Shown here one piece after another: positions 1 through 64,000 of a stretch of 64,000 nucleotides of DNA. Under the pieces are notes generated by a model, which saw only the letters and a program-made list of their open reading frames with translations, made no database searches and had not been told where the DNA came from. The stretch is taken from NCBI RefSeq assembly GCF_007678255.1, contig NZ_VEED01000009.1, positions 1 to 64,000 of the forward strand, given 5' to 3'. The DNA comes from Bacillus sp. X1(2014). GTDB taxonomy: Bacteria > Bacillota > Bacilli > Bacillales_B > DSM-18226. Each line of letters starts with the position of its first letter. Within the stretch, counting starts at the first letter, position 1. The translations under genes were made by a program, and so were the position numbers.

Positions 1-83
1 AGTACACAAAAAATAAATCAGCTGCTTAACATTGTTTTTCATCAGGAATGAATTTACACATAATAATGGGCTTGACTAATTTT

Positions 84-267
84 TATTAAAAATGGCTTAA
101 ATAGGCGGAGAGATTCCGCCTATTTACTCGAAAAATTCGAAAATGTGAGATTTTGCTTTGCATAACCGGAAAATCTCCCCTTATTTACCCCGAAACGAGC
201 TCCATTCTGCATTTAACCGGAAAATCTCCGCTTATTTTACTTTTGCTGGTTAAGCACCTCAAAACGG
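84..267 (+). repeat. Dispersed intergenic repeat, family 1, copy A
   Basis: A non-coding stretch built from short units of the type AACCGGAAAATCTCCGCTTA and AGGCGGAGAGATTCCGCCT. The same stretch occurs inverted at 41932-42135, in the same order and with high identity (shared blocks include TTTACCCCGAAACGAGCTCC and AAGCACCTCAAAACGG). It fills the space downstream of the beta-glucosidase gene. No coding capacity was recognised, and the short ORFs through it have no ribosome binding site. Confidence 0.8.
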
Positions 268-301
268 TGCCATTTGATAAAAAATCAAGAAGTTCTTTTC
301 T

Positions 302-1711
302 CTACAGCTCTTCTCCCCGAGTCTCAATAATATGCTTATACCAATGGAAAGAAAGTTTTTTCTTTCGCTTTAAGTGATCCTTATGATCCACGAAGATAAA
401 TCCGTATTGTTTTTTATACCCGTTTAACCAGCTTAATAAATCTATCACAGACCAGGCATAATACCCTTTTAGATGGATGCCTTCACTTATCGCACGCTTA
501 ACTACTTTTAAATGTTCTTCAATATATTTAATTCGAGGCACATCGACAATTTCACCTTCGATTATCGGATCTTCATCACCCAGGCCGTTTTCAGTTACAT
601 ACATTTTAATATCACCATAACGCTCTTTTAACATATGGAGCCCATCTAAAAATCCTTGCGGCGAGATTTCCCAGCCCCATTTTGTATAGGTTTTATCCTC
701 CATCTTCACAGTCCGATAAAAATTATCAAAAGACGGATTTCCTGGAGCTAATGTAGATGTTTCTCTTGAATGTTCCAATGATGATGCAGACTCGTGATTC
801 TTTTCAACTCTAATCGGCTGATAATAATTTAGTCCAATAAAATCATTTTTACTTGCATTTCTTTTTAACGTATCGAGTTCTTCATCCGTCCAATTTGGCG
901 TCCAGCCATTCTCCTCTAACTGCTCAACAACATATGATGGATATTTCCCTTTTAAAATTGGGTCATAGTACCAGAAGGTTTCATATTCATTGGCGTGACG
1001 GGCAGCTGCTACATTCTCTTGCTTATCATCTACACTGTATGCAGGTAAGAACACATGGGTAATTCCAATTTCTCCGTACTGATTCAATTCTTTATAGATT
1101 TCAACCGCTTTTGCATGGGCATAAAACACATAATGTGTCGCTTGGAAGTATTTCTTTTCATCGTTTTGGATACCAGGTGGATGTGCTCCTTTTAAATAGC
1201 CTAATCCCGTAAACATAACTGTTTCATTGAACGTGATCCAATGTTTGACCCGGTCTCCGAATGCCCGAAAACAAACTTCTGCATATTTAACAAAGGCTTC
1301 AGCAGTTCGCTTATTGGTCCATCCTCCATCTTCTTCAAGTGTCATTGGCAAGTCCCAATGATATAGTGTAACAAATGGAACAATCCCAAACTTTAAACAT
1401 TCGTTAATTATATTATTATAAAATTCTAAGCCATTTTTATTGACTTCCCCGTCCCCTGTTGGCAATATCCTTGCCCAAGAAATCGAAAACCGGTAGGATT
1501 CCAGACCCATTTCAGCCATTAATTTTATATCTTCTTTGTAACGATGATAATGATCAATAGCTACATCACCGTTCGTCCCCTCATACGTTTTCCCTGGAAT
1601 CTTTGAAAAGACATCCCAATTGGTGACACCCTTCCCATCCTCATTCCATGCACCCTCTATTTGATACGAAGCAGACGCGGCTCCGAATAAAAAATCATGT
1701 GGAAATTTCAT
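302..1711 (-). CDS. GH1 family 6-phospho-beta-glucosidase
   Basis: A 469-residue glycoside hydrolase family 1 enzyme that hydrolyses beta-glucosides, most likely 6-phosphorylated ones, in the cytoplasm. The acid/base Glu163 lies in TFNE and the nucleophile Glu374 in YVTENG. Near the C-terminus Ser427, Lys434 and Tyr436 have the S-x6-K-x-Y spacing that binds the substrate phosphate in phospho-beta-glycosidases, so this subfamily is favoured over a plain beta-glucosidase. The start is the ATG at 1711, preceded by AAGGAGG at good spacing; an upstream in-frame start has no such site. No PTS permease gene is adjacent, so its partner transporter must be elsewhere. It is transcribed away from the phosphate uptake pair. 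Confidence 0.88.
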   Translation of the reverse strand: MKFPHDFLFGAASASYQIEGAWNEDGKGVTNWDVFSKIPGKTYEGTNGDVAIDHYHRYKEDIKLMAEMGLESYRFSISWARILPTGDGEVNKNGLEFYNNIINECLKFGIVPFVTLYHWDLPMTLEEDGGWTNKRTAEAFVKYAEVCFRAFGDRVKHWITFNETVMFTGLGYLKGAHPPGIQNDEKKYFQATHYVFYAHAKAVEIYKELNQYGEIGITHVFLPAYSVDDKQENVAAARHANEYETFWYYDPILKGKYPSYVVEQLEENGWTPNWTDEELDTLKRNASKNDFIGLNYYQPIRVEKNHESASSLEHSRETSTLAPGNPSFDNFYRTVKMEDKTYTKWGWEISPQGFLDGLHMLKERYGDIKMYVTENGLGDEDPIIEGEIVDVPRIKYIEEHLKVVKRAISEGIHLKGYYAWSVIDLLSWLNGYKKQYGFIFVDHKDHLKRKKKLSFHWYKHIIETRGEEL

Positions 1712-1911
1712 TTTATATCCTCCTTTCATCAAAATATGACTACACAAATCTTATAAAACATAAGGATAGTATCTACAGTAATGGAGTACTTTCATGCTAT
1801 TTCATCCTCATTAATTGCTGTGAAACATTAATTTTCCTTCTACTGTTGTATCGCAAAGTCTAATTAGGAAATATTAAGTTTAAATTATTAACACTAAGTG
1901 GAGGTCATACT

Positions 1912-2526
1912 ATGGCAAGAAAAAAAGACAAATTTGCCGTTTATTTGGGTGATATTGCAACTAATTTAAAAGAGAGTGCAAACTATTTCGCTGATTATAA
2001 ACTAAAAAATGTAAGCGACCTGAAGATTTTTTCCGAAAAAATGAAGGAATATGAGAACAAGGGAGATTCGTTAGTTCATGATGTGACCAAAGATTTACAT
2101 AATGCCTTTATCACTTATATTGAACGTGAGGATATTTTAACCCTGACGATGAGCATGGATGATGTTTTAGATGGGTTAGAACATACTGCGGCCTTGTTTG
2201 AAATGTATTCGATTATAAATGCCGATGATTATATGCTTAGGTTTGTGGAAGCAATCCGAAGCTGTACAGTTGAAATTGAAACAGCAGTTGAAATGCTGGC
2301 ATCAAAAAAATTACTAAATATGAGGGAGCATGCAATTACCATAAAAGATTTAGAATCAAAATGTGATGCTATCTTACGTGAATCCATTACACATCTGTTT
2401 GCGAACGAAAAAGACCCTATTCGTATCATTCAATATAAAGAAATCTATGAAGAACTTGAAAACATTGCAGACTTCTGTCAAGTGGTCGCAAATACACTGG
2501 AAAGTATTATCATGAAAAATGCGTAA
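1912..2526 (+). CDS. DUF47 family (PhoU-like) phosphate transport accessory protein
   Basis: A 204-residue all-helical cytoplasmic protein of the DUF47/PhoU-like family, as in B. subtilis YkaA. Family members are encoded next to low-affinity PiT transporters and are thought to modulate phosphate uptake. The start ATG follows GTGGAGG. The PiT gene begins 55 bp downstream on the same strand with no terminator between, so the two form an operon ending in the hairpin at 3609-3663. The length matches the family. The product is charged, helical and without signal peptide or membrane segments. Confidence 0.9.
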   Translation: MARKKDKFAVYLGDIATNLKESANYFADYKLKNVSDLKIFSEKMKEYENKGDSLVHDVTKDLHNAFITYIEREDILTLTMSMDDVLDGLEHTAALFEMYSIINADDYMLRFVEAIRSCTVEIETAVEMLASKKLLNMREHAITIKDLESKCDAILRESITHLFANEKDPIRIIQYKEIYEELENIADFCQVVANTLESIIMKNA

Positions 2527-2581
2527 TCACTTTCCTGATAAAACCTAGATAACTTCAAGTCAGTACATTTTGGAGGTACAA

Positions 2582-3568
2582 ATGACGATTATCGTTATCA
2601 TCCTTATTCTTGCGTTAATCTTCGAATTCATCAATGGTTTCCACGATACCGCTAACGCAATTGCAATGTCAGTTTCTACAAAGGCCTTATCACCGCGATT
2701 TGCTGTTTTTTATGCTGGCGCCTTAAACTTTGTTGGTGCTTTAACTTCACAAGCGGTTGCGAAATCAATAGGCGGAAAGATTGCCGATCCTTTTCAAATT
2801 GATAATGGATTGTTAATCGTCATTGCAGCACTGATTGCTGCAATCTTTTGGAACCTTTTAACCTGGTACTATGGGATTCCTTCTTCATCCTCCCATACCT
2901 TAATCGGTTCAGTAGCAGGTGCGGTTATCTTTGGATCCGGTTTTGATTCTATAAACTGGGAAGGTTTCACCGATATTATTAAAGCCCTAATCATTTCGCC
3001 CTTTTTAGCATTTGGTGTCGGATTTGTTATCATGAAAATATTAGCGATAGTCTTTAAGAATGCAAATCCATACCGGGCAACGCGCGGTTTTCGGAGCTTC
3101 CAAATCATTGCCTCTGGGTTAGCAGCTTTTTCTCACGGAGGAAATGATGGCCAAAAAACGATGGGGATCATTGTCTTCGCCTTGGTGGCAGGTGGTTTTC
3201 AATCGACATTAGATGTGCCATTTTGGGTACAAGTACTTTGTGCTGCAACGATAGGGCTTGGTACCATGATTGGTGGAATGCGGATTATAAAAACCGTTGC
3301 TAAAAGAATCTTCAAAGTAAAACCGATCAATGGATTTGCCGCAGATTTAACCTCATTTGCCGTTTTACAAGGGGCAACCATGTTTGGACTCCCCGTATCA
3401 ACGACCCATGTGTCGTCATCTGCGATATTAGGTGTCGGATCATCTAAGCGGTTTAAGGGTGTGAATTGGGGAGTGGCGATTAGAATTGTTACCACGTGGG
3501 TAATTACACTGCCTATATCAGCATTGATAGCTGGATTGATCATGATGGTTTTGAAGATTTTTATGTAG
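2582..3568 (+). CDS. pit: PiT family inorganic phosphate transporter
   Basis: A 328-residue polytopic membrane protein of the PiT family, taking up metal-phosphate with protons or sodium. Both PiT signature repeats are visible: GFHDTANAIAMSVSTKALSP near residue 20 in the N-terminal half, and the second inverted half with AFSHGGNDGQKTMG and GLPVSTTHVSSSAILGVG. The ATG at 2582 is chosen because TGGAGG lies five bases upstream; a TTG four codons earlier overlaps that site and is rejected. It is the second gene of the operon with the DUF47 protein. Confidence 0.93.
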   Translation: MTIIVIILILALIFEFINGFHDTANAIAMSVSTKALSPRFAVFYAGALNFVGALTSQAVAKSIGGKIADPFQIDNGLLIVIAALIAAIFWNLLTWYYGIPSSSSHTLIGSVAGAVIFGSGFDSINWEGFTDIIKALIISPFLAFGVGFVIMKILAIVFKNANPYRATRGFRSFQIIASGLAAFSHGGNDGQKTMGIIVFALVAGGFQSTLDVPFWVQVLCAATIGLGTMIGGMRIIKTVAKRIFKVKPINGFAADLTSFAVLQGATMFGLPVSTTHVSSSAILGVGSSKRFKGVNWGVAIRIVTTWVITLPISALIAGLIMMVLKIFM

Positions 3569-3608
3569 AAGGTATATAATAATTATCCTTCGCATAATTT
3601 TGTAAACA

Positions 3609-3663
3609 TGAAAAGAGAAGTAAAAAACACTTGAAAATCAGTTGTTTTTGACTTCTCTTTTTT
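3609..3663 (+). terminator. Rho-independent terminator of the DUF47-pit operon
   Basis: A long inverted repeat (AAAAGAGAAGT...ACTTCTCTTTT) followed by a T run on the plus strand, 40 bp after the pit stop codon. The complementary strand is also T-rich, so it may serve the convergent DUF4317 gene as well. Confidence 0.85.
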
Positions 3664-3699
3664 AAATTGTAAATACTTAAGGAACCTGTCCCTAAATAG

Positions 3700-4860
3700 C
3701 TATAGTGTTTCCGTTTCTAGTCGAAATCCTTCCACGATCACATCTTCATCAATCTCTAATAATAGGCATCGTTTTCCTTGGTACATAATATATTTTATGT
3801 TTTTGAGATCTTTCGGATCGATAGATAGATTTGCTACATTTGTATCAATTTTTATCTTTTTAGGAATTAAATTGCTTGCTTTGAACTCATGGGTTTCGTC
3901 AGCTAGAACATCTTTAAAGGCGTGTTCCACTTTGGCAGTATCTACGTTTTCGACCCCGCTTACTTCTAAGATGCGTCCAATGTCTTTATAATCCAACATG
4001 GGAGCTTCACTTTCTTCGTTTTCTTCATTCTCTTGGATCACTTTATCAATTTCCTCATAGACATTGGAAATGATTTTGGAATCCACTTGATCCCCAATTA
4101 CTTTCTTTAAAATCAGTTCAAAACCATCTTTATCTTCGTCAGCCGTGATGATTTCTTCACAATTAAGGACCTGTTCGATAAACGTAAAACTCGGTTCATT
4201 GGCTTTCCCGGCACAATAAAGAATATGGTTCACGTCTGAAGAATTGTCATTAAAAGCAGGGAAAAGAAAGCCAGACAATGGAGATTGCAAATTAATGATT
4301 GGATCAAAGACCGTATTCGATTTAAATTCCTTCTCGACATAATCAAACAGTAAGGCCTTTTTCGGCTGATCCGTTTTATTGAGACTGCAAAGAATAAAAT
4401 GGTTGGAATAGACTTCGTCATCCCCGCCTTCTTCTGATTCTGAATCCCTCTTCCTAGTCGGTTTACGATATTCTCCCCGGATAAACGTCACGACCGTATC
4501 AAATTCGTACACCGTATGAGCAAACATTTTTCCGACGATTGCAAACATGTATTCTAACCAATCTTCGGTTGTGTCTGCCTGTAAACCATCAAAAAGGATG
4601 GTTTGAGTACTGTCTTCAGCTTCACGTTGGAATTTTAGCTCGAACAGTTTGGAATCTAGTTGACCGGTCAAAACCTTTTTAAAATTTCCTAAAAACAATT
4701 CTTGTGTTTCTAGTTCTAACATTTGAAACGGTTGACAAACATGATGATAAATCTCACCTGATTCTTTTTGCACATAGACATTGTAAATTTCACGAATGGC
4801 CAGGAGATCATTATTTAATTTAAATTGCTTCCGAATATTAGCGATATCGTTTTTATTCAT
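3700..4860 (-). CDS. DUF4317 family protein
   Basis: A 386-residue soluble protein of unknown function recognised as DUF4317 from its N-terminus (MNKNDIANIRKQFKLNNDLL), the segment ETQELFLGNFKKVLTGQLDSK, and the C-terminal IKYIMYQGKRCLLLEIDED. Family members are cytoplasmic and uncharacterised. The start at 4860 fits the family N-terminus and has GGGAG nine bases upstream; the longer ORF adds 13 residues without a site. A charged stretch near residues 133-143 (RKRDSESEEGGDDE) looks like a flexible linker. It stands alone and convergent with pit. Confidence 0.85.
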   Translation of the reverse strand: MNKNDIANIRKQFKLNNDLLAIREIYNVYVQKESGEIYHHVCQPFQMLELETQELFLGNFKKVLTGQLDSKLFELKFQREAEDSTQTILFDGLQADTTEDWLEYMFAIVGKMFAHTVYEFDTVVTFIRGEYRKPTRKRDSESEEGGDDEVYSNHFILCSLNKTDQPKKALLFDYVEKEFKSNTVFDPIINLQSPLSGFLFPAFNDNSSDVNHILYCAGKANEPSFTFIEQVLNCEEIITADEDKDGFELILKKVIGDQVDSKIISNVYEEIDKVIQENEENEESEAPMLDYKDIGRILEVSGVENVDTAKVEHAFKDVLADETHEFKASNLIPKKIKIDTNVANLSIDPKDLKNIKYIMYQGKRCLLLEIDEDVIVEGFRLETETL

Positions 4861-5034
4861 CTTTCTCAACTCCCATCCCTGATTATACTGTGCAGACACA
4901 AAAATAGAAATACATACAACTTCTTAGGTTAGCATTTTGGAAAATTAATGTATTAAATCGTTGAGAGTCTTGAATATCTTTAATTAGGGATCATTAGCGA
5001 TTTTTACAAAATCCAAATCCTAGGAGGTTTCTAA

Positions 5035-6003
5035 ATGAAAGCTATTGTAACAAAAAAATATGGTCCACCTGATGTACTTGAATTAACGGAGGTAGAAAAA
5101 CCGATACCAAATGATGATCAAGTCCTAGTAAAAATACATGCATCCTCGGTGAATTTTGGCAACCTGGTCCTTTTAAAAGGTGAACCGTTCCTAGCTCGAT
5201 TTGCTTTCGGCCTCCGGAAACCCAAATACCCCATCCCTGGTGGTGACATTGCTGGCCGGGTGGAAGCAGTTGGAAAAAATGTTACAAAGTTTCAACCTGG
5301 TGATGATGTGTTCGGAGATTTATCAGGTTCTGGTTGGGGTGGTTTTGCTGAATATGTATCGGTTCCCGAAAATGCACTTGCATTAAAACCAGTCAATCTG
5401 TCTTATGAGGAAGCCGCGGCAGTTCCGATGGCCGGAGTCACAGCCTTGCAGGGTCTTAGGGATAAAGGTAAGATCCAGCTAGGACAAAGAATACTAATTA
5501 ATGGAGCTTCAGGCGGTGTCGGCACATTTGCTGTACAGATTGCCAAATCCTTTGGGGCTGAGGTAACAGGAGTATGTAGTACAAGAAATTTAGATATTTT
5601 ACGATCAATTGGAGCCGATCATGCGATTGACTATACCCAAGAAGATTTTTCCCAAAAACCGCAAGATTATGACTTGATTCTTGGCGTTAATGGTCATAAA
5701 CCTATTTCTGCTTATAAACGGGTTTTAACTCCTAATGGTATCTTTGTTCACGTCGGAGGTTCCGAGGCACAAATGTTCCAAGCTATGGTCTTCGGCCCTT
5801 GGGTATCTATGACCAGCAAAAAGAGAATGGGCACCTTTTTACAACGTCCTAAACAGGATGATTTGATTTATCTGAAAGAACTTATTGAGAATGGCAAAGT
5901 AAAACCGGTGATTGATCGAAGTTATAAATTGAGCGAAGTCCCCGAGGCATTCCGGTATTTTCAAGAAGGACACGCACAGGGGAAAGTTGTGATTACGGTG
6001 TGA
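5035..6003 (+). CDS. Zinc-independent MDR oxidoreductase (quinone reductase-like)
   Basis: A 322-residue NAD(P)-dependent oxidoreductase of the medium-chain dehydrogenase/reductase superfamily, closest in pattern to quinone oxidoreductase-like members. The GroES-like N-domain (PGGDIAGRVEAVG near residue 68) is followed by the Rossmann motif GASGGVGTFAVQIAK (157-171). The cysteine-rich structural zinc lobe and the catalytic zinc ligands of alcohol dehydrogenases are absent, hence reductase rather than alcohol dehydrogenase. AGGAGG sits seven bases before the ATG. The substrate cannot be told from sequence. The gene is monocistronic, ending at a bidirectional hairpin shared with the next gene. 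Confidence 0.88.
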   Translation: MKAIVTKKYGPPDVLELTEVEKPIPNDDQVLVKIHASSVNFGNLVLLKGEPFLARFAFGLRKPKYPIPGGDIAGRVEAVGKNVTKFQPGDDVFGDLSGSGWGGFAEYVSVPENALALKPVNLSYEEAAAVPMAGVTALQGLRDKGKIQLGQRILINGASGGVGTFAVQIAKSFGAEVTGVCSTRNLDILRSIGADHAIDYTQEDFSQKPQDYDLILGVNGHKPISAYKRVLTPNGIFVHVGGSEAQMFQAMVFGPWVSMTSKKRMGTFLQRPKQDDLIYLKELIENGKVKPVIDRSYKLSEVPEAFRYFQEGHAQGKVVITV

Positions 6004-6013
6004 AGACTATTAC

Positions 6014-6052
6014 TTAAAAAAAATAGAGCTGCGGAAACAGCTCTATTTTTGA
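6014..6052. terminator. Bidirectional terminator
   Basis: AAAATAGAGCTG-loop-CAGCTCTATTTT with T runs on both strands, between the convergent oxidoreductase and nucleoside phosphorylase-like genes. Confidence 0.9.
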
Positions 6053-6055
6053 TAC

Positions 6056-6934
6056 TTATTTGCTTTGCACTGTTGCAATATATTTTTTAACTACTTCATA
6101 AACATAGTCTTGATTGGCTGAAGCTGTATTTGGGTTGTAAGTTCCACCATTTGTTTTATTATTAGAAAGAACGCGAATTCCCAAGAATGCGACATCATAC
6201 GCATCCGCAATTTGTGCTGCAGCAGCACCTTCCATTTCCTCTACAGATGTACCGTAATTTGTATGGAACCATTTAATCCGATCGACTTCATTGTTCCAAA
6301 CGTCTGCTGAACCGATGGTCCCCTCAACTACTTTACCTTTGGTATACGTATCCTTTACGGCATTAGCTGCAGCAAGAAGATCCTCGTCACCCTCGTAGTA
6401 ACGGACTTTTTCAGCATTTGGATCTGACCCGCTGCCTTCTGAAGCCATTAAGTCCATTGGTTTCCAATTAGTTGGATCCATACCTTGGTCTTCTCCTATA
6501 CTTCCTGTTTTTAAAGAACCTATGTTTGTTGTTCTCTTTCCTAAAACAATATCAAAAACGTTTAAACTTGGGTCATGGCCGCCCGAAGTCCCTTGATTGA
6601 TAATCGCAATAGGGTTATATTTTTCAATCGCTAATGCTGTTGCTGCAGCGGTATTTTCCATTCCTTTACCTGTTTTAGCAACGATGACAGGATAATTGTT
6701 TACCTTTCCTTTGTAAAAGACAAAGGTCCCTGACTTTTCTACTTTCACTTTTTCTAGTCTTTGAGCAAACTTCTCAGCTTCAATAGGCATTGGACCTTGT
6801 ATGAGAATAGGTCTTGCAGCCCCTTCTACTTTTTCTTCTACTAGTAAAGTAGAATGTTGAAATGCAAGCAACGAAAATAATAGAACAACAATAGCTGCTA
6901 ATGGAGCGAATTTCTTTAACATTTTGTTTTTCAT
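6056..6934 (-). CDS. Exported nucleoside phosphorylase/nucleosidase superfamily protein under guanine riboswitch
   Basis: A 292-residue protein with an N-terminal signal peptide or signal anchor (MKNKMLKKFAPLAAIVVLLF), then a PNP/UDP-phosphorylase fold resembling MTA/SAH nucleosidase: NQGTSGG, EGTIGSADVWNNE, VEEMEGAAAAQIA. The last holds the ribose-binding Glu of the family. Where MTA/SAH nucleosidases carry the catalytic Asp in SD, this protein has SN (IRVLSNNKTNGG). In purine nucleoside phosphorylases an Asn at the equivalent place goes with 6-oxopurine specificity, so guanosine/inosine cleavage outside the membrane is a reasonable inference. The ATG at 6934 follows GGGAGAGG; the longer ORF would hide the signal peptide. 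Its leader carries a guanine riboswitch. Confidence 0.82.
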   Translation of the reverse strand: MKNKMLKKFAPLAAIVVLLFSLLAFQHSTLLVEEKVEGAARPILIQGPMPIEAEKFAQRLEKVKVEKSGTFVFYKGKVNNYPVIVAKTGKGMENTAAATALAIEKYNPIAIINQGTSGGHDPSLNVFDIVLGKRTTNIGSLKTGSIGEDQGMDPTNWKPMDLMASEGSGSDPNAEKVRYYEGDEDLLAAANAVKDTYTKGKVVEGTIGSADVWNNEVDRIKWFHTNYGTSVEEMEGAAAAQIADAYDVAFLGIRVLSNNKTNGGTYNPNTASANQDYVYEVVKKYIATVQSK

Positions 6935-6990
6935 AAAAACCTCTCCCAATTCTTTTGATGTTTGATCCACTCGGGTAGTCTTGTCCAATG

Positions 6991-7033
6991 AAAAAGGTCT
7001 AGAAATGTAGAATAATTTCTACCTTCTAGACCT
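6991..7033 (-). terminator. Riboswitch expression-platform terminator
   Basis: On the minus strand a long hairpin with arms AGGTCTAGAA and TTCTAGACCT, followed by TTTTT, lies between the aptamer and the gene. Its 5' arm (TCGTAGGTCTAG with the bases before it) can instead pair with the 3' strand of aptamer helix P1 (CTAGACTACGA). This gives a mutually exclusive antiterminator, as expected for a ligand-induced OFF switch. Confidence 0.9.
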
Positions 7034-7133
7034 ACGAAAGTCAAAGTATTGATAATCCAGCAAAAAGCAAAGTCTCTGCTAAATTATTGTATGGCTAAGG
7101 CACAAAGTCGCCTAATATAAGCCGAATACTTTA

Positions 7134-7204
7134 ACTCGTAGTCTAGTTCTTTTAGTGGGAACCAGGTAGAAACACTCAGACCATATTACCGAGTATATAC
7201 GAGT
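7134..7204 (-). promoter_or_regulatory. Purine (guanine-type) riboswitch aptamer
   Basis: Reading the minus strand, the 71-nt element begins with ACTCGTATA and ends with CTACGAGT (helix P1). It contains the conserved core segments AATATGGTCTGAG, TTTCTACC and GACTACGAG with two hairpins between them. The discriminating pyrimidine in GACTA is C, as in guanine/hypoxanthine aptamers; adenine aptamers have U. It is followed about 100 nt later by the terminator. Confidence 0.93.
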
Positions 7205-7231
7205 AATGAAATATATAATTATTACTTTTTT

Positions 7232-7260
7232 AATATAACAAACTTCAGATAGATTTACAA
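7232..7260 (-). promoter_or_regulatory. Probable SigA promoter for the riboswitch-controlled gene
   Basis: On the minus strand TTGTAA, 17 bp, TATATT, placed about 28 bp upstream of the first aptamer base. Confidence 0.55.
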
Positions 7261-7369
7261 CAGAAAAGGTGAATGTTTTTTGTCAAAAAATTGATAATGT
7301 TCGTGTTTTAGGGGTTTTTTCAAAAATACGAGGCTAAATACCTAATAAAAATCGAAAATTAACTAATAA

Positions 7370-7418
7370 TATTCACGAAGACAAAATCCTAAATTCAAAT
7401 TATGTCTTCGTGAATACT
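7370..7418 (-). terminator. Terminator after the LysM amidase gene
   Basis: Perfect 14-bp arms (TATTCACGAAGACA and its complement) with a 19-nt loop, starting a few bases after the amidase stop and followed by an AT-rich but interrupted T tract. Confidence 0.65.
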
Positions 7419-7422
7419 TTCT

Positions 7423-8415
7423 CTAATTCCTTGAAGTTAAAATTTCTTGCATCTTCCGCGTTACGAGGGGATAAAAATTGTTAATGGCATCAGTGGTGGA
7501 ATTTCCACCGAAAAACGCTGTACCGGGGCAAGTTTTTACATTATAATCTGGACCTTTATCCAGCACCCTTTCCTTCGTTCTTAGATTCCACCAATGATGA
7601 TAGGTAATCGTGTCAATGGAAGGCGTTAGCCCGAATTTAATCGAAAGGACGGCAGTAATATACACAATCGTTTCCTTCTGTTGCGCTGTCATCACATCAT
7701 GACCTTTATCGAAGTTGCCTACATTTTCGATAGCAATTCCTGTTGCGTTCGCTCTTGGCCCGATGGTACCTTCGGGGGCTATGTTAAAGGGCCTGGATAC
7801 GGCAATTTTTCCATCCGGAAAGGTGGTTATATTTTGAGCAATATTTATCCAGCCCATTTTTCGTTTATGGAAATTTTCCATCCCTAGTAACATCCGAAAA
7901 TGATTGGATCCATTAAATTGCTTGTAGGACGGTAACCAGGTGTGATGCTGTTGGATGAGAGTTACTTTCCTATTAACACGAGTATTAAATAACCAATCCC
8001 TAAATTCCTCCCGTGTCATCAAGATATGCTGACCTTGCATCGTCATTTTTTTGGGAGGAATCTTGAGCACTTGCCCGATATATAGTTGATCAGTTGAAAG
8101 TTTATTATTTGCTTTAATTTGATCGACTGATGAATGGAAGGTTGACGCGATGCCCCTTAAAGTATCCCCAGGAACCACTTCATACGTAATTGTTACCCAC
8201 AATTTTTGGCCAACTAATATTGTATTCGACTGCAATCCATTGGTCAGTTTTAAATCATTGACGGAAGTTCCAAATTTAATTGCAATTTGCGGCAGCGAAT
8301 CGCCATGCTTAACAACATAAATATTACTCTGCTTATACTCAGTGGCATGGACAGGAATATTAATAAATAGGATGCAAAAAATCAAACTGCATATAAACAC
8401 CAAATGTTTTCTCAT
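7423..8415 (-). CDS. Secreted LysM-repeat N-acetylmuramoyl-L-alanine amidase
   Basis: A 330-residue cell-wall hydrolase. A signal peptide (about residues 1-25, ending near VHA) is followed by two LysM peptidoglycan-binding modules (about 31-75 and 77-120, each with the GD-S/T-L and GQKL/GQVL pattern). A C-terminal Amidase_2/PGRP-type domain from about residue 150 comes last. Likely zinc ligands are the His of QHHTW, the His of TYHHWW, and the Cys of KTCPGT in the final part. Such enzymes cut the amide between MurNAc and the stem peptide, often during sporulation, germination or wall turnover. It is a single gene with its own terminator. Confidence 0.88.
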   Translation of the reverse strand: MRKHLVFICSLIFCILFINIPVHATEYKQSNIYVVKHGDSLPQIAIKFGTSVNDLKLTNGLQSNTILVGQKLWVTITYEVVPGDTLRGIASTFHSSVDQIKANNKLSTDQLYIGQVLKIPPKKMTMQGQHILMTREEFRDWLFNTRVNRKVTLIQQHHTWLPSYKQFNGSNHFRMLLGMENFHKRKMGWINIAQNITTFPDGKIAVSRPFNIAPEGTIGPRANATGIAIENVGNFDKGHDVMTAQQKETIVYITAVLSIKFGLTPSIDTITYHHWWNLRTKERVLDKGPDYNVKTCPGTAFFGGNSTTDAINNFYPLVTRKMQEILTSRN

Positions 8416-8504
8416 GTACTAAATCCCTTCACTCTATTTCTGCATTCATAGTTTGCAGAATAGCCTTGGAATTATTCTTGGCTGATTTGAACGCTGTTCC
8501 TTTT

Positions 8505-10034
8505 CTATTTCGGATCCACTTCTTTTCCTGTCTTAATATCTAATACTTTTGTAGAATCTTGCGGGGTGGAAATGAATTTACTCTTAGGTGCTTTTTTATG
8601 ATGTTCAACCCAATCGACGAGTAAGTCAAAGGCTTGATGTGCGTAGGGAAGCAAAGGCTGCAGCTCTTTATTCGGATCTGTTGGATTGTTCCAGACCAAG
8701 CTGTCGACATGGTTTCCTTTTTCAATGGTATAGAGTCGGTGTAATTTGCCTTTTCCTGCTTTGTTTACAAGCTTGTCATAAGCATCCGCATGGATGGACG
8801 GAAAAATTAACGAGTCCCAGGAACCAGTTATGCTGATCAACGGCACATCAATATCGCCTGTATTTTCAATCGCTTTTACATTTTGTTTGACTTCGCTTGG
8901 GCGTAACTTATAATTGTAATCTTTAAAGATGGAATCGTATGTTCGATCACGTATACCACCGTTAAAGTTCAAATAGTTTCTCCAATCGATTTGGTTCGGA
9001 GCGCTTGGATCCAGTTCATCCCGATAAATATTTAAGGTGAGGAACCAGTAGACTTGGTCATGATAACCCCAGAGCTTTTCAGAACCGATCGGCAAACCAG
9101 CTTTATACATTTTTTTCATTGCTGTATTCTTTTCTTCTCCTGTACCATAAAGGGCTTTCTCAGCATTATTGACGACTGGAGTTAACGAACTAATTAAATT
9201 CGGTTCATTCGCTCTCCATAAAACGCCTTCCCAATCCACTCCGCCATCATATAGTGCTGGTTCCCCTGTCTTTTCAGGACCGTCATGTTCAAGGGCATAA
9301 CGGACGACATAACCGCCATTAGAAATTCCCATCGCATAGGTTGGGACTTTGTGTTTTTTTGTAATCAACTTGCTGGCAGGATTTTTCTGATCACTCTCTT
9401 TAATCAGTTGATCCCGATAATTTTCAGTTAAGTATTTTTGTGCTGCGATGGTCAATTGTCGAAAGCGCTGATTCCATTCAGAGATGCTGTCATCCTCTTC
9501 AACTAAGGCGTTCTTTGCTTTGGCGAATGGATCGGCAGTGTCAACTTCCCCTTGTGTCCCTTTATCCGTAGCCGCAAACGCATATCCTTTTGCTAAAACA
9601 TAATCACTAAACAATAAATCGGTCGCTGTTTCATTTCGAGTCGCGGGTATCCCCCCTACGACTAATTTTCCATTCCAGTTATCTGGTACACGAATGACAA
9701 ATTTGGCATCATCAAAGATACCGTTGACTTGGACGCCTCTTACTGGCGCAGGTTTGTACATCTTATACCAACCAGTTCCTTCTTCTTGATTCCCCCAATT
9801 AAAAGGAGCCAGTCCTATATTCCCAAAGACAGTGGCTGCTGCAAATTGGGTCGGATTTTTTGTTGTTAACCAATTTCCGTTTGTTCCATCAAACTTGCTC
9901 ACCTTAACCTCTTCTGCCCCCGGTACTTCTGGAGAATAGGAAGCGGAAACACTTTTTTGCAAGAAATTCTGAGGAGCAAGCGGAAACAATAAAGCAGAAG
10001 CAGCAGCTATCGCTAAGAATTTACCTTTCACCAA
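8505..10034 (-). CDS. Secreted tannase/oligomer-hydrolase-like alpha/beta hydrolase
   Basis: A 509-residue exported serine hydrolase. The signal peptide ends around residue 30 (after SVSA). The nucleophile elbow is GISNGGY, with a candidate acid Asp in GSWDSL and a candidate His in EKGNHVD. The overall layout resembles tannase/feruloyl-esterase and 3-hydroxybutyrate-oligomer-hydrolase-type enzymes, but I cannot assign the substrate. It lies immediately downstream of, and on the same strand as, the CoA transferase genes (51 bp gap), which suggests that a secreted ester hydrolase feeds a short-chain acid into that pathway. The start is TTG at 10034 or GTG at 10031; both sit behind GGAGGGG and the first has the better spacing. 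Confidence 0.7.
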
Positions 10035-10085
10035 AAAATCCCCTCCGATTCTAAATTCTGAAATAATGGTTTTTAAAACATCTCA

Positions 10086-10745
10086 TTACTCCGAAAAACT
10101 ATTTACCAGCAATTCCGGACAAATTGTAAAAGAAGCTTCTGTTTTTCCCTTCACTTCTTCAATGGAAATCCCTTCTTGTGTTTCCACTAAGACCATTCCT
10201 TCAGGCGTAAAATCAAATACAGCTAAATCAGTGATTAAGCGATGGACAACCCCTTTTCCTGTGAGAGGAAGGGTACATTCTTCTTTAATTTTAGATTCGC
10301 CATATTTATTGACATGTTCCATAATCACAACAATGCGTTTAGCACCATTTACAAGGTCCATCGCTCCGCCCATACCCTTAACCATTTTCCCTGGGATCAT
10401 CCAGTTGGCAAGATCTCCGTTTTCTGAAACTTCCATCCCGCCAAGAATGGCTAAATCAATATGCCCGCCGCGAATCATAGCAAAGGACTCGGCACTATCA
10501 AAATAAGAGGCTCCATTTACAGCTGTGACCGTTTCTTTCCCTGCGTTGATTAAATCAGGATCGACATGTTCCTCATCAGGATAGGGCCCGATGCCCAACA
10601 GACCATTTTCTGATTGAAGCAAAACACTGTATTCAGCAGGTATTTCATTTGCTAATAGCGTTGGTATTCCTATACCCAAATTTACATTCATCCCATCTTG
10701 TATTTCCTGCACTGCCCTTTTGATAATTTTTTTACGTACATCCAT
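10086..10745 (-). CDS. scoB: Succinyl-CoA:3-ketoacid CoA transferase subunit B
   Basis: A 219-residue beta subunit of a family I CoA transferase, which moves CoA from succinyl-CoA to acetoacetate. The N-terminal [13 protein letters not shown] and the [12 protein letters not shown] segment, whose Glu is the family's catalytic residue carrying the CoA thioester, are both present. Full length for the family. It follows scoA by 16 bp, and the secreted hydrolase gene follows in turn. Expression probably depends on the sigma-54 promoter upstream of scoA. Confidence 0.92.
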
Positions 10746-10761
10746 GGATCATTTCTCCTCT

Positions 10762-11463
10762 CTATGCTTGAATAACTGTCCGTCTCTCAATTCTCTTTTC
10801 ATAACTTTCCCCTGCTAAAAGTCGCTGAATATACACGCTTGGTGTATGGATGTGGTCTGGATTTAGTTCACCAGCCCCGACAATTTCTTCTACTTCTGCT
10901 ATTGTTATTTTTCCAGCCATTGCTGCCAACGGGTTAAAATTTCTGGCAGTTTTGTGGTAAACTAAATTCCCTAACGAATCTGCTCTCCAAGCCTTAACTA
11001 AAGAAAAATCACCAACAATGGCTTTTTCAAGGATATAGGTTTTTCCGTCAAAATCTTTATGTTCCTTTCCTTCAGCGATTGGCGTACCCACTCCTGTAGC
11101 AGTATAGAATCCTGGAATGCCGGCGCCGCCTGCACGGATTCGTTCAGCCAAGGTACCTTGTGGCACGAGCTCTACCTCTAATTCCCCGCTTAAAAATTGT
11201 TGTTCAAAAATCTTGTTCTCCCCAACATAGGAGGAAATCATTTTTTTAATTTGTTTATTCGCAAGTAATAGTCCAAGACCCCAATCATCGACACCACAAT
11301 TATTGCTGACAATTGTTAAGTCTTTAACGCCTTTATCTCTTAAAGCAAGAATAGCTTTTTCTGGTATCCCGCAAAGACCAAATCCTCCAACAATGATCGT
11401 GGCTCCGTCATGGATATCCTCGATGGCTTTATCAAACGAATCAATTATTTTTCCATTCTTCAT
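10762..11463 (-). CDS. scoA: Succinyl-CoA:3-ketoacid CoA transferase subunit A
   Basis: A 233-residue alpha subunit with the family signature [13 protein letters not shown] (about 27-39), the oxyanion/CoA-binding [16 protein letters not shown], and [15 protein letters not shown]. With ScoB it forms the transferase that activates acetoacetate, the product of 3-hydroxybutyrate or leucine breakdown. AAGGAGA lies at good spacing before the ATG. It is the first gene of the operon. A 150-nt leader separates it from a sigma-54-type promoter, and a cre box lies in that leader. Confidence 0.93.
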
Positions 11464-11567
11464 TCTTTTATCTCCTTTTTAATAGAATCATGCCTCCGTA
11501 AAATGTTGATGATTATTCCGATTACGGATTCATTGATCGACATGAATATACTTTAAAACCTTCTAAC

Positions 11568-11582
11568 AGAAACCGTTTACAA
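11568..11582 (-). promoter_or_regulatory. cre box (CcpA site) in the scoAB leader
   Basis: On the minus strand TTGTAAACGGTTTCT matches the cre consensus WTGNAANCGNWNNCW at every position. It lies downstream of the predicted start point, a position that works as a roadblock in other catabolic operons. Confidence 0.75.
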
Positions 11583-11626
11583 TATTTCAACCTCCTATTC
11601 TATAGCGTGGATGATAAACATTAAGT

Positions 11627-11643
11627 AGCAAGTTTTATGCCAA
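11627..11643 (-). promoter_or_regulatory. Sigma-54 (SigL) -24/-12 promoter of scoAB
   Basis: The minus strand reads TTGGCATAAAACTTGCT. It has the invariant GG and GC elements separated by ten bases, and matches TTGGCAC-N4-TTGCW with one substitution. It is the only sigma-54 type promoter I found in the window. Confidence 0.75.
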
Positions 11644-11725
11644 ATATATTTCATTATTCAGAATTAATAAAATAGGTAGAATTTCATAAGTATCAAACAT
11701 TTTTCTATGTTCTTAGTTAAATAAT

Positions 11726-11792
11726 TTCCGTTTTTTCGGAATTAAAGCTATACAGCTTTTCCGGAAAACGGGAATCTTCCGGTTTTTCGGAA
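11726..11792. promoter_or_regulatory. Cluster of three enhancer-type palindromes upstream of scoAB
   Basis: Three dyads of the form TTCCG-N6-CGGAA begin at 11726 (perfect arms), 11759 (one mismatch) and 11777 (perfect arms). The starts are 33 and 18 bp apart; the first and third are 51 bp apart, near five helical turns. They lie about 85-150 bp upstream of the -24 element, where bacterial enhancer-binding proteins normally bind. The cognate activator is not in the window as far as I can tell. Confidence 0.6.
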
Positions 11793-11832
11793 ATAACTTT
11801 GACTAGTAATCCGCCTAGAAGAAATCAAAAAA

Positions 11833-11868
11833 GGGGTTAGTCCCTCAAAATAATGAGAGACTGACCCC
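11833..11868 (-). terminator. Hairpin terminator
   Basis: GGGGTTAGTC...GACTGACCCC arms with an AT loop. On the minus strand it is followed by TTTTTT. It probably backs up the terminator of the 66-residue gene to its right. Confidence 0.7.
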
Positions 11869-11925
11869 AATGTTTTTGTCTAATCTTAATCGTGCTTAGA
11901 GGAATTGCGGTATCCATACATAAAA

Positions 11926-11948
11926 AAACCTCCTCAAACGAGAAGGGC
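11926..11948 (-). terminator. Terminator of the 66-residue hypothetical gene
   Basis: On the minus strand CCTTCTC, GTTT loop, GAGGAGG, then TTTTTT, overlapping the end of the gene. Confidence 0.75.
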
Positions 11949-12149
11949 TTACTCTTTCTCCGTAATAAACCAACCCTCAGGTTTTTTTTCTAAAGTAAAA
12001 ATATCTTCATCAAATTTTTTACGTAATTCTTTATATTCCTCATTTTCAATTTTAATCTCAGAAACTCTGATTTGTTTTAGTGTAATTTCGGGCTTTTTGA
12101 GTTCAAATATCAAATCTTTAAAAATAAAAAAGGTTCTTTGTCGTTTCAT
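11949..12149 (-). CDS. Small hypothetical protein (66 aa)
   Basis: A lysine/glutamate-rich 66-residue product (MKRQRTFFIFKDLIFELKKP...), not recognised. It is probably a real gene: AAAGGAGG lies 11 bases before the ATG at 12149 and a clean terminator follows directly. A GTG three codons upstream is too close to the site. No membrane segment or signal peptide is visible. The opposite-strand ORF across it is considered a shadow. Confidence 0.6.
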   Translation of the reverse strand: MKRQRTFFIFKDLIFELKKPEITLKQIRVSEIKIENEEYKELRKKFDEDIFTLEKKPEGWFITEKE

Positions 12150-12325
12150 TCTCTTCACTTCCTCCTTTAATATTTCCTACGTATAGAATTTGGCAAAAAT
12201 GAACGAAACCCTATCAAAATTCTTTGTAAAATTATGATAACAAAAGAATCTCTATTCATTCAATAAATATATATCAAGGAAGATATCTAAATATTAAATA
12301 TTCTCGGAGAAAGTAAAACCAATCA

Positions 12326-12880
12326 TTAATCATTCCGCAATTTTCGGAGCAATTGAAAAATCTGACCTCTATGATGGGATTCATGTTCAATCAAATGATA
12401 CACAACCCACTCAGGTGTGACATCATATTGTTCCAGTACTCTAGGATTACGCCAATCTGTTATGTCCATTGAACGAAAATGGGAAAGAAATACTTCTCGA
12501 ACGCTTTTTAGGCGTTGAAAATGTTCTTCTAAACTTTGTCCTTCTATGTGGGCTAAAGAGCCATCTTCAGACCGATGTTCTATCGGAAACAGTGAACGTA
12601 TTTCGGGATCCCATTCGGTAACAAGGACCTCTTCATATAACCAATCTGCCTCGATTAAGGCAATGTGATACAACAACGAGCCAATTGTTTGTCTTTCATC
12701 CTGTTTGGTATCGAGAATCGTTTGGCTACTACCAGATAATTCTGTTAAAAGCGTACGGCGAACATCCTCTAAACACCATAGCCATCGGCCAATTTCTTCA
12801 TTAAATCCTGGTAATGGAGATACTAGTAAACTTCTTCTATCCAATAAGATCATCCTTCTCTTAATTTTTTGTTGTTTCAT
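12326..12880 (-). CDS. DinB superfamily protein
   Basis: A 184-residue four-helix-bundle protein of the DinB/YfiT type. The likely metal-binding histidines are in SLLYHIALIEADW (about residue 72) and in HLIEHESHHRGQIF near the C-terminus, the classic H...H-x3-H arrangement. Many DinB proteins are bacillithiol- or metal-dependent enzymes of unknown substrate. The start is uncertain: the ATG at 12880 lacks a clear ribosome binding site. An internal AAGAGAAGG lies directly against an ATG at codon 10, with a TTG nine bases beyond it, so the true protein may be 9-13 residues shorter. Confidence 0.78.
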   Translation of the reverse strand: MKQQKIKRRMILLDRRSLLVSPLPGFNEEIGRWLWCLEDVRRTLLTELSGSSQTILDTKQDERQTIGSLLYHIALIEADWLYEEVLVTEWDPEIRSLFPIEHRSEDGSLAHIEGQSLEEHFQRLKSVREVFLSHFRSMDITDWRNPRVLEQYDVTPEWVVYHLIEHESHHRGQIFQLLRKLRND

Positions 12881-12903
12881 TCATTTTTGAATTTGTGAGA
12901 CTT

Positions 12904-12938
12904 ATGAGCGAATTTTATGCATCAATGAGCGAATTTTA
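12904..12938 (+). repeat. Short direct repeat ATGAGCGAATTTTA
   Basis: Two identical 14-bp units at 12904 and 12925, a period of 21 bp, in the gap between the DinB-like and GNAT genes. No other function is visible. Confidence 0.6.
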
Positions 12939-13008
12939 AAAACACCAATCTATTTACCCCAATCTTTGATAGTTAACTACATAAAATTCCAATAGGTTTT
13001 ACTTGAAA

Positions 13009-13833
13009 TTACTCTTCATATAGATAGTAATCCTGGGAATGGTAACTTTTAAATCCACACGATTCGTACAACCTTAGAGCATGGGCATTTTTGGCCTCTA
13101 CCTCGAGAAAAATAGGCAATCCTTTTTGGTGCTCCCTGATAACTACATTTGATAAGGCTTTTCTTCCGATTCCTCTTCCCTGAAGTTCAGGAAAAACCGC
13201 AAAACCATAAATCCATGCTTCTCCATTTGATTCGGAAACTCGCATTTTCCCAGCTGTTTTTCCTTCTGATTCAATAATGAAACGTTCATCACTGCTGGTT
13301 TCCCTGATCGTTTGGTTAAACTCCCGTGCTGCCTCTTCGTTGATTCCGAACCCCATAACTTCAAGTTGGATTTCTGCTTCCCAATCTTCTTCCGTTTGAG
13401 ACTGTCTAAGGGTAACGGACTGATCTTCAGTCATATCCTTTTCCTGCCATTGCATTTGATACTCTGCAACTGAAAAGGCACAAGGAATATTTTTTAAAAA
13501 CTGCTTGGCGGATTGAGATTTTGTAGGAGCATTTAACAAAATCGTTGTATATCGTTTTTTCGACTCTACTAATCCCGTTTCCATTAACTCAGAAAAGATC
13601 CCCTTTCTTCGGTAGTCGGGGTGCACCATTCCACATAATTCAACTTTATCTCCAAAACCATAAATACCAAGAAAGCCGACAAGCTTACCGTCTTCATAAT
13701 AAAATAAGTCTTCCTTTTGTTTTCCAATCCGATTTTCTAACATATCAAAATTAAGCTTCAAGTCGAATCCGCCCTCTTTTTCGCAGATTTCCTGAAGTGC
13801 TTTTATTTCCAATATATTTTCTCTTGTTAGCAT
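13009..13833 (-). CDS. Tandem GNAT acetyltransferase
   Basis: A 274-residue protein with two GCN5-related acetyltransferase folds. The N-terminal copy (about 1-125, with MVHPDYRRKGIFSELM) and the C-terminal copy (about 140-274, with VFPELQGRGIGRKALSNVV and EVEAKNAHALRLYESCGF) both show the R/Q-x-x-G-x-G/I acetyl-CoA loop. The substrate is unknown. The ATG at 13833 has GGGGTGA upstream; the annotated longer form adds three residues. It is a single gene with a structured, hairpin-containing region in front of it. Confidence 0.85.
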   Translation of the reverse strand: MLTRENILEIKALQEICEKEGGFDLKLNFDMLENRIGKQKEDLFYYEDGKLVGFLGIYGFGDKVELCGMVHPDYRRKGIFSELMETGLVESKKRYTTILLNAPTKSQSAKQFLKNIPCAFSVAEYQMQWQEKDMTEDQSVTLRQSQTEEDWEAEIQLEVMGFGINEEAAREFNQTIRETSSDERFIIESEGKTAGKMRVSESNGEAWIYGFAVFPELQGRGIGRKALSNVVIREHQKGLPIFLEVEAKNAHALRLYESCGFKSYHSQDYYLYEE

Positions 13834-13914
13834 GCAGTTCACCCCTGTTCATATTCACCTATTCCTATTCTTGACCGTGTCATGCCATTCCTTCTTTTTT
13901 TAAAATTTATATAT

Positions 13915-13999
13915 AAAAAAAGCCACCTTAATGGCAGCTTAATTAAAGAACGCTATCTGTTCCATTGTTACCTTTTTAATTTCAGATAGGTGCACGATC
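13915..13999 (-). other. Structured leader-like region upstream of the GNAT gene
   Basis: On the minus strand a perfect 7-bp stem (CTATCTG...CAGATAG) is followed after 12 bases by a terminator-like hairpin (GCTGCC, ATTAA loop, GGTGGC) and a run of T. The T run ends about 80 bases before the GNAT start codon. This could be an attenuator or simply the terminator of a lost gene; no riboswitch class was recognised. Confidence 0.4.
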
Positions 14000-14056
14000 C
14001 GTCTTTTCATTGCTACATTTGAAAAATACTAGTATATTCAAATTTATAGGTATGAA

Positions 14057-14509
14057 GTGAAAAGAGTGATACCAATGACTACTGCCCACCATCAAAAAAA
14101 GGAATCTATAAAACCACGTAACATGAGGTTTGGTTATGTGATTGCTGTAATTCTCACCATCGTATTTGGCCTGGCCTCAAGAAAATTCTTTCAACTGCTT
14201 CCGATCTTTGTTGCGGAGAATGCCGGGGATATATTCTGGGCGATGATGGTTTATTTTGGATTCCGTTTCTTGCTAGTGCGAAAGAGCCTCCTAACAGCAA
14301 TCTCCCTTAGTTTTTTATTCAGTTATGGTATTGAACTTAGTCAACTGTATCAAGCAGAATGGATTAATCATCTGCGCGGTACATTGCTCGGAGCATTAAT
14401 ACTTGGTAAAGGATTTCTTTTGGTAGACTTGATTCGATATGCAATTGGGATTATGGTCGCTGCAGTCATGGATAAAATGTCGCTTATTGTAAGGAACCGT
14501 ATATCTTAA
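14057..14509 (+). CDS. DUF2809 family membrane protein
   Basis: A 150-residue integral membrane protein with four predicted transmembrane helices. It matches the DUF2809 pattern in FGLASRKF, GDIFWAMMVYFGFRFL, SYGIELSQLYQAEWINHLRGTLLGALILGKGFLLVDLIRY. The function is unknown. The start is either GTG at 14057 or ATG at 14075; neither has a strong ribosome binding site. It is convergent with the lipoprotein gene that follows, with only 11 bp between the stop codons. Confidence 0.8.
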   Translation: MKRVIPMTTAHHQKKESIKPRNMRFGYVIAVILTIVFGLASRKFFQLLPIFVAENAGDIFWAMMVYFGFRFLLVRKSLLTAISLSFLFSYGIELSQLYQAEWINHLRGTLLGALILGKGFLLVDLIRYAIGIMVAAVMDKMSLIVRNRIS

Positions 14510-14520
14510 AAAATAGTGCC

Positions 14521-14988
14521 TTAGTTATCTAAGGCAATTGGAATTTCTAACGTATTTATTTTTGAGCCATCTTTTGCGGAATAAACAAATAATTCTAATT
14601 TACTGGTATTTGTAGATACTAACTCCTTGGCAAAAGTGATTTCAAATTCTCCCCAAGCTGGTGCACCGTCTGTTTGATAGTTCCCTTCTTTAACGACCTT
14701 TTCTCCATCATAAAGAGCATATTGAAAGACCCCTTCAAAGACTTGGGCTTTCCCTGTTACAATGATTGTATCTGCTTTTTTTGTAACGACAACATCTTTA
14801 AAGACTTCATTCTGATATACTTCTTCCTCTGGTTCTTCTGAAACTGGCCCATTGGGAGTTGATGGATTTTCTCCGTCTGGTTCTGATACTGGTGGTTTTT
14901 CATTTACCACTTCCTGTTTTGGACTACAAGCAGTTAACCCCATTGAAACTAACAATAAAAAAAACAAAAAAGACATCTTTTTCATCAT
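14521..14988 (-). CDS. Gmad2-domain-like lipoprotein
   Basis: A 155-residue predicted lipoprotein. The lipobox LTAC puts the acylated Cys at residue 21, followed by a proline/glutamate-rich linker (about 22-55). A C-terminal immunoglobulin-like domain of the Gmad2 type ends the protein (TIIVTGKAQVFEGVFQYALYDG...GAPAWGEFEITF). Gmad2 domains occur in sporulation and germination proteins at the cell surface. GGCGGGGA precedes the tandem ATG start codons. It is likely monocistronic. Confidence 0.75.
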   Translation of the reverse strand: MMKKMSFLFFLLLVSMGLTACSPKQEVVNEKPPVSEPDGENPSTPNGPVSEEPEEEVYQNEVFKDVVVTKKADTIIVTGKAQVFEGVFQYALYDGEKVVKEGNYQTDGAPAWGEFEITFAKELVSTNTSKLELFVYSAKDGSKINTLEIPIALDN

Positions 14989-15067
14989 GTGATCCCCGCC
15001 TATTTATCTTTTCATTTATTATATTTTATTAAACTTTCAATTATCCGGTGTGCTGAGAAAATAATAA

Positions 15068-15115
15068 AAAGACGGAGCTGGATCTTCCTTTTGCGAAGCT
15101 CAAGTCCGTCCTTTT
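15068..15115. terminator. Bidirectional terminator
   Basis: GACGGA...TCCGTC hairpin with extended inner pairing and T runs on both strands. It ends the DUF1540 gene on the minus strand. Confidence 0.85.
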
Positions 15116-15130
15116 TACAACAGAATCCGT

Positions 15131-15349
15131 TTAACTATATTTCCTTTTAGGTTTGAAGGTTTTACAACAAGTTTCGGCTGAGGTACCTGCCGTATCGACA
15201 TGATTCTTTTCACCTAATTCGGAAGAAAATTCTGTATCATAGCGTGCATGGTTATCTATTTCAACCATAATTTTATCCGCTGTACAAACATTTCCTTCTC
15301 CATAAAACGAACAGTTGGCGATTGAACAAGCTACTTCAACTTTAGGCAT
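15131..15349 (-). CDS. DUF1540 domain protein
   Basis: A 72-residue cysteine-containing protein with the DUF1540 pattern: VACSIANCSFYGEGNVCTADKI at the N-terminus and ETCCKTFKPK at the C-terminus, five Cys in all and probably metal-binding. DUF1540 proteins are common in spore-formers and poorly characterised. A strong CTAGGAGG precedes the ATG. The only neighbour on the same strand lies beyond a strong terminator, so it is a single-gene unit. Confidence 0.87.
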   Translation of the reverse strand: MPKVEVACSIANCSFYGEGNVCTADKIMVEIDNHARYDTEFSSELGEKNHVDTAGTSAETCCKTFKPKRKYS

Positions 15350-15501
15350 GGCAATACCTCCTAGTTAATGACCTGCTGCTTTTTTATTTTTTGTAAAAAC
15401 AATTATTTCATTCACTGGATTACGAGTATTACAAAAAATGAAAGCGAAAGCAGATTGAAACCAAAAGATAGTTCCTTCGTCTATATTTTTGAGGTGGTTA
15501 A

Positions 15502-16197
15502 ATGAGGAAAACCATGAGTTTGTTATTTTTATTAATAATCGTTCTATCAGGCTGTCAGACACATGGACAACATGCTGTCATTGATTGGGTGGATTTTATT
15601 AAATGGGACGATAAGGAGTATGATGGAATCTATTCTGGTGTAATCGCGGATGAAAAGTACATCGGACAAAAGCTTGGCGAGGTAAAATATAAGGTAGCAG
15701 ACAATGTTTCCGACCCTGAATATAAAATAAAAAATGGTGACGCTGCTTTTCATGAAAAAGGAACAGACATTTTTACGATTAAGGGAGAACCAAATCTGAT
15801 TGCGGTAAAATCCTCCCGGGCCATTAATGGATACGATATTTACTATTCAAGAGATGAGGAAAAAAACCATTGGCAATATAAAGAAATGCCTGCCGAAAGA
15901 GTCAATCGAATTGAGATTTATCAAGAGTATACAGCAGATGATACTAAACGAATCACAGAAATAATCAATCCTGAGCAAGTTAACCTTTTTCTTCAATTAC
16001 TAAATAACAGTAAGGACACTCCAAACTTTCAACCGAATATGGAAAAAGGTGATCCTGATATGTTTCAAATTATCCTATATACAGGTGACCCAGTGGCTTA
16101 CATGTTTCCCCTCCAATACGATGGGCACAACTACTTTTGGTTTCCTTCAGACACATCCATTTTGTCTGATGAAATTCAGGCATTTATACCAAGATGA
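15502..16197 (+). CDS. Hypothetical lipoprotein
   Basis: A 231-residue protein with a signal peptide and lipobox (IIVLSGC, Cys18), then a soluble domain rich in acidic and aromatic residues; no family was recognised. Its context gives no functional clue. GAGGTGG lies six bases before the ATG. Two tandem sequence repeats and a terminator lie in the 300 bp downstream. Confidence 0.7.
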   Translation: MRKTMSLLFLLIIVLSGCQTHGQHAVIDWVDFIKWDDKEYDGIYSGVIADEKYIGQKLGEVKYKVADNVSDPEYKIKNGDAAFHEKGTDIFTIKGEPNLIAVKSSRAINGYDIYYSRDEEKNHWQYKEMPAERVNRIEIYQEYTADDTKRITEIINPEQVNLFLQLLNNSKDTPNFQPNMEKGDPDMFQIILYTGDPVAYMFPLQYDGHNYFWFPSDTSILSDEIQAFIPR

Positions 16198-16226
16198 GTA
16201 TCCCGCAAGTGGAATCAATTTATGTA

Positions 16227-16301
16227 CTTACGGACAAAACTGGCTAAGTAAGATTATGAAATGTCTGTAATAAGGGTTCTTACGGACAAAACTGGCTAAG
16301 T
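16227..16301 (+). repeat. Tandem 23-bp direct repeat
   Basis: CTTACGGACAAAACTGGCTA followed by AGT occurs at 16227 and again at 16279 (52 bp apart). The bases between hold an inverted match TGTCTGTAA...TTACGGACA. This looks like an intergenic repeat rather than coding sequence. Confidence 0.7.
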
Positions 16302-16460
16302 GAAAACTTGAAATGTCCTGAAAGTTCCAAAGGTAAAACACATCCTGACAATCAAATTTTACAAACGTTAATTAGTTTTGTTTGTTTATTTATTGTAAAT
16401 GAACTTATCCCCATATACATACCATCCAAGAAAGTTATACGTGTTTCTCCCAAATAACGA

Positions 16461-16497
16461 AAGGCAGCGGCCCCATATAGGGACGCTGCCTTTTTTA
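16461..16497. terminator. Strong hairpin terminator
   Basis: AGGCAGCG...CGCTGCCT stem with an inner CCC/GGG and TTTTTT on the plus strand. It separates the lipoprotein gene from the convergent OFA transporter gene and may act in both directions. Confidence 0.85.
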
Positions 16498-16509
16498 GAA
16501 ATCAAACTA

Positions 16510-17760
16510 TTAACTTGCTCTTGTCTCCGGTGAAAGGTTGTGAACCTTCCCATGATTCCTTTTTTCCTTCGTTTTCGGATTTCCAACATTCGGTGCTTTA
16601 ATGGTCATGGCGATGAGTAATGAGACAACGCTCAGTACTGCAATAAGCTTAAAGGTAGGAATGAAACCACCTAAGGCAGAAGCAATAAATGATCCAGAAA
16701 TCGCTCCAATTCCGAAACCTTGATAAATGATACCGTAGTTTTTGCTTTGATTTTTCAAACCAAAGAAATCAGCTACAATGGCAGGGAATATTGTAATATT
16801 ACCGCCAAAACAGAAGGCAATCCCGGCAACACAGGCGAAGAACAACGCATAATTAAGTTGGACAAAGCTTAATACGGTCACAGCTGCTGCAGTAACAAGA
16901 AGTGCAAATGATACTACTTTTAAACGGCCCACTTTATCTGATAAGGCCCCGAGAATGATGCGGCCGCTTGTATTAAAGATGGCAACCAATGCCACAGCAT
17001 TACTGGCTGATTCAACATCAAGTCCTGCCATTCTCACTCCAATATCCTTCACAATTCCAATTAAAAATAATCCACTCATGCACGCGGTGAAGAAAATGAC
17101 AAATAATAAATACGCTTGCTTGGTTTTAAGCATTTCTTTAACAGTAAAATCTTTTTGGACACTGGCACTAAGCGGTTGTATTGTTTCTTGACTTATTTTT
17201 GCTTCCCGTACAAGGAATGAACCACCCACAACCATAATGAGGACAATTAAACCCCAGTAAAAAAAGGCTTGAGTCACTCCCACTGACTGGATCAGTGAAC
17301 CGTTAATGAATTTGAATAACAAACTTCCTGTACCGTACGCACCAACAGAAATTCCAGAAATAAGTCCTTTTCTCTCTGGAAACCACTTTATTAAATTAGA
17401 TAATGACGTAATATAAGCAGTACCGTCTGCTGCCCCAACAACAACACCTACTAATATATAAAGCATCCATAAAGATGATACTTGGGAACTAAGGATTAAT
17501 CCTGCTCCGAGTACAAGACCTGCAACACCAATTAAACGGCGAAGCCCCCATTTATCCTGCAGCTTTCCAGCAAACAATGTAGAAAATGCCAAGGCGAAGC
17601 TGGTAATAGAGAACGTTATTGCAACTGAATTTAGCTTCCAATGAAAGAGTTCTACCAACGGCTGATTAAAAAGACTCCACGTATAAATGGTACCTAATCC
17701 CATCTGTACAATAATCGTTCCTAACACGATCAGCCATCGACGATCTGTTCTTGATTTCAT
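16510..17760 (-). CDS. OFA family MFS transporter (likely monocarboxylate/pyruvate)
   Basis: A 416-residue, 12-helix major facilitator of the oxalate/formate antiporter (OFA) family, seen in the N-terminus (MGLGTIYTWSLFNQPL, GKLQDKWGLRRLIGVAGLVLGAG) and RNAALDKVGRLKV-like loop LGALSDKVGRLKVV. Members exchange small carboxylates. The gene lies directly downstream of a LytS/LytTR two-component system. The E. coli counterpart arrangement, YpdAB/PyrSR with YhjX, is pyruvate-responsive, so pyruvate or a similar acid is the favoured substrate by inference. AGGAGA precedes the ATG. The 148-bp upstream gap carries a cre box and a LytTR-like motif. Confidence 0.85.
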   Translation of the reverse strand: MKSRTDRRWLIVLGTIIVQMGLGTIYTWSLFNQPLVELFHWKLNSVAITFSITSFALAFSTLFAGKLQDKWGLRRLIGVAGLVLGAGLILSSQVSSLWMLYILVGVVVGAADGTAYITSLSNLIKWFPERKGLISGISVGAYGTGSLLFKFINGSLIQSVGVTQAFFYWGLIVLIMVVGGSFLVREAKISQETIQPLSASVQKDFTVKEMLKTKQAYLLFVIFFTACMSGLFLIGIVKDIGVRMAGLDVESASNAVALVAIFNTSGRIILGALSDKVGRLKVVSFALLVTAAAVTVLSFVQLNYALFFACVAGIAFCFGGNITIFPAIVADFFGLKNQSKNYGIIYQGFGIGAISGSFIASALGGFIPTFKLIAVLSVVSLLIAMTIKAPNVGNPKTKEKRNHGKVHNLSPETRAS

Positions 17761-17860
17761 TGCGATCTCCTCTTTTCTTCCATGTAAAAATGATAATGTT
17801 CAACATAATAATCTTTAAATGATTTTGTTTACATCATCATCATAGCATCGAAAAAGAGAA

Positions 17861-17886
17861 AGAAATCGGTTTCAGAACGAAATGCC
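17861..17886 (-). promoter_or_regulatory. Overlapping cre box and LytTR-like motif upstream of the OFA transporter
   Basis: On the minus strand CTGAAACCGATTTCT (17861-17875) matches the cre consensus at all but the first base. Directly before it, GGCATTTCGT (17877-17886) resembles the GGCATTTCA-type half sites recalled for YpdB-like LytTR regulators. A weaker copy, CCATTCATT, lies about 20 bp further upstream. This would allow joint control by CcpA and the adjacent response regulator. Confidence 0.5.
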
Positions 17887-17908
17887 TGTTATTCGGAATG
17901 AATGGCGG

Positions 17909-18688
17909 TTAGAGATGCATAATTTGTCGAAACTCTTTTACTTTGCTTCTGCTTACCGGAATTTCTTCCTGACGGTCTTTCAATCGCAGCATGTATGTTT
18001 GATTAAACCAAGGAACAATTTCACGGATTTTGGTTAGGTTAACCGTATAAGAACGATGACATCGAAAGAAAAGGTTCTCTGGTAAAAGTGCGCCAAATTC
18101 CGTTATGCTAAGCGGCATGGTGTACTCCTCCTCTTGCGTATAGACCAAAGTAACTTTTTCTCTCGCAATCGCATAATAAATATCATTTGCATCTGTAACG
18201 ATAATTTTATCGTTCTTTTTCAAATTGATTCGATTAGAAGCCTGCGAGGGGATTTCTCTTTGCTGTACTTGCGGATTCAGGTGTGTTTCGAGTTTTCTAT
18301 CCTGGATTGTTATTTCGGTATGATCTCGTTTAAAGGCAGATTCCAGCCTGCTTAACATTGCCGCAATCCGCTTCTCGTCATAAGGCTTTAAAATATAGTC
18401 AAAGGCTTCTAGTTCAAAGGCTTGTGCTGCATGCTCTTTGTAGGCTGTGGTAAAGACAATATATGGCCTTTTTGAAAATTTACTTATAGTACTCGCTAAC
18501 AACATTCCATTAAGGGAAGGAATGTTAATATCTAAAAAGATTACATCTGTTTCATTCTCCTGCAAAAATTTTAAAACATCTAAGCCATCATCAAAGAAAT
18601 GGGTCACTTCAATTTTACTATAGGCTTCAACTAAATACTCCAGTTCTTCACGAGCAGGTATTTCATCCTCTACAATAATTGCTCTCAT
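17909..18688 (-). CDS. LytTR family response regulator
   Basis: A 259-residue response regulator: receiver domain (about 1-120, phospho-acceptor Asp53 in [13 protein letters not shown], Lys in [11 protein letters not shown]) and a C-terminal LytTR DNA-binding domain (about 155-259, ending [18 protein letters not shown]...[15 protein letters not shown]). It overlaps the kinase gene by four bases (ATGA), so the two are translationally coupled. Its probable target is the adjacent OFA transporter gene. By architecture it belongs to the LytT/BtsR/YpdB/LysT group. Confidence 0.93.
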
Positions 18689-20346
18689 AGGTTCTCCTTT
18701 ACGATATCAAAAAAGACTTCTGTTCCAGGTGACAGTCGGTGAATGACCAGTCCATGTCCATAAATGAGTTTCACTCGCTGGTGAACATTATACAAGCCGA
18801 TTTTGTTGGCTGGTACATTATCATTCAGCAACTGATGAATGACATGCTCGCTAATTCCGGCCCCGGTATCCTTCACACTAATTCTTACCTTGTTTTCCAA
18901 ATTCTTGACCGAAATGGTCACCACTCCGGGTCCTTTGATCTTTAAGATTCCATGGATAATGGCATTTTCGACTAAAGGCTGAATAAGAAGACTCGGTATA
19001 TGCACATGTACATCATCAACCTCATATTCCACTGTTAAACGGCTGCCAAAACGCGCCTTTTCGATTTCCACGTAATCTCGGACTTGCGCCAATTCTTTAT
19101 GGATATCAATCAATTCATCACTAACTTCTAAATTGTAACGCATATAGCCAGACAGATTGATAATCAATACCCGCGCTTTGTCCGGATTCCTGCGGGTAGT
19201 GGAGGCAATCGCATTGAGTGCATTAAACAAAAAATGCGGATTAATCTTCGTTTGAAGTGCCTTCAATTCCGCCTTGTTCGCTGCTTCCCGAATCTGTTCA
19301 ATCCGGGAAACCTCCATTAGGGTGGAGATGATTTGCGATAATCCGATCGCCATCGTCTGTAGTGAATAGGTCATTTTATAGGCTTTCCGGTAATAAATTT
19401 TAAGAGTTCCTGTTACCTCTTCATGTTCCTCAAAAGGAACAATGAGCAGGGAGTGAATTTGCGGTGTATGGTGATCCTGAACTTGATTCCGAATAATAAA
19501 TTTACCACTGTGAATGGCCTCTTTGGTCAAATCACTAATGATTTCCTGCCCAATGACATATCGCTCTTCTCCAAAGCCCACATAAGCGAGCACATTATGG
19601 GTATCTGTAATCGCTACAGCGTCGGCCTTGATATCGTCTTTTATAATACGACAAATCTCCGTCAAGGACTCCGAATTTATAGACCGAAAGTAAGGGAGTG
19701 TCTTGTTCGCGATATCCAATGCTAACTTCGCCTGTTTCGCTGCAATCATTTCCTTTTCACCTTCGACGCTCATCACAAGCAACACAATTAAACCAATATT
19801 AACCTCTCCTATAATCATCGGGAAAGCGATTTTTGATACAATGTCCAAACCTAGCTCAAACGGATTTGCCATCAAAAGAATTAACACCATGGTCAAAATT
19901 TCCGACAACATTCCGGCTGCTATTCCATAAATCCAGCGCAAAGACCGCTTCACTCTTCGATTAATATACCCCGAAACAATCCCTGCAAAAATGCTCGTAA
20001 TAAGACATGGAATTGATGTGATCCCACCAATATCTATTAAATAACGATGGACTCCTGATACAATACCGGTAATAATTCCTACCCAGGGACCGAATAATAT
20101 TCCCCCCGAAACGACAGCAATTATCCTGACATTCACAAGTGACCCTTCCACATTGATCCCTGAATACGTACCAAATATGGCAAATAAGCAAAACACAAGT
20201 GTAATGACAACACGCTCTGTGGGAGAATGCTGGTCTTTTTGAAGCGATTCCTTAAATTTCGGTATTCTTATCATAAAAAATAGGCAAATCAAGAGTAAAG
20301 CCGCCCGTTCGAATAAATCGATTAGCATTTCTAACGATGTGTTCAT
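18685..20346 (-). CDS. LytS-type sensor histidine kinase
   Basis: A 553-residue membrane kinase. The N-terminal 5TMR-LYT sensor domain (about 1-195; [29 protein letters not shown] is the hallmark) is followed by a GAF-like segment (about 210-345). A HisKA_7-type H-box with His371 in [12 protein letters not shown] and a HATPase domain with [13 protein letters not shown] and GAGI complete it. LytS-like kinases sense small carboxylates such as pyruvate. AAAGGA lies nine bases before the ATG. It forms an operon with the LytTR regulator, and the OFA transporter lies downstream with its own promoter region. Confidence 0.93.
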
Positions 20347-20540
20347 CTAATATTCCTTTCTTCTGTATGTAATCTTAAACTTCATCATAACTTCAATATT
20401 ATACTACTAGCTGGTTTAGAAATTAAAAAATTCGCAATTAACTAGTTGTGTGAGTGACTTTGTTGACAAGTGCTTATGGGAAATTAATTTAGGCTTGCCT
20501 ATTTTTCACTTGAATAATATAAACAGGCTAATTTATTAGG

Positions 20541-20568
20541 ACAACGTCTTCCCGTGATACATATACAT
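20541..20568 (+). promoter_or_regulatory. SigK-type promoter for the cotB-like gene
   Basis: ACA, 16 bp, CATATACAT matches the mother-cell SigK pattern (mACm-N16-17-CATAnnnT). It ends about 42 bp before the start codon, agreeing with a late spore-coat gene. Confidence 0.6.
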
Positions 20569-20610
20569 GCAGTGTATATATAATTACTCAAATTAAAGGG
20601 GAGAATTTTT

Positions 20611-22023
20611 ATGGATAAAGACATAATGAAAGATTTCATAGGCAAAGTAATTAAGATTGATAGAGGAGGACCAGAATCTAAAATTGGCATGTTAATGGAT
20701 GCGGGCGACGATCATATCGCCATTCTCACGGAAGATGATGGAATTGTTTACTACAATACGAATCATATTAAAAGTTTTACAGATAACATAAAAGAGAATA
20801 TGCAATTAGACATTGACGTACCTGAAAATTTTACATTTATAAAAGGTGCTAATTTCCAAGAACTGCTTGGCTCAATGAAATACAAATGGATTAAAATTAA
20901 CCGTGGCGGACCTGATGCCATTGAGGGCGTACTCACAATGGCAGATAATGATTCTATTTTTTTAATCAATGGTCAGGAAATCGTTCACCTTTCCATGTTT
21001 CACATTAAAAGTATTAGTTATGGTTTAAAAATTGAAAAGGCCAATGAAGAAAATTCAGATTACCAACATTCAGAACAAAAAGACGAAAAATCAAATAATA
21101 ACAGTCAAACTAATAAAAATAGCAGTAAGAATAGCAGTAAGAGCAGCAGTAAGAGCAGCAGTAAGAGCAGCAGTAAAAGCAGCAATAAGAGTAGCAGTAA
21201 GAGCAGCAGTAAAAGCAGCAGTAAGAGTAGCAGTAAGAGTAGCAGTAAGAGTAGCAATAAGAGTAGCAGTAAGAGTAGCAATAAGAGCAGCAATAAGAGC
21301 AGCAGTAAGAGTAGCAGTAAGAGAACTTCACAACAAACAACCGAAAATGATGCTGAAATAAGTACAGCATACCCATTAACGTTAAGTGGAATTTCGCTTG
21401 GAACAGATGTTGAAAAGGATGAAATAAATTTATCAATCCCTAAATTCATAAATGAATCTTCGCAAGTAACTCCTGTTGAAGAGGATGAAATTAATCTATT
21501 AAACCTTAAATTCACAAATGAAACTTCGCAAGTAACTCCTGTTGAAGAGGATGAAAGTAATCCAGCAATTCTTTTATCGACAATGGAAACTTCACAAGAA
21601 CCTGCTGTTGAAGAGGATGAAATTAATCTCGAAATTTCTTTATCCGCGATCGTACCTTTCCAGGAAACTACTAGTGCAGAGGATGAAAGTGATCTCGAAA
21701 TTTCCTTATCCGCGATGGTACCTTTTCAGGAAACCACTGGTGAAGAGGATGAAAGTGATCTCGAAATTTCCTTATCCGTGATGGTACCTTTTCAGGAAAC
21801 CACTGGTGAAGAGGATGAAAGTGATCTATCAATTCCACTATCCATAATGGAAACTCCTCAAGAAACTTCAGATGAAGAGGCCAAAAGTAATCTAGGAATT
21901 CCTTTATCAACTATGGAAACTTCAGCAAAATTAGCTGATGAAGATGCTCAAAGTGATCTGGTAGAACTCTTTGCGGTAATGGAAAAGTTTATACGAAAAT
22001 ATACTAATAATAACCAAAATTAA
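20611..22023 (+). CDS. cotB: CotB-like spore coat protein with serine/lysine and acidic repeats
   Basis: A 470-residue outer-coat type protein. The N-terminal half has two copies of the CotB module (FIGKVIKIDRGGPESKIG near residue 9 and YKWIKINRGGPDAIEGVLT near 91, each followed by a HIKSI segment). B. subtilis CotB shows about three. Residues 168-240 are an (S-S-K/N)n tract like the lysine/serine repeats phosphorylated in CotB. Unusually, residues 267-460 are nine strict 22-residue acidic repeats (V-E-E-D-E-x-N/D-L...). GGGGAGA precedes the ATG, and a SigK-like promoter lies upstream. It is located in the mother cell and then the coat. Gene-name confidence rests on the N-terminal modules. 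Confidence 0.82.
   Translation: MDKDIMKDFIGKVIKIDRGGPESKIGMLMDAGDDHIAILTEDDGIVYYNTNHIKSFTDNIKENMQLDIDVPENFTFIKGANFQELLGSMKYKWIKINRGGPDAIEGVLTMADNDSIFLINGQEIVHLSMFHIKSISYGLKIEKANEENSDYQHSEQKDEKSNNNSQTNKNSSKNSSKSSSKSSSKSSSKSSNKSSSKSSSKSSSKSSSKSSSKSSNKSSSKSSNKSSNKSSSKSSSKRTSQQTTENDAEISTAYPLTLSGISLGTDVEKDEINLSIPKFINESSQVTPVEEDEINLLNLKFTNETSQVTPVEEDESNPAILLSTMETSQEPAVEEDEINLEISLSAIVPFQETTSAEDESDLEISLSAMVPFQETTGEEDESDLEISLSVMVPFQETTGEEDESDLSIPLSIMETPQETSDEEAKSNLGIPLSTMETSAKLADEDAQSDLVELFAVMEKFIRKYTNNNQN
21112..21330 (+). repeat. Trinucleotide-based AGC/AGT/AAG tandem repeat in cotB
   Basis: About 70 codons of AGC, AGT, AAG or AAT in a 9-bp pattern encode the Ser-Ser-Lys tract. All three minus-strand frames read as leucine-, tyrosine- or cysteine-rich shadows. 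The near-identical codons suggest expansion by slippage. Confidence 0.85.
21409..22002 (+). repeat. Nine 66-bp tandem repeats in cotB
   Basis: Units beginning GTTGAAGAGGATGAA or close variants start at 21409, 21475, 21541, 21607, 21673, 21739, 21805, 21871 and 21937, exactly 66 bp apart. The units centred on 21673, 21739 and 21805 are nearly identical, pointing to recent duplication. Confidence 0.85.
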
Positions 22024-22081
22024 GCATTTATTGATCCTCTGATATCGAAATTTATGGAGTTTTTCACTATAACCAAAAACA

Positions 22082-22125
22082 TAAAAATAGAAAGACCCTC
22101 ATTTGTGAGTCTTTCTATTTCTATG
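22082..22125. terminator. Bidirectional terminator
   Basis: AAATAGAAAGACCCTCA, short loop, TGAGTCTTTCTATTT between the convergent cotB and mscS-like genes. Confidence 0.85.
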
Positions 22126-22143
22126 TTGCTATAAATCGATTTT

Positions 22144-23262
22144 TCAATCGTACGAACCCATTGGTTGAAATAATTCTTCACTTGATTGTGGAGTTACATA
22201 AATGGTGCGGCTTGGAAAAGCAACTTGAACTCCCTCTTCTTCTAATATAGCCATAATGGCTAAGTTGATTTCATGTTTAATTTTAACGTGCTCTGCCCAA
22301 ACAGTAGAATTGGTGAAGAAATAGATAAGAATATCGAGACTACTCTCATTATAATGATCAAATGCAACCATGATTGTATCAGGATGGATTTCTTCATGAG
22401 TCGTCAATAACTGTTCAATCCGTTTAACAACTCTTTGAATTTGTTCTTTGGTCGTTTGATAGTTAAGTCCTAAGTGAAAAGAAATTTTTCTCTTCCCCAT
22501 TCGACTCCAGTTGGTAATCGCTTCATTTGCAAGGGTGGCATTGGGGACGGTAACTAGAGCTTGACTAAACGTACGAATTTTCGTGCTTCTGAAATTAATA
22601 TCTTCAACTATCCCCTCTACGCTAGGTGTTAAGATCCAATCTCCAATCGAAAATGGTTTTTCAGTTACAATGACGATTCCGCCAATTAGATTACCTACCG
22701 CTTCTTTTGCGGCTAAAGCAAAGGCTAGCCCACCTAACCCTAGACCAGCGACCAGTCCGTTTACATCGTAATCAAATTCCTGGCCAATAATACTAATACT
22801 GATGGCTATAATGATGACACGAATCGTTCTTGAAATGAACGGTAATAGAATTAAATCAATCTTATTGTTGATCTTTTGATTAACACTAATTAAGATCCCT
22901 TCTGTTGGGGATGACAAATTAAACAATCCCCAAGTAATTAATACAATGACCATGGAACGTAGAAATTTTAAAAATAATGCATTATGCTGTTCGATAAAAG
23001 GGAAATAATCCATGGCTAAATACAAACCAACAATGATAAAGAACCAGCCTAAAGGACGTTCAAACCCTAAACAAATTTTAGTAAAAACATCAGTGGGTGT
23101 TTTCCTAGATAATTTTAATATCAACTGAAACACATACTTTGTAAATAGGTTTCTGAAAAGGATAAATAATACCAAAATACCAATAGAAATTCCTACATTT
23201 TTTAACATGTCATAGTCTAATCCCGCCATTGAAAAAGCCATGACAAATGAACCAAAAGACAT
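22144..23262 (-). CDS. MscS family small-conductance mechanosensitive channel
   Basis: A 372-residue membrane protein. Four or more N-terminal helices lead to the MscS pore-lining segment (GLVAGLGLGGLAFALAAKEAVGNLIGGIVIV, about residue 155-185). A beta domain (SIGDWILTPSVEGIVEDINFRSTKIRTF) and a cytoplasmic C-terminal domain follow. Such channels release solutes on hypo-osmotic shock. GAAGG is nine bases before the ATG. It is monocistronic between terminators; the pattern resembles the YnaI/YbdG-size MscS relatives rather than minimal MscS. Confidence 0.9.
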   Translation of the reverse strand: MSFGSFVMAFSMAGLDYDMLKNVGISIGILVLFILFRNLFTKYVFQLILKLSRKTPTDVFTKICLGFERPLGWFFIIVGLYLAMDYFPFIEQHNALFLKFLRSMVIVLITWGLFNLSSPTEGILISVNQKINNKIDLILLPFISRTIRVIIIAISISIIGQEFDYDVNGLVAGLGLGGLAFALAAKEAVGNLIGGIVIVTEKPFSIGDWILTPSVEGIVEDINFRSTKIRTFSQALVTVPNATLANEAITNWSRMGKRKISFHLGLNYQTTKEQIQRVVKRIEQLLTTHEEIHPDTIMVAFDHYNESSLDILIYFFTNSTVWAEHVKIKHEINLAIMAILEEEGVQVAFPSRTIYVTPQSSEELFQPMGSYD

Positions 23263-23429
23263 TCTAAAATACCTTCTCTCTTTTTACGAATATATTTTTT
23301 GCAGAATTACATTTTCATATAATAACTGCTTAAACAAAATTTTTAAATACAACTATAGTCTTAGATTAAAAGAAATTAAAAGGATGAAGACTGGTGCCTC
23401 CATCCTTTTGCCATATGATTAATTTTGTT

Positions 23430-24140
23430 TTAACGAATCGTTTTATTTTCAATCCTTTGTAAAATACCCATTGGAAGATACGTAATGAAAAAAACAATCA
23501 ATGCAGCAACCTCAAGATAAATATAATACATAATCCCACTGCCAAAAAATGTGAGGATCGTTTTTGCTTCTGTTGGACTCGCTAAGTAGAAAAAGTTCGT
23601 GCCAAGCAGCAAATTTAAGAAAAAGATGGGGACGGCAATCAGGTTCACGGTTAAGAAGCTGGATATAATCGCTTTCTTTGGAACCCTATAACCTTCATAA
23701 AGAATAAAGTAAAATGCGGCTAACGGAATAACGGAATGATGGAGGAAATATTCAATATAGCGAAAATGAGGGAAATTGTAGGTCATTTCAGGTGTAACCA
23801 TTGCTAAAATGGGAGTTAAGGTACCAAAAAAATACAACAAATAAAACACCCTTTTGCTCTTTTTCAAGAATAAAAATATCGCTAAAAACGAACTCAGCGA
23901 ACACAATTGTAAAGGAAGATCCTTCACGTTCCATTGATTGGTGAGGATTAACCATAATTGCAAGGAGATCTCACAGGCAGGCAACAGTATAAACAAAGTC
24001 CATTTAAAAATCTGTCGGTATCGCTTATGTTGATTTCTGAAATACACCAAAGCACCACATGCAGCAATGAATAGTCCTAGCGTAACAATATGGACTGTAG
24101 AAAACATCTCGAATCCCTGCATTCCCGTAGCAGAAAACAT
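23430..24140 (-). CDS. YwaF/TIGR02206 family membrane protein
   Basis: A 236-residue integral membrane protein with about six to seven helices, resembling the YwaF/TIGR02206 family (MFSTVHIVTLGLF at the start, LPLQLCSLSSFLAIF, YFFGTLTPILAMVTPE, HFRYIEYFLHHSVIPLAAFYFI). The function is unknown. The start at 24140 is preferred because GAGAGG lies upstream, although 12 bases away; two earlier in-frame Met codons have no site. Confidence 0.8.
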   Translation of the reverse strand: MFSATGMQGFEMFSTVHIVTLGLFIAACGALVYFRNQHKRYRQIFKWTLFILLPACEISLQLWLILTNQWNVKDLPLQLCSLSSFLAIFLFLKKSKRVFYLLYFFGTLTPILAMVTPEMTYNFPHFRYIEYFLHHSVIPLAAFYFILYEGYRVPKKAIISSFLTVNLIAVPIFFLNLLLGTNFFYLASPTEAKTILTFFGSGIMYYIYLEVAALIVFFITYLPMGILQRIENKTIR

Positions 24141-24271
24141 GATGCCGTCACACCTCTCACAGTACATTGAAATGCTGTTATTCTTAATTGTATTCCACAA
24201 CTGAAAAAACTGACACGATATTATTTGATATCCGGTTTGTGTTATAGGATTTACCTATTAAGCCTCGATAC

Positions 24272-24304
24272 ATAAAAAGTTGGCACTCTAACATCGAGCA
24301 CCAA
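24272..24304 (-). terminator. Terminator of the CBS-domain gene
   Basis: On the minus strand GTTGGTGCTC, loop, GAGTGCCAAC, then TTTTT. Confidence 0.8.
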
Positions 24305-24345
24305 CAAATTCTCTTTATTTATTTTTCTAATATGATAATCCTAAA

Positions 24346-25152
24346 TCATATATTTTCACATGCACCTAAAAGTTTCTCCGTCTGTTCCAGTACTAAGAAC
24401 AATTCCTCCCAAGAGTTTTGTGTAGTCAAGTTCTGGGAATGCGCCAAGTTGTTTCGCAAACCTTCTAATTGTTTAAAGTACGATTTCCCTTTGCTTTTTG
24501 ATTCAATTCCTAAAAGTTCCCGTAATGAACTGTCATTCAGGACAATGTCCCGTTTATCGCAAATCTGTAAACAATCACATAATTGAATGGCTTCATTCCG
24601 TGACTTTCTAAGAGAAAATAACTCCTCAGCAATTTGAATTCGATGGCGATTTAAATGTTTTTTCCAGGTATCCTCAGGAAAAAAATTATTAATAATCCGA
24701 TAAAGATGCATCTCTAACAAAGAAATCAACCCAAATAATAACATTCTAATCGGAGGTTTCTGGAGATCCGCCAGCGTTACCACTTTTGTAACACTATTCC
24801 CTTCCAATATAAATATTCTATCTTTCTCTTTTAAGAAAAATAACGTATCGATCAGTGGTGTTGATTCCGAGACAAGTTCCGTCGGACTAAAACTTCGATA
24901 ATACTCCTGACAGATTCCTTCCTTTAATTCATTTCTTATAACATACCCGATAACCACTCCATGATCTTCTACACCCATAACATCATAGTCTTTAGTATCC
25001 ATCAGGTTTTTAATATGTAAAGCATCATCAGTTAGATGACACGTATCCATTGTTTCAGAAATACTGTTCACCGTAATGTTTTGCTCGTACAAAGACCGAA
25101 GATTTTTATAGGAACTTACTTTATCACTGTGTTTTTTTGAAAGTAATGTCAA
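24346..25152 (-). CDS. CBS-domain-like protein downstream of the put regulator
   Basis: A 268-residue soluble protein. The N-terminal part (about 25-125) looks like a CBS pair (VNSISETMDTCHLTDDALHIKNLMDTKDYDVMGVEDHGVVIGYV and a second half ending FILEGNSVTKVVTLADLQ). The C-terminal half is a helical domain of unknown type with many charged residues. It follows the regulator gene on the same strand, with a terminator between. A role in sensing nucleotides within the proline locus is conceivable but unproven. The start is TTG with GGGAGGAG six bases upstream. Confidence 0.65.
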   Translation of the reverse strand: MTLLSKKHSDKVSSYKNLRSLYEQNITVNSISETMDTCHLTDDALHIKNLMDTKDYDVMGVEDHGVVIGYVIRNELKEGICQEYYRSFSPTELVSESTPLIDTLFFLKEKDRIFILEGNSVTKVVTLADLQKPPIRMLLFGLISLLEMHLYRIINNFFPEDTWKKHLNRHRIQIAEELFSLRKSRNEAIQLCDCLQICDKRDIVLNDSSLRELLGIESKSKGKSYFKQLEGLRNNLAHSQNLTTQNSWEELFLVLEQTEKLLGACENI

Positions 25153-25202
25153 ATAATTCTCCTCCCAGTAAGCTCTTCTTGATGACCTTTAACTTTAGAT
25201 TT

Positions 25203-25233
25203 AAGAAAAAATACACCAATGTTGGTGTATTTT
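25203..25233 (-). terminator. Terminator after the regulator gene
   Basis: AAATACACCA, loop, TGGTGTATTT and TTTTT on the minus strand, immediately after the regulator stop codon. Confidence 0.85.
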
Positions 25234-25237
25234 CCGC

Positions 25238-26932
25238 TTAATTTAACCCAAATTCCTTTATTTTGTTATACAATGTCCCTCTTGAAATCCCTAACAGATT
25301 AGCCGCTGCACTTTTATTTCCATATGTTTTTCTTAATGCTTCCTCAATCTCTATGACTTCAGGATTGATTACTACCTCTTCCTGTGGAACGAATTCTCCT
25401 TTTTGACTGGTAGATAGTTTCGCCAGCACATTACTCTTCATATTTTCTGGTAAATGTTCATCAGTAATGACTGATTGGTCTGTAAGGAGAACCAACCGCT
25501 CGATTGTGTTCCTTAGCTCGCGGATGTTTCCTGGCCAGTCGTAGTTCACCAACTGGTCCATAGTCTGAGAAGAAATCTCTGGTACGGGCTTTTTATATTT
25601 AGAACTGAATTCTTGAATAAATTTCTTTGCATTTGCTATGATATCCTCTTTTCTGCTTCTTAATGGCGGGATATCGATGGTAATGACAGATAAATGAAAA
25701 TAAAGCTGCTCGCTAAAATTTCCTTGTTTCACGAGAATTTCAATCGATTCTGAGGTGGAAGTAATAATTCGTGTTGGTGAGGTGATTTTCTCTACCCCGC
25801 CCACCCGGTAAAAACTATGATCGACCATATAATTTAATAGTTTCCCTTGAACTGGAAGCGGCATCTTATCAATATCTTCTATGAATAACGTACCGCCTAT
25901 AGCTTGCTCAATCCGGCCGACTTGTAAAGTTTGCTGTTCCTCGGTAAAGGTTTCCCTATGAAAACCGAAAAGTTCCATTTCCAACAAGGCAGGAGGGATG
26001 ACCGAACAGTTAAGGGTGATAAACGGACCTTCGGCTTTCGTGCCTCCATAATGAATCGCTTGTGCCAGCATTTCCTTTCCAGCCCCAGGTTCCCCTGTTA
26101 AATGGATCGGGATATCAGCATGAGCAACCTTTTGCGCAATCTTCAAGGATTCCTGAAATTTAGAATTCCTGCTTAACATAGTTGAAAAGGGATTGGACTT
26201 TTGAACAAGTAAGGAAGAGTTTGAATCCAATTCTTCGTTAAGCCGGATAATATTCGTGATATTTTGTTCAGTCGCTACTCCGCCAATGATTTTATTTTCG
26301 ATCATTATTGGTGAAGCATTGATGAGAACGTGTGTATCCCGATCAGGTCGATGATATTGCCCTCTAACTGGTCGTCCTTCATTTAAAATACGGTGGAGGA
26401 TAATCGATTCATCACGAAAGTGTTCCCCTATTTTTTTTCCGAGGATGTACTCTTTTTTAATCTTATAGGTTTCTTGTGCCGTTGTATTCCAATAGACGAC
26501 ATGTCCTGCTTGGTCAACCGCTGTAACCGATTCATTAATCGTCTCTGCTAAGGTCTGAAAATAAGCAGAAATTTGGCGATTTTCTTCTTCTAGCATTTCC
26601 ATCCGTTTTTCAACTGGAAGAACACCAATAATTTCCTTTTCGTTTTGAACAAGAACCGGTCTGCGCCAATCAACATCAGGATTGACTAGATTGACATCAG
26701 AAATCACGGTTGATTTCAGCCAATGGAGCTGTTCGAGCCACTCAATAATGGGGATGGAGTCGTCGCCTAAGGCCATCAGGCTGTTTTCATAATTCGAAAT
26801 AATAAAGTATGTTCCACCTGATACAATAACAAAATTGTACTCGTTCAGTTTCTTTTTTATTTCTAGTAATGGTATATGTTGATTTACAATTGTAAAGGAG
26901 TCATCCAGTATCAATTGAACACTTTTGAACAT
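25238..26932 (-). CDS. Enhancer-binding-protein-type regulator with degenerate AAA+ motifs
   Basis: A 564-residue regulator next to the proline genes: a CBS-like N-terminus (about 1-110), a PAS domain (about 122-225), a sigma-54-interaction AAA+ domain (about 250-480) and a Fis-type HTH (about 528-564, AAANLLGISRGTLYNKIKEFG). Walker A is present (GEPGAGKE, 280-287). The sigma-54-contacting GAFTGA loop reads ETFTEE (about 327-332). Walker B is IED in place of LDE (351-353), and the arginine-finger segment usually FREDLYYRL reads FSEQLYFHL (406-414). This protein therefore probably does not activate sigma-54. It may act as a DNA-binding sensor at a SigA promoter, like TyrR. It likely controls put. 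Confidence 0.85.
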   Translation of the reverse strand: MFKSVQLILDDSFTIVNQHIPLLEIKKKLNEYNFVIVSGGTYFIISNYENSLMALGDDSIPIIEWLEQLHWLKSTVISDVNLVNPDVDWRRPVLVQNEKEIIGVLPVEKRMEMLEEENRQISAYFQTLAETINESVTAVDQAGHVVYWNTTAQETYKIKKEYILGKKIGEHFRDESIILHRILNEGRPVRGQYHRPDRDTHVLINASPIMIENKIIGGVATEQNITNIIRLNEELDSNSSLLVQKSNPFSTMLSRNSKFQESLKIAQKVAHADIPIHLTGEPGAGKEMLAQAIHYGGTKAEGPFITLNCSVIPPALLEMELFGFHRETFTEEQQTLQVGRIEQAIGGTLFIEDIDKMPLPVQGKLLNYMVDHSFYRVGGVEKITSPTRIITSTSESIEILVKQGNFSEQLYFHLSVITIDIPPLRSRKEDIIANAKKFIQEFSSKYKKPVPEISSQTMDQLVNYDWPGNIRELRNTIERLVLLTDQSVITDEHLPENMKSNVLAKLSTSQKGEFVPQEEVVINPEVIEIEEALRKTYGNKSAAANLLGISRGTLYNKIKEFGLN

Positions 26933-27040
26933 ACTAAAATCCTTTCATGCCTTTTTTTTCACTTTAACATAAATTGAACGTGTATTCTAGCAAACCAGCC
27001 CTTTTAAGTCCGATATAACATTGGGGTTGGTGAATATGAA

Positions 27041-27086
27041 TAAAAAAAGCTGATCCCGTAGTTCATTCGGGTTTTCAGCTTTTTCA
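27041..27086 (-). terminator. Terminator of the put operon
   Basis: On the minus strand AAAAAGCTGA...CCCG...CGGG...TCAGCTTTTTTT, between putP and the regulator gene. The regulator is therefore a separate transcription unit. Confidence 0.85.
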
Positions 27087-27121
27087 TAAACATATTCTTT
27101 AAAACCTTTAGATCAAAAGGT

Positions 27122-28585
27122 TTATGCCGAGTGTTTATATTGGTCAAATTCTCTTTGTAATTGCTCACTCGGTTCCGGAGTCATCAAGCTGACAATCCAG
27201 ATGGCAGCCAAGCCTACAATGAATCCTGGGATGATTTCGTATAAACTATTTTTTAAGACTGGGATACTTGCCCAAATGATAACCGTTACGGCACCGCCAA
27301 TCATTCCGGCAAGTGCACCCCATCTGTTCATCCGTTTCCAGTAAAGACTCATAAGAATGACAGGCCCAAACGATGCTCCAAAGCCAGCCCAAGCGTATCC
27401 AACCAGCGATAAAATGGTTCCATTTTTATCAAAAGCAATGACAACAGCAATGATTGAAACAACTAGCACCGAAAGTCTGCTAATAAACATGAGTTCTTTA
27501 TCTGTAGCTGAACGGCGGAAGAACGTCTTATAGACATCTTCAGTAAGAGAGCTTGCGGTTACAAGAAGTTGGGAAGAAATCGTGCTCATGACGGCTGCTA
27601 ATAATGCGGCCAGTAAAAATCCAGTAATCAATGGATGAAATAATATTCTACTTAATTCAATAAAGACGGTTTCAGGATCTGCTAGTGTGAGTCCTTGTTT
27701 AGAATAAAAGGCCAAACCGATGAAACCAGTAAACATCGCACCACATACAGAAAAAATCATCCAGCCCATACCAATCTGTCTAGCTTTTTTAATTTCTTTC
27801 ACGGACGAAATCGCCATAAAGCGGACAATAATATGCGGCTGGCCAAAGTAACCCAACCCCCACGCCATCAAGGAAACAATGCCTAACACGGTAGTCCCTT
27901 TAAAAATATCGAATAACTTCGGATCGATTGCCTTTATTTCCTGAAATGCGGGACCAATTCCGCCTACTTCCATGATGGTCACAACTGGTACTAAAATAAG
28001 AGCGGTTACCATAATTAAACCTTGTACAAAATCGGTCCAGCTTACCGCCAAAAACCCGCCAAATAACGTATAAGCAATTACGACAGCAGCGATAATCCAA
28101 AGTCCTGCCTGGTAATGCAGATTAAAGGTTGATTCAAACAGAACCCCGCCTGAAACCATGCCCGATGATACATAAAAAGTAAAAAAGACAATAATGATGA
28201 GTCCAGAGGTCAAACGCAGCATATTCGAACCATCAGCAAAACGATTCTCCAGGAACGCAGGAATGGTCATCGAATTGTTGGCGTTCTCTGTATAAGTTCT
28301 TAAACTTGGTGCTACATAAAGCCAGTTGATATAGGCTCCAATAGTTAAACCGATGGCAATCCATGAGGCACTCAAGCCTTGAGAAAACATCGCCCCAGGG
28401 AGACCCATAAGCAGCCAGCCGCTCATATCAGATGCCCCTGCACTTAGTGCAGTAACAGCAGGCCCCAGCCCTCTTCCGCCTAACATATAATCTTCTAGAT
28501 TAGACGTACGCTTGTACGCAAAATAACCAATAATCAGCATACCTACCATATAAATACCGATAGAAATAAGAATCTGTATATTCAA
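27122..28585 (-). CDS. putP: Sodium/proline symporter
   Basis: A 487-residue solute:sodium symporter (SSS family, 13 helices) that imports proline with Na+. The N-terminus (GYFAYKRTSNLEDYMLGGRGLGPAVTALSAGASDMSGWLLMGLPGA) is the PutP signature, and the length fits. It is the last gene of the put cluster, 127 bp after putC. That gap holds a GC-rich hairpin and an imperfect cre-like sequence, so it may be separately tuned. Confidence 0.93.
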   Translation of the reverse strand: MNIQILISIGIYMVGMLIIGYFAYKRTSNLEDYMLGGRGLGPAVTALSAGASDMSGWLLMGLPGAMFSQGLSASWIAIGLTIGAYINWLYVAPSLRTYTENANNSMTIPAFLENRFADGSNMLRLTSGLIIIVFFTFYVSSGMVSGGVLFESTFNLHYQAGLWIIAAVVIAYTLFGGFLAVSWTDFVQGLIMVTALILVPVVTIMEVGGIGPAFQEIKAIDPKLFDIFKGTTVLGIVSLMAWGLGYFGQPHIIVRFMAISSVKEIKKARQIGMGWMIFSVCGAMFTGFIGLAFYSKQGLTLADPETVFIELSRILFHPLITGFLLAALLAAVMSTISSQLLVTASSLTEDVYKTFFRRSATDKELMFISRLSVLVVSIIAVVIAFDKNGTILSLVGYAWAGFGASFGPVILMSLYWKRMNRWGALAGMIGGAVTVIIWASIPVLKNSLYEIIPGFIVGLAAIWIVSLMTPEPSEQLQREFDQYKHSA

Positions 28586-28621
28586 GGCCCATCCTCCATT
28601 CTGTTTTTAAATCCCAAAATC

Positions 28622-28637
28622 ATATGAAGCGCTTACA
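28622..28637 (-). promoter_or_regulatory. Imperfect cre-like sequence between putC and putP
   Basis: ATGAAGCGCTTACAT resembles a cre box but has one base missing in the left half site. It lies 37 bp upstream of putP. Confidence 0.3.
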
Positions 28638-28662
28638 TTAAAAGATTAAACACAGTTGCTTT

Positions 28663-28697
28663 TAGGAGAATTCCCCCCTCTTGATGAGGGGGGTTCC
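28663..28697 (-). other. GC-rich hairpin between putC and putP
   Basis: Arms CCCCCCTC/GAGGGGGG with a TTGAT loop, not followed by a T run. It probably affects message stability or partial read-through rather than being a full terminator. Confidence 0.5.
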
Positions 28698-28712
28698 CCG
28701 TTTATACTATTA

Positions 28713-30281
28713 TTAAAGTTTTCTAGATTTCAGTTTAGCTTGAGTAAACAACAGCAAGTAATCGTATCCGCCAGCTTTTGAATCCGTGCCTGACATGTTG
28801 AATCCGCCAAATGGATGAGCACCCACTAATGCACCTGTACACTTTTTATTAATATAAAGATTCCCGCAATGCATGTTATCTAGGGCATACTGAATTCGTT
28901 CCTCATTCTGGGAATGATAAGCCCCTGTTAATCCATAATCGGTATCATTGTAGATTTCAATCGCTTCCTGCCAGTCAGCTGCTTTCGCAAGGGCAAGGAC
29001 AGGGCCAAAGATTTCCTCTTGCATGATCCGGGCTTTTGGTTGAACATCTGCAAATACAGTTGGTTCGATGTAGAACCCGTTCCCCTCTGCTCTAGAGCCG
29101 CCTGTAAGCAATCTGCCTTCTGTTTTACCTATTTCGATATAGCCCATGATTTTATCCATTGATTTTTGGTCGATCACTGGTCCCACCGCATAGTTCTCTT
29201 CTGGAAGACCAACTGTAAGATTTTTCGTTAATTCGGTTACTTTCTCAACGACTTCATCATATACCGATTCCACAATAATTGCTCGAGAGCCCGCGGAACA
29301 TTTTTGTCCTTGGAAGCCAAATGCGGAAGCGACAATCGCCGCTGCTGCTGCATCTAAGTCGGCTGTTTCATCAACAACAACTCCGTCTTTACCGCCCATC
29401 TCAGCAATGACACGCTTTAACCACAATTGACCTGGATGTACCTTTGAAGCTCTTTCATAAATACGGCAGCCTACTGCACGAGAGCCTGTAAAAGAGATAA
29501 ACCGAGTGCTTGGATGTTCAACCAAATACTCACCTACATCAATTCCATCGCCTGGTAAATAGTTGAGGACGCCTGAAGGAAGACCCACCTCTTCCATTAA
29601 TTCCACAAATTTGGCAGCAATCACTGGAGTAGCATCTGCTGGTTTCAAAATCACCGTATTACCTGAGACAATCGCTGCGACAGTGGTTCCCGCCATAATC
29701 GCCAATGGGAAGTTAAACGGAGAAATAATTATCCCTACACCAAGAGGAATATACGAAATTTGATTATCTTCTCCTTCAATGTTAACAAGTGGCTGATGAT
29801 TACTTGTCTCGCTTAGGCGAATCATTTCTCTCGCATAGAATTCTAGAAAATCGATGGCTTCTGCTGTATCAGCATCTGCTTCAGCCCAGTTTTTCCCAGA
29901 TTCATAGACAAGGTACGAAGAAAATTCATGCTTGCGCTGTCTCATTAAATTTGCTGCTTTGAATAGATATTCCGCACGCTCAGCTGGAGCAACCTTTTTC
30001 CAAGTTTCAAAGGTTTTTAACGCTTCTTGCATTGCATTTTCAGCTAATTCTTTATTGCCTTTGCTAACGGATCCGATGACTTCATCCACATTTCCCGGAT
30101 TAATAGAAATCGTTTGTTCCTCAGTAAATAGCTTTTCATTGCCAATTACTAGCGGGTACTTCCTGCCTAACTCCGTTTTCACTTTTGCAAGCGCTGCAAC
30201 CATCAATTTCTTATTTTCTTCCAGAGTAAAATTGGTAAAAGGCTCATTTTTAAATGGTGCATGTTGTGTTACGGTTGTCAT
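28713..30281 (-). CDS. putC: 1-pyrroline-5-carboxylate dehydrogenase
   Basis: A 522-residue aldehyde dehydrogenase that oxidises glutamate semialdehyde/P5C to glutamate with NAD+, the second step of proline breakdown. The fold signatures are complete: [27 protein letters not shown], the catalytic Glu in [12 protein letters not shown], and the nucleophile Cys in [12 protein letters not shown]. It follows putB by 30 bp. Its close relative RocA serves arginine breakdown; its location between putB and putP favours the Put role. Confidence 0.93.
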
Positions 30282-30311
30282 AATATTCCGTCTCCTTTTT
30301 ATGTAAAATTT

Positions 30312-31226
30312 TTATTTTAATAGATTTTTTAGTACAAACCATACATTGGCAGGTCTTTCTGCCAACCGTCTCATAAAATAACCAAACCAGTCTACCCCGT
30401 AAGGCACATAAACTCGGACTCTGAACCCTTCTTTTACAAGTCTAGCTTGAATATCCTCACAAATTCCATATAGCATTTGGAACTCAAATTGGTCTTTAGC
30501 TATTTGGTATTCATTTACCAATGTTTTTGTATATTCAATCATCGCTGCATCATGGGTTGCTACCGCTGTATAGTTCCCATTTAATAGATGTTGCTTAATA
30601 ATCTTTTTGAAATTCTCATCGACATCTTTTTTCTCCGGAAAAGCAACTGTTGGAGACTCTTTATATGCCCCTTTTACGAGACGCAGGTTTGCGTTCAGAT
30701 GATTTAAGTCTGCAATATCCTGTTCTGTTCTGAATAGATAGGCCTGAATAACAAGTCCGACATTGTCATATTCCTTCCGAAGCTCTTTATAAATATCCAA
30801 TGATATTTGACAGTGATCATAATCTTCCATATCGATTCTGACAAAATTTTGATGGAGTTGAGCTCGGTTAAGAATTTTACGCATATTCTTCATACATAAC
30901 TCTTTGCTAATATCAAGGCCAAGCGATGTCATTTTAAGAGAAAGATTGGACTTGACCCCTGCTTCGGCAATCGCATCGAGAGTTTGAATGCACATGGCAG
31001 TGGATTCCTGCGCCTCTTCTTCTGTGTAAACAAATTCCCCAAGGTGATCTAAAGTGACCATTTTCCCATCACCGTTCAACTTTTTCACGGAATCAATCGC
31101 TGTTTGGATCGTTTCCCCCGCCACAAATCGCCCGGCACCAAATCTCAAACCGTATTTTTTTGCTAGTTTGTTAGCTGAGGTATTCTTCCCAAGTGATTGA
31201 AACATATTTCTCATTAATAATTCCAT
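30312..31226 (-). CDS. putB: Proline dehydrogenase
   Basis: A 304-residue FAD-linked monofunctional proline dehydrogenase with a TIM-barrel fold, oxidising proline to P5C at the membrane. Recognised from LDHLGEFVYTEEEA, the SLKMTSLGLDIS strand, RIDMEDYDHCQISLDIY, LRLVKGAYKESPTVAFP, ATHDAAMIEY and the C-terminal RVYVPYGVDWFGYFMRRLAERPANV. AAGGAGG precedes the ATG. It is the first gene of the putB-putC-putP unit, transcribed from a SigA-like promoter with a palindrome upstream. Confidence 0.94.
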   Translation of the reverse strand: MELLMRNMFQSLGKNTSANKLAKKYGLRFGAGRFVAGETIQTAIDSVKKLNGDGKMVTLDHLGEFVYTEEEAQESTAMCIQTLDAIAEAGVKSNLSLKMTSLGLDISKELCMKNMRKILNRAQLHQNFVRIDMEDYDHCQISLDIYKELRKEYDNVGLVIQAYLFRTEQDIADLNHLNANLRLVKGAYKESPTVAFPEKKDVDENFKKIIKQHLLNGNYTAVATHDAAMIEYTKTLVNEYQIAKDQFEFQMLYGICEDIQARLVKEGFRVRVYVPYGVDWFGYFMRRLAERPANVWFVLKNLLK

Positions 31227-31296
31227 ACTTCAAACCTCCTTAATTGAATGAACAGTTTTGTTTATTATGTAATTCCCTGATCCAATCTTATAACAC

Positions 31297-31325
31297 ATTA
31301 TACATAAGTGTCCATATATTTTTAA
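31297..31325 (-). promoter_or_regulatory. SigA-like promoter of the put operon
   Basis: On the minus strand TTAAAA, 17 bp, TATAAT. The -10 is perfect and the -35 poor, typical of an activator-dependent promoter. No -24/-12 element was found in the 380-bp gap. Confidence 0.55.
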
Positions 31326-31367
31326 AATTTAAACATATTTGTTAACTTGTTAACCTAATTATACTTT

Positions 31368-31389
31368 TTGTTCAATCACTATTGAACAA
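31368..31389. promoter_or_regulatory. Perfect 9-bp palindrome upstream of the put promoter
   Basis: TTGTTCAAT, CACT, ATTGAACAA, centred about 55 bp upstream of the -35 element. A second, shorter dyad-rich stretch (GTTAACTTGTTAAC near 31341) lies between. Both are candidate binding sites for the put regulator. Confidence 0.55.
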
Positions 31390-31610
31390 CCTTGTAAGGA
31401 AATCAGACATGGTTTTTTTCTGATCACTAATAGGAACAATATATAAAAAAGAATCTCTGATAAAGGGAATTTGTGTAATTACTTTAATGGTAGTTTTCTT
31501 TGAAAAATGCGCTAGGAACAAAGTCTAAAGGAAATTTGATGGATTTACTTTCCACTTGTATTTCTTAAAAATAAAAAGGAGAAGATTCTGAAAGGTTGTG
31601 TTCGGATAAG

Positions 31611-32039
31611 ATGCTTTATATACGGGATATTGAGAAAATCATTGAACATACATTACAAGAGCACAAATTAACTATTGATTATGAGATTAGCAATAACCTG
31701 CCCGCACCTATGAGTTTTAACGTCTCTACAAATACGCTGAAGTTTAACTATTTAAAAATTAATGGATACATAGCAAATTTTAACTTTAAAATTAAAGAAA
31801 CAGATGAAGATTGTGTTAAAATTATCCTATATCATCAACTCGGTTATTTTTTAGATTTTAAGAAAAACAAACATGATTTAAGGATCATCAAGTATGGCGA
31901 GGATGATGAAAAAGCACAACTTTTAACAAAAATAGAAACGAATGCATGGGATTTTGGCAGAACCTTGGTACCTGAGAAACTATTAAATTCCTATGATAAA
32001 GTCCGTCAATTAGATAAAATGCTGATAAAAAGCTATTAA
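31611..32039 (+). CDS. Hypothetical protein with degenerate metallopeptidase-like motif
   Basis: A 142-residue soluble protein, not assigned to a family. The segment ILYHQLGYFLDF (HQLGY at 75-79) followed by IETNAWDFGRTLVPE (Glu109) has the layout of ImmA/IrrE-type zinc peptidases (HELGH plus a downstream Glu). The catalytic Glu and second His are replaced, so it would be a pseudo-enzyme if truly related. It is probably co-transcribed with the NERD gene 36 bp downstream. The start is uncertain: this ATG or a TTG at 31596; neither is ideally spaced from AAGGAG. Confidence 0.6.
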   Translation: MLYIRDIEKIIEHTLQEHKLTIDYEISNNLPAPMSFNVSTNTLKFNYLKINGYIANFNFKIKETDEDCVKIILYHQLGYFLDFKKNKHDLRIIKYGEDDEKAQLLTKIETNAWDFGRTLVPEKLLNSYDKVRQLDKMLIKSY

Positions 32040-32075
32040 TAAATATATATGATCTGATAGATAAGGAGAAAATAA

Positions 32076-32945
32076 ATGATTTGGTTAATTATTTCCACTT
32101 TACTAGCTGCATCTGTCGCTTGGTTAACTTTTGTTGTAAAAAAGGAAAAGGCTAAGCAAAAAGAAATGAGAAACGATCATTACCAAGAATTAGAAGCGCT
32201 CAAAGAAATACAAAAGGCATCAATGGAAACGGCAGCAACGAAGTATGATGAGAAGATTATGGGATTGAGCGAATCTTACCAACGAGAAATTGAAAAACTA
32301 GTGATCGAAAAGGAAGAAATACGGAAAAATTATAAAAACCAAGGGGAAATCGTCACCTACCAGATACTAGAAAATTTCAAATCTGATTTAATTCGAAAAA
32401 AAATCATTCCACCAGATGAAATGATTATTATGCCGAACATTTATATACCAGATGGAAACGGTAAAACTCGGCAAATTGACCACCTTGTCCTTTTATCAAC
32501 GGGGATCTATGTCATAGAAACTAAATACTGGAAAGGCCACATCGTTCTAGGATTGACAAGAAGTAACAGCCAGAGGTTTTCTTTTTTAGCAGATATAGTA
32601 GATAGTGAGAAAGAGGAAACGCTGATCTTTGGTAAATCGGAGACGGGAGAATTAACGGTAAAAACGTATGAAAATCCAATATGTCAGGTTCAACAGACTG
32701 CCGTAATCCTATCTAATTATTTGCAAAGTCAAGATGTTCCCTCTTGGATCAACACCTTATTATTCTTTAATTACGATGTAAAAGAGCTTCACGATTGGTC
32801 GGATAACAGCATAGTGAAGCGTGTTGCCAACAAAGAACAGTTACACCAGTTTTTTATCAATGAGCTTACATCCAAAAATAGAATATATGGAGCTTTTCAG
32901 CTGAATACGATTAAGCATCTGATTGAAAATGCTAATTTTCATTGA
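32076..32945 (+). CDS. Membrane-anchored NERD domain protein
   Basis: A 289-residue protein with an N-terminal membrane helix (about 2-21) and a coiled coil (about 25-88). A NERD nuclease-related domain follows, with IPDGNGKTRQIDHLVLLSTG (Asp135) and IYVIETKYWKG (Glu148, Lys150), the D-E-x-K active-site pattern of the endonuclease-like fold. NERD proteins are implicated in DNA processing and occur in defence and plasmid contexts, but their role is generally unknown. GATAAGGAG precedes the ATG. It forms a two-gene unit with the preceding small protein. Confidence 0.85.
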   Translation: MIWLIISTLLAASVAWLTFVVKKEKAKQKEMRNDHYQELEALKEIQKASMETAATKYDEKIMGLSESYQREIEKLVIEKEEIRKNYKNQGEIVTYQILENFKSDLIRKKIIPPDEMIIMPNIYIPDGNGKTRQIDHLVLLSTGIYVIETKYWKGHIVLGLTRSNSQRFSFLADIVDSEKEETLIFGKSETGELTVKTYENPICQVQQTAVILSNYLQSQDVPSWINTLLFFNYDVKELHDWSDNSIVKRVANKEQLHQFFINELTSKNRIYGAFQLNTIKHLIENANFH

Positions 32946-32979
32946 GTTGTCGTATATAAAATTACAAGTAAACAAAAAA

Positions 32980-33021
32980 GGAGAACACTTTCATAGCTTA
33001 CCGAAGAGTGTTCTCATTTAA
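32980..33021 (+). terminator. Hairpin terminator after the NERD gene
   Basis: GAGAACACT...AGTGTTCTC with an AT-rich tail. Its sequence is related to the hairpin at 40180-40222, so both may belong to one mobile terminator-like repeat. Confidence 0.6.
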
Positions 33022-33109
33022 ATTCAAATATCGATGAAATTGAGATATAGTTTTTTCAGGATTCCATTTCTTCATCAACTAGTACGTAAGTGTTTTTTTA
33101 TGTATTTCA

Positions 33110-34165
33110 TTACTCCAAAGCCCGTTCATATGCTTTTGGCGGTGATTCTAACCAAGCTTTTTGAATCAAGATATTCATACCATCATCAACAAATGCCCCA
33201 ATGTTGATAAGAGTTCTTATATACAACATATCGATATCTCTTCGTGCCGTTACCGCCAATGAGTTTCCAAATGCCCTTACCTTCATCGCAAACATATCCA
33301 CTTTATGAAACAACATGATTTTATCGGAGAAAGGTGGATAGGTAGATGTGGTAACCAAATGGTCTAGGTAGTCAGGTGAATGTATACTTTCAACGTGAAG
33401 TTTTTCCTTATATTGTTTTACAGCTTTATCCGTCATTTCTAAACCTCTTTTAAACAAAGCCCTTATCTTGTCATCTTTAACGGTCTGATGAAAGCCCAAT
33501 AATAAAGCCATACTTGTAGTGTTATTCTCTATATTATCCCAAAGATGAATGATTTCTAATGCCTGTAACGGGCGGACATCTCCCATAAAACCGTTTAAGA
33601 AACTTTGTTTATCAACTTTTTCAATTCCATCTGGTATGGGAATGGTGGGAGGATTAGCAATAAATTTATTTTCCATTAAAACATTATTAATTTGCCCTAA
33701 CAGAACAGTAGTACATTGATTACAATAAATAAAGAACTCTCGTACGTCCTCCCTCATGATCAATGGTACTGCTACGGCGTAAAGGCTCATACCTGCCTTT
33801 GCAGCATATTTTAAATAGTGAACATAAAATTCATCTTTGTATAAACGAGGGGCACCAAGATTGACATCATCTTTCGTAAATCCAATTGGGATAGGAAAAT
33901 TCTCCTTTTTAAAAAACGCTTCGATCCTAGTCATGAAATCCTTGGATAAAGCTAAGCCATTTTCTAATAACATCTTAATGTCTTCTTCCTCACAATGTTG
34001 ATGAAAATAACTTAAAATTTGAATGGACATGCTGTTTCCCATATAAGTAGCCCAGAGTTTACCTATTTCAAAGGACGAAAAAGGCTGGGTCTCATCTAAT
34101 AATTTTGGATTAATATTCAATGGTTTCATCACATTCATAGGATTTAGGTCTTTATCCGTGGTCAT
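33110..34165 (-). CDS. DUF3231 family protein
   Basis: A 351-residue protein with two tandem ferritin-like four-helix repeats, typical of DUF3231 (about 25-175 and 190-345). Both carry the SSFEIGKLWATYMGNSMSIQILSYFHQH / QALEIIHLWDNIENNTTSMALLLGFHQTV pattern. Members are common in spore-formers and resemble spore coat F proteins, but their function is unknown. AAAAGGAG precedes the ATG. It sits next to the TetR regulator on the same strand but with a 95-bp gap. Confidence 0.87.
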   Translation of the reverse strand: MTTDKDLNPMNVMKPLNINPKLLDETQPFSSFEIGKLWATYMGNSMSIQILSYFHQHCEEEDIKMLLENGLALSKDFMTRIEAFFKKENFPIPIGFTKDDVNLGAPRLYKDEFYVHYLKYAAKAGMSLYAVAVPLIMREDVREFFIYCNQCTTVLLGQINNVLMENKFIANPPTIPIPDGIEKVDKQSFLNGFMGDVRPLQALEIIHLWDNIENNTTSMALLLGFHQTVKDDKIRALFKRGLEMTDKAVKQYKEKLHVESIHSPDYLDHLVTTSTYPPFSDKIMLFHKVDMFAMKVRAFGNSLAVTARRDIDMLYIRTLINIGAFVDDGMNILIQKAWLESPPKAYERALE

Positions 34166-34260
34166 AACTAATCTCCTTTTCCCGCATTTTGCTTATCTTT
34201 TCCATTGAAATAGAATTTAATTCCAACAAATATAACCCTAAAATCAACATTTTCTGAGAA

Positions 34261-34809
34261 TCATTGCCCTCTGTACATTAAATGAATTTGATTCGCGATA
34301 TAATCTGAACTAAAGTGAAGCCCCTTCTTTACCCACCACATGATGATGCCTACCAATGAGGCTGTTTTAATATCAATCGCAACATAATCAGCAGGTAAAT
34401 CCTCCTTGATTTTCTTCCTTCTTGTTCCTACTACCTTTTTTAATAATAAAAACAATTCTTCCTCAAACTGATTCATATTAAATAAAATAAGTAAATAATT
34501 TCGATGGATATATAAATAGTCAAGCAATTGGGTTAGCTGTTGTTTTTCTGATAAATCTTTTGCATGAATTAAAGGATCAAACTTATCAGATAGCTCATTT
34601 AAAATCTCATTCGTGATTTGGGTTAGTAAATCTTGAATATCCTGATAATGTAAGTAAAACGTTGTTCGATTTAAACCTGCTTTGGCTGCGACTTTCTGAA
34701 CCGTTAAATTTGAAATAGACGAGTTCTCGCTTAAAAGAGAAAAGACAGCATTTTTAAACATTTCCTTTGAACGCATGGTACGGGGATCTTCTTTTTTAGG
34801 AATAGACAT
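34261..34809 (-). CDS. TetR family transcriptional regulator
   Basis: A 182-residue regulator with the N-terminal TetR helix-turn-helix (VQKVAAKAGLNRTTFYLHYQDIQDLL, about residue 40-65) and a divergent ligand-binding domain with a TetR_C_7-like tail (SLVGIIMWWVKKGLHFSSDYIANQI). It is divergent from the DHA2 transporter gene 172 bp away, the usual layout of a local efflux repressor. AAGGAG precedes the ATG. Confidence 0.9.
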   Translation of the reverse strand: MSIPKKEDPRTMRSKEMFKNAVFSLLSENSSISNLTVQKVAAKAGLNRTTFYLHYQDIQDLLTQITNEILNELSDKFDPLIHAKDLSEKQQLTQLLDYLYIHRNYLLILFNMNQFEEELFLLLKKVVGTRRKKIKEDLPADYVAIDIKTASLVGIIMWWVKKGLHFSSDYIANQIHLMYRGQ

Positions 34810-34874
34810 TATTAAACTCCTTTATAGATTTTCCTTTGACTTTCACAACAGTACCGATAGTCTATGTTGATTAG

Positions 34875-34899
34875 TGGACATTTCGAATAAAACTGTTCA
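34875..34899. promoter_or_regulatory. Candidate TetR operator
   Basis: TGGACA, 13 bp, TGTTCA forms an imperfect dyad in the gap between the divergent tetR and transporter genes. Assignment is by position only. Confidence 0.3.
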
Positions 34900-34981
34900 T
34901 GGTCAGAAACCTATTTTCTTGTTACTATGAATTTTATCGACACATTGTTGAGAATTCAAGTCTAGAAAAAAGGGTAAATGA

Positions 34982-36505
34982 ATGAATAATGAAATAACAG
35001 AAAGTAATAAAAAAATCTTATTAATTGTCCTGATTGCCGGCTGTTTTTTATCGACGTTAAATCAAACGTTATTAAATGTGGCATTGAGCAGTTTCATGGA
35101 CTTTTTTCATGTAACTCCGGCCACTGTTCAATGGTTGTCTACGGGGTTTATGCTAGTAAACGGTGTTTTAGTGCCAATTACAGCGTTTTTAATGAAGCGT
35201 TTTACAACAAGGCAGCTATTTATTAGTTCGATGTTCTTTTTGTTGATCGGTTCTATTATTTGTGCCTGCGCAATGAATTTTGGCATGCTGTTAACAGGAA
35301 GAATGATTCAAGCCGTAGGTGCTGGAATTATTATGCCGCTCATGATGACTGTCATTTTATATTTATATCCTATTGAAAAACGTGGAAGTATTATGGGAAC
35401 CATTGGTTTTGCAATCATTTTTGCTCCCGCCATTGCTCCAACATTATCTGGGTTTATCATTGAATATGTATCATGGAGATGGCTATTTATTGGGTTAGCT
35501 CCATTTGTATTCATTGCCATACTTCTCTCGTTTAAATATTTAATGAATGTTGCGGAAACAACAAAAGCAAAAATAGATATGGCAAGTGTCGTTTTATCAA
35601 CCATTGGCTTTGGCTGTATTTTATATGGATTTAGCAGCGCAGGCAGCAAGGGATGGGGTCATCCTATTGTCATTTCAACCATCGTCGTCGGAATCATCGT
35701 TACGATTTTATTCTGTATACGCCAATTGAAATCCAAAGATCCATTATTAAATTTATCCGTATTTAAGTATAAAATTTTCACTCTGACATCGTTCATCAAT
35801 ATCCTAAATACGATGATTATGTATGCGGATTTAATTCTTTTACCCATTTATTTGCAGAATGGACGTGGATTTACAGCTTTTGAGGCAGGCCTGCTTTTAT
35901 TGCCTGGAGCGATCATTAATGCCTTCTTATCCCCTGTTACTGGTAGAATGTATGATAAATACGGTGCTAAACCACTCTTTATAATAGGTTTACTTTTTAT
36001 CATTATTTCCATGTGGGGAGTCATTGATTTGTCCGAATCCACCACCTATATGTATTTAATGTTTCGCACGGTCATTTTACGGATTGGATTAAGCTTCATT
36101 TCTATGCCATTAAATACTGCAGGGTTAAATGCTTTACCAAAAGAATTGGGTTCACATGGTTCAGCAGTTAATAATACGATTCGCCAATTGGCAGGTGCAA
36201 TTGGCACAGCTGTTGTCGTAACAGTGTATACGATTCAAGCGAAATCTCATGCCACTGAACTCTCCATGGAAAACGGGAGAATGACAAAGGTGCAACTATC
36301 AAAATTAGCTTCTATATATGGTGCAAGTGATGCCTATACATTTATGCTAATCTTAGGATTTGTGGCGCTCATTGTTGCATGCTTTATGCCTAAGAAGCAG
36401 CTATTCAAGAAAGTGGACTTCAAAAATCAATCACCTGAGATATTTTATAGACATAAAATATCTATAAATCCGCAGAAAATAGTGATTGAATGCCTGTTGT
36501 TATAA
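34982..36505 (+). CDS. DHA2-type MFS efflux transporter
   Basis: A 507-residue drug:H+ antiporter of the 14-helix DHA2 type: LNQTLLNVALSSFMDFFHVTPATVQWLSTGFMLVNGVLVP (motif D1 and region 1), GRMIQAVGAGIIMPLMMTVI, and the motif-C region FAIIFAPAIAPTLSGFIIEYVSWRWLF. The last 30 residues are unusually long and hydrophilic for the family. It is likely repressed by the divergent TetR protein. The substrate is unknown. Confidence 0.88.
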   Translation: MNNEITESNKKILLIVLIAGCFLSTLNQTLLNVALSSFMDFFHVTPATVQWLSTGFMLVNGVLVPITAFLMKRFTTRQLFISSMFFLLIGSIICACAMNFGMLLTGRMIQAVGAGIIMPLMMTVILYLYPIEKRGSIMGTIGFAIIFAPAIAPTLSGFIIEYVSWRWLFIGLAPFVFIAILLSFKYLMNVAETTKAKIDMASVVLSTIGFGCILYGFSSAGSKGWGHPIVISTIVVGIIVTILFCIRQLKSKDPLLNLSVFKYKIFTLTSFINILNTMIMYADLILLPIYLQNGRGFTAFEAGLLLLPGAIINAFLSPVTGRMYDKYGAKPLFIIGLLFIIISMWGVIDLSESTTYMYLMFRTVILRIGLSFISMPLNTAGLNALPKELGSHGSAVNNTIRQLAGAIGTAVVVTVYTIQAKSHATELSMENGRMTKVQLSKLASIYGASDAYTFMLILGFVALIVACFMPKKQLFKKVDFKNQSPEIFYRHKISINPQKIVIECLLL

Positions 36506-36662
36506 CCGGATTGGATAGTGTCATCTATCAAGGCTTTCCTACTCCCCTTTTTGGAGACTGGGGTCTGCCTATTATGGGGAGCCCCCTCATTATTACTATT
36601 TAATTGGACATACCAAATATTATATAAGCCCAGGATTAATACCTATGTTTCCCTATTGGGCT

Positions 36663-36697
36663 CCATTTCGCTGTTACACAGTGTAACAGCGAAATGG
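36663..36697. other. Perfect 35-bp palindrome between convergent genes
   Basis: Two 17-bp arms (CCATTTCGCTGTTACAC and its exact complement) around a single central base. Outside these, GGGCTC/GAGCCC and AGCC/GGCT matches allow a larger cruciform. There is no T run on either strand. It lies after the DHA2 transporter gene and before the kimA stop codon. Confidence 0.85.
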
Positions 36698-36737
36698 CGA
36701 AGCCTTCTTAAGAGCCCTGGAAAAACGATGTATATTC

Positions 36738-38564
36738 TTATTTTTTTAAATGGTAAGGAACGGTCGTGATAATCACGTTTTTCCGAAACAACAAATAGGC
36801 ACGAATCAGTAAACTCGATTGATTATGAAGAATGTTGTGCCATCCCTTCTTTGGGATAAATTGCGGAATGATTACGGTGACTCGATAGTTTGCTTCACTC
36901 GCTTTATGTTCAATCGTATCAACAAATTTGGTAAGAGGATTAATGATACTTCTATAATGCGAGTGGAGCGTCACCAGTCTTACATCCGGCTGCCACTTCT
37001 TCCACTTTTCTTCAAAGTTTTTTTCGTCGTCTCTTTCAAAGGAAACATATACGGCAATAATATGTTCTTGAGAAAGTGATTTAGCATAGTTTATCGAATT
37101 CGCTACCACATTTGTCATACCAGCCACAGGGACGATTAGTACATTCCCTTCAATAGGCATCAGAGGTTCACAAGTGGTGAGCCTAAGTTGGTCACCAACA
37201 GCTTCATAATGCTTTCTAATTCGGTAGAAAAAAAAGAGAATAATAGGTAAAAAGATTAATACCGGCCATACTTGAGTGAACTTAGTTAAAAAGAACATCA
37301 TGGTGACAATAAAGCTAATCAATGCCCCTATTGTATTAATGATTAGTTTGGGAAGCCAGCCTTGTGGCCTCTCTCGAACCCATTTAACGATCATTCCCGT
37401 TTGGGATAAGGTAAATGGAATAAACACTCCGACTGCATATAGAGGAATTAAATGCTCTGTCTCCGCTTGAAAAGCAATAATTAACATGATTGACGTGATG
37501 GCAAGCATGATAATGCCATTTGAGTACCCCAATCTGTCTCCTCTAATAAGAAACATCCTTGGTATAAACTTATCTTTGGCAAGATTAACTGCCAGTAATG
37601 GGAATGCAGAATAACCAGTGTTGGCAGCAAGGATTAAGATTAAGGCTGTCGTACCTTGAATAAAATAATACATGACATTCCGCCCGAAAGTTTCCTCTGC
37701 AATCTGTGATACTACCGTTACCTCTGCCTTTGGAGTAATCCCATAATAGTAAGCTAAATAAATAATCCCAGAAAATAATATACCAAGTAAGGCACCCATC
37801 ATCATTAACGTTTTAGAAGCATTATTAGGTGCTGGATCCTTGAAATTAGGTATGGCATTGGATATTGCTTCAACCCCAGTTAAGGCGGAACTTCCTGAAG
37901 CAAACGCCCTCAAGAGAATAAACAAACTGATTCCTGTTACAGGTGTCCCAATTGGGTGATGTAATTCAGGTGATACTCCCCCTGATAGAATATGATAAAG
38001 ACCTACACCAATTAAGATGAATAATGCTAATACGAACAAGTACACGGGGTAGGCTAATATGGATGCAGATTCCGTTACTCCTCTTAAATTTAAAATGGTA
38101 ATTAAAATCACGAATACAATGGCAATTTCAACATTAAATTTATGCAAGGAAGGAAACGCAGATGTGATAGCGTCTGTACCTGCAGACACACTAACCGCAA
38201 CAGTTAAGATGTAGTCTACCAAAAGTGAGCCCCCAGCTATTAAACCAGGATTTACACCTAAGTTGTTTTTTGAAACCACATAGGCTCCCCCGCCGTGAGG
38301 ATACGCAAAGATGATTTGCCGATAAGACAGTATAAGAGCTGTTAAAAGGATTAGTACACCCACTGCGATCGGAATCGAATACCAAAATGCTGTGGCACCT
38401 ACAGTAACTAAAACGATAAGTATTTGTTCAGGACCATATGCCACCGACGATAGTGCATCAGATGAAAGGATCGCTAAGGCTTTGGTTTTGTTAAGTTTCT
38501 GTTCTCCTAATTCATTGGATTTCAATGGTCGCCCAATTAAAAACCTTTTTAATGATGAAATCAT
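36738..38564 (-). CDS. kimA: KimA-type high-affinity potassium importer
   Basis: A 608-residue APC-superfamily potassium/proton symporter, closely matching B. subtilis KimA (YdaO) over its whole length: SLKRFLIGRPLKSNELGEQKLNKTKALAILSSDALSSVAYGPEQILI at the N-terminus and FIPKKGWHNILHNQSSLLIRAYLLFRKN at the C-terminus. Twelve helices are followed by a cytoplasmic regulatory domain (about 455-608) that binds c-di-AMP in the family. The leader carries a c-di-AMP riboswitch, so both transcription and activity are expected to fall when c-di-AMP (high potassium) rises. TAGGTGG precedes the ATG. Confidence 0.95.
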   Translation of the reverse strand: MISSLKRFLIGRPLKSNELGEQKLNKTKALAILSSDALSSVAYGPEQILIVLVTVGATAFWYSIPIAVGVLILLTALILSYRQIIFAYPHGGGAYVVSKNNLGVNPGLIAGGSLLVDYILTVAVSVSAGTDAITSAFPSLHKFNVEIAIVFVILITILNLRGVTESASILAYPVYLFVLALFILIGVGLYHILSGGVSPELHHPIGTPVTGISLFILLRAFASGSSALTGVEAISNAIPNFKDPAPNNASKTLMMMGALLGILFSGIIYLAYYYGITPKAEVTVVSQIAEETFGRNVMYYFIQGTTALILILAANTGYSAFPLLAVNLAKDKFIPRMFLIRGDRLGYSNGIIMLAITSIMLIIAFQAETEHLIPLYAVGVFIPFTLSQTGMIVKWVRERPQGWLPKLIINTIGALISFIVTMMFFLTKFTQVWPVLIFLPIILFFFYRIRKHYEAVGDQLRLTTCEPLMPIEGNVLIVPVAGMTNVVANSINYAKSLSQEHIIAVYVSFERDDEKNFEEKWKKWQPDVRLVTLHSHYRSIINPLTKFVDTIEHKASEANYRVTVIIPQFIPKKGWHNILHNQSSLLIRAYLLFRKNVIITTVPYHLKK

Positions 38565-38645
38565 TTATTACTCGCCACCTACTAGTTTAAAAGTTTACTA
38601 TTACCTTTTTTTAATGTGAATTTCCCAAAATGAGATTTATTTTAC

Positions 38646-38691
38646 ATAAAAAAAAGTGCCTACAAGTCATAGTAAATAGACCTGTAGACAC
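38646..38691 (-). terminator. Riboswitch terminator upstream of kimA
   Basis: On the minus strand GTGTCTACAGG...CTTGTAGGCAC followed by eight T. It lies between the c-di-AMP aptamer and the gene. Confidence 0.9.
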
Positions 38692-38705
38692 ATTAATTTT
38701 CTCGT

Positions 38706-38855
38706 GTCACAAGCTCCACCTTCCTTCTCATATAACGCTTACGAGGTTAGCTGTCGGATTCGGACCTTTGAGTAGCCCTACCTTAAAAGGATTCACCCCT
38801 TGGGATAAGTAATATCCCGCAAAAATGGTTCCCCCGTACCTAATGGTTTCAGCGA
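38706..38855 (-). promoter_or_regulatory. c-di-AMP riboswitch (ydaO-yuaA class)
   Basis: On the minus strand the conserved blocks appear in order: GGTACGGGGGAACC, TTGGGGTGAATCCTT, GGTAGGGCTACTC, CCGAATCCGACAGCTAACC, CGTAAGCG and GGAAGGTGGAGC. This is the ydaO element that senses c-di-AMP and terminates transcription when bound. End positions are approximate. Confidence 0.96.
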
Positions 38856-38878
38856 TTTAGAAATTTGAAACTGTGTTA

Positions 38879-38907
38879 ATATTACTCCTATGTTCAGTGA
38901 ATGTAAA
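38879..38907 (-). promoter_or_regulatory. SigA promoter of kimA
   Basis: On the minus strand TTTACA, 17 bp, TAATAT, about 25 bp upstream of the aptamer. Confidence 0.6.
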
Positions 38908-39007
38908 TGAATTTTTTTCCAAGTGATTAAATTCCATAAAAATGGAAATGTTAAAAACGTAGTATGCTATAGAAAAATATTATTGCTTATCGCATAGGAG
39001 GATTAAC

Positions 39008-39136
39008 ATGTTTAAAGACAACAATCCCTTTTTTTCTGATGAATATTTAGAGGAGTTAGCGAAAGAAATCGATGAGCAATATGGTGGTCCCATAAAAGAA
39101 CAAATGATCGATCCATTAGAAAATGATTTAGAGTAA
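39008..39136 (+). CDS. Small acidic hypothetical protein (42 aa)
   Basis: A 42-residue acidic product (MFKDNNPFFSDEYLEELAKE...) with no known family. The case for a real gene is strong for its size: TAGGAGG lies at ideal spacing before the ATG, codon use is normal, and a compact terminator follows 12 bp after the stop. It is divergent from kimA, with the promoter region and riboswitch between. Helical propensity is high and there is no membrane segment. Confidence 0.7.
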   Translation: MFKDNNPFFSDEYLEELAKEIDEQYGGPIKEQMIDPLENDLE

Positions 39137-39147
39137 CTCCATTTTAG

Positions 39148-39168
39148 ACCGCTTTTTATGCGGTTTTT
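39148..39168 (+). terminator. Terminator of the 42-residue gene
   Basis: ACCGC, TTTTTAT loop, GCGGT, then TTTT. Confidence 0.8.
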
Positions 39169-39174
39169 AATCAA

Positions 39175-39534
39175 TCAAAATTCTCGGTACCCCAGTATAG
39201 CCTGTTCGTTTACAAATTCCTCATTTAAAATTCCCATTTTACGAATATGTGCGCGAGTTTTTTCATCCCCCAAATAATGTAGTAAGGAATAGATTAGCAG
39301 AATACGTAGATCGTATTCTTTATTTTGGGGCTGATGATGATATTCAAGATATGGAATGTGGGCTCGAAAATAACTTTCCCAATCTGTTTCCTCGGTTTTA
39401 TCAAACAACCGTTTTAAAACAGAAATTTCTCTATCCGTTGCTTCAATCCTAAAATCCCATTCCGATCCATCAGGTTCACTAAAAATCTCGTGTGATTGAA
39501 TATTAATATAGTAGTTGTGTCTTAGTTCATCCAT
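39175..39534 (-). CDS. Hypothetical cytoplasmic protein (119 aa)
   Basis: A 119-residue soluble protein (MDELRHNYYINIQSHEIFSEPDGSEWDFRIEATDREISVLKRLFD...), rich in acidic and aromatic residues. I do not recognise the family. GGGAGATGG precedes the chosen ATG at 39534; the longer form adds five residues upstream of that site. It is convergent with the 42-residue gene. Confidence 0.7.
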   Translation of the reverse strand: MDELRHNYYINIQSHEIFSEPDGSEWDFRIEATDREISVLKRLFDKTEETDWESYFRAHIPYLEYHHQPQNKEYDLRILLIYSLLHYLGDEKTRAHIRKMGILNEEFVNEQAILGYREF

Positions 39535-39850
39535 ACGACCATCTCCCATCCTTTTTTTTTATGTATACCACAACTCTGAAAGTCCCAAACGTATAGGAGA
39601 AATGGTTTCATTAATTAGTAGAAATTTAAATTTTTACATTTCCAGCCTATTTTATTTGTATTCAGCACTTGTCCCATTCAGTTTTTATTTGGAGTACATA
39701 TATTATTACTACCAAACATTTAGAAGTACCTCCTCCAGCGTTTGCATATTTGCAGACGCTTTTTTATATTTGGCTATGTTAAACTTGCCTGTTGATTTCC
39801 GCAACAGGCACTCGCTTTTCCGCGACCCAAAAAAACTTTTTAAAAATAAG

Positions 39851-39887
39851 TGAAAGCGTTCACAAATAATTGTGGTAATCGCTTACA
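39851..39887. promoter_or_regulatory. Two cre boxes upstream of a small gene
   Basis: TGAAAGCGTTCACA (39851-39864) is a perfect match to TGWAANCGNTNWCA. GGTAATCGCTTACA (39874-39887) misses one base. They surround a candidate -35 (TTGTGG at 39870), with TATATA/TATAAT about 18-20 bp later, so CcpA binding would block this promoter. The rest of the 39535-39934 gap shows no gene. Confidence 0.65.
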
Positions 39888-39934
39888 AAATCATATATAA
39901 TTATATTAAAATTACAACTTGTGAGGTGAAACAC

Positions 39935-40108
39935 ATGAAAGAATATATTTTTCTTCTAGAAGAACCTGTTGGTACGAGAGAAATTAAAATTTTAGCATCA
40001 GGAATGATGGATGCCTTCAAAAAGGCAAAGGAATTTCGAAAAAATATTGTCCAAGATACTAAATCAAAGGTCAATATGATCCTAAAAGGTGTTAGATATA
40101 CGGATTAA
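39935..40108 (+). CDS. Small hypothetical protein (57 aa) under catabolite control
   Basis: A 57-residue product (MKEYIFLLEEPVGTREIKILAS...VNMILKGVRYTD) with a beta-alpha-beta-like pattern and no recognised family. GAGGTG lies at good spacing before the ATG at 39935; the longer ORF start has none. Two cre boxes and a promoter lie just upstream and a hairpin terminator downstream, so it is a self-contained unit. Confidence 0.72.
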   Translation: MKEYIFLLEEPVGTREIKILASGMMDAFKKAKEFRKNIVQDTKSKVNMILKGVRYTD

Positions 40109-40179
40109 CCTAATAAAAATATATTGAAAGGAAATATCCTAACCTATATGTTCTTATTAAGATTAATAGTAGACAAATA

Positions 40180-40222
40180 AAGGAGAACACATTCGCAGTT
40201 TAACGAAATGTGATCTCCTTTT
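40180..40222. terminator. Bidirectional terminator
   Basis: AAAGGAGAACACATT...AATGTGATCTCCTTT-type stem with T runs on both sides, between the 57-residue gene and the convergent Bcr/CflA gene. It is related in sequence to the hairpin at 32980-33021. Confidence 0.8.
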
Positions 40223-40233
40223 AATTTATATCT

Positions 40234-41475
40234 TTAGATACTTGGTTTCTTGACTGAGTATTTTTCACCCGATAGTTTGATCCTTAGCGAAGATTTTCGT
40301 ACCAACACAAAATAAGAAAGGAAAGCTAGAATACTTGAGCACATGATGATGACACCCATCGGAACGCCTGTATACGCCCCTGCTATTCCCACAAGTGGAG
40401 CACTTAATGAGCCAAGTACAAATGGCAATACGCCTAATAATGCAGAGGCACTACCCGCAATATGGCCTTGCGTTTCAATCGCTAAAGTAAATGACGTGGT
40501 TCCAATCATACTGATGGAAGAAATAAAAAAGAAAATCGGAACGACAACGGCGAAAAGTGGTGCGTTTAATAGTAAAGCGATGAGTAAAACGGCACCAGCT
40601 ATATTAGCGATGACTAACCCTATTTTTAAGAAAGTCCGCTCAGAAATGATATCTGCAAAGCGGCCAACCAGCTGACTTCCAATAATTAATGCTAATCCAT
40701 TGGTCCCGAATAATAAACTAAATTGCTGCGGTGTGACATGATAAATATTCTGATAGACAAATGGAATCCCAGATACATAGGCAAATATACCTGCAGTAGT
40801 AAAGGCTTGAGTGAGTGCGTATCCCATGAATGTTCGATCTCTGAATAATGAACCGAAATTGCTCATGATTTGTGGCAAATTGCTTGGAACACGGTTTTCA
40901 TCTGGCAGGGTTTCTTCTAATTTGAGTGTAACCGTGAAGAGCAGCACTGCACCAATACAGGCCAAAGCAACAAAAACCCCATGCCAATTGGTAAACGTAA
41001 GAATCCCGCCTCCCACAATCGGTGCAGCGATTGGCCCGAGGTTACCCACTAACACCATCAGCGTAAAGAACTTGGTCAGTTCCTTTCCACTAAAAAGATC
41101 TCTGACAATCGCTTTAGAAATCACAAGTCCTCCAGCTGCAGCAAACCCCTGAACTAGACGAGCAATAATAAGGAAATAAATATTCGGCGCAAACGCGCAT
41201 GTAATAGAAGCAAGTAAGTACAAGGTGATAAAGATGAGCAAGGGTTGCTTCCGGCCCTTCACATCACTCATCGGACCAATAACCAATTGCCCTAGTCCTA
41301 GGCCTAATAAACAGGAGGTTAAACTAATTTGTACAAGTGAAGCCGTCGTATCAAAATCTTTTACAATCGTTGGAAAAGACGGTAAATACGTATCGATTGT
41401 AAATGGCCCTAACAGTCCAAGTGATCCTAAGAGGATGGCAAGCTGTATTCGTTTCTTTCCAGTAAGTTTATTCAA
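40234..41475 (-). CDS. Bcr/CflA family multidrug MFS transporter
   Basis: A 413-residue, 12-helix efflux pump of the Bcr/CflA group (DHA1). The hallmark N-terminus is present: LLGPFTIDTYLPSFPTIVKDF, then LGLGQLVIGPMSDVKGRKQPLL (motif A) and RLVQGFAAAGGLVISKAIVRDLF. It probably exports drugs or dipeptides. The start is TTG with AAAGG upstream. The promoter contains a dyad suggestive of a dedicated regulator, but none is encoded beside it. Confidence 0.9.
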   Translation of the reverse strand: MNKLTGKKRIQLAILLGSLGLLGPFTIDTYLPSFPTIVKDFDTTASLVQISLTSCLLGLGLGQLVIGPMSDVKGRKQPLLIFITLYLLASITCAFAPNIYFLIIARLVQGFAAAGGLVISKAIVRDLFSGKELTKFFTLMVLVGNLGPIAAPIVGGGILTFTNWHGVFVALACIGAVLLFTVTLKLEETLPDENRVPSNLPQIMSNFGSLFRDRTFMGYALTQAFTTAGIFAYVSGIPFVYQNIYHVTPQQFSLLFGTNGLALIIGSQLVGRFADIISERTFLKIGLVIANIAGAVLLIALLLNAPLFAVVVPIFFFISSISMIGTTSFTLAIETQGHIAGSASALLGVLPFVLGSLSAPLVGIAGAYTGVPMGVIIMCSSILAFLSYFVLVRKSSLRIKLSGEKYSVKKPSI

Positions 41476-41543
41476 TTTCCATCGCCTTTCTATATAAATC
41501 GTATTTTTTACATTTATTTCGATATCCTAAATTAATAAATTTT

Positions 41544-41573
41544 ATTATACCCTGAACCTTGCTCAAGGGTAAA
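41544..41573 (-). promoter_or_regulatory. Promoter of the Bcr/CflA gene with a dyad in the spacer
   Basis: On the minus strand TTTACC, 18 bp, TATAAT. The spacer holds an ACCCT-N12-AGGGT dyad overlapping both elements, a typical place for a repressor or MerR-like regulator. Confidence 0.5.
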
Positions 41574-41680
41574 CAATTAAAATCAGGGAAAGCGGTTCCA
41601 ATTTTTCGAAACTTGGGTGAACAGGGGGAAAGTGCTCTTGGTCCAGCGCCATTCTTTTTGACCAAAAAGGTAAATTAACA

Positions 41681-41738
41681 GCAAAAAAGGCTGATGATGA
41701 GTTGTTTCACAAAACAACCATTCTATCAAGCCTTATGT
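41681..41738 (-). terminator. Orphan terminator
   Basis: On the minus strand AAGGCT...TTGTT loop AACAA...AGCCTTTTTT. No intact minus-strand gene lies just upstream, so it may be left from a deleted gene; compare the EF-G-binding protein fragment at 42238-42300. Confidence 0.6.
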
Positions 41739-41931
41739 TCAAGATTCGTAATTGCTAGCGCTCGTTACCTCAATAATTTTTATTTAACCTTTCTTACATA
41801 AACCCACCTCCGCTCATTGAATACCAAAGCATTAACAGAATTCTAATAAATTGAAAAATAGACCATTGATTGAATGCAGATGAACTTCATGAAGAAAAAA
41901 ACTGTCCCATATTTCTTATAAAGGGTTCCGT

Positions 41932-42135
41932 TTTGAGGTGCTTTTCACTTTAGTCGAGTAACCAGCAATAGTAAAATAGGCGGAGATGTTCCGGTTAATT
42001 TCACAGTGGAGCTCGTTTCGGGGTAAATAAGCGGAGGTTTTCCGATTATGTAAAGCAAAATCCCCCATTTTCAAATTTTTCGAGCCATTAGGCGGAATCT
42101 CTCCGTCTATTTAAGCCCATTTTAATAATAATTAA
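41932..42135 (-). repeat. Dispersed intergenic repeat, family 1, copy B (inverted)
   Basis: The reverse complement of the repeat at 84-267, including TTTACCCCGAAACGAGCTCC, the TTTTGCTTTACATAATCGGA block and the GCACCTCAAAACGG end. It extends to about 42165 with one more AGGCGGA...TCCG(T)CT unit. The surrounding 41476-42454 gap has no intact gene. Confidence 0.8.
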
Positions 42136-42237
42136 AAATAGGCGGAATTTTTCCGTCTATTTAGCAGCTCGGCTGCTTCACCTGTTCCCCCACCCCATAA
42201 GTGCGGACCCTTAAATATTAATGAAGTTTTTAGGATA

Positions 42238-42300
42238 CAGGACAGTACTTTCTCTCAACGATTCTTTCAGCAATATGGTTAAATAATATACCTGTAATCA
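42238..42300 (-). pseudogene. C-terminal fragment of an EF-G-binding protein gene
   Basis: Translated on the minus strand this reads VYYLTILLKESLRESTVL, against VDYITTFLKESLGEKTVH at the end of the intact gene at 44627. The nucleotide match runs for about 50 bp, including GAAAGAATCGTTG. No further upstream coding match is intact and a stop codon precedes it, so this is a decayed or truncated second copy. Confidence 0.65.
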
Positions 42301-42454
42301 TTTTTCAAAACTGTCAGATTCCATTTGAAAATGAAATTCGAATTTAGGCCAAAGTAGTATTTTTTTTTTTAAAAGTCCTAATTTTAGAAATCAGGTAGTT
42401 TGTCCAATCTCACTTAATCCTTTTCCATAGACTAATTAAAAAGGAGATGAGATA

Positions 42455-43117
42455 GTGAAGAAATATAAAGGAGAATTACTCACAGATTTCTCAAGAAATT
42501 CTAAAAATGAACCTTTAATGGAAGAAAAAGTATATCAATCATCGGCACACCAAGAGTGTGTTGACCGTGCTTATCGTATTCCCATATTTTTAAGTACGAC
42601 AACTCATTTAAATGAAAACCAACAACGGTTTCTAGACCGTCTAATTTTAGAGATTGAGAGTGCTTTACTTTTTCCGCGTACTTTACCTTTAAGCGAAAGT
42701 TATCCCGAATCCATTTTAACCGATATTCGTCGGTTAGTTTCATCAAGCTATGGAATGTTGGCAGTAAACCTTCGTCGTTTTAAAATTCAAACAGTTGACG
42801 TCAATGCAGGACCCCTTCCACCATCCACTCCTTTCTGGATAGGATCAGTTTATTCACAAGTAGAACCTTCAATGGCTTTTCAATTTGGTCTCCCCTTATT
42901 ATTAGTAAGGGAAGAAGATACTGACGCAAATAATGGAATTTGGGCAGGGGGAATTGCCCCACTCAACCTATTTATAGTTTGGCATTCTGAAACTCAAACT
43001 GTTGATCAATTTTTTAACACTCCTGAATGGAGATCAGCCTTTGCAAATTGGAGTGCACTAGTAAGAAATGCTTTTTATATTCAGACAGAGCCTAAGTTCA
43101 AGTATAGATGTGAATGA
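42455..43117 (+). CDS. Orphan protein with possible nucleotide-binding (TIR/SLOG-like) pattern
   Basis: A 220-residue soluble protein I do not recognise. The C-terminal half has SSSYGMLAVNLRRF (about 96-109), then TPFWIGSVYSQVEPSMAFQFGLPLLLVRE (about 125-153) and LNLFIVWHSE. The pattern of a serine and glutamate ahead of a helix and a hydrophobic strand resembles TIR- and nucleoside-deoxyribosyltransferase-like folds. This is inference only. The start is GTG with AAGGAGATG at good spacing. It lies alone in a region of scars and repeats, which suggests acquisition. There is no clear terminator. Confidence 0.6.
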   Translation: MKKYKGELLTDFSRNSKNEPLMEEKVYQSSAHQECVDRAYRIPIFLSTTTHLNENQQRFLDRLILEIESALLFPRTLPLSESYPESILTDIRRLVSSSYGMLAVNLRRFKIQTVDVNAGPLPPSTPFWIGSVYSQVEPSMAFQFGLPLLLVREEDTDANNGIWAGGIAPLNLFIVWHSETQTVDQFFNTPEWRSAFANWSALVRNAFYIQTEPKFKYRCE

Positions 43118-43656
43118 TAAACTGGTACTTTACCATCAAAAAGAATATTTTTAATAAGTTGAAAATATACAAGAATTTATTCACCTTTATATATTTTTGG
43201 CTTATTTACATAAAAATAACATTTGCATAAATAAAACTTTTTAGTTTCCACATACACTTACTTCTTAAGCTAACCTACACGTTAGTCAAGATAAAAAGGA
43301 AACAAGCTATCCAAAAACTACTTTTTGGTTCATTCCACTTCTCTAATAAATCCAATTTCATTTATTCCTACAAATGTTTTTTTACTTTTTTATATTTTAC
43401 AAATAAAATGAAATTGATTGTTGCCAAAAAGTCAAGATTTGACAAATTCTCAACTTAACAGAAATTCTATACTCACTAGCAACGGTAATGACTGGAAAAG
43501 TCAATAAAATCAACAAACTTTATATGTTTCTAATCTCTTATGTATTTTGTTACACTTCCAAGAATGTAGAAAATGTCGAAATATAAAAACTAAAACTGGT
43601 AAATTTGTTGCTATCATATCAAATGAGTTTAAAAGTATTCCTTTTTAAGAGGATCA
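43118..43656. other. AT-rich intergenic stretch
   Basis: About 540 bp with very low GC content. I see no open reading frame with a ribosome binding site, no clear hairpin terminator and no repeat match elsewhere in the window. Confidence 0.6.
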
Positions 43657-44283
43657 TTACATATTTGAAATGGCTTCACTTGTTGTCCATGTAGCACTAC
43701 TGAAAGCTCGGTAGTTTGTAACAGCAGCTTGAAAATCGTTTTCACTTATAGTGGCAGTTGCATCGTAAACAACAGCTGTCTTGAAACCATTTTCGATTAA
43801 ATCTCTCATATGCGATTCAACACATACGTTTGATAATACCCCAGCCAGAATTACTTGTTCTTTTCTGCGTTGCCTTAGTTGATAGACCAAATCATTTGTC
43901 TGAGGACTGGCCACCTTGTGCGGTGTAGCAATGACAGATGTTTTGTCCCAGATATACGGAGATAAAGTTGGAACATAATCTGCTTCCGAAGTTGGCGGAC
44001 TATATTGATTTAATTTCTGATAAACACGCAAACTAATCAACATCTCCTGTTCGCTACCTGTAAACTGCCAATCATAGTCATGTGGATATAAAAAGTGCGG
44101 GGAAACAAAGAGTTGATAACCTTTACTACGGGCAGTGCTTAATAGTAGTTCCAAGTTGGCTAACGTATTATTCTGTTTAATGTTAGCCTTTGTCAAATGG
44201 TATCCTCTTCCGCCTGGAGACAAAAAGTCATTTTGAGGATCTGTAATAACTATTGCAGTATTCGCTGGGTTTGGTTTAAACAT
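43657..44283 (-). CDS. Isochorismatase-family cysteine hydrolase
   Basis: A 208-residue hydrolase of the isochorismatase/nicotinamidase superfamily. The catalytic triad is visible: Asp15 in IVITDPQNDFL, Lys123 in ATPHKVAS and Cys154 in LAGVLSNVCVESHMRDL. The exact substrate is unknown. AAGGTGGG precedes the ATG. The nearest same-strand neighbour is the IS3 remnant upstream, so it is a single-gene unit. Confidence 0.88.
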   Translation of the reverse strand: MFKPNPANTAIVITDPQNDFLSPGGRGYHLTKANIKQNNTLANLELLLSTARSKGYQLFVSPHFLYPHDYDWQFTGSEQEMLISLRVYQKLNQYSPPTSEADYVPTLSPYIWDKTSVIATPHKVASPQTNDLVYQLRQRRKEQVILAGVLSNVCVESHMRDLIENGFKTAVVYDATATISENDFQAAVTNYRAFSSATWTTSEAISNM

Positions 44284-44346
44284 AGAATTATTCCCACCTT
44301 TTTTATGTTTTCACTTATCGATTATATGAACTACATTGATTAAAAA

Positions 44347-44568
44347 TTACTTAGGAAGAAATTTTGAATTTAATGAGTGACAATTACGTACGGATAAACA
44401 AATACAACTCTTGCACAGAAACCCCATTTCTTTTTTTGTATGATTTTCTTCCAATAAACATAAAGAAGAGGCTGCTCCAATGGAAGCGCCAATCGTACGA
44501 TAACTATCATTGCCTTCTAAGTAGTGATGAACAGCCGCTAATTTATCCTCCGCACTAAATTTAGCCAT
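44347..44568 (-). pseudogene. IS3/IS150-type transposase orfA remnant
   Basis: From the ATG at 44568 the product starts MAKFSAEDKLAAVHHYLEGN and continues DSYRTIGASIGA, the N-terminal helix-turn-helix of IS3-family OrfA. The frame then runs into unrelated residues and stops, with no orfB. It begins a few bases after a long hairpin, as at the left end of many IS elements. It is a dead fragment. Confidence 0.7.
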
Positions 44569-44576
44569 AAAAAACA

Positions 44577-44616
44577 CCCCGTAACTGTTAGGATGGTGTC
44601 TAACAGTTACGGGGCA
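44577..44616 (-). terminator. Long perfect hairpin between the EF-G-binding protein gene and the IS3 remnant
   Basis: On the minus strand CCCCGTAACTGTTAG, 8-nt loop, CTAACAGTTACGGGG, then TGTTTTTT. It terminates the upstream gene and may be part of the IS end. Confidence 0.85.
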
Positions 44617-44626
44617 AATCAATTTC

Positions 44627-45289
44627 TCAATGGACAGTTTTTTCTCCCAACGATTCTTTCAAGAAGGTGGTTATATAATCGACATTGGTTAATTTTTTGT
44701 TACATTCTGTGCTATCAAAGCAAATATAGTTTCCGATCGCTTTATAGTAATCAGGATTCTTAGCCTTTTTTGCTTTTGTAACAGTGGAGATATAGGCAAC
44801 CTGGCCAAATCGATTACAGAAGGAACAGATATTATCCTTTGGAAGCAAGTTGTATTTACATTCTATTCCAACCATCTTCTCCTCTAACTCATACACAATA
44901 AACTTCTTATTTGTGCTGATATCAACCCAACTTAAATAAGAAAGTTGATCTAGATGTATTTTATCTAAGTCAGGAAGCTTTAATTTTTTATTTTTGGGAA
45001 ACATCTTTTTCAATTGTGCCTCAGAGATCTTAGGAAATGGCAGCAGATAGTCCTGAAGCTGTTTCATGTATTTGTCATATTCCTGCTCAGTTTTAAGCGC
45101 AGAAAGATCCAATATTTCCTTTTGTTCGTTCGTTGCATTTGGAAATAGTTCGATGATTTTCGTGTTCGCTAAATCCCTTACGGCCTGAATTACATTTGGG
45201 GCCACATTCTTTTTGTAGCTATCTTTAATCAGGGTAACCTGATTTTGAATAAAATTAAAATCCGCATTTTTAATATACTTTTCGGTCAT
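44627..45289 (-). CDS. FusB/FusC-type elongation factor G-binding protein
   Basis: A 220-residue two-domain protein: helical N-terminal domain (about 1-125) and a C-terminal four-cysteine zinc domain (CSFCNRFGQVAYIS near 150 and CFDSTECNKKL near 190). This is the architecture of FusB/FusC proteins, which bind EF-G and free stalled post-translocation complexes, giving fusidic acid tolerance when expressed. Whether this copy confers resistance is unknown. GAAGGAGGG precedes the ATG. A decayed fragment of a second copy lies at 42238-42300. Confidence 0.82.
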   Translation of the reverse strand: MTEKYIKNADFNFIQNQVTLIKDSYKKNVAPNVIQAVRDLANTKIIELFPNATNEQKEILDLSALKTEQEYDKYMKQLQDYLLPFPKISEAQLKKMFPKNKKLKLPDLDKIHLDQLSYLSWVDISTNKKFIVYELEEKMVGIECKYNLLPKDNICSFCNRFGQVAYISTVTKAKKAKNPDYYKAIGNYICFDSTECNKKLTNVDYITTFLKESLGEKTVH

Positions 45290-45371
45290 ATGTTCACCCT
45301 CCTTCCATTTATTTTAAAGAATAACGTTGGATGAGAAAATGTAAAATTCAACTTAGAAATGTTCTATACAT

Positions 45372-45405
45372 AAAAAACGCACGGACAAAATCACCCGTGC
45401 TTTGA
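45372..45405 (-). terminator. Terminator overlapping the end of the CD3324-like gene
   Basis: On the minus strand GCACGG, loop, CCGTGC, then GTTTTTT; the left arm covers the last codons. Confidence 0.75.
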
Positions 45406-45660
45406 GTAGACTATTTTTTTGATGGTTTCGATTGAAAGGAAATATTCTTCCGCTAAATCCTGAATACTTGTTCCGCTCATAAAGGCGCTTTTTATATCAG
45501 AATTTCGCTGATCAAGGAGCTTTCTCCCACCGCTTAGAGTGCCCCATTTACGAAAAGTCGTTTCCGGTTTAGGGATATAAATCGTTTCACCCTGTACATA
45601 TTTTTGAATTTCTCTTATAAGATTCTCAGGTAAAATGTTGCTTGCATTTACATATTTCAA
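45391..45660 (-). CDS. CD3324 family (Mor-like HTH) protein
   Basis: An 89-residue DNA-binding-type protein. It matches the CD3324 family in MKYVNASNILPENLIREIQKYVQGETIYIPK and the C-terminal helix-turn-helix SIQDLAEEYFLSIETIKKIVYSK. The role is unknown. The start is TTG with AAGGAG about ten bases upstream. A large nested inverted repeat lies in its upstream region at 45699-45785. Confidence 0.85.
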   Translation of the reverse strand: MKYVNASNILPENLIREIQKYVQGETIYIPKPETTFRKWGTLSGGRKLLDQRNSDIKSAFMSGTSIQDLAEEYFLSIETIKKIVYSKHG

Positions 45661-45698
45661 GACTGCCAGCTCCTTATTTATGAATCGATTAAATAAGG

Positions 45699-45785
45699 TG
45701 CAAAGCCATGTAATGAAATAGGCGATATGAATTTAATTTAGTTTAACCCCACGCAAAGTATCGCCTTTCCATAGTAGGCTTTGCA
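45699..45785. other. Nested inverted repeats (possible structured RNA or binding site)
   Basis: An outer pair of perfect 9-bp arms (TGCAAAGCC at 45699, GGCTTTGCA at 45777) encloses an inner perfect 8-bp pair (AGGCGATA at 45720, TATCGCCT at 45759), with internal loops of 12 and 10 nt and a 31-nt apical loop. Related CGCAAAG strings occur inside. It lies upstream of the CD3324-like gene. No Rfam-type class that I know fits. Confidence 0.6.
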
Positions 45786-45909
45786 TGAGTGGCAGAAGTA
45801 CCAGACAATCTCGAAGGATTCTCCAACGTTACGCACCCCCTTCTTGACACAATTATAACAATACCATCAGGGTGATGGCGATTAATTTTGTTAAAAGTTT
45901 TTACAAAAA

Positions 45910-46284
45910 CTATTGAGCCTTATTGTAAACAATTGAAAATCTTTTTTCACCCAGCCACTTTTCTCCGTTGTAGTCTATTGTAATGGCAGCCGTATAATCC
46001 CCTTCCATTTCGAATTCAGCTTGTCCAACATACATACCCTTCCCTGTTTCCTCCATTTTCATGGAAATATCTCCATGGCTCATCCCCTGCATATCCAAAT
46101 CTGCGCTTACCTTAGCACCTTCAACTGGTTTCCCTTCTCGGTCTAAAATCTCCATTTGAATGGGAGTAGCTTGATCAGATGTAAAGGACTTGGGAGTAAT
46201 TAACTTGATCTCAAAATTATTTGAACTGCAGCCTGTCATAAGAATTAATATGAGACTAATAAGTAAACTCGTAAACTTGTTCAT
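45910..46284 (-). CDS. YtkA-like (FixH-type) lipoprotein
   Basis: A 124-residue lipoprotein with lipobox ILMTGC (Cys19), followed by one beta-sandwich YtkA/FixH-like domain (IQMEILDREGKPVEGAKVSADLDMQGMSHGDISMKMEETGKGMYVGQAEFEMEGDYTAAITI). Such domains are linked to copper handling and cytochrome oxidase assembly on the outer membrane face; the Met/His-rich MQGMSHGDISM patch fits metal binding. AAAGGA precedes the ATG. There are no copper genes beside it. Confidence 0.82.
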   Translation of the reverse strand: MNKFTSLLISLILILMTGCSSNNFEIKLITPKSFTSDQATPIQMEILDREGKPVEGAKVSADLDMQGMSHGDISMKMEETGKGMYVGQAEFEMEGDYTAAITIDYNGEKWLGEKRFSIVYNKAQ

Positions 46285-46426
46285 AACACTCTATCCTTTC
46301 GATATTTCATCTTGTTTAAAATACTTCACTTTAAAAACATACCATTATTTAACACAAAAGTTTACTATATTTTGCTATACTTTAAAAAAGATCATTGTAG
46401 ATTAATTTGACTAGAGGTGAATCAAC

Positions 46427-46483
46427 ATGTATTGGACTCCATTATTTGAAAATGATGTACCAGTAGTACACTTCTGCTCTTAA
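46427..46483 (+). CDS. Putative 18-residue leader peptide upstream of the EamA transporter
   Basis: The ORF MYWTPLFENDVPVVHFCS is preceded by AGAGGTGA at suitable spacing and ends 73 bp before the transporter start. Codons 13-18 and the stop lie in one arm of a hairpin (GTAGT-CACT / AGTG-ACTAC, 46463-46501). A second hairpin masks the transporter's ribosome binding site. The layout resembles regulatory leader peptides of resistance genes, but the inducing signal is unknown. Confidence 0.5.
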   Translation: MYWTPLFENDVPVVHFCS

Positions 46484-46508
46484 TCGAGTGAAGGTGACTA
46501 CTACCTCT

Positions 46509-46546
46509 CTCCGTTAGGGCATTTTCAACCTAATCATAATACGGAG
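46509..46546 (+). promoter_or_regulatory. Hairpin masking the EamA transporter Shine-Dalgarno
   Basis: CTCCGT (46509-46514) pairs with ACGGAG (46541-46546), which contains the start of the GGAGGG ribosome binding site. An inner TTAGG/CCTAA pair extends the stem. Together with the upstream leader ORF it suggests translational attenuation. Confidence 0.5.
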
Positions 46547-46556
46547 GGAACAAAAA

Positions 46557-47432
46557 ATGAAAAACACCTTATTAGGTTCTTTATATTTAATTCTAGCTTC
46601 CAGTATATGGGGCGGAATGTACGTTGTTGTGAAGGTGGTCGTATCGGTCATACCCCCCTTGGAACTTGTATGGATGCGATATTTGGTAGCGATTGTCGCA
46701 CTTCTCATAATCGGGGTTATTACAAGACAAAAATGGCGAATTGAAAAACGTTATGTCTTGATCATCATCGCCATTGGAATCATTGGTAATGCCATCTCCA
46801 TTGTGGCTCAGGAAACTGGTACCATGCTATCTACTGCACAAATGGGTGCCATAATCACTTCTTCAACACCGGCATTTATGGTGATTTTTGCACGCATAAT
46901 TCTTAATGAACGGTTTTCGTTAAAAAAGAGTATCTCTGTTTGTTTAGCGACAATTGGAGTACTTCTCATTGTTGGAATTGGTGATGTGAATATGTCCAGT
47001 AAACTTGGAGGTATTGCACTAGTTATTGCCGCTTTAACATGGGCACTTATGTCTGTACTCGTAAAGCGGCTGCCAAGTGATTATTCACAAATCGTCATAA
47101 CCACGTATTCCATCCTGGTAGCCTTAATCGTATTAACGCCATTTGTTTTGCCACGATTACAAGCAATTAGTATCTCTCAACTAACTCACCCAACTATTTG
47201 GAGCGGAATCTTGTATTTGGGAATTATTTCAACGGCATGTGGATTCCTAATTTGGAATCGTGGATTACAGATGCTTAACGCCTCAAGTGGAGGAATCTTT
47301 TTCTTCTTTCAACCCGTGGTTGGCACATTACTTGGATGGCTCATATTAGGAGAGAAAATTGATGTAACATTTTGGATTGGCTCTGCCCTGATTTTCATAG
47401 GTGTTTTATTCGTTATCATCGAAAAAAAATAG
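46557..47432 (+). CDS. EamA/DMT family transporter
   Basis: A 291-residue, ten-helix drug/metabolite transporter with two EamA repeats (about 5-140 and 150-288; SSIWGGMYVVVKVV, WMRYLVAI, LGIISTACGFLIWNRGLQ, FFQPVVGTLLGWLILGEKI). Family members export amino acids, metabolites or drugs. GGAGGG precedes the ATG but is masked by the leader hairpin. It is terminated by a perfect hairpin at 47443. Confidence 0.92.
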   Translation: MKNTLLGSLYLILASSIWGGMYVVVKVVVSVIPPLELVWMRYLVAIVALLIIGVITRQKWRIEKRYVLIIIAIGIIGNAISIVAQETGTMLSTAQMGAIITSSTPAFMVIFARIILNERFSLKKSISVCLATIGVLLIVGIGDVNMSSKLGGIALVIAALTWALMSVLVKRLPSDYSQIVITTYSILVALIVLTPFVLPRLQAISISQLTHPTIWSGILYLGIISTACGFLIWNRGLQMLNASSGGIFFFFQPVVGTLLGWLILGEKIDVTFWIGSALIFIGVLFVIIEKK

Positions 47433-47442
47433 TATGTAAATA

Positions 47443-47466
47443 CCCCTTCAACTGTTGAAGGGGTTT
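47443..47466 (+). terminator. Terminator of the EamA transporter gene
   Basis: CCCCTTCAA, CTG, TTGAAGGGG, TTT. Confidence 0.85.
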
Positions 47467-47707
47467 ACTAGTTAAAACAGATTATTTTATTAATAACAGA
47501 TACTTGGTAGAAAAAAATCGAATGTTTGTTCTGCATTTTAGTTAAAATAGGAAAATGCATATAACTCAATTAGTTATAAAAGAACATTATCCTCTACACT
47601 TTAATATAGCTCCAATCCTTAATATATGTTGTATTAGATACCGGGACATATCAAAAAGACGACTTCTTAAAGTAATACTTGAGGAGATTTTAAAAGGGTT
47701 AACCTTA

Positions 47708-48148
47708 TCATGAATTTAACTTCTGGAAAATAAATTTTTTTAACAAAAGTCCTAATGTGATACCAAAAATTATGGCACTCAAAATATGGGAATAATAATC
47801 ATTTATGGGTCTAATAGGGATATACTTACCTTCTACTGTCGCTGTGAATAAAAGTTCACATACTAACCAGGACAGTAAACTGCCCAAAGTAGTTTTAATA
47901 ACTAAATGGCATGAACCCAACTTTTCAAATATAAAGTAAAGTAAGATTGCAAAAACACTGCCAACTAAAAAATCTACAATTAATCCTATGGTAAATACAG
48001 GCCTGTTAAATGTAATTATTAGACTTGATAATTCATAAATACCATACTTACCAATGCCAAAATAAACAAATATCCTCGAAGCAATCTCTCCTGGTATTGT
48101 TGACAGAACACCTAATAAACCGACTACTAACACCTTATCTTGGATCAT
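47708..48148 (-). CDS. Hypothetical four-helix membrane protein (146 aa)
   Basis: A 146-residue integral membrane protein with four predicted helices (about 5-25, 50-75, 83-105, 120-140), not assigned. It resembles YqhR-sized membrane proteins only in length. AAGGA is nine bases before the ATG. It stands alone between intergenic stretches; the 47467-47707 gap shows nothing notable. Confidence 0.65.
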   Translation of the reverse strand: MIQDKVLVVGLLGVLSTIPGEIASRIFVYFGIGKYGIYELSSLIITFNRPVFTIGLIVDFLVGSVFAILLYFIFEKLGSCHLVIKTTLGSLLSWLVCELLFTATVEGKYIPIRPINDYYSHILSAIIFGITLGLLLKKFIFQKLNS

Positions 48149-48380
48149 ATTATCGATTCCTTAATCTTAATGTGGATAAATTTAGTTTACAAATTTATAT
48201 ATAATTTTATACGTAATAAAAGAAGAAAATTTTTAATTCAAGAAGGCACCCGATTGGAAAATACGAAATCAAGTCAATAAGGTCCTTAATTTTTACTAAA
48301 GCTACCCGTTAGCCACCCATGAATGCAAAAATCGGCTCTTCAACTCAAAGAATGAAGTTAAAGAACAACCTTGTTTCTAA

Positions 48381-48974
48381 TCAATGTTTCTTTAAGAAGT
48401 TTAGCATTTCATTGAAAGCGTTTTGGGATGATTTTTCATTAAATTTTGTAGAGTATGGGTCACTAAATCCGTGTTGTCCAAAACATTTATATATCTCTAT
48501 ATTCTTTTTATCTATATTTGAAATTAACTCATCCACACTAAAGGATTGTTCCTCTTGAGGAAAGAATAAAATTGTAGGACATAGTGGTTCTATTTGCGTG
48601 AAATTCCTAATTCTCGAACCATAGTATCCCACAACCCCATCAAGGCACTCTTCCTCACTACACAACCAAGCAACAGTTGCCCCAACACTAAATCCAATAA
48701 TATATATTTTTTGGTATTTATTTTTAACACCTAATAATAAATTCTTTATTTTATGTACAGTACCAGAGAACCCTACATTTTCCATAAAATTGAGATAGGC
48801 AATCTCCTCTTCTGAATAATCAAATGGGTGTTCTCGTTCTAATAAGTTCGGACAGATAACATCAAAATCCTGTTTTGATAATAAATCACAAAAATTCTTT
48901 ATATGTTGATTAATGCCATAGATTTCGTGTATCACAATAATCAATTTACCTGATTTTTTCAGTATCTGAAGCAT
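48381..48974 (-). CDS. Dienelactone hydrolase-like protein
   Basis: A 197-residue alpha/beta hydrolase of the dienelactone hydrolase type. The early IHEIYGINQHIKNFCDLL (conserved Glu), the nucleophile elbow GFSVGATVAW (Ser where classical DLH has Cys) and the C-terminal His in CFGQHGFSDPYS complete a triad with an Asp/Glu between. The product is shorter than average DLH (about 230). The substrate is unknown. AAGGGGGG precedes the ATG. Confidence 0.8.
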   Translation of the reverse strand: MLQILKKSGKLIIVIHEIYGINQHIKNFCDLLSKQDFDVICPNLLEREHPFDYSEEEIAYLNFMENVGFSGTVHKIKNLLLGVKNKYQKIYIIGFSVGATVAWLCSEEECLDGVVGYYGSRIRNFTQIEPLCPTILFFPQEEQSFSVDELISNIDKKNIEIYKCFGQHGFSDPYSTKFNEKSSQNAFNEMLNFLKKH

Positions 48975-49044
48975 TTTTATCCCCCCTTAAAAGTGATTCT
49001 AAATTATATAAACAATATAAATTATATCATTTCTTATTGAACTA

Positions 49045-49096
49045 TCCTGCTCCGTTAGTTCAACAGCAAAGAAACAATCCTTTAAATCGGAGCACC
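49045..49096 (+). repeat. Dispersed intergenic repeat, family 2, copy 1 (divergent)
   Basis: CCTGCTCCGTTAGTTCAACA and following bases match the start of the family (consensus CTGCYCCGTTAGTGGAACAA). Only the first part is well conserved. Confidence 0.55.
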
Positions 49097-49158
49097 TCTT
49101 ACTTTTGCACCGTTCGTATAAAGTACAACTAAATATTGTAAAATATTCCTCCTTCAGA

Positions 49159-49186
49159 TTGGCACGAACGTTCATTCGTGTATAAT
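49159..49186 (+). promoter_or_regulatory. SigA promoter with LexA-like box for the DinB gene
   Basis: TTGGCA, 16 bp, TATAAT. The spacer contains CGAACGTTCATTCG, which fits the Bacillus LexA/DinR box (CGAAC-N4-GTTCG) apart from two bases and is part of a longer CACGAA...TTCGTG dyad. This suggests SOS control. Confidence 0.55.
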
Positions 49187-49216
49187 TATAATATGCTTAT
49201 CAAAGGAGGAACTTTT

Positions 49217-49687
49217 ATGAATTCAATTGAATTAATTATTTTAAACTTAAGTGAAGTTAGAAGAAGAAGCATAAAAGTCTGGAGATCTATTCCTGAAGAA
49301 AAACTAAGTTGGAAGCCAGATAATGAAGCAATGAATTGCCTAGAAATGGTCAGGCATGTACTGGAAAGCGAACATTATTATCACCTGGCACTTAAAAATC
49401 AAGGAAGTTTATCCGTTTTTAATTCCCCTTTTGAAAACAGACCTTATACTTCTGTAAATTCTGAATTGGAATATGCCGAACCCTATCGTAATCAATTCAT
49501 AAATACAATTAGATCATTTTCTGAAGAAGACTTAACAAATATAAAGATTGACCGTTCTGATTCAGGATACATAAGAGACCTAGGGGATATGCTCCTACGC
49601 ATTGCGTATCACGAATCAGTACATACTGGTCAGTTATTAGATTATTTAAGAACCGCAGGTGTTCCTAGAATCCGTATCTGGGATTAG
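49217..49687 (+). CDS. DinB family protein, probably SOS-inducible
   Basis: A 156-residue DinB-like four-helix protein, related to B. subtilis DinB/YfiT. Probable metal-binding histidines are in EMVRHVLESEHYYHLAL (about 38-54) and AYHESVHTGQLLDYL near the C-terminus. AAAGGAGG precedes the ATG at 49217; the longer ORF lacks a site. The promoter carries a LexA-like box, in keeping with the damage-inducible naming of the family. The biochemical activity is unknown. Confidence 0.83.
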   Translation: MNSIELIILNLSEVRRRSIKVWRSIPEEKLSWKPDNEAMNCLEMVRHVLESEHYYHLALKNQGSLSVFNSPFENRPYTSVNSELEYAEPYRNQFINTIRSFSEEDLTNIKIDRSDSGYIRDLGDMLLRIAYHESVHTGQLLDYLRTAGVPRIRIWD

Positions 49688-49698
49688 TGCGTAATATA

Positions 49699-49730
49699 GG
49701 TGCTTTCACTGTTGTGAAGCACCATTTTTA
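49699..49730 (+). terminator. Terminator of the DinB gene
   Basis: GGTGCTTTCA, CTGTTG, TGAAGCACC, then ATTTTTA. Confidence 0.8.
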
Positions 49731-50014
49731 TTGCGTCTTTGTTTTTTTAAAGTCTTTCTTCTTCAACTATATTGCCACAAAAGTTTAAGTGCAATTTTTT
49801 ACAATTTTACACTTTGATAAAAATAAATAACTAGAATTTATTAGTAATCACTCTACTTAACGAATTGATTTATATAAAATTCCTTCTGCAAAATTTATTA
49901 ATAAACTGTTATTTAAATCAATTTTTGATAAATCATCTTGATAAAGTGAAATTCTCACAGAATCGAATTTAACTGTATGTTTCTTCAATTGGATATGACT
50001 TATATCTTAAATAA

Positions 50015-50063
50015 AAAAGGGATTGGAACTTGCCAATACATTAGTGGAAGCTATCCCTTTTCT
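50015..50063. other. Hairpin in the 49.7-50.2 kb gap
   Basis: Arms AAAAGGGAT/ATCCCTTTT with a long inner loop and T-rich flanks on both strands. No matching gene is seen; the remainder of this gap has no recognisable feature before the SigK-like promoter. Confidence 0.4.
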
Positions 50064-50087
50064 TAAACTATCTAGGTCATAAACCCA

Positions 50088-50115
50088 ACCCAAGCTTTGA
50101 CCTTGAGCATAACCT
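50088..50115 (+). promoter_or_regulatory. Candidate SigK promoter for the proline-rich repeat genes
   Basis: ACC, 17 bp, CATAACCT fits the SigK pattern mACm-N16-17-CATAnnnT, about 47 bp before the small ORF and 185 bp before the repeat gene. Confidence 0.4.
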
Positions 50116-50161
50116 GGTTATAAGTCTAGTTTCAATAAGTGAGCTTTGAATTATTGGATAT

Positions 50162-50263
50162 ATGCAACAAATGTCTCCCTATGCCCAGAATCCCTGGGGT
50201 ATTCAACATTGTTTGTATCGTTTCACGTATGTCAATTCCCCTAGACCTTTCTTCTGGGAATGA
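50162..50263 (+). CDS. Possible small protein (33 aa)
   Basis: The reading frame begins MQQMSPYAQNPWGIQHCLYR and continues for 13 residues, ending FFWE. It is aromatic- and proline-rich like small spore proteins and lies between a SigK-like promoter and the repeat-protein gene. The ribosome binding site is weak (ATTGGAT), so translation is uncertain. Confidence 0.4.
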   Translation: MQQMSPYAQNPWGIQHCLYRFTYVNSPRPFFWE

Positions 50264-50300
50264 ATATGCTCTAAAGTAAAATAAAATGAGGAGGATCATT

Positions 50301-50801
50301 GTGATTCCATATAAAAATGAATATCATATTGCTTATCCAAAAGATGAAAGGATTTATTCAGGCTTTGGTCTGGGTGGAACAGGCTCGGGTTATGGTTTCT
50401 ATCCTGGTCTAGGATTTGGTGAACCTGGACTAGGTTTATGGTTTTATCCAGGCTACGGATTAGGTGGACCAGGTTCAGGTTTTGGTTATTTTCCTGGTCT
50501 CGGTTTTGGGGCACCTGGCATTCCACATCCATACCCACCCTACCCAGTACATCTTCCTGCTCCACCACAGGGAGTGCACCTTCCTGCTCATCCGCAGCCA
50601 CCACAGGGAGTACATCTTCCTGCTCACCCGCAGCCACCACAGGGAGTACATCTTCCTGCTCATCCGCAGCCACCACAAGGAGTACATCTTCCTGCTCATC
50701 CACAGCCACCACAAGGAGTACATCTTCCTGCTCATCCGCAGCCACCACAAGGAGTGCATCTTCCTGCTCAACCACTGCCACCCCAGGCATCACTGTATTA
50801 A
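50301..50801 (+). CDS. Glycine/proline-rich tandem-repeat protein, probably spore surface
   Basis: A 166-residue protein, not assigned to a family. Residues about 20-75 are glycine/aromatic repeats (GFYPGLGFGEPG, WFYPGYGLGGPG, GYFPGLGFGAPG). The rest is seven VHLPA units, five of them the exact 12-mer VHLPAHPQPPQG. Composition and the upstream SigK-like promoter suggest a spore coat or exosporium component. The GTG at 50301 is chosen because GAGGAGG lies six bases before it; the ATG at 50286 overlaps that site. Confidence 0.65.
   Translation: MIPYKNEYHIAYPKDERIYSGFGLGGTGSGYGFYPGLGFGEPGLGLWFYPGYGLGGPGSGFGYFPGLGFGAPGIPHPYPPYPVHLPAPPQGVHLPAHPQPPQGVHLPAHPQPPQGVHLPAHPQPPQGVHLPAHPQPPQGVHLPAHPQPPQGVHLPAQPLPPQASLY
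50543..50780 (+). repeat. 36-bp tandem repeats encoding VHLPAHPQPPQG
   Basis: Near-identical 36-bp units in phase with the reading frame, with a shortened first unit and a divergent last one. Differences are mostly silent A/G changes, indicating recent expansion. Confidence 0.85.
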
Positions 50802-50817
50802 ACCCTTTAATTCAACA

Positions 50818-50858
50818 AGAAACAGGCGATTCTACTCTTGTAGAACCCCCTGTTTCAT
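50818..50858 (+). terminator. Terminator of the repeat-protein gene
   Basis: GAAACAGG...TAC, TCTT, GTA...CCTGTTTC hairpin about 15 bp after the stop; the T tract is short. Confidence 0.6.
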
Positions 50859-51096
50859 AGAAGTTGGTATTTTAATTTAGACTCTTTTATCCTCTATTTA
50901 TAATAAAAGTAGTAGTTGGTGTATATGGATATGGCTATAAAGAGTAATGCTACATCTGTTTGTATTTTAATCAAATCGAATTGTTTGTTGTTCAACTCCC
51001 ATTTACTTGAAAAACGATAATAAAATCCGATATTTCACAAACTGGATAATTTTTCTCTGTTATATCAAAAACTAATTATAAAAAAGGCGGGCTTAC

Positions 51097-51645
51097 ATGG
51101 ATTCGGATATTTATGTGATGCTCTTACTATGGATAGCTTTACCTTTTATTCTCTGGAAAGTTACCCCTCGAAATCGACTTCGGGAAGTAATTGCTACCCT
51201 ATTGTTTTTTCAGATGTTAACTTGGTTGGTTAGCATTTTTCTTACATATTTTGGTTTGTACGATCCTCCATTTAGACTTTTCAAACATGCCACTAAAATT
51301 GCTGTTGGATTAAACTTATTAGAATATCCAGTTCGGGAACTCGCGAAAGTGAATGGAACCAGTTTTTTATATGAGTTCTTTTTATTTCCCGTGGTCACTA
51401 TCTTCTTTTGTATCTATTACCCACAAACGAGTAAAAGGTGGAAAAAGTTTATATATATAAGTGCATTTAGCACAGGACTCACCATACCTGAAGTGATTAT
51501 TGTACAATATACGAATCTCATCAAATACTTAAAATGGGAATGGTATTATACTTGGACTTCCGTTTATGCTACCTTATTTTTAGCGTGGGTGTTTTATAAA
51601 TGGTACTTTAAGTTAAACAAACGTAAAAAAATCTTGTTTCACTAA
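51097..51645 (+). CDS. CBO0543 family membrane protein
   Basis: A 182-residue integral membrane protein with five predicted helices. It matches the CBO0543 pattern in its size and in YPVRELAKVNGTSFLYEFFLFPVVTIFFCIYYP and the final EWYYTWTSVYATLFLAWVFYKWYFKL. The function is unknown. AAGGCGGG precedes the ATG. The unrelated but similarly sized membrane protein at 55243 lies in the same neighbourhood. Confidence 0.78.
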   Translation: MDSDIYVMLLLWIALPFILWKVTPRNRLREVIATLLFFQMLTWLVSIFLTYFGLYDPPFRLFKHATKIAVGLNLLEYPVRELAKVNGTSFLYEFFLFPVVTIFFCIYYPQTSKRWKKFIYISAFSTGLTIPEVIIVQYTNLIKYLKWEWYYTWTSVYATLFLAWVFYKWYFKLNKRKKILFH

Positions 51646-51652
51646 CCAGCCC

Positions 51653-51706
51653 AGTTAGTGGAACAAAAATAAGGACCGCCGTAGCGATCCTCGTAACTCA
51701 ACTCTA
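51653..51706 (+). repeat. Dispersed intergenic repeat, family 2, copy 2
   Basis: GTTAGTGGAACAA, then GGACCGCCGTAGCGATCCTC and GTAACTCAACTCTA. The middle forms a hairpin (GGACCGC...GCGATCC). Confidence 0.75.
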
Positions 51707-51831
51707 TGTCCTATATGTTTAGTGAGAATATTGTCCATAATATATTATTATGGGTTTCTTTTAACGACGCAGGTATATAGTTATTTTTAATGACTTTTTA
51801 CCACCACATCTAAGTATTTATTATCACTTTA

Positions 51832-52569
51832 TTACAGTAATTTTCCTAAATAATACGGCATTTGGCGTCGCCACCAAATCCAATCATGCGAAACATCTTC
51901 GCCCCACTCATCAAACAATGCTGGAATTTGTTTTTCTCCAAAGGCTTCTTTTAATGTATAGTAGGAAGGCAGTCCTTCCTGTTCCCAATCACCCAGCCCG
52001 GTACAAATAATGATATTTGCTGAACGGTATCGATCAATAAACCAGCCATCATTTTGATTCCATATGTAATCACTCGGCGAATTTTCGTAGACAAGCGGAT
52101 CATTTCCGTAATCTCCAAAAAAGAAACGCACATCGTATACCCCGCTAAGTGCAACGGTTGTTTGGAAGACATCCGGATGTTTCAAGAAAAAGTTCACCGC
52201 ATGATAGGCCCCCATACTACACCCTGTTGTCATCATTGGGTCAAACCAACCTGTTTTATGTTTTATAAATGGAATAGCTTCTGAAATCACATATCGGTCA
52301 TATGCCGAGTGGGCTAATGCACGGTCATGTGCCGGTTTTGAGTCGTGCAGCCAACTTTCGCTATCGATACTAGCCAATGTAAAAAACTGAACTTTTCCGG
52401 ATTCAATAAATTCATGACACACATCAATCATTCCAAAATCATAGTATTCAGTATGCGTCCCTCCAGATGAAGGAAAAACTACAATTGGCATGCCGCTGTG
52501 CCCATATCTGTTCAACACCATTTCACGGCCTAATTCGCCACTCCAATGTTGTAATTGTTCTATATGCAT
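51832..52569 (-). CDS. Esterase family protein (PF00756-like), cluster gene 3
   Basis: A 245-residue alpha/beta hydrolase of the esterase D/antigen 85 type, without signal peptide. The nucleophile elbow is TTGCSMGAYHAVNF (about 113-126), with GLGDWEQEG providing a candidate acid and the His in VSHDWIWWRRQMPYYL. It follows the ATP-grasp gene by 18 bp on the same strand, so they are co-transcribed. The substrate is unknown. AGGAGA precedes the ATG. Confidence 0.85.
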   Translation of the reverse strand: MHIEQLQHWSGELGREMVLNRYGHSGMPIVVFPSSGGTHTEYYDFGMIDVCHEFIESGKVQFFTLASIDSESWLHDSKPAHDRALAHSAYDRYVISEAIPFIKHKTGWFDPMMTTGCSMGAYHAVNFFLKHPDVFQTTVALSGVYDVRFFFGDYGNDPLVYENSPSDYIWNQNDGWFIDRYRSANIIICTGLGDWEQEGLPSYYTLKEAFGEKQIPALFDEWGEDVSHDWIWWRRQMPYYLGKLL

Positions 52570-52587
52570 ATAAAAAATCTCCTATCC

Positions 52588-53775
52588 CTATACGTTTACA
52601 ATGATGTAATTTTTTCGTTCATGTACAAAATGGATAATCTCATCGACTTCTTCCTGCGAATCTGCATTAATCGCATAAAATTGATTTCCTTGGAGTTCCG
52701 CAAACGCATCTGGCATGCGCTGTTCAAACTTCACACGGTCGCCAAATCGTTCAGAAATAGCTTTCGTATCATGTTTATACTCATATGCATCACGCTGTGT
52801 TATGCCGACACAAAACTGGTTTTCGACATCGGGCTCTTTGAATTCTCCTCCTATTACAAGAGAAGCATACTGAGCAAATAAATCAATGGAGTACGCGAAA
52901 TTGTACATATCAACAGTGTAGCCGCCAGCCAAGCGGTTATTGTATTCAAGTGCAACATAATCCCCATTTTCTAATTTAAAAAACTCAATATGGAAAAAGC
53001 GTTCTTTCATGCCAAAAGCTTTCACAATCGCCTTCCCATAAGTTTCGAGCTTCGGATCAATTTCTTTTTGAATCACATAAGCTAAATCCAGCTGGCCATT
53101 AACGAGTTCCAGAGTTGGTACATTATAGGTAAAGCTTGTTTGGAAAACAATGTTCCCTACCTGATCCAGTAAACCATCAAATGTACAAAGCACGCCTCCT
53201 TCGACATATGGTTCTAAGAAATACACTTGCGCTTCTCCCCATTTATCTTCAAAATGACGTACATCCTCTTCTGAACTTAATTTAAAGGTTGCAGCTGATC
53301 CCACTCCATTATCCGGTTTTGCGATAACTGGCAGTCCTAATTCATCAATGGCATTAGATAAATCCTTTTTAGTTTTAACGATTCTTCCTTCTACAACAGG
53401 CACACCTGCTTTTTTAAACAGCTTCTTCATTTCGGATTTATACTTAACTTTTTTCAAGTCATTCGATTTATTGCCGTACACGTTAAATTGCTCACGCAAC
53501 TGCGCATCAAGTTCTAACCAGTGTTCATTATTGGATTCAATGCGGTCAATTGGACCATGTTTATAAAATAAAAATGCAACAGCACGTTTCACTTCTTCGA
53601 CATCTTCTAAATTATTTACACGATAATATTCTGTTAAAGAGTTTTGTAATTCGGAACCTAATTGTTCATATGGCTCTTCGCCAATTCCTAAAACATTAAC
53701 ACCTGCGTCTTTTAAACGATGAGCAAATGGCTGAAAATTACCTGGATAATATGGTGATATCAAAATATAATTCAT
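52588..53775 (-). CDS. ATP-grasp ligase, cluster gene 2
   Basis: A 395-residue ATP-grasp enzyme that would join a carboxylate to an amine or similar nucleophile through an acyl phosphate. The N-terminal pre-ATP-grasp domain (about 1-105) is followed by an ATP-binding lysine in LPVIAKPDNGVGSAATF (Lys153), EPYVEGG (about 188-194), and the metal-binding HIEFFKLENGDYVALEYNNRLAGG (Glu264, Glu277, Asn279). Neither substrate is predictable. It is flanked on both sides by PF00756 esterases on the same strand, suggesting a small uncharacterised biosynthetic or modification pathway. Confidence 0.86.
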   Translation of the reverse strand: MNYILISPYYPGNFQPFAHRLKDAGVNVLGIGEEPYEQLGSELQNSLTEYYRVNNLEDVEEVKRAVAFLFYKHGPIDRIESNNEHWLELDAQLREQFNVYGNKSNDLKKVKYKSEMKKLFKKAGVPVVEGRIVKTKKDLSNAIDELGLPVIAKPDNGVGSAATFKLSSEEDVRHFEDKWGEAQVYFLEPYVEGGVLCTFDGLLDQVGNIVFQTSFTYNVPTLELVNGQLDLAYVIQKEIDPKLETYGKAIVKAFGMKERFFHIEFFKLENGDYVALEYNNRLAGGYTVDMYNFAYSIDLFAQYASLVIGGEFKEPDVENQFCVGITQRDAYEYKHDTKAISERFGDRVKFEQRMPDAFAELQGNQFYAINADSQEEVDEIIHFVHERKNYIIVNV

Positions 53776-53934
53776 ATTAAAAAGCCCCTTTCACAGAATC
53801 AAAAAATTCATTATTTTCTCAACTAGGGTACAATTATTTCAATTAATATTCAATCTAAACTTTTAAAAATATTCAAAAAAAAGCGATAGATTCCTCCCGT
53901 GGTCAAATTCAGCTGAAAATAATTATTAGTTCAT

Positions 53935-54807
53935 TCAAGACCACTTCTCGCTTAAAAATCGTAAACATTCCGGCAAGTGTTTTGCCCAAGCTTTTTCATT
54001 ATGTTCTTCATCCGCAAAAATATTTAAACGAATGCTATCAATTGGAACAGAGCCTTTTATCAGCTGTTTATAATACTTAAGCGAGCCATCGATATAGGCC
54101 TGCTTCATATTACCATACATCAATTGTCGATCAGTATCATCGCCTTCCTGAGTCCCAACTTGAATGTACACGCGTTGTTCAGGATCCAACTCCTTTCTAG
54201 CAATATAACTGTCAAAGGCTTTACTTGTAATCCAATTCGCTAAAGAAAAAATGCCTAAACCACCAATTTGATCTTTATATTCAATTCCCATAAAAGCCGA
54301 AATATTTCCTCCAAGTGAACTGCCAATCACCGCTGTATGATATTTATCCGATTTAGTTCGGTAATGCTCATCGATAAACGGCTTCACGACTGTCATGACA
54401 AACTCAGCAAACTCCGCACCTTTTCCACCTAATTCAATATCTTCAGGAAGTGGACTTTCAGTAATTTTCCAAGGCGTATATTCATTAATTCGATCTTGTC
54501 CAGCGTTATCGATCCCCACAACAATCATCTTCGGTAAATCGGGGTTTTGTTTAATTGCGGGAATAACTTTCCATGAATATCCGCTATAAGCTTCACTACT
54601 GTAGAAAACATTTTGTCCATCATGCATATAAACAACTGGATAATGTTTAGCCTCGTCTATATCATAATTTTTCGGCAATAACACACGCACGCGACGTTCT
54701 TCATTTTTATAAGACATATGTAATAGATGTGTTTCTAGTTTTAAGTAAAAATAGGATTGATTCATATTACTTTGTTTTGGAATTTCTTCATCTAATTCTT
54801 CCCGCAT
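53935..54807 (-). CDS. Esterase family protein (PF00756-like), cluster gene 1
   Basis: A 290-residue esterase of the same superfamily as the 245-residue neighbour. VRVLLPKNYDIDEAKHYPVVYMHDGQNVF and WKVIPAIKQNPDLPKMIVVGIDNAG are characteristic. The nucleophile is in AVIGSSLGGNISAFMG (about 155-170) and the His in EEHNEKAWAKHLPECLRF. It resembles Fes/BesA-type trilactone hydrolases, but no siderophore genes are nearby. GAGGTGAG precedes the ATG. The ATP-grasp gene follows after 159 bp with no evident terminator. Confidence 0.86.
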   Translation of the reverse strand: MREELDEEIPKQSNMNQSYFYLKLETHLLHMSYKNEERRVRVLLPKNYDIDEAKHYPVVYMHDGQNVFYSSEAYSGYSWKVIPAIKQNPDLPKMIVVGIDNAGQDRINEYTPWKITESPLPEDIELGGKGAEFAEFVMTVVKPFIDEHYRTKSDKYHTAVIGSSLGGNISAFMGIEYKDQIGGLGIFSLANWITSKAFDSYIARKELDPEQRVYIQVGTQEGDDTDRQLMYGNMKQAYIDGSLKYYKQLIKGSVPIDSIRLNIFADEEHNEKAWAKHLPECLRFLSEKWS

Positions 54808-54912
54808 TATAGCTCACCTCATTAATTCTCCTTTCATTTCTAATATTAATTCAACAAAATAGAGCCTATTTCCTCCTAGAAATAATACTCTTCCACATCT
54901 GACTTATGAGCT

Positions 54913-54980
54913 AATCTGCCCTTTTTTGAAGAACAAAAAAGATGAGATCGCCGCAGCGATCCTCGTAACTTAACTCTAGC
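54913..54980 (+). repeat. Dispersed intergenic repeat, family 2, copy 3
   Basis: Contains GAGATCGCCGCAGCGATCCT and CGTAACTTAACTCTAGCA, nearly identical to copy 2 over its 3' half. It lies in the 435-bp gap upstream of the esterase cluster; apart from this copy and the next I see nothing else there. Confidence 0.75.
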
Positions 54981-55120
54981 ACCCACTTGCAATCCCTCAT
55001 TCAATTGATATTCTTTAAGTTTGTTTAAATATAAAAATTGTATTTATGTTTTGGGTATAGGTATTTATAATTTGGATATTTTAACATTTTTACATAAAAT
55101 TCCAATTATTCTTGTTCCAA

Positions 55121-55180
55121 TTAACTGCTCCGTTAGTGGAACAAGGAAAAGCGCTGCTTTTTCATGTTGTTGCAGCACCC
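55121..55180 (+). repeat. Dispersed intergenic repeat, family 2, copy 4
   Basis: AACTGCTCCGTTAGTGGAAC followed by AAGGAAAAGCGCTGC and a GCAGC-type hairpin; the 3' half differs from copies 2 and 3. Confidence 0.7.
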
Positions 55181-55242
55181 AAATTAAAGCAATTTGATTA
55201 ATCTTTACAAAACTACACAGTATAAGTTAAAGAGGTGTAGTG

Positions 55243-55710
55243 ATGAAACCATCAAAATTATTTTTATTAGGCATTCTTATCTTTCCGTGGCTAACCGTAC
55301 CTTTAATGGGGAAAGAATCCTTTAAAAGGTTTCTCCCTTCTGCTTTATTTATGTGTACTTTTTCAATGGCATTAGAACAATACGGCGAAAAAAAGAATTG
55401 GTGGCGTTTTTATAAAGGGATTCCTCCATTGAACAGCATGAGTTTTTTTAATTATGGTCCATATATGGTTTCAAGTTTATGGATATTAAAATGGACCTAC
55501 GGGAAATTTCCCCTCTATTTCTCCTTAAATACGGCATTTCATATTTTATATACCGGCTTTGGAATCGACTATAACAAACGTAAAAAAATCGCTGCCTTAG
55601 TCAAAATGAAAAAGCTTCCGTATTTCTTCATTCTTTCTTTTAGAGCAGTCCTTTTATATGGATTCCAGTTCTTAACGGATTTATCAAAGAGAAGCCACAA
55701 ATTAAATTGA
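55243..55710 (+). CDS. Hypothetical membrane protein (155 aa)
   Basis: A 155-residue protein with three to four hydrophobic helices (about 3-18, 28-45, 78-95, 125-142) and a basic C-terminus, not assigned to a family. AGAGGTG lies five bases before the ATG at 55243; a GTG directly before it is the alternative start. It is followed by an unusually good palindromic terminator. Confidence 0.68.
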   Translation: MKPSKLFLLGILIFPWLTVPLMGKESFKRFLPSALFMCTFSMALEQYGEKKNWWRFYKGIPPLNSMSFFNYGPYMVSSLWILKWTYGKFPLYFSLNTAFHILYTGFGIDYNKRKKIAALVKMKKLPYFFILSFRAVLLYGFQFLTDLSKRSHKLN

Positions 55711-55711
55711 A

Positions 55712-55757
55712 GTGAAAAACAGCTGAATCCAATGGATTTAGCTGTTTTTCACTAGAA
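55712..55757. terminator. Bidirectional terminator
   Basis: AGTGAAAAACAGCT-AATCC, short loop, GGATT-AGCTGTTTTTCACT. The stem is about 20 bp with T runs in both directions. Confidence 0.9.
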
Positions 55758-55871
55758 GTGTTTTTTGCTCTGATAAGAGTCCAGAACCCTGACAGTCTCG
55801 CAACCTGTCAAGAACCCGCCCTTTTAATCATTCTGAATAGAACCACAATTTTCGTCTTTGTTTCCATTTGA

Positions 55872-57065
55872 TTAATTAGCTACACTAGCCTTCACTTTGT
55901 TTGAATAATCACTTGATTGCTTCTTCCAGAACAATGTAAGAACGATTCCCAGAGCTAGGATCACAGTCGCAAAGTAGTAAGGGTAGTTAATATCTATATC
56001 AAATAATATCCCCCCTAGAATGGGTCCACTAATGTTCGCTAAACTTGTAAACATAGAGTTCATTCCACCAACGAAACCTTGTTTGTTCCCCGCGATATTT
56101 GAAAGATAGGAAGTAACTGCTGGACGGAATATATCGAATCCTACAAAAACAATAAATGTAACAAGTAAAATAGAGAAATAGGAATGAACAACAGTCATTA
56201 AAAAGACAACTACGGCTGATAATATTAAGCTATATTGGATCAGTTTAATTTCACCCCAAATTTTTGTCAGCCGATCAAATAAGATGACTTGTGATACTGC
56301 ACCAAAAATGGCTCCACCTGTGATAACAATGGCAATATCGGATGGTTTAAATTGAAATTTATGGTCTACAAATAGACTAAAGAACGATTCAAAAGCTGCT
56401 AAACCAAACGAGGCAATAAAAATTAAAATAAACGCAAGGAAATATTTTGGGGAAAAAATTCGTTTGAAACCAATCTTATCATCAGAGATTTGTTCATTAT
56501 GATCTTCTCTACGATTCGGCTCAGATAATAATATAATAGAAAGTATAGCCGCAATGGTACCAAGTGCTCCTGCAAAGAAGAATGGTATCCGTGTTCCAAA
56601 TTCCGCTAAGAATCCACCTATACCAGGACCAATAATAAATCCTGTACTAATAGCAGCTGACATAAACCCCAGTGCTTTCGGGCGAGTATCCAAATCTGTA
56701 ATATCAGCTATGAAAGCTGTAACTGCTGGCATAATGAACGCTGCACTAATTCCACCTAAAACGCGTGAAATAAATAGCATGTCGATTCCTTTTCCGATCC
56801 CGAATAAAAATTCTGAAATGCCGAAAATAAATAAGCCAATGACAATCATAATTTTCCTGCCGAATTGATCTGCCGCTTTCCCTGCAAACGGTGAAACAAT
56901 CAATTGAGCGATGGCAAAAGCTGCCGTTAAATAACCCACAGTTTTCCCAGTTATCCCTAATTCATTCATCAGGGTAGGTAAGACTGGAATGACAAGACCA
57001 ATTCCCAAAAAGGCTATGAATAAATTCATTAATAATAATCCTAAGGTGACTTTATAAGTCTTCAT
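55872..57065 (-). CDS. Bmr/Blt/NorA-like multidrug MFS transporter
   Basis: A 397-residue, 12-helix DHA1 multidrug:H+ antiporter. Motif A (GKAADQFGRKIMIV) and motif C (GFIIGPGIGGFLAEFG) are intact. It is closest in pattern to Bacillus Bmr/Blt and staphylococcal NorA. It is divergent from a MerR regulator with a C-terminal effector domain, the same layout as blt-bltR. The promoter has the 19-bp spacer and dyad typical for MerR activation. AAGGAG precedes the ATG. Confidence 0.9.
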   Translation of the reverse strand: MKTYKVTLGLLLMNLFIAFLGIGLVIPVLPTLMNELGITGKTVGYLTAAFAIAQLIVSPFAGKAADQFGRKIMIVIGLFIFGISEFLFGIGKGIDMLFISRVLGGISAAFIMPAVTAFIADITDLDTRPKALGFMSAAISTGFIIGPGIGGFLAEFGTRIPFFFAGALGTIAAILSIILLSEPNRREDHNEQISDDKIGFKRIFSPKYFLAFILIFIASFGLAAFESFFSLFVDHKFQFKPSDIAIVITGGAIFGAVSQVILFDRLTKIWGEIKLIQYSLILSAVVVFLMTVVHSYFSILLVTFIVFVGFDIFRPAVTSYLSNIAGNKQGFVGGMNSMFTSLANISGPILGGILFDIDINYPYYFATVILALGIVLTLFWKKQSSDYSNKVKASVAN

Positions 57066-57136
57066 TTTTTACATTCTCCTTAACAATACAAATTACTTAA
57101 ACAAATTTGAAATTTTTTCATTTGTTTACAATTTCC

Positions 57137-57167
57137 ATCGTAGTGTATATAGTAACTATATAGTCAA
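57137..57167 (-). promoter_or_regulatory. MerR-type promoter/operator for the multidrug transporter
   Basis: On the minus strand TTGACT, 19 bp, TACGAT. The spacer carries the dyad ATATAGT-T-ACTATAT. The over-long spacer is the hallmark of promoters untwisted by MerR-family activators. Confidence 0.8.
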
Positions 57168-57184
57168 GGGTGGTGCTGTAAAAA

Positions 57185-58018
57185 ATGGAAAAAATAAATG
57201 GAAAGTATTTAACTACGGGGGAATTTGCGAAGCTTTGTAAGGTAAATAAACAGACACTCTTTTATTATGATCAAATTGGACTTTTGTCTCCCCTATTGAA
57301 AAATGAAAAAGGGTATCGTTATTATTCAATTCACCAAATAGAGCTTTTCTTTGTTATAGATTTATTAAAGGAACTTGGGATGTCACTGAACGATATTCAA
57401 CAATATACACAAAATAAATCGCCTGAAAGTTTTTTATCATTAATGCATCAAAAAAAAGAAGAGATTGTAAAAAAGCGTCAGGAGATTGAAATGAAGGAAA
57501 GAATGATTGATGCAAAAATAGCATTGATGGAAGAAGCATCATACCTTGATTTTCAACAAATTACGCGTAAAGCCTTACCGGAAGCAACACTTTATCTTAG
57601 TAGAAACATTGAAAATATAACGGATGAAGAATTTGTAGAAGTTATTTCAGATTTTATTAATGAATTGAACATCTCTCATCTGGATTCAGGATATCCAATT
57701 GGTGGGATTACGAAACGGGAGCAGGTATTGAAGGGAGAATTCTCTAATTATAGCTTTTTATATATTGAGCAGCCACATCCAAAGGTGGGATATCCGTATT
57801 TTCAGGCTGTCAAAGGTGACTTTCTCATTGGGTATCATATTGGGGATGAGAAAACAATACATAAAACATATAAGCGACTTTTTTCAGAGATGGAACGTTT
57901 AAATTTAGCTTTAGCTGATTATGTTTTTGAAGAGTATATTTATGATACCGTTGTAATGAATCAGAAGGAACATTACGTCACCAAAATTATGATTCAAGTC
58001 GAACAAATAGAGAGTTAA
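57185..58018 (+). CDS. MerR family multidrug-sensing regulator (BmrR/BltR-like)
   Basis: A 277-residue MerR activator: N-terminal winged helix (LTTGEFAKLCKVNKQTLFYYDQIGLLSPLLKNEKGYRYYSIHQIELFFVIDLLKELGMSL), a dimerisation coiled coil (about 80-120), and a C-terminal GyrI-like drug-binding domain (about 130-277). It likely binds cationic drugs and activates the divergent transporter. The start has GGGTGG upstream at slightly long spacing. A terminator follows at 58033. Confidence 0.9.
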   Translation: MEKINGKYLTTGEFAKLCKVNKQTLFYYDQIGLLSPLLKNEKGYRYYSIHQIELFFVIDLLKELGMSLNDIQQYTQNKSPESFLSLMHQKKEEIVKKRQEIEMKERMIDAKIALMEEASYLDFQQITRKALPEATLYLSRNIENITDEEFVEVISDFINELNISHLDSGYPIGGITKREQVLKGEFSNYSFLYIEQPHPKVGYPYFQAVKGDFLIGYHIGDEKTIHKTYKRLFSEMERLNLALADYVFEEYIYDTVVMNQKEHYVTKIMIQVEQIES

Positions 58019-58032
58019 TTATTTTATGGACG

Positions 58033-58061
58033 TGCTTGGGAAATTTAACCCAAGCTTTTTT
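58033..58061 (+). terminator. Terminator of the MerR gene
   Basis: GCTTGGG, loop, CCCAAGC, then TTTTTTT. Confidence 0.88.
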
Positions 58062-58092
58062 TATTTTGATAGTAAGCAACTCTTATAAAACA

Positions 58093-58172
58093 ATCCTGCA
58101 CGTTACTAAAACAAGCAAAAAAAGACCGCCGAAGCGATCCAGGTCAAACTCTTGCATCCGTTAGTGAAACAA
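58093..58172 (+). repeat. Dispersed intergenic repeat, family 2, copy 5
   Basis: CCTGCACGTTACTAAAACAA, AGACCGCCGAAGCGATCC, CTCTTGCATCCGTTAGTGAA. This copy shows both ends, including a second CCGTTAGTG-type end in direct orientation, so the unit is about 70-80 bp. Confidence 0.75.
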
Positions 58173-58781
58173 CTACAAACTCTCTGGTAAGTGATGTTTA
58201 TACATATCTAATACATTTGTATTTTCTTCTAAAACAGCCACAATTTTGGGATGAGGCTTAGCATAGATAACTGGATAATCCTTTTCATCAAGTTCTTCAT
58301 TAATGCGAAAAGCTAATTTTTCTTCTTCAATTGAAAATTGGGCATCAATTCCCTCTTTATTTCCACGAGCATCAACCCTAATCCATTTATTAAGTGAATT
58401 AAGGAAGATAGCATTTAAAGCGTGTATACAATACCCTTTTTCTGGAGTATCAAATAACATCAATCTTTGATAACAAAAACCTGTTGGTATTCCCTGTAAA
58501 CGCAATAAAGACGCTAATAGGTGTGATTTTGCATAGCAAATTCCTTCTTTAAAGTCCAATACTTCCGAAGCATTACAAGTAACTTGCTTCGATTGAATAT
58601 CCCAAGAATGGGAAATTTCATCACGAACAAATTCAAAAGCGATTCTTGCTTTTTCAATTTCTGTTTGAGATGGATTAAAAAGTTCATATGCTTTCTTTTT
58701 TATAATTGGATTAGAATAATTAACTTCGTTTAATTCGAGTAAATAGTCATCTAATTTTTCCGACTTACAAACCAAAATCAT
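58173..58781 (-). CDS. Transglutaminase-like domain protein
   Basis: A 202-residue protein with the transglutaminase-like (cysteine protease fold) core: Cys in FKEGICYAKSHLLASLLRLQGIPTGFCYQ, His in KGYCIHALNAIFL, Asp in KWIRVDARGNKEG. Such proteins may be peptidases or transamidases. It is not secreted. GGGGAGG precedes the ATG at 58781; the longer ORF would place an extra hydrophobic stretch upstream of that site and is rejected. Confidence 0.83.
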   Translation of the reverse strand: MILVCKSEKLDDYLLELNEVNYSNPIIKKKAYELFNPSQTEIEKARIAFEFVRDEISHSWDIQSKQVTCNASEVLDFKEGICYAKSHLLASLLRLQGIPTGFCYQRLMLFDTPEKGYCIHALNAIFLNSLNKWIRVDARGNKEGIDAQFSIEEEKLAFRINEELDEKDYPVIYAKPHPKIVAVLEENTNVLDMYKHHLPESL

Positions 58782-58873
58782 AAACCGTCCTCCCCTCATA
58801 AAGTGTATAAATATGTATATATAAGCAATATTATACAATTTTCATTTGTTGAATTAAAGGATTTATTATTGTG

Positions 58874-58940
58874 CTACATGCCCCTCAGTGGAACAAGAAC
58901 AAAGGGCTGCCGAAGCAACCCTTTAATCAACTCAAACACC
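58874..58940 (-). repeat. Dispersed intergenic repeat, family 2, copy 6
   Basis: CCCCTCAGTGGAACAAGAAC, GGGCTGCCGAAGCAACCC, CAACTCAAACACCCGATAGT. The central hairpin GGGCTGC...GCAACCC is clear. A reading frame through it is not considered coding. Confidence 0.7.
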
Positions 58941-59075
58941 CGATAGTTTAAGTATAACATTTCACAAACTTTATCCAGAAATAAGAGTAGGGATGTCATT
59001 CCTTCCGATTGAACAGTGTTCATCGGAGATACGGTAATCATCTGATATCTGCATGGAAAACGCCCCCTATGAATA

Positions 59076-59110
59076 GCACTAACGCCTTGAAATTCCAAAG
59101 CGTTAGTGAA
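59076..59110 (-). terminator. Hairpin after the amino acid permease gene
   Basis: CACTAACGC...GCGTTAGTG arms, 11-nt inner loop, just after the permease stop. The T tract is poor, so termination may be partial; the arms resemble the GTTAGTG ends of repeat family 2. Confidence 0.5.
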
Positions 59111-59119
59111 AAAGTGATC

Positions 59120-60601
59120 TTATTCTCGACTGAAATCAGCCTCTTGTAATGGAACCATCTTAGATTTCTTTACAATTTTATAGCTAAAATATCCAAGTAA
59201 GAATAAAGGTAATCCAATATAAGAAACCAGAATTCCATACCAGTCAATCTTATCCCCGATAAATGCCCCGTAATTTGTTCCGAGCATTGCCACTAAACAT
59301 AATATTGTCGCTAGTATTGGTCCTAACGGGAACCATTTCGCAAAATAAGGAAGATCTTTAAAGTCTCTGCCTTGCGCAATAAAAGCTTTTCGGAATCGAT
59401 AATGAGTAACAGAAATACTTAACCATGAGAGATAACCTGCTAGTCCGGCAGCATTTAATAACCATGAATAAACTGCTCCGTCACCGAAAAATGAGGTTAG
59501 GAAGCAAAGCATTCCTATAATAGTAGTTGCATACAATGCGTTTACCGGAACGCCCCCTTTATTTACTTTTTTCAAAAATGCTGGTGCTTTACCTTCTTCT
59601 GCCAATACCCATAGGACCCGTGAACCAACATATAAACATGAGTTTCCTGCAGATAAAACGGATGTAAGGATGACAGCATTCATCACAGCTGCGGCAAAGG
59701 ACAGCCCAGCATGTTTAAAAACAAGAGTAAATGGACTTACAGCAACATTTTCAAGATCAGAACCTAATAAATTTGGATCATTATAGCTAACTAAGCATCC
59801 GATGACAAAAATGGCTAAAACATAGAATAAAAGAATTCGCCAGAAGATTTGCTTAATCGCTTTAGGGATATTTTTTTCAGGATTTTCACTTTCACCTGCA
59901 GCTACTCCAACCATTTCTGTTCCTTGAAAGGCAAATCCTACTACCATAAAGACACTAAATATGGATAAAAGACCTCCCTTAAATGGCGCCTCTCCTTTTG
60001 TAAGATTTCCAAATCCACCGGTATGCCCATTCATAATTCCAAAGATCATCAATAATCCAACAACAATAAAAATCATAATGGTTACAACCTTGATGATGGA
60101 AAACCAAAATTCGGATTCACCATAACCTTTTACAGATAAAACATTTAGACCAAAAATAAGGAAGAGAAAAATTGCACTCCAGATAATGCCTGGAACATTA
60201 GGCAGCCAATATTTCATAATCAATGAAGAAGCCGATAATTCAAGAGCAAGAATAATAGCATTGTTATACCAATAATTCCACCCAACCGCAAACCCTAAGG
60301 CAGGGTCAACAAATCTTGATGTATAGGTACTAAAAGAACCCGAAATTGGTATAAATGCAGCCATCTCCGACAAGCTTGTCATGAGGAAATAAACCATGAT
60401 CCCAGCAATAAGATAGGCCGCAATCGCCCCTCCTGGACCGGCATCATGAATAGTAGTACCACTAGCTAAAAAAAGACCTGTTCCAATTGTTCCACCAATT
60501 GCAATCATGGATAGGTGCCTAGTTTTTAATTTTCTTTCTAAGTGTTCATGTTGTTCTCCTAGATTTGTTTGCTGCGTTTGTATTTTTTGTACCGTTTGCA
60601 T
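59120..60601 (-). CDS. APC family amino acid permease, probably for histidine
   Basis: A 493-residue, 12-helix permease of the amino acid transporter (AAT) group: LKTRHLSMIAIGGTIGTGLFLASG, GGAIAAYLIAGIMVYFLMTSLSEMAAFIP, GFAFQGTEMVGVAAGESENPEKNIPKAIKQIFWRILLFY. By sequence alone it resembles lysine/histidine/arginine permeases. Its position downstream of hutD and hutU points to histidine or urocanate uptake, by inference. A cre-like site lies about 70 bp upstream. AAAGAGGTG precedes the ATG. Confidence 0.87.
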   Translation of the reverse strand: MQTVQKIQTQQTNLGEQHEHLERKLKTRHLSMIAIGGTIGTGLFLASGTTIHDAGPGGAIAAYLIAGIMVYFLMTSLSEMAAFIPISGSFSTYTSRFVDPALGFAVGWNYWYNNAIILALELSASSLIMKYWLPNVPGIIWSAIFLFLIFGLNVLSVKGYGESEFWFSIIKVVTIMIFIVVGLLMIFGIMNGHTGGFGNLTKGEAPFKGGLLSIFSVFMVVGFAFQGTEMVGVAAGESENPEKNIPKAIKQIFWRILLFYVLAIFVIGCLVSYNDPNLLGSDLENVAVSPFTLVFKHAGLSFAAAVMNAVILTSVLSAGNSCLYVGSRVLWVLAEEGKAPAFLKKVNKGGVPVNALYATTIIGMLCFLTSFFGDGAVYSWLLNAAGLAGYLSWLSISVTHYRFRKAFIAQGRDFKDLPYFAKWFPLGPILATILCLVAMLGTNYGAFIGDKIDWYGILVSYIGLPLFLLGYFSYKIVKKSKMVPLQEADFSRE

Positions 60602-60671
60602 AAAACACCTCTTTTTTTAGTCTCTTATAATTAATTCTTATACAATCTTAAAAATACAATAAGACAGTATA

Positions 60672-60686
60672 AAAAAGCGCTTTCAT
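60672..60686 (-). promoter_or_regulatory. cre-like box upstream of the permease gene
   Basis: On the minus strand ATGAAAGCGCTTTTT matches WTGNAANCGNWNNCW except at one position. Catabolite repression is expected for histidine use. Confidence 0.55.
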
Positions 60687-60817
60687 GGATTCATTTATTT
60701 AAATATTAATATCCTCCAAAATAGTAGATTAATTGAAGTAATTCCGAGACATAAGTAACTGTGATAGTGATTGATTTTGTTCAGCAGATGCAATACTGAG
60801 AAATAGGCATCCTGTTA

Positions 60818-61420
60818 TTAAACAACCATGCTTGCTCTAATAATCGTAACCATTTTTTCCATTTTACGACGAAACTTAATACTCATTTCCTCAGATAAAT
60901 TCTCCCTCATAATAATCAGTGTATCGCCTTTTTCGAAAGATAAAGGGTCTTCTTCACCTATTTCAACTCCTACCATTCCATCAACACAATAAAAAACCTC
61001 TGCTGTTCCTGTCACATCCAACATTAAATCTTGAATATCCATATTAAACTGAATGCAGGTAAGCCCTCCATTCCACCCCTCTGATAACATTAAATTAAAA
61101 TCCCTAACAATCCCTTTGCTTCGTGTTGTCCATCCACCATCAAAGCGATCTTGCTCAAAAGGCTTCAAAACCACCGAATGTTTTCCTTCATGCACCAGAT
61201 ACATTTCACCTTCTAGTGTCATAATTACTCTTTGGATACCTGGCAGATGTGTAAATAGGGATTCTTCTAGTTCGATATCAGCAGTACTAATGCGCCATTG
61301 GAAATTCCGTTTACTATATTCCGCATCTTCAGGATAAATGGCCAGTTGCGTTGTTTTTCCACCGGACCATAAATTCGTAGTTTGTTCATTTTTTTTTACA
61401 AATTTTATTGAATAAGTCAT
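60818..61420 (-). CDS. hutD: HutD family protein
   Basis: A 200-residue bicupin-like protein of the HutD/Ves family (WSGGKTTQLAIYPEDAEYSKRNFQWRISTADIELEESLFTHLPGIQRVIMTLEGEMYLVHEG, and later FCVDG-like YCVDGMVGVEIGEEDPLSFEKGDTLIIM). HutD is encoded in hut clusters and is proposed to limit hut over-induction by binding formiminoglutamate or urocanate. The ATG at 61420 with TGGAG upstream is chosen; the longer ORF adds 15 residues. Confidence 0.88.
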   Translation of the reverse strand: MTYSIKFVKKNEQTTNLWSGGKTTQLAIYPEDAEYSKRNFQWRISTADIELEESLFTHLPGIQRVIMTLEGEMYLVHEGKHSVVLKPFEQDRFDGGWTTRSKGIVRDFNLMLSEGWNGGLTCIQFNMDIQDLMLDVTGTAEVFYCVDGMVGVEIGEEDPLSFEKGDTLIIMRENLSEEMSIKFRRKMEKMVTIIRASMVV

Positions 61421-61522
61421 ATTCCCACTCCACATATCTATCAAAAAATTTAACTCTTTGCTCATTCATGCAGATCCCGGCGATATTCTTCTATACTTTT
61501 GTTCAGACATCACACCTTTAAC

Positions 61523-61548
61523 AAGGGGAGTTGTTGAGCTCCCCTGCA
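61523..61548 (-). terminator. Hairpin after hutU
   Basis: AGGGGAG, 8-nt loop, CTCCCCT and a short TTGTT tail on the minus strand, 70 bp after the hutU stop. It may be a weak terminator allowing read-through to hutD. Confidence 0.5.
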
Positions 61549-61620
61549 AGGTAAAGAGCTGAGAAGCATTTCTGATAAAAAGTGCTTTACTCAATCGTTT
61601 CAATCCATTTCGGTCCGGTC

Positions 61621-63294
61621 TTAGTCTTGCTTTAACATTGGCATTTTGATGCCTTTTTCTCCAGCTGTTTTAATCGCTAGTTCATAACCAGCGTCAGCAT
61701 GGCGGACAACACCCATACCAGGGTCAGTCGTTAATACGCGCTCTAAACGTGTTTCCGCTTCTTTCGTACCATCGGCAACGATTACCATACCAGAGTGTTG
61801 AGAATATCCCATACCTACCCCGCCGCCATGATGTAAGGAAATCCAGCTTGCGCCACCTACTGCGTTGATCATAGCATTAAGAATTGGCCAGTCAGAAACT
61901 GCATCACTGCCGTCTTTCATGCTTTCTGTTTCACGGTTTGGAGAAGCAACAGAACCAGCGTCTAAGTGGTCACGACCGATAACGATTGGCGCGGAAACTT
62001 CACCTGAAGCAACCATGTCGTTAATGATTTTACCAAAACGGGCTCTTTCACCGTATCCTAGCCAGCAAATACGTGCAGGAAGTCCTTGAAACGCAATTCT
62101 TTCTTGTGCCATACGAACCCATTTGCAAAGATGCTCATCATCTTTATAAACACGAAGTAATGCTTCATCAATTTTGCGGATATCTTCTGGATCTCCGGAT
62201 AATGCTGCCCAGCGGAAAGGTCCTTTACCTTCACAGAATAATGGACGGATATAAGCTGGAACGAATCCAGGGAAATCAAAGGCATTTTCTACGCCTTCGT
62301 CTTTTGCTACCTGACGGATATTGTTACCGTAGTCAAATGTGACAGCGCCTTTTTGCTGCATTGTAAGCATTGCTTTTACGTGTGTTGCCATGCTTTGTTT
62401 AGATAGTTTTACATATAGTGTAGGATCTTCTTCTCTTAAACTAGCTGCTTCTTCTAATGAATAACCAACTGGAACATATCCATTAAGCGGATCGTGAGCT
62501 GAAGTTTGGTCTGTTAGTACATCTGGGTTGAAGCCTTTTTCAATCATTAATGGTAAGATTTCTGCTGCATTTCCAAGAAGTCCGATGGAAAGTGCTCGTC
62601 CTTCTTTTTTCGCGTCAAACGCTATTTTAAGCGCCTCATCAAGGTCTTTTGTTTTTACATCCAAGTATCTTGTTTCGATACGACGGTCAATTCTCCATTC
62701 ATCTACATCGATCGCGATACAAACTCCATCATTCATGGTTACTGCAAGTGGCTGAGCGCCGCCCATTCCGCCAAGACCTGCTGTTAATGTAATGGTATGT
62801 TTTAAAGAACCGCCAAACTCTTGACGTGCAAGTTCTGCAAATGTTTCATACGTACCTTGAACAATACCTTGGCTTCCAATATAGATCCAGCTACCTGCTG
62901 TCATTTGACCGTACATCATCAAGCCTTTTTTATCTAGCTCATGGAAATGCTCCCAGTTTGCCCATGCAGGTACAAGGTTTGAGTTCGCAAGCAATACGCG
63001 TGGTGCATCTTTGTGTGATTTCCATACAACTACTGGCTTACCTGATTGAACTAAAAGTGTTTCATCATCTTCTAGTTCTAAAAGCGTTTTCACAATTGCA
63101 TCAAAAGATTCCCAGTTTCGAGCTGCTTTCCCAATCCCGCCGTAGACAACAAGATCTTCTGGTCTTTCTGCTACTTCTTGGTCTAGGTTGTTATATAGCA
63201 TTCGAAGAGCAGCTTCTTGAATCCAGCCTTTTGCATGTAGTTCCGTACCTATACAGTTTTTAATGATTCTTTTTTCAAATGTTTTCGTTTCCAT
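61621..63294 (-). CDS. hutU: Urocanate hydratase
   Basis: A 557-residue urocanase converting urocanate to imidazolone propionate with tightly bound NAD+, the second step of histidine breakdown. Full-length and unmistakable: GRQTAGSW-type segment [99 protein letters not shown], and the active-site [14 protein letters not shown] region. AAAGGAG precedes the ATG. hutH, hutI and hutG are not in the window. Confidence 0.97.
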
Positions 63295-63497
63295 AACATC
63301 TACTCCTTTTGTTTAACTATGGCTTAATTATAAAAATAAAATCTTTTAAAAAATACGAATGAAAAATTCTAAAACTTAAAAATTCCTTAAAAATTGCGTG
63401 TGATTATATAAAAGGTATTTATCTAAAATAGCCATATTTTTAGAATTGTTCATTATTTTTTAATCCCATAAATAAAGGTCGATTCATAGTAAAGATC

Positions 63498-63656
63498 TTA
63501 AACAGTGACTAATTCCCTACTTTGTTCAGTAATGTAAATAATCTCAGAAAGAATCCTATAGTCTTCCATGTTTTCGAAAGCAGCTCTTGCATCTTCTTCT
63601 GAATCAAATTCATACATAGTAATATTTGAATTTGAATAGGAAGTGATGACCCACAT
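63498..63656 (-). CDS. Small hypothetical protein (52 aa)
   Basis: A 52-residue product beginning MWVITSYSNSNITMYEFDSE and ending EQSRELVTV, with a beta-alpha layout (sheet, then an acidic helix EEDARAAFENM). GGAGGAG lies six bases before the ATG, so it is very likely translated. No known family. It sits between glutamate dehydrogenase and hutU on the same strand; operon membership is uncertain. Confidence 0.75.
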   Translation of the reverse strand: MWVITSYSNSNITMYEFDSEEDARAAFENMEDYRILSEIIYITEQSRELVTV

Positions 63657-63819
63657 AAAATCTCCTCCAATTAAGATTCTTATATATTGCTAGATAATTT
63701 TTAAATTTTATCAATAGTATGAATAGATTTATATTTCAAAATACTCTGTACCATCCCCAACAAATCTTTAACTATATAGATTCCATGGGTATTCGGTTAT
63801 TAAATAATAGATAATAGAT

Positions 63820-64000
63820 TTAAACCCAGCCACGAAAATGCGATGCTTCTGCCATTTTTCTTATTCCAACCATATATGCAGCCAAGCGCATGTCTACTTG
63901 GTATTGTTGGGACGTGGAGAAAACCCTTTCAAAGGAATCGACAATTTTATCACGTAACCTTTGGGCTACTTCTTCTTCAGACCAATAAAAACCTTGGTTG
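63820..64000 (-). CDS. Glutamate dehydrogenase, C-terminal part (cut by the window edge)
   Basis: The last 59 codons of an NAD-dependent glutamate dehydrogenase (RocG/GudB type). The translated tail NQGFYWSEEEVAQRLRDKIV and VDMRLAAYMVGIRKMAEASH followed by FRGWV is the family C-terminus. The enzyme converts glutamate, the common end product of the put and hut pathways in this window, to 2-oxoglutarate and ammonia. RocG and GudB cannot be separated from this fragment. The start lies beyond position 64000. Confidence 0.93.
   Translation of the reverse strand, partial: NQGFYWSEEEVAQRLRDKIVDSFERVFSTSQQYQVDMRLAAYMVGIRKMAEASHFRGWV

Follow-up and report, generated by a model that had tools for sequence, protein, structure and literature searches.

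We consider it probable that, in soil bacilli, a sigma-54 activator of proline-catabolic genes has become a regulator of the SigA promoter of putBCP, where it probably serves as a repressor relieved by proline. The independence of this protein, here called REG, from sigma-54 is strongly supported, while we infer its DNA binding, its repressing action and its ligand. REG is encoded in the stretch of DNA that we analyzed (the window; 64,000 nt of Bacillus sp. X1(2014), NZ_VEED01000009.1, positions 1 to 64,000). A sequence-only reading of the window had proposed that an enhancer-binding protein (EBP) was converted here to a SigA-type regulator, a proposal that is supported by the loss of motifs throughout the clade and by eight of 32 REG genomes in which no sigma-54 was found.

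REG and the put locus

The 564-residue REG protein (25238..26932, minus strand), as delineated by its open reading frame, Pfam and NCBIfam matches and a structural model, is composed of a CBS-like domain, a PAS domain, an AAA+ domain and a Fis-type helix-turn-helix (HTH). Pfam detects the PAS, Sigma54_activat, AAA+ lid and Fis-type HTH domains, the last three of which are EBP hallmarks that REG has retained. The Pfam-assigned PAS domain (residues about 125-226; 26255..26560, minus strand) is 36-45% identical to that of the sister group described below, and the HTH (residues 527-561; 25250..25354, minus strand; also from Pfam) is nearly invariant in REG and its orthologues (the put clade) and close to the HTH of the sister group. 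The full model has a mean pLDDT of 82 and a pTM of 0.51. A CBS-PAS sensor front end had been claimed earlier; the PAS part is borne out by Pfam, whereas the CBS part stands by fold and not by Pfam, which calls no CBS domain in REG. The model of residues 1-118 (26579..26932, minus strand; pLDDT 88) resembles a CBS pair, with weak Foldseek matches, mostly to CBS-domain proteins (best E 1.3e-4; eight matches at 0.001 or better). MgtE, AMPK and GMP reductase, which hold CBS domains, are among these matches.

REG is the last gene in the order putB-putC-putP-REG, all on the minus strand: putB (proline dehydrogenase, 30312..31226; PF01619), putC (P5C dehydrogenase, 28713..30281; TIGR01237 above cut-off) and putP (sodium/proline symporter, 27122..28585; TIGR02121 above cut-off). 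An inverted repeat with A/T tracts, recognized by eye between putP and REG (27043..27085, minus strand), is a candidate terminator, and REG is therefore probably transcribed from its own promoter. Put genes accompany REG in 32 of 34 loci, the window included, and the contig ends at REG in the other two (G095 and G367); three pairs of locus numbers used below denote the same loci (L033/L109, L030/L150 and L089/L164). At L078, L079 and L090, REG adjoins a P5C dehydrogenase-proline dehydrogenase operon of another gene order, with a different layout of the dyads described below. Directly after REG in the window, and also in L001-L003, lies a gene (24346-25152) for a 268-residue protein that matches no Pfam or NCBIfam family. 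Elsewhere in the window, 20611-22023 encodes a 470-residue protein in which acidic repeats come after a long Ser-Ser-Lys repeat.

Loss of the sigma-54 motor throughout the put clade

The roles of the GAFTGA, Walker and arginine-finger motifs have been described (PMC7175178, partial text). In an alignment of REG to NtrC1, whose structure is known, Walker A is kept as GEPGAGKE (residues 280-287; 26072..26095), ETFTEE occupies the GAFTGA position of the L1 loop (residues 327-332; 25937..25954), FIED aligns with the FLDE of Walker B (LFIEDI for LFLDEI; residues 349-354; 25871..25888), and FSEQLYFHL aligns with FREDLYYRL (NFSEQLYFHL; residues 405-414; 25691..25720; all on the minus strand), the two finger arginines being replaced by S and H. 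These four assignments agree with those made from the letters of the window. In addition, the sensor-I ATN has become STS.

Alignment of orthologues, a check named beforehand, showed that the losses are conserved. None of 140 non-identical put-clade sequences has GAFTGA or a variant accepted by its pattern, none has the Walker B DE pair and none has both finger arginines: the first is never kept (one row is gapped there) and the second is kept in 16. Because all 140 share the losses, sequencing error or local decay of REG is ruled out. As judged by sequence, the parts that contact and remodel sigma-54 have been lost from the REG family. All 28 comparison EBPs (eight sisters and 20 sampled from the genomes of two relatives) have the DE pair and both arginines, with exact GAFTGA in 18 and variants of it in 10. 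The Walker A lysine is retained in 137/140 put-clade sequences, so nucleotide may still matter; it is T in P0086 and P0089 and R in P0097.

When the AAA+ columns of the put clade are ranked by variability, loop positions 1, 2 and 5 fall in the top 10% and the loop phenylalanine is near the median; WPGN, the HTH and most of Walker A hardly vary. One orthologue (L088:5659-7134) has a deletion of the L1 loop and the arginine-finger region and keeps Walker A. The protein search listed 120 of 7923 matches, 115 of which passed the length filter; among the matches listed, many database entries name put-clade proteins sigma-54 regulators, and sigma-54 regulon predictions based on these names would therefore be wrong for them.

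An intact, probable sister group at a second proline operon

The 77 put-clade rows form one branch with an SH-aLRT of 100 (quick method, midpoint root, motif columns removed). The group nearest to it consists of intact EBPs whose genes adjoin a second operon for P5C dehydrogenase and proline dehydrogenase; the branch and this group join with an SH-aLRT of 85, or 99 when one further intact EBP, L098, is included, and the intact set is, on this sequence evidence, the probable sister group. The motifs are intact at all 20 sister loci. PrdR is the top-scoring NCBIfam family for REG and for the four intact relatives scanned (L109, L089, L031 and L098), and the HTH consensus sequences of the put clade and the sister group, GISRGTLYNKIKEYGL and GISRVTLYNKMKKYGL, are alike. 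Robertmurraya korlensis (G007) carries both forms, a converted REG at put (L008) and an intact sister (L109) that sits at the second proline operon with a sigma-54 promoter. The ancestor of REG would have been a sigma-54 activator of proline-catabolic genes. REG was present in 16 of 151 genomes drawn from the family and 13 of 397 from the order; the remaining matches in these draws (six family genomes and one order genome) were sisters. Whole-gene dN/dS was 0.09-0.16 in seven REG pairs (synonymous sites were saturated in one), and REG is thus a working gene under purifying selection.

Sigma-54 and its promoters

A -24/-12 matrix was built from 12 of 16 Bacillus thuringiensis sites (PMC4428206, partial text), the four most degenerate being left out, and it scores its own 12 sites at 16.3 or more. 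No such site was found with it in 25 REG-linked put upstream regions, the window included (best score 6.6), in agreement with the earlier statement that the putB upstream region has none. The first eight sister loci tested (nine rows, two being one locus) scored 20.9-24.3, and a later set of 20, two of which repeat earlier loci, scored 16.8-25.3. According to the parts of the sources available, sigma-54 targets in Bacilli include proline dehydrogenase (PMC12316311), and a sigL mutant of B. thuringiensis grew much more slowly than the wild type when its nitrogen came from proline (doubling over 60 h, compared with 30 h; PMC4428206). These data fit the sister; neither bears on REG.

Sigma-54 itself was not found in eight of 32 REG genomes by domain searches with PF04552 (on 20) and PF04963 (on all 32 and one sister genome); the count includes G367 and leaves out the genome of the window. 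The searches agree on the same eight, and both were positive in the B. subtilis and E. coli controls. The other 24 REG genomes and all 26 sister genomes have sigma-54 (8/32 versus 0/26 absent; Fisher p = 0.006, uncorrected for kinship). Incompleteness is unlikely for G034, one of the eight, because it has a 5.23-Mb contig in a 5.2-Mb genome. The eight fall into two groups by REG similarity, and since each group also holds a sigma-54-positive genome (G108 and G104), sigma-54 has likely been lost at least twice among REG genomes. Exact GAFTGA codon strings number zero in six of the eight and one in two, as compared with one to eight in eleven of 12 sigma-54-positive genomes and zero in G104.

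In the eight genomes, put expression cannot depend on sigma-54, as none was found there. One could envision that REG still activates sigma-54 promoters by some degenerate mechanism, given that the AAA+ part of its model matches solved EBPs in structure comparison and thus keeps the overall fold, and that a weak -24/-12-like string, TTTACACGTAATTTGTT, is present at L078/L079. That string scores 6.6 and 4-5 of 100 shuffles are as good, so that a relic promoter at these loci is indistinguishable from chance; with three motor elements gone, no -24/-12 site in 25 put upstream regions and the eight genomes in contradiction, we regard degenerate activation as very improbable. The put upstream regions of the eight genomes have the same dyads as the others, and REG persists even in species where sigma-54 was not found.

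Tandem dyads at the predicted putB promoter

In the window, a TATAAT (31358..31363, minus strand) is the predicted -10 box of putB, with a start near 31350. Another TATAAT, near 31300, was rejected as a promoter because the hexamer is not conserved in relatives. A pattern search located four dyads on the minus strand: ACA-N4-TGT at about -40 (31386..31395), AACA-N4-TGTT at about +13 (31332..31343), ACA-N4-TGT at about +44 (31302..31311) and AACA-N4-TGTT at about +94 (31251..31262). Two or more ACA-N4-TGT dyads lie upstream of put in all 32 genomes, including that of the window, mostly with a pair spacing of 28-32 bp (39 in L051/L052). The 25 REG upstream regions hold 68 dyads, as compared with a mean of 2.6 and a maximum of 7 over 100 shuffles, and the 91 dyads of the 32 distinct genomes have a consensus of about TTRAACAAWWTTGTTYAA.

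One alternative is that the dyads belong to another regulator and that REG is a neighbor that does not act on them. Binding of the dyads by REG is an assignment of ours, and the upstream region of REG itself has a dyad in only one of 30 loci. Against this, the dyads are nearly absent from putB genes that lack REG (three in 26 upstream regions, and none in four more of another gene order), although this control is imperfect because those genes are relatives (53-68% identical, and for the most part lacking a putC in the 1.5-kb flanks) and not the same operon. Moreover, dyads of the same core occur at the sigma-54 promoters of the sister: 18 of 20 loci have at least one in the 250 bp upstream of the site, mostly 55-122 bp from it (none in L155 and L169), and 11 of the 20 have two that are spaced by 30 bp. 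The low dN/dS and the near-invariant HTH of REG also speak against a bystander, and we find this alternative improbable. A strict genome-wide operator scan of 19 genomes gave 0-6 sites in each, as compared with 0-7 for a reversed control, and thus says little about a wider regulon; the put site was among the matches in 13 of the 19. In L145 and L146, GAAAGCGTTTACA overlaps the third dyad upstream of putB; it resembles a CcpA cre site.

The position of the dyads relative to the promoter bears on the action of REG. In 22 of 25 upstream regions, a dyad center follows a TATA(A/T)T at a distance of 20-24 bp (random placement gave 1.9 on average and at most 8 over 2000 trials), as it does in 29 of 33 of an enlarged set, that is, in 28 of 32 distinct genomes, L071 and L084 being one genome; this count includes the genome of the window and leaves out L006 and G367, in which the putB upstream region is off the contig. 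The four genomes without the spacing are L078, L079, L090 and L144, and at L145 additional TATA(A/T)T boxes lie downstream of the dyads. Relative to the predicted start, the spacing places dyads near +13 and +44, with one at -40 in some. In L040-L052, which hold all eight genomes without sigma-54, the first dyad comes 20-24 bp after a TATAAT, and the dyads therefore fall downstream of it. In L046-L050 (five genomes, four without sigma-54), the two dyads are so close to the start codon (24-54 bp before it) that no promoter would fit after the second one, and with the dyads over the start, occupancy should block transcription. Operator geometry thus favors repression, which the sequence-only reading did not propose.

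Alternatively, REG might be a sigma-54-independent activator, or a dual regulator, of the SigA promoter that contacts RNA polymerase from a dyad at -40 or -57, a mode of action reported for VpsR and Rhodobacter NtrC. In Neobacillus/Mesobacillus and Priestia-like loci (L082, L084, L147-L149), a dyad is at about -40, a class II activator position that counts against repression. A second candidate promoter in the subclade of the window (the Neobacillus group), T(A/G)GACA-N16/17-TATAA, would put dyad 2 near -57. The -35 boxes of the predicted put promoters are weak, a possible sign that they need an activator, and in B. subtilis the put operon is activated by its regulator PutR/PrcR (PMC13198045, partial text). 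The dyads of L040-L052 lie downstream of TATAAT, all eight genomes without sigma-54 included, and this argues against activation, which we hold to be possible but rather unlikely. Its odds overlap those of the favored reading, since dual action counts under both.

A model for REG at put

The reading that we favor, repression of a SigA-type promoter, can be put as follows. REG would bind the tandem ACA-N4-TGT operators that cover the transcription start and, when proline is low, would block RNA polymerase at the put promoter. Proline or P5C might be sensed by the PAS/CBS front end, releasing REG from the DNA. The AAA+ domain may serve in assembly and possibly nucleotide binding and would no longer be an ATP-driven motor. 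As to how this arose, we see about an even chance that the enhancer dyads and their spacing of ~30 bp were kept while the -24/-12 element was replaced, so that the dyads came to lie over the new start and the AAA+ ring outlived sigma-54 as a non-hydrolysing assembly module. If true, the model would explain the control of proline genes in species that lack sigma-54. REG also offers a case in Bacillota in which the states on either side of a loss of sigma-54 control can be compared: the sister, intact and with its sigma-54 promoter, and the converted clade, with its operators, both occurring in the genome of G007. In a literature search covering titles and the beginnings of abstracts of open-licence papers, we recognized no published description of REG.

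Comparison with known systems

In B. subtilis, the gene for PutR/PrcR follows putB-putC-putP, and its product regulates the operon in response to proline (PMC13198045, partial text). REG fills the slot of this unrelated PucR-type protein, but the domains differ, Pfam reporting none of the PucR type in REG. PrdR of Clostridia and the intact Bacillales sisters share with REG the PAS-AAA+-Fis architecture and a proline-metabolism locus. For PrdR, a role as sigma-54 activator and a predicted sigma-54 promoter have been described (PMC6615313, partial text), and the sisters have -24/-12 promoters, whereas REG has neither the motif nor the promoter; its score against the PrdR family NF041552 is 416.7, under the curated cut-off of 795.

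TyrR of Gammaproteobacteria represses amino-acid genes. Like REG, it is an EBP homologue without a functional GAFTGA; unlike TyrR, REG also lacks the Walker B pair and the arginine fingers. The analogy to TyrR drawn in the earlier reading holds for the likely mode of action and fails for the family: REG scores 217.6 bits against NF008085, under the curated cut-off of 576, and its nearest intact kin are PrdR-like proline-locus activators. TyrR is reported to be sigma-70 dependent, its GAFTGA not being functional (PMC3162934, partial text), and by analogy REG may work in the same manner, as a regulator of a SigA promoter. Other EBPs that have no GAFTGA and are reported to act at sigma-70 promoters are known in Proteobacteria, namely Caulobacter and Rhodobacter NtrC, VpsR, HupR and DhaR (PMC10274813 and PMC3162934, partial texts), which resemble REG in lacking GAFTGA but belong to other lineages, and YplP of B. 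subtilis is listed as lacking GAFTGA in the latter source. REG is a further GAFTGA-less lineage, in Bacillota, and one that has in addition lost Walker B and the arginine fingers.
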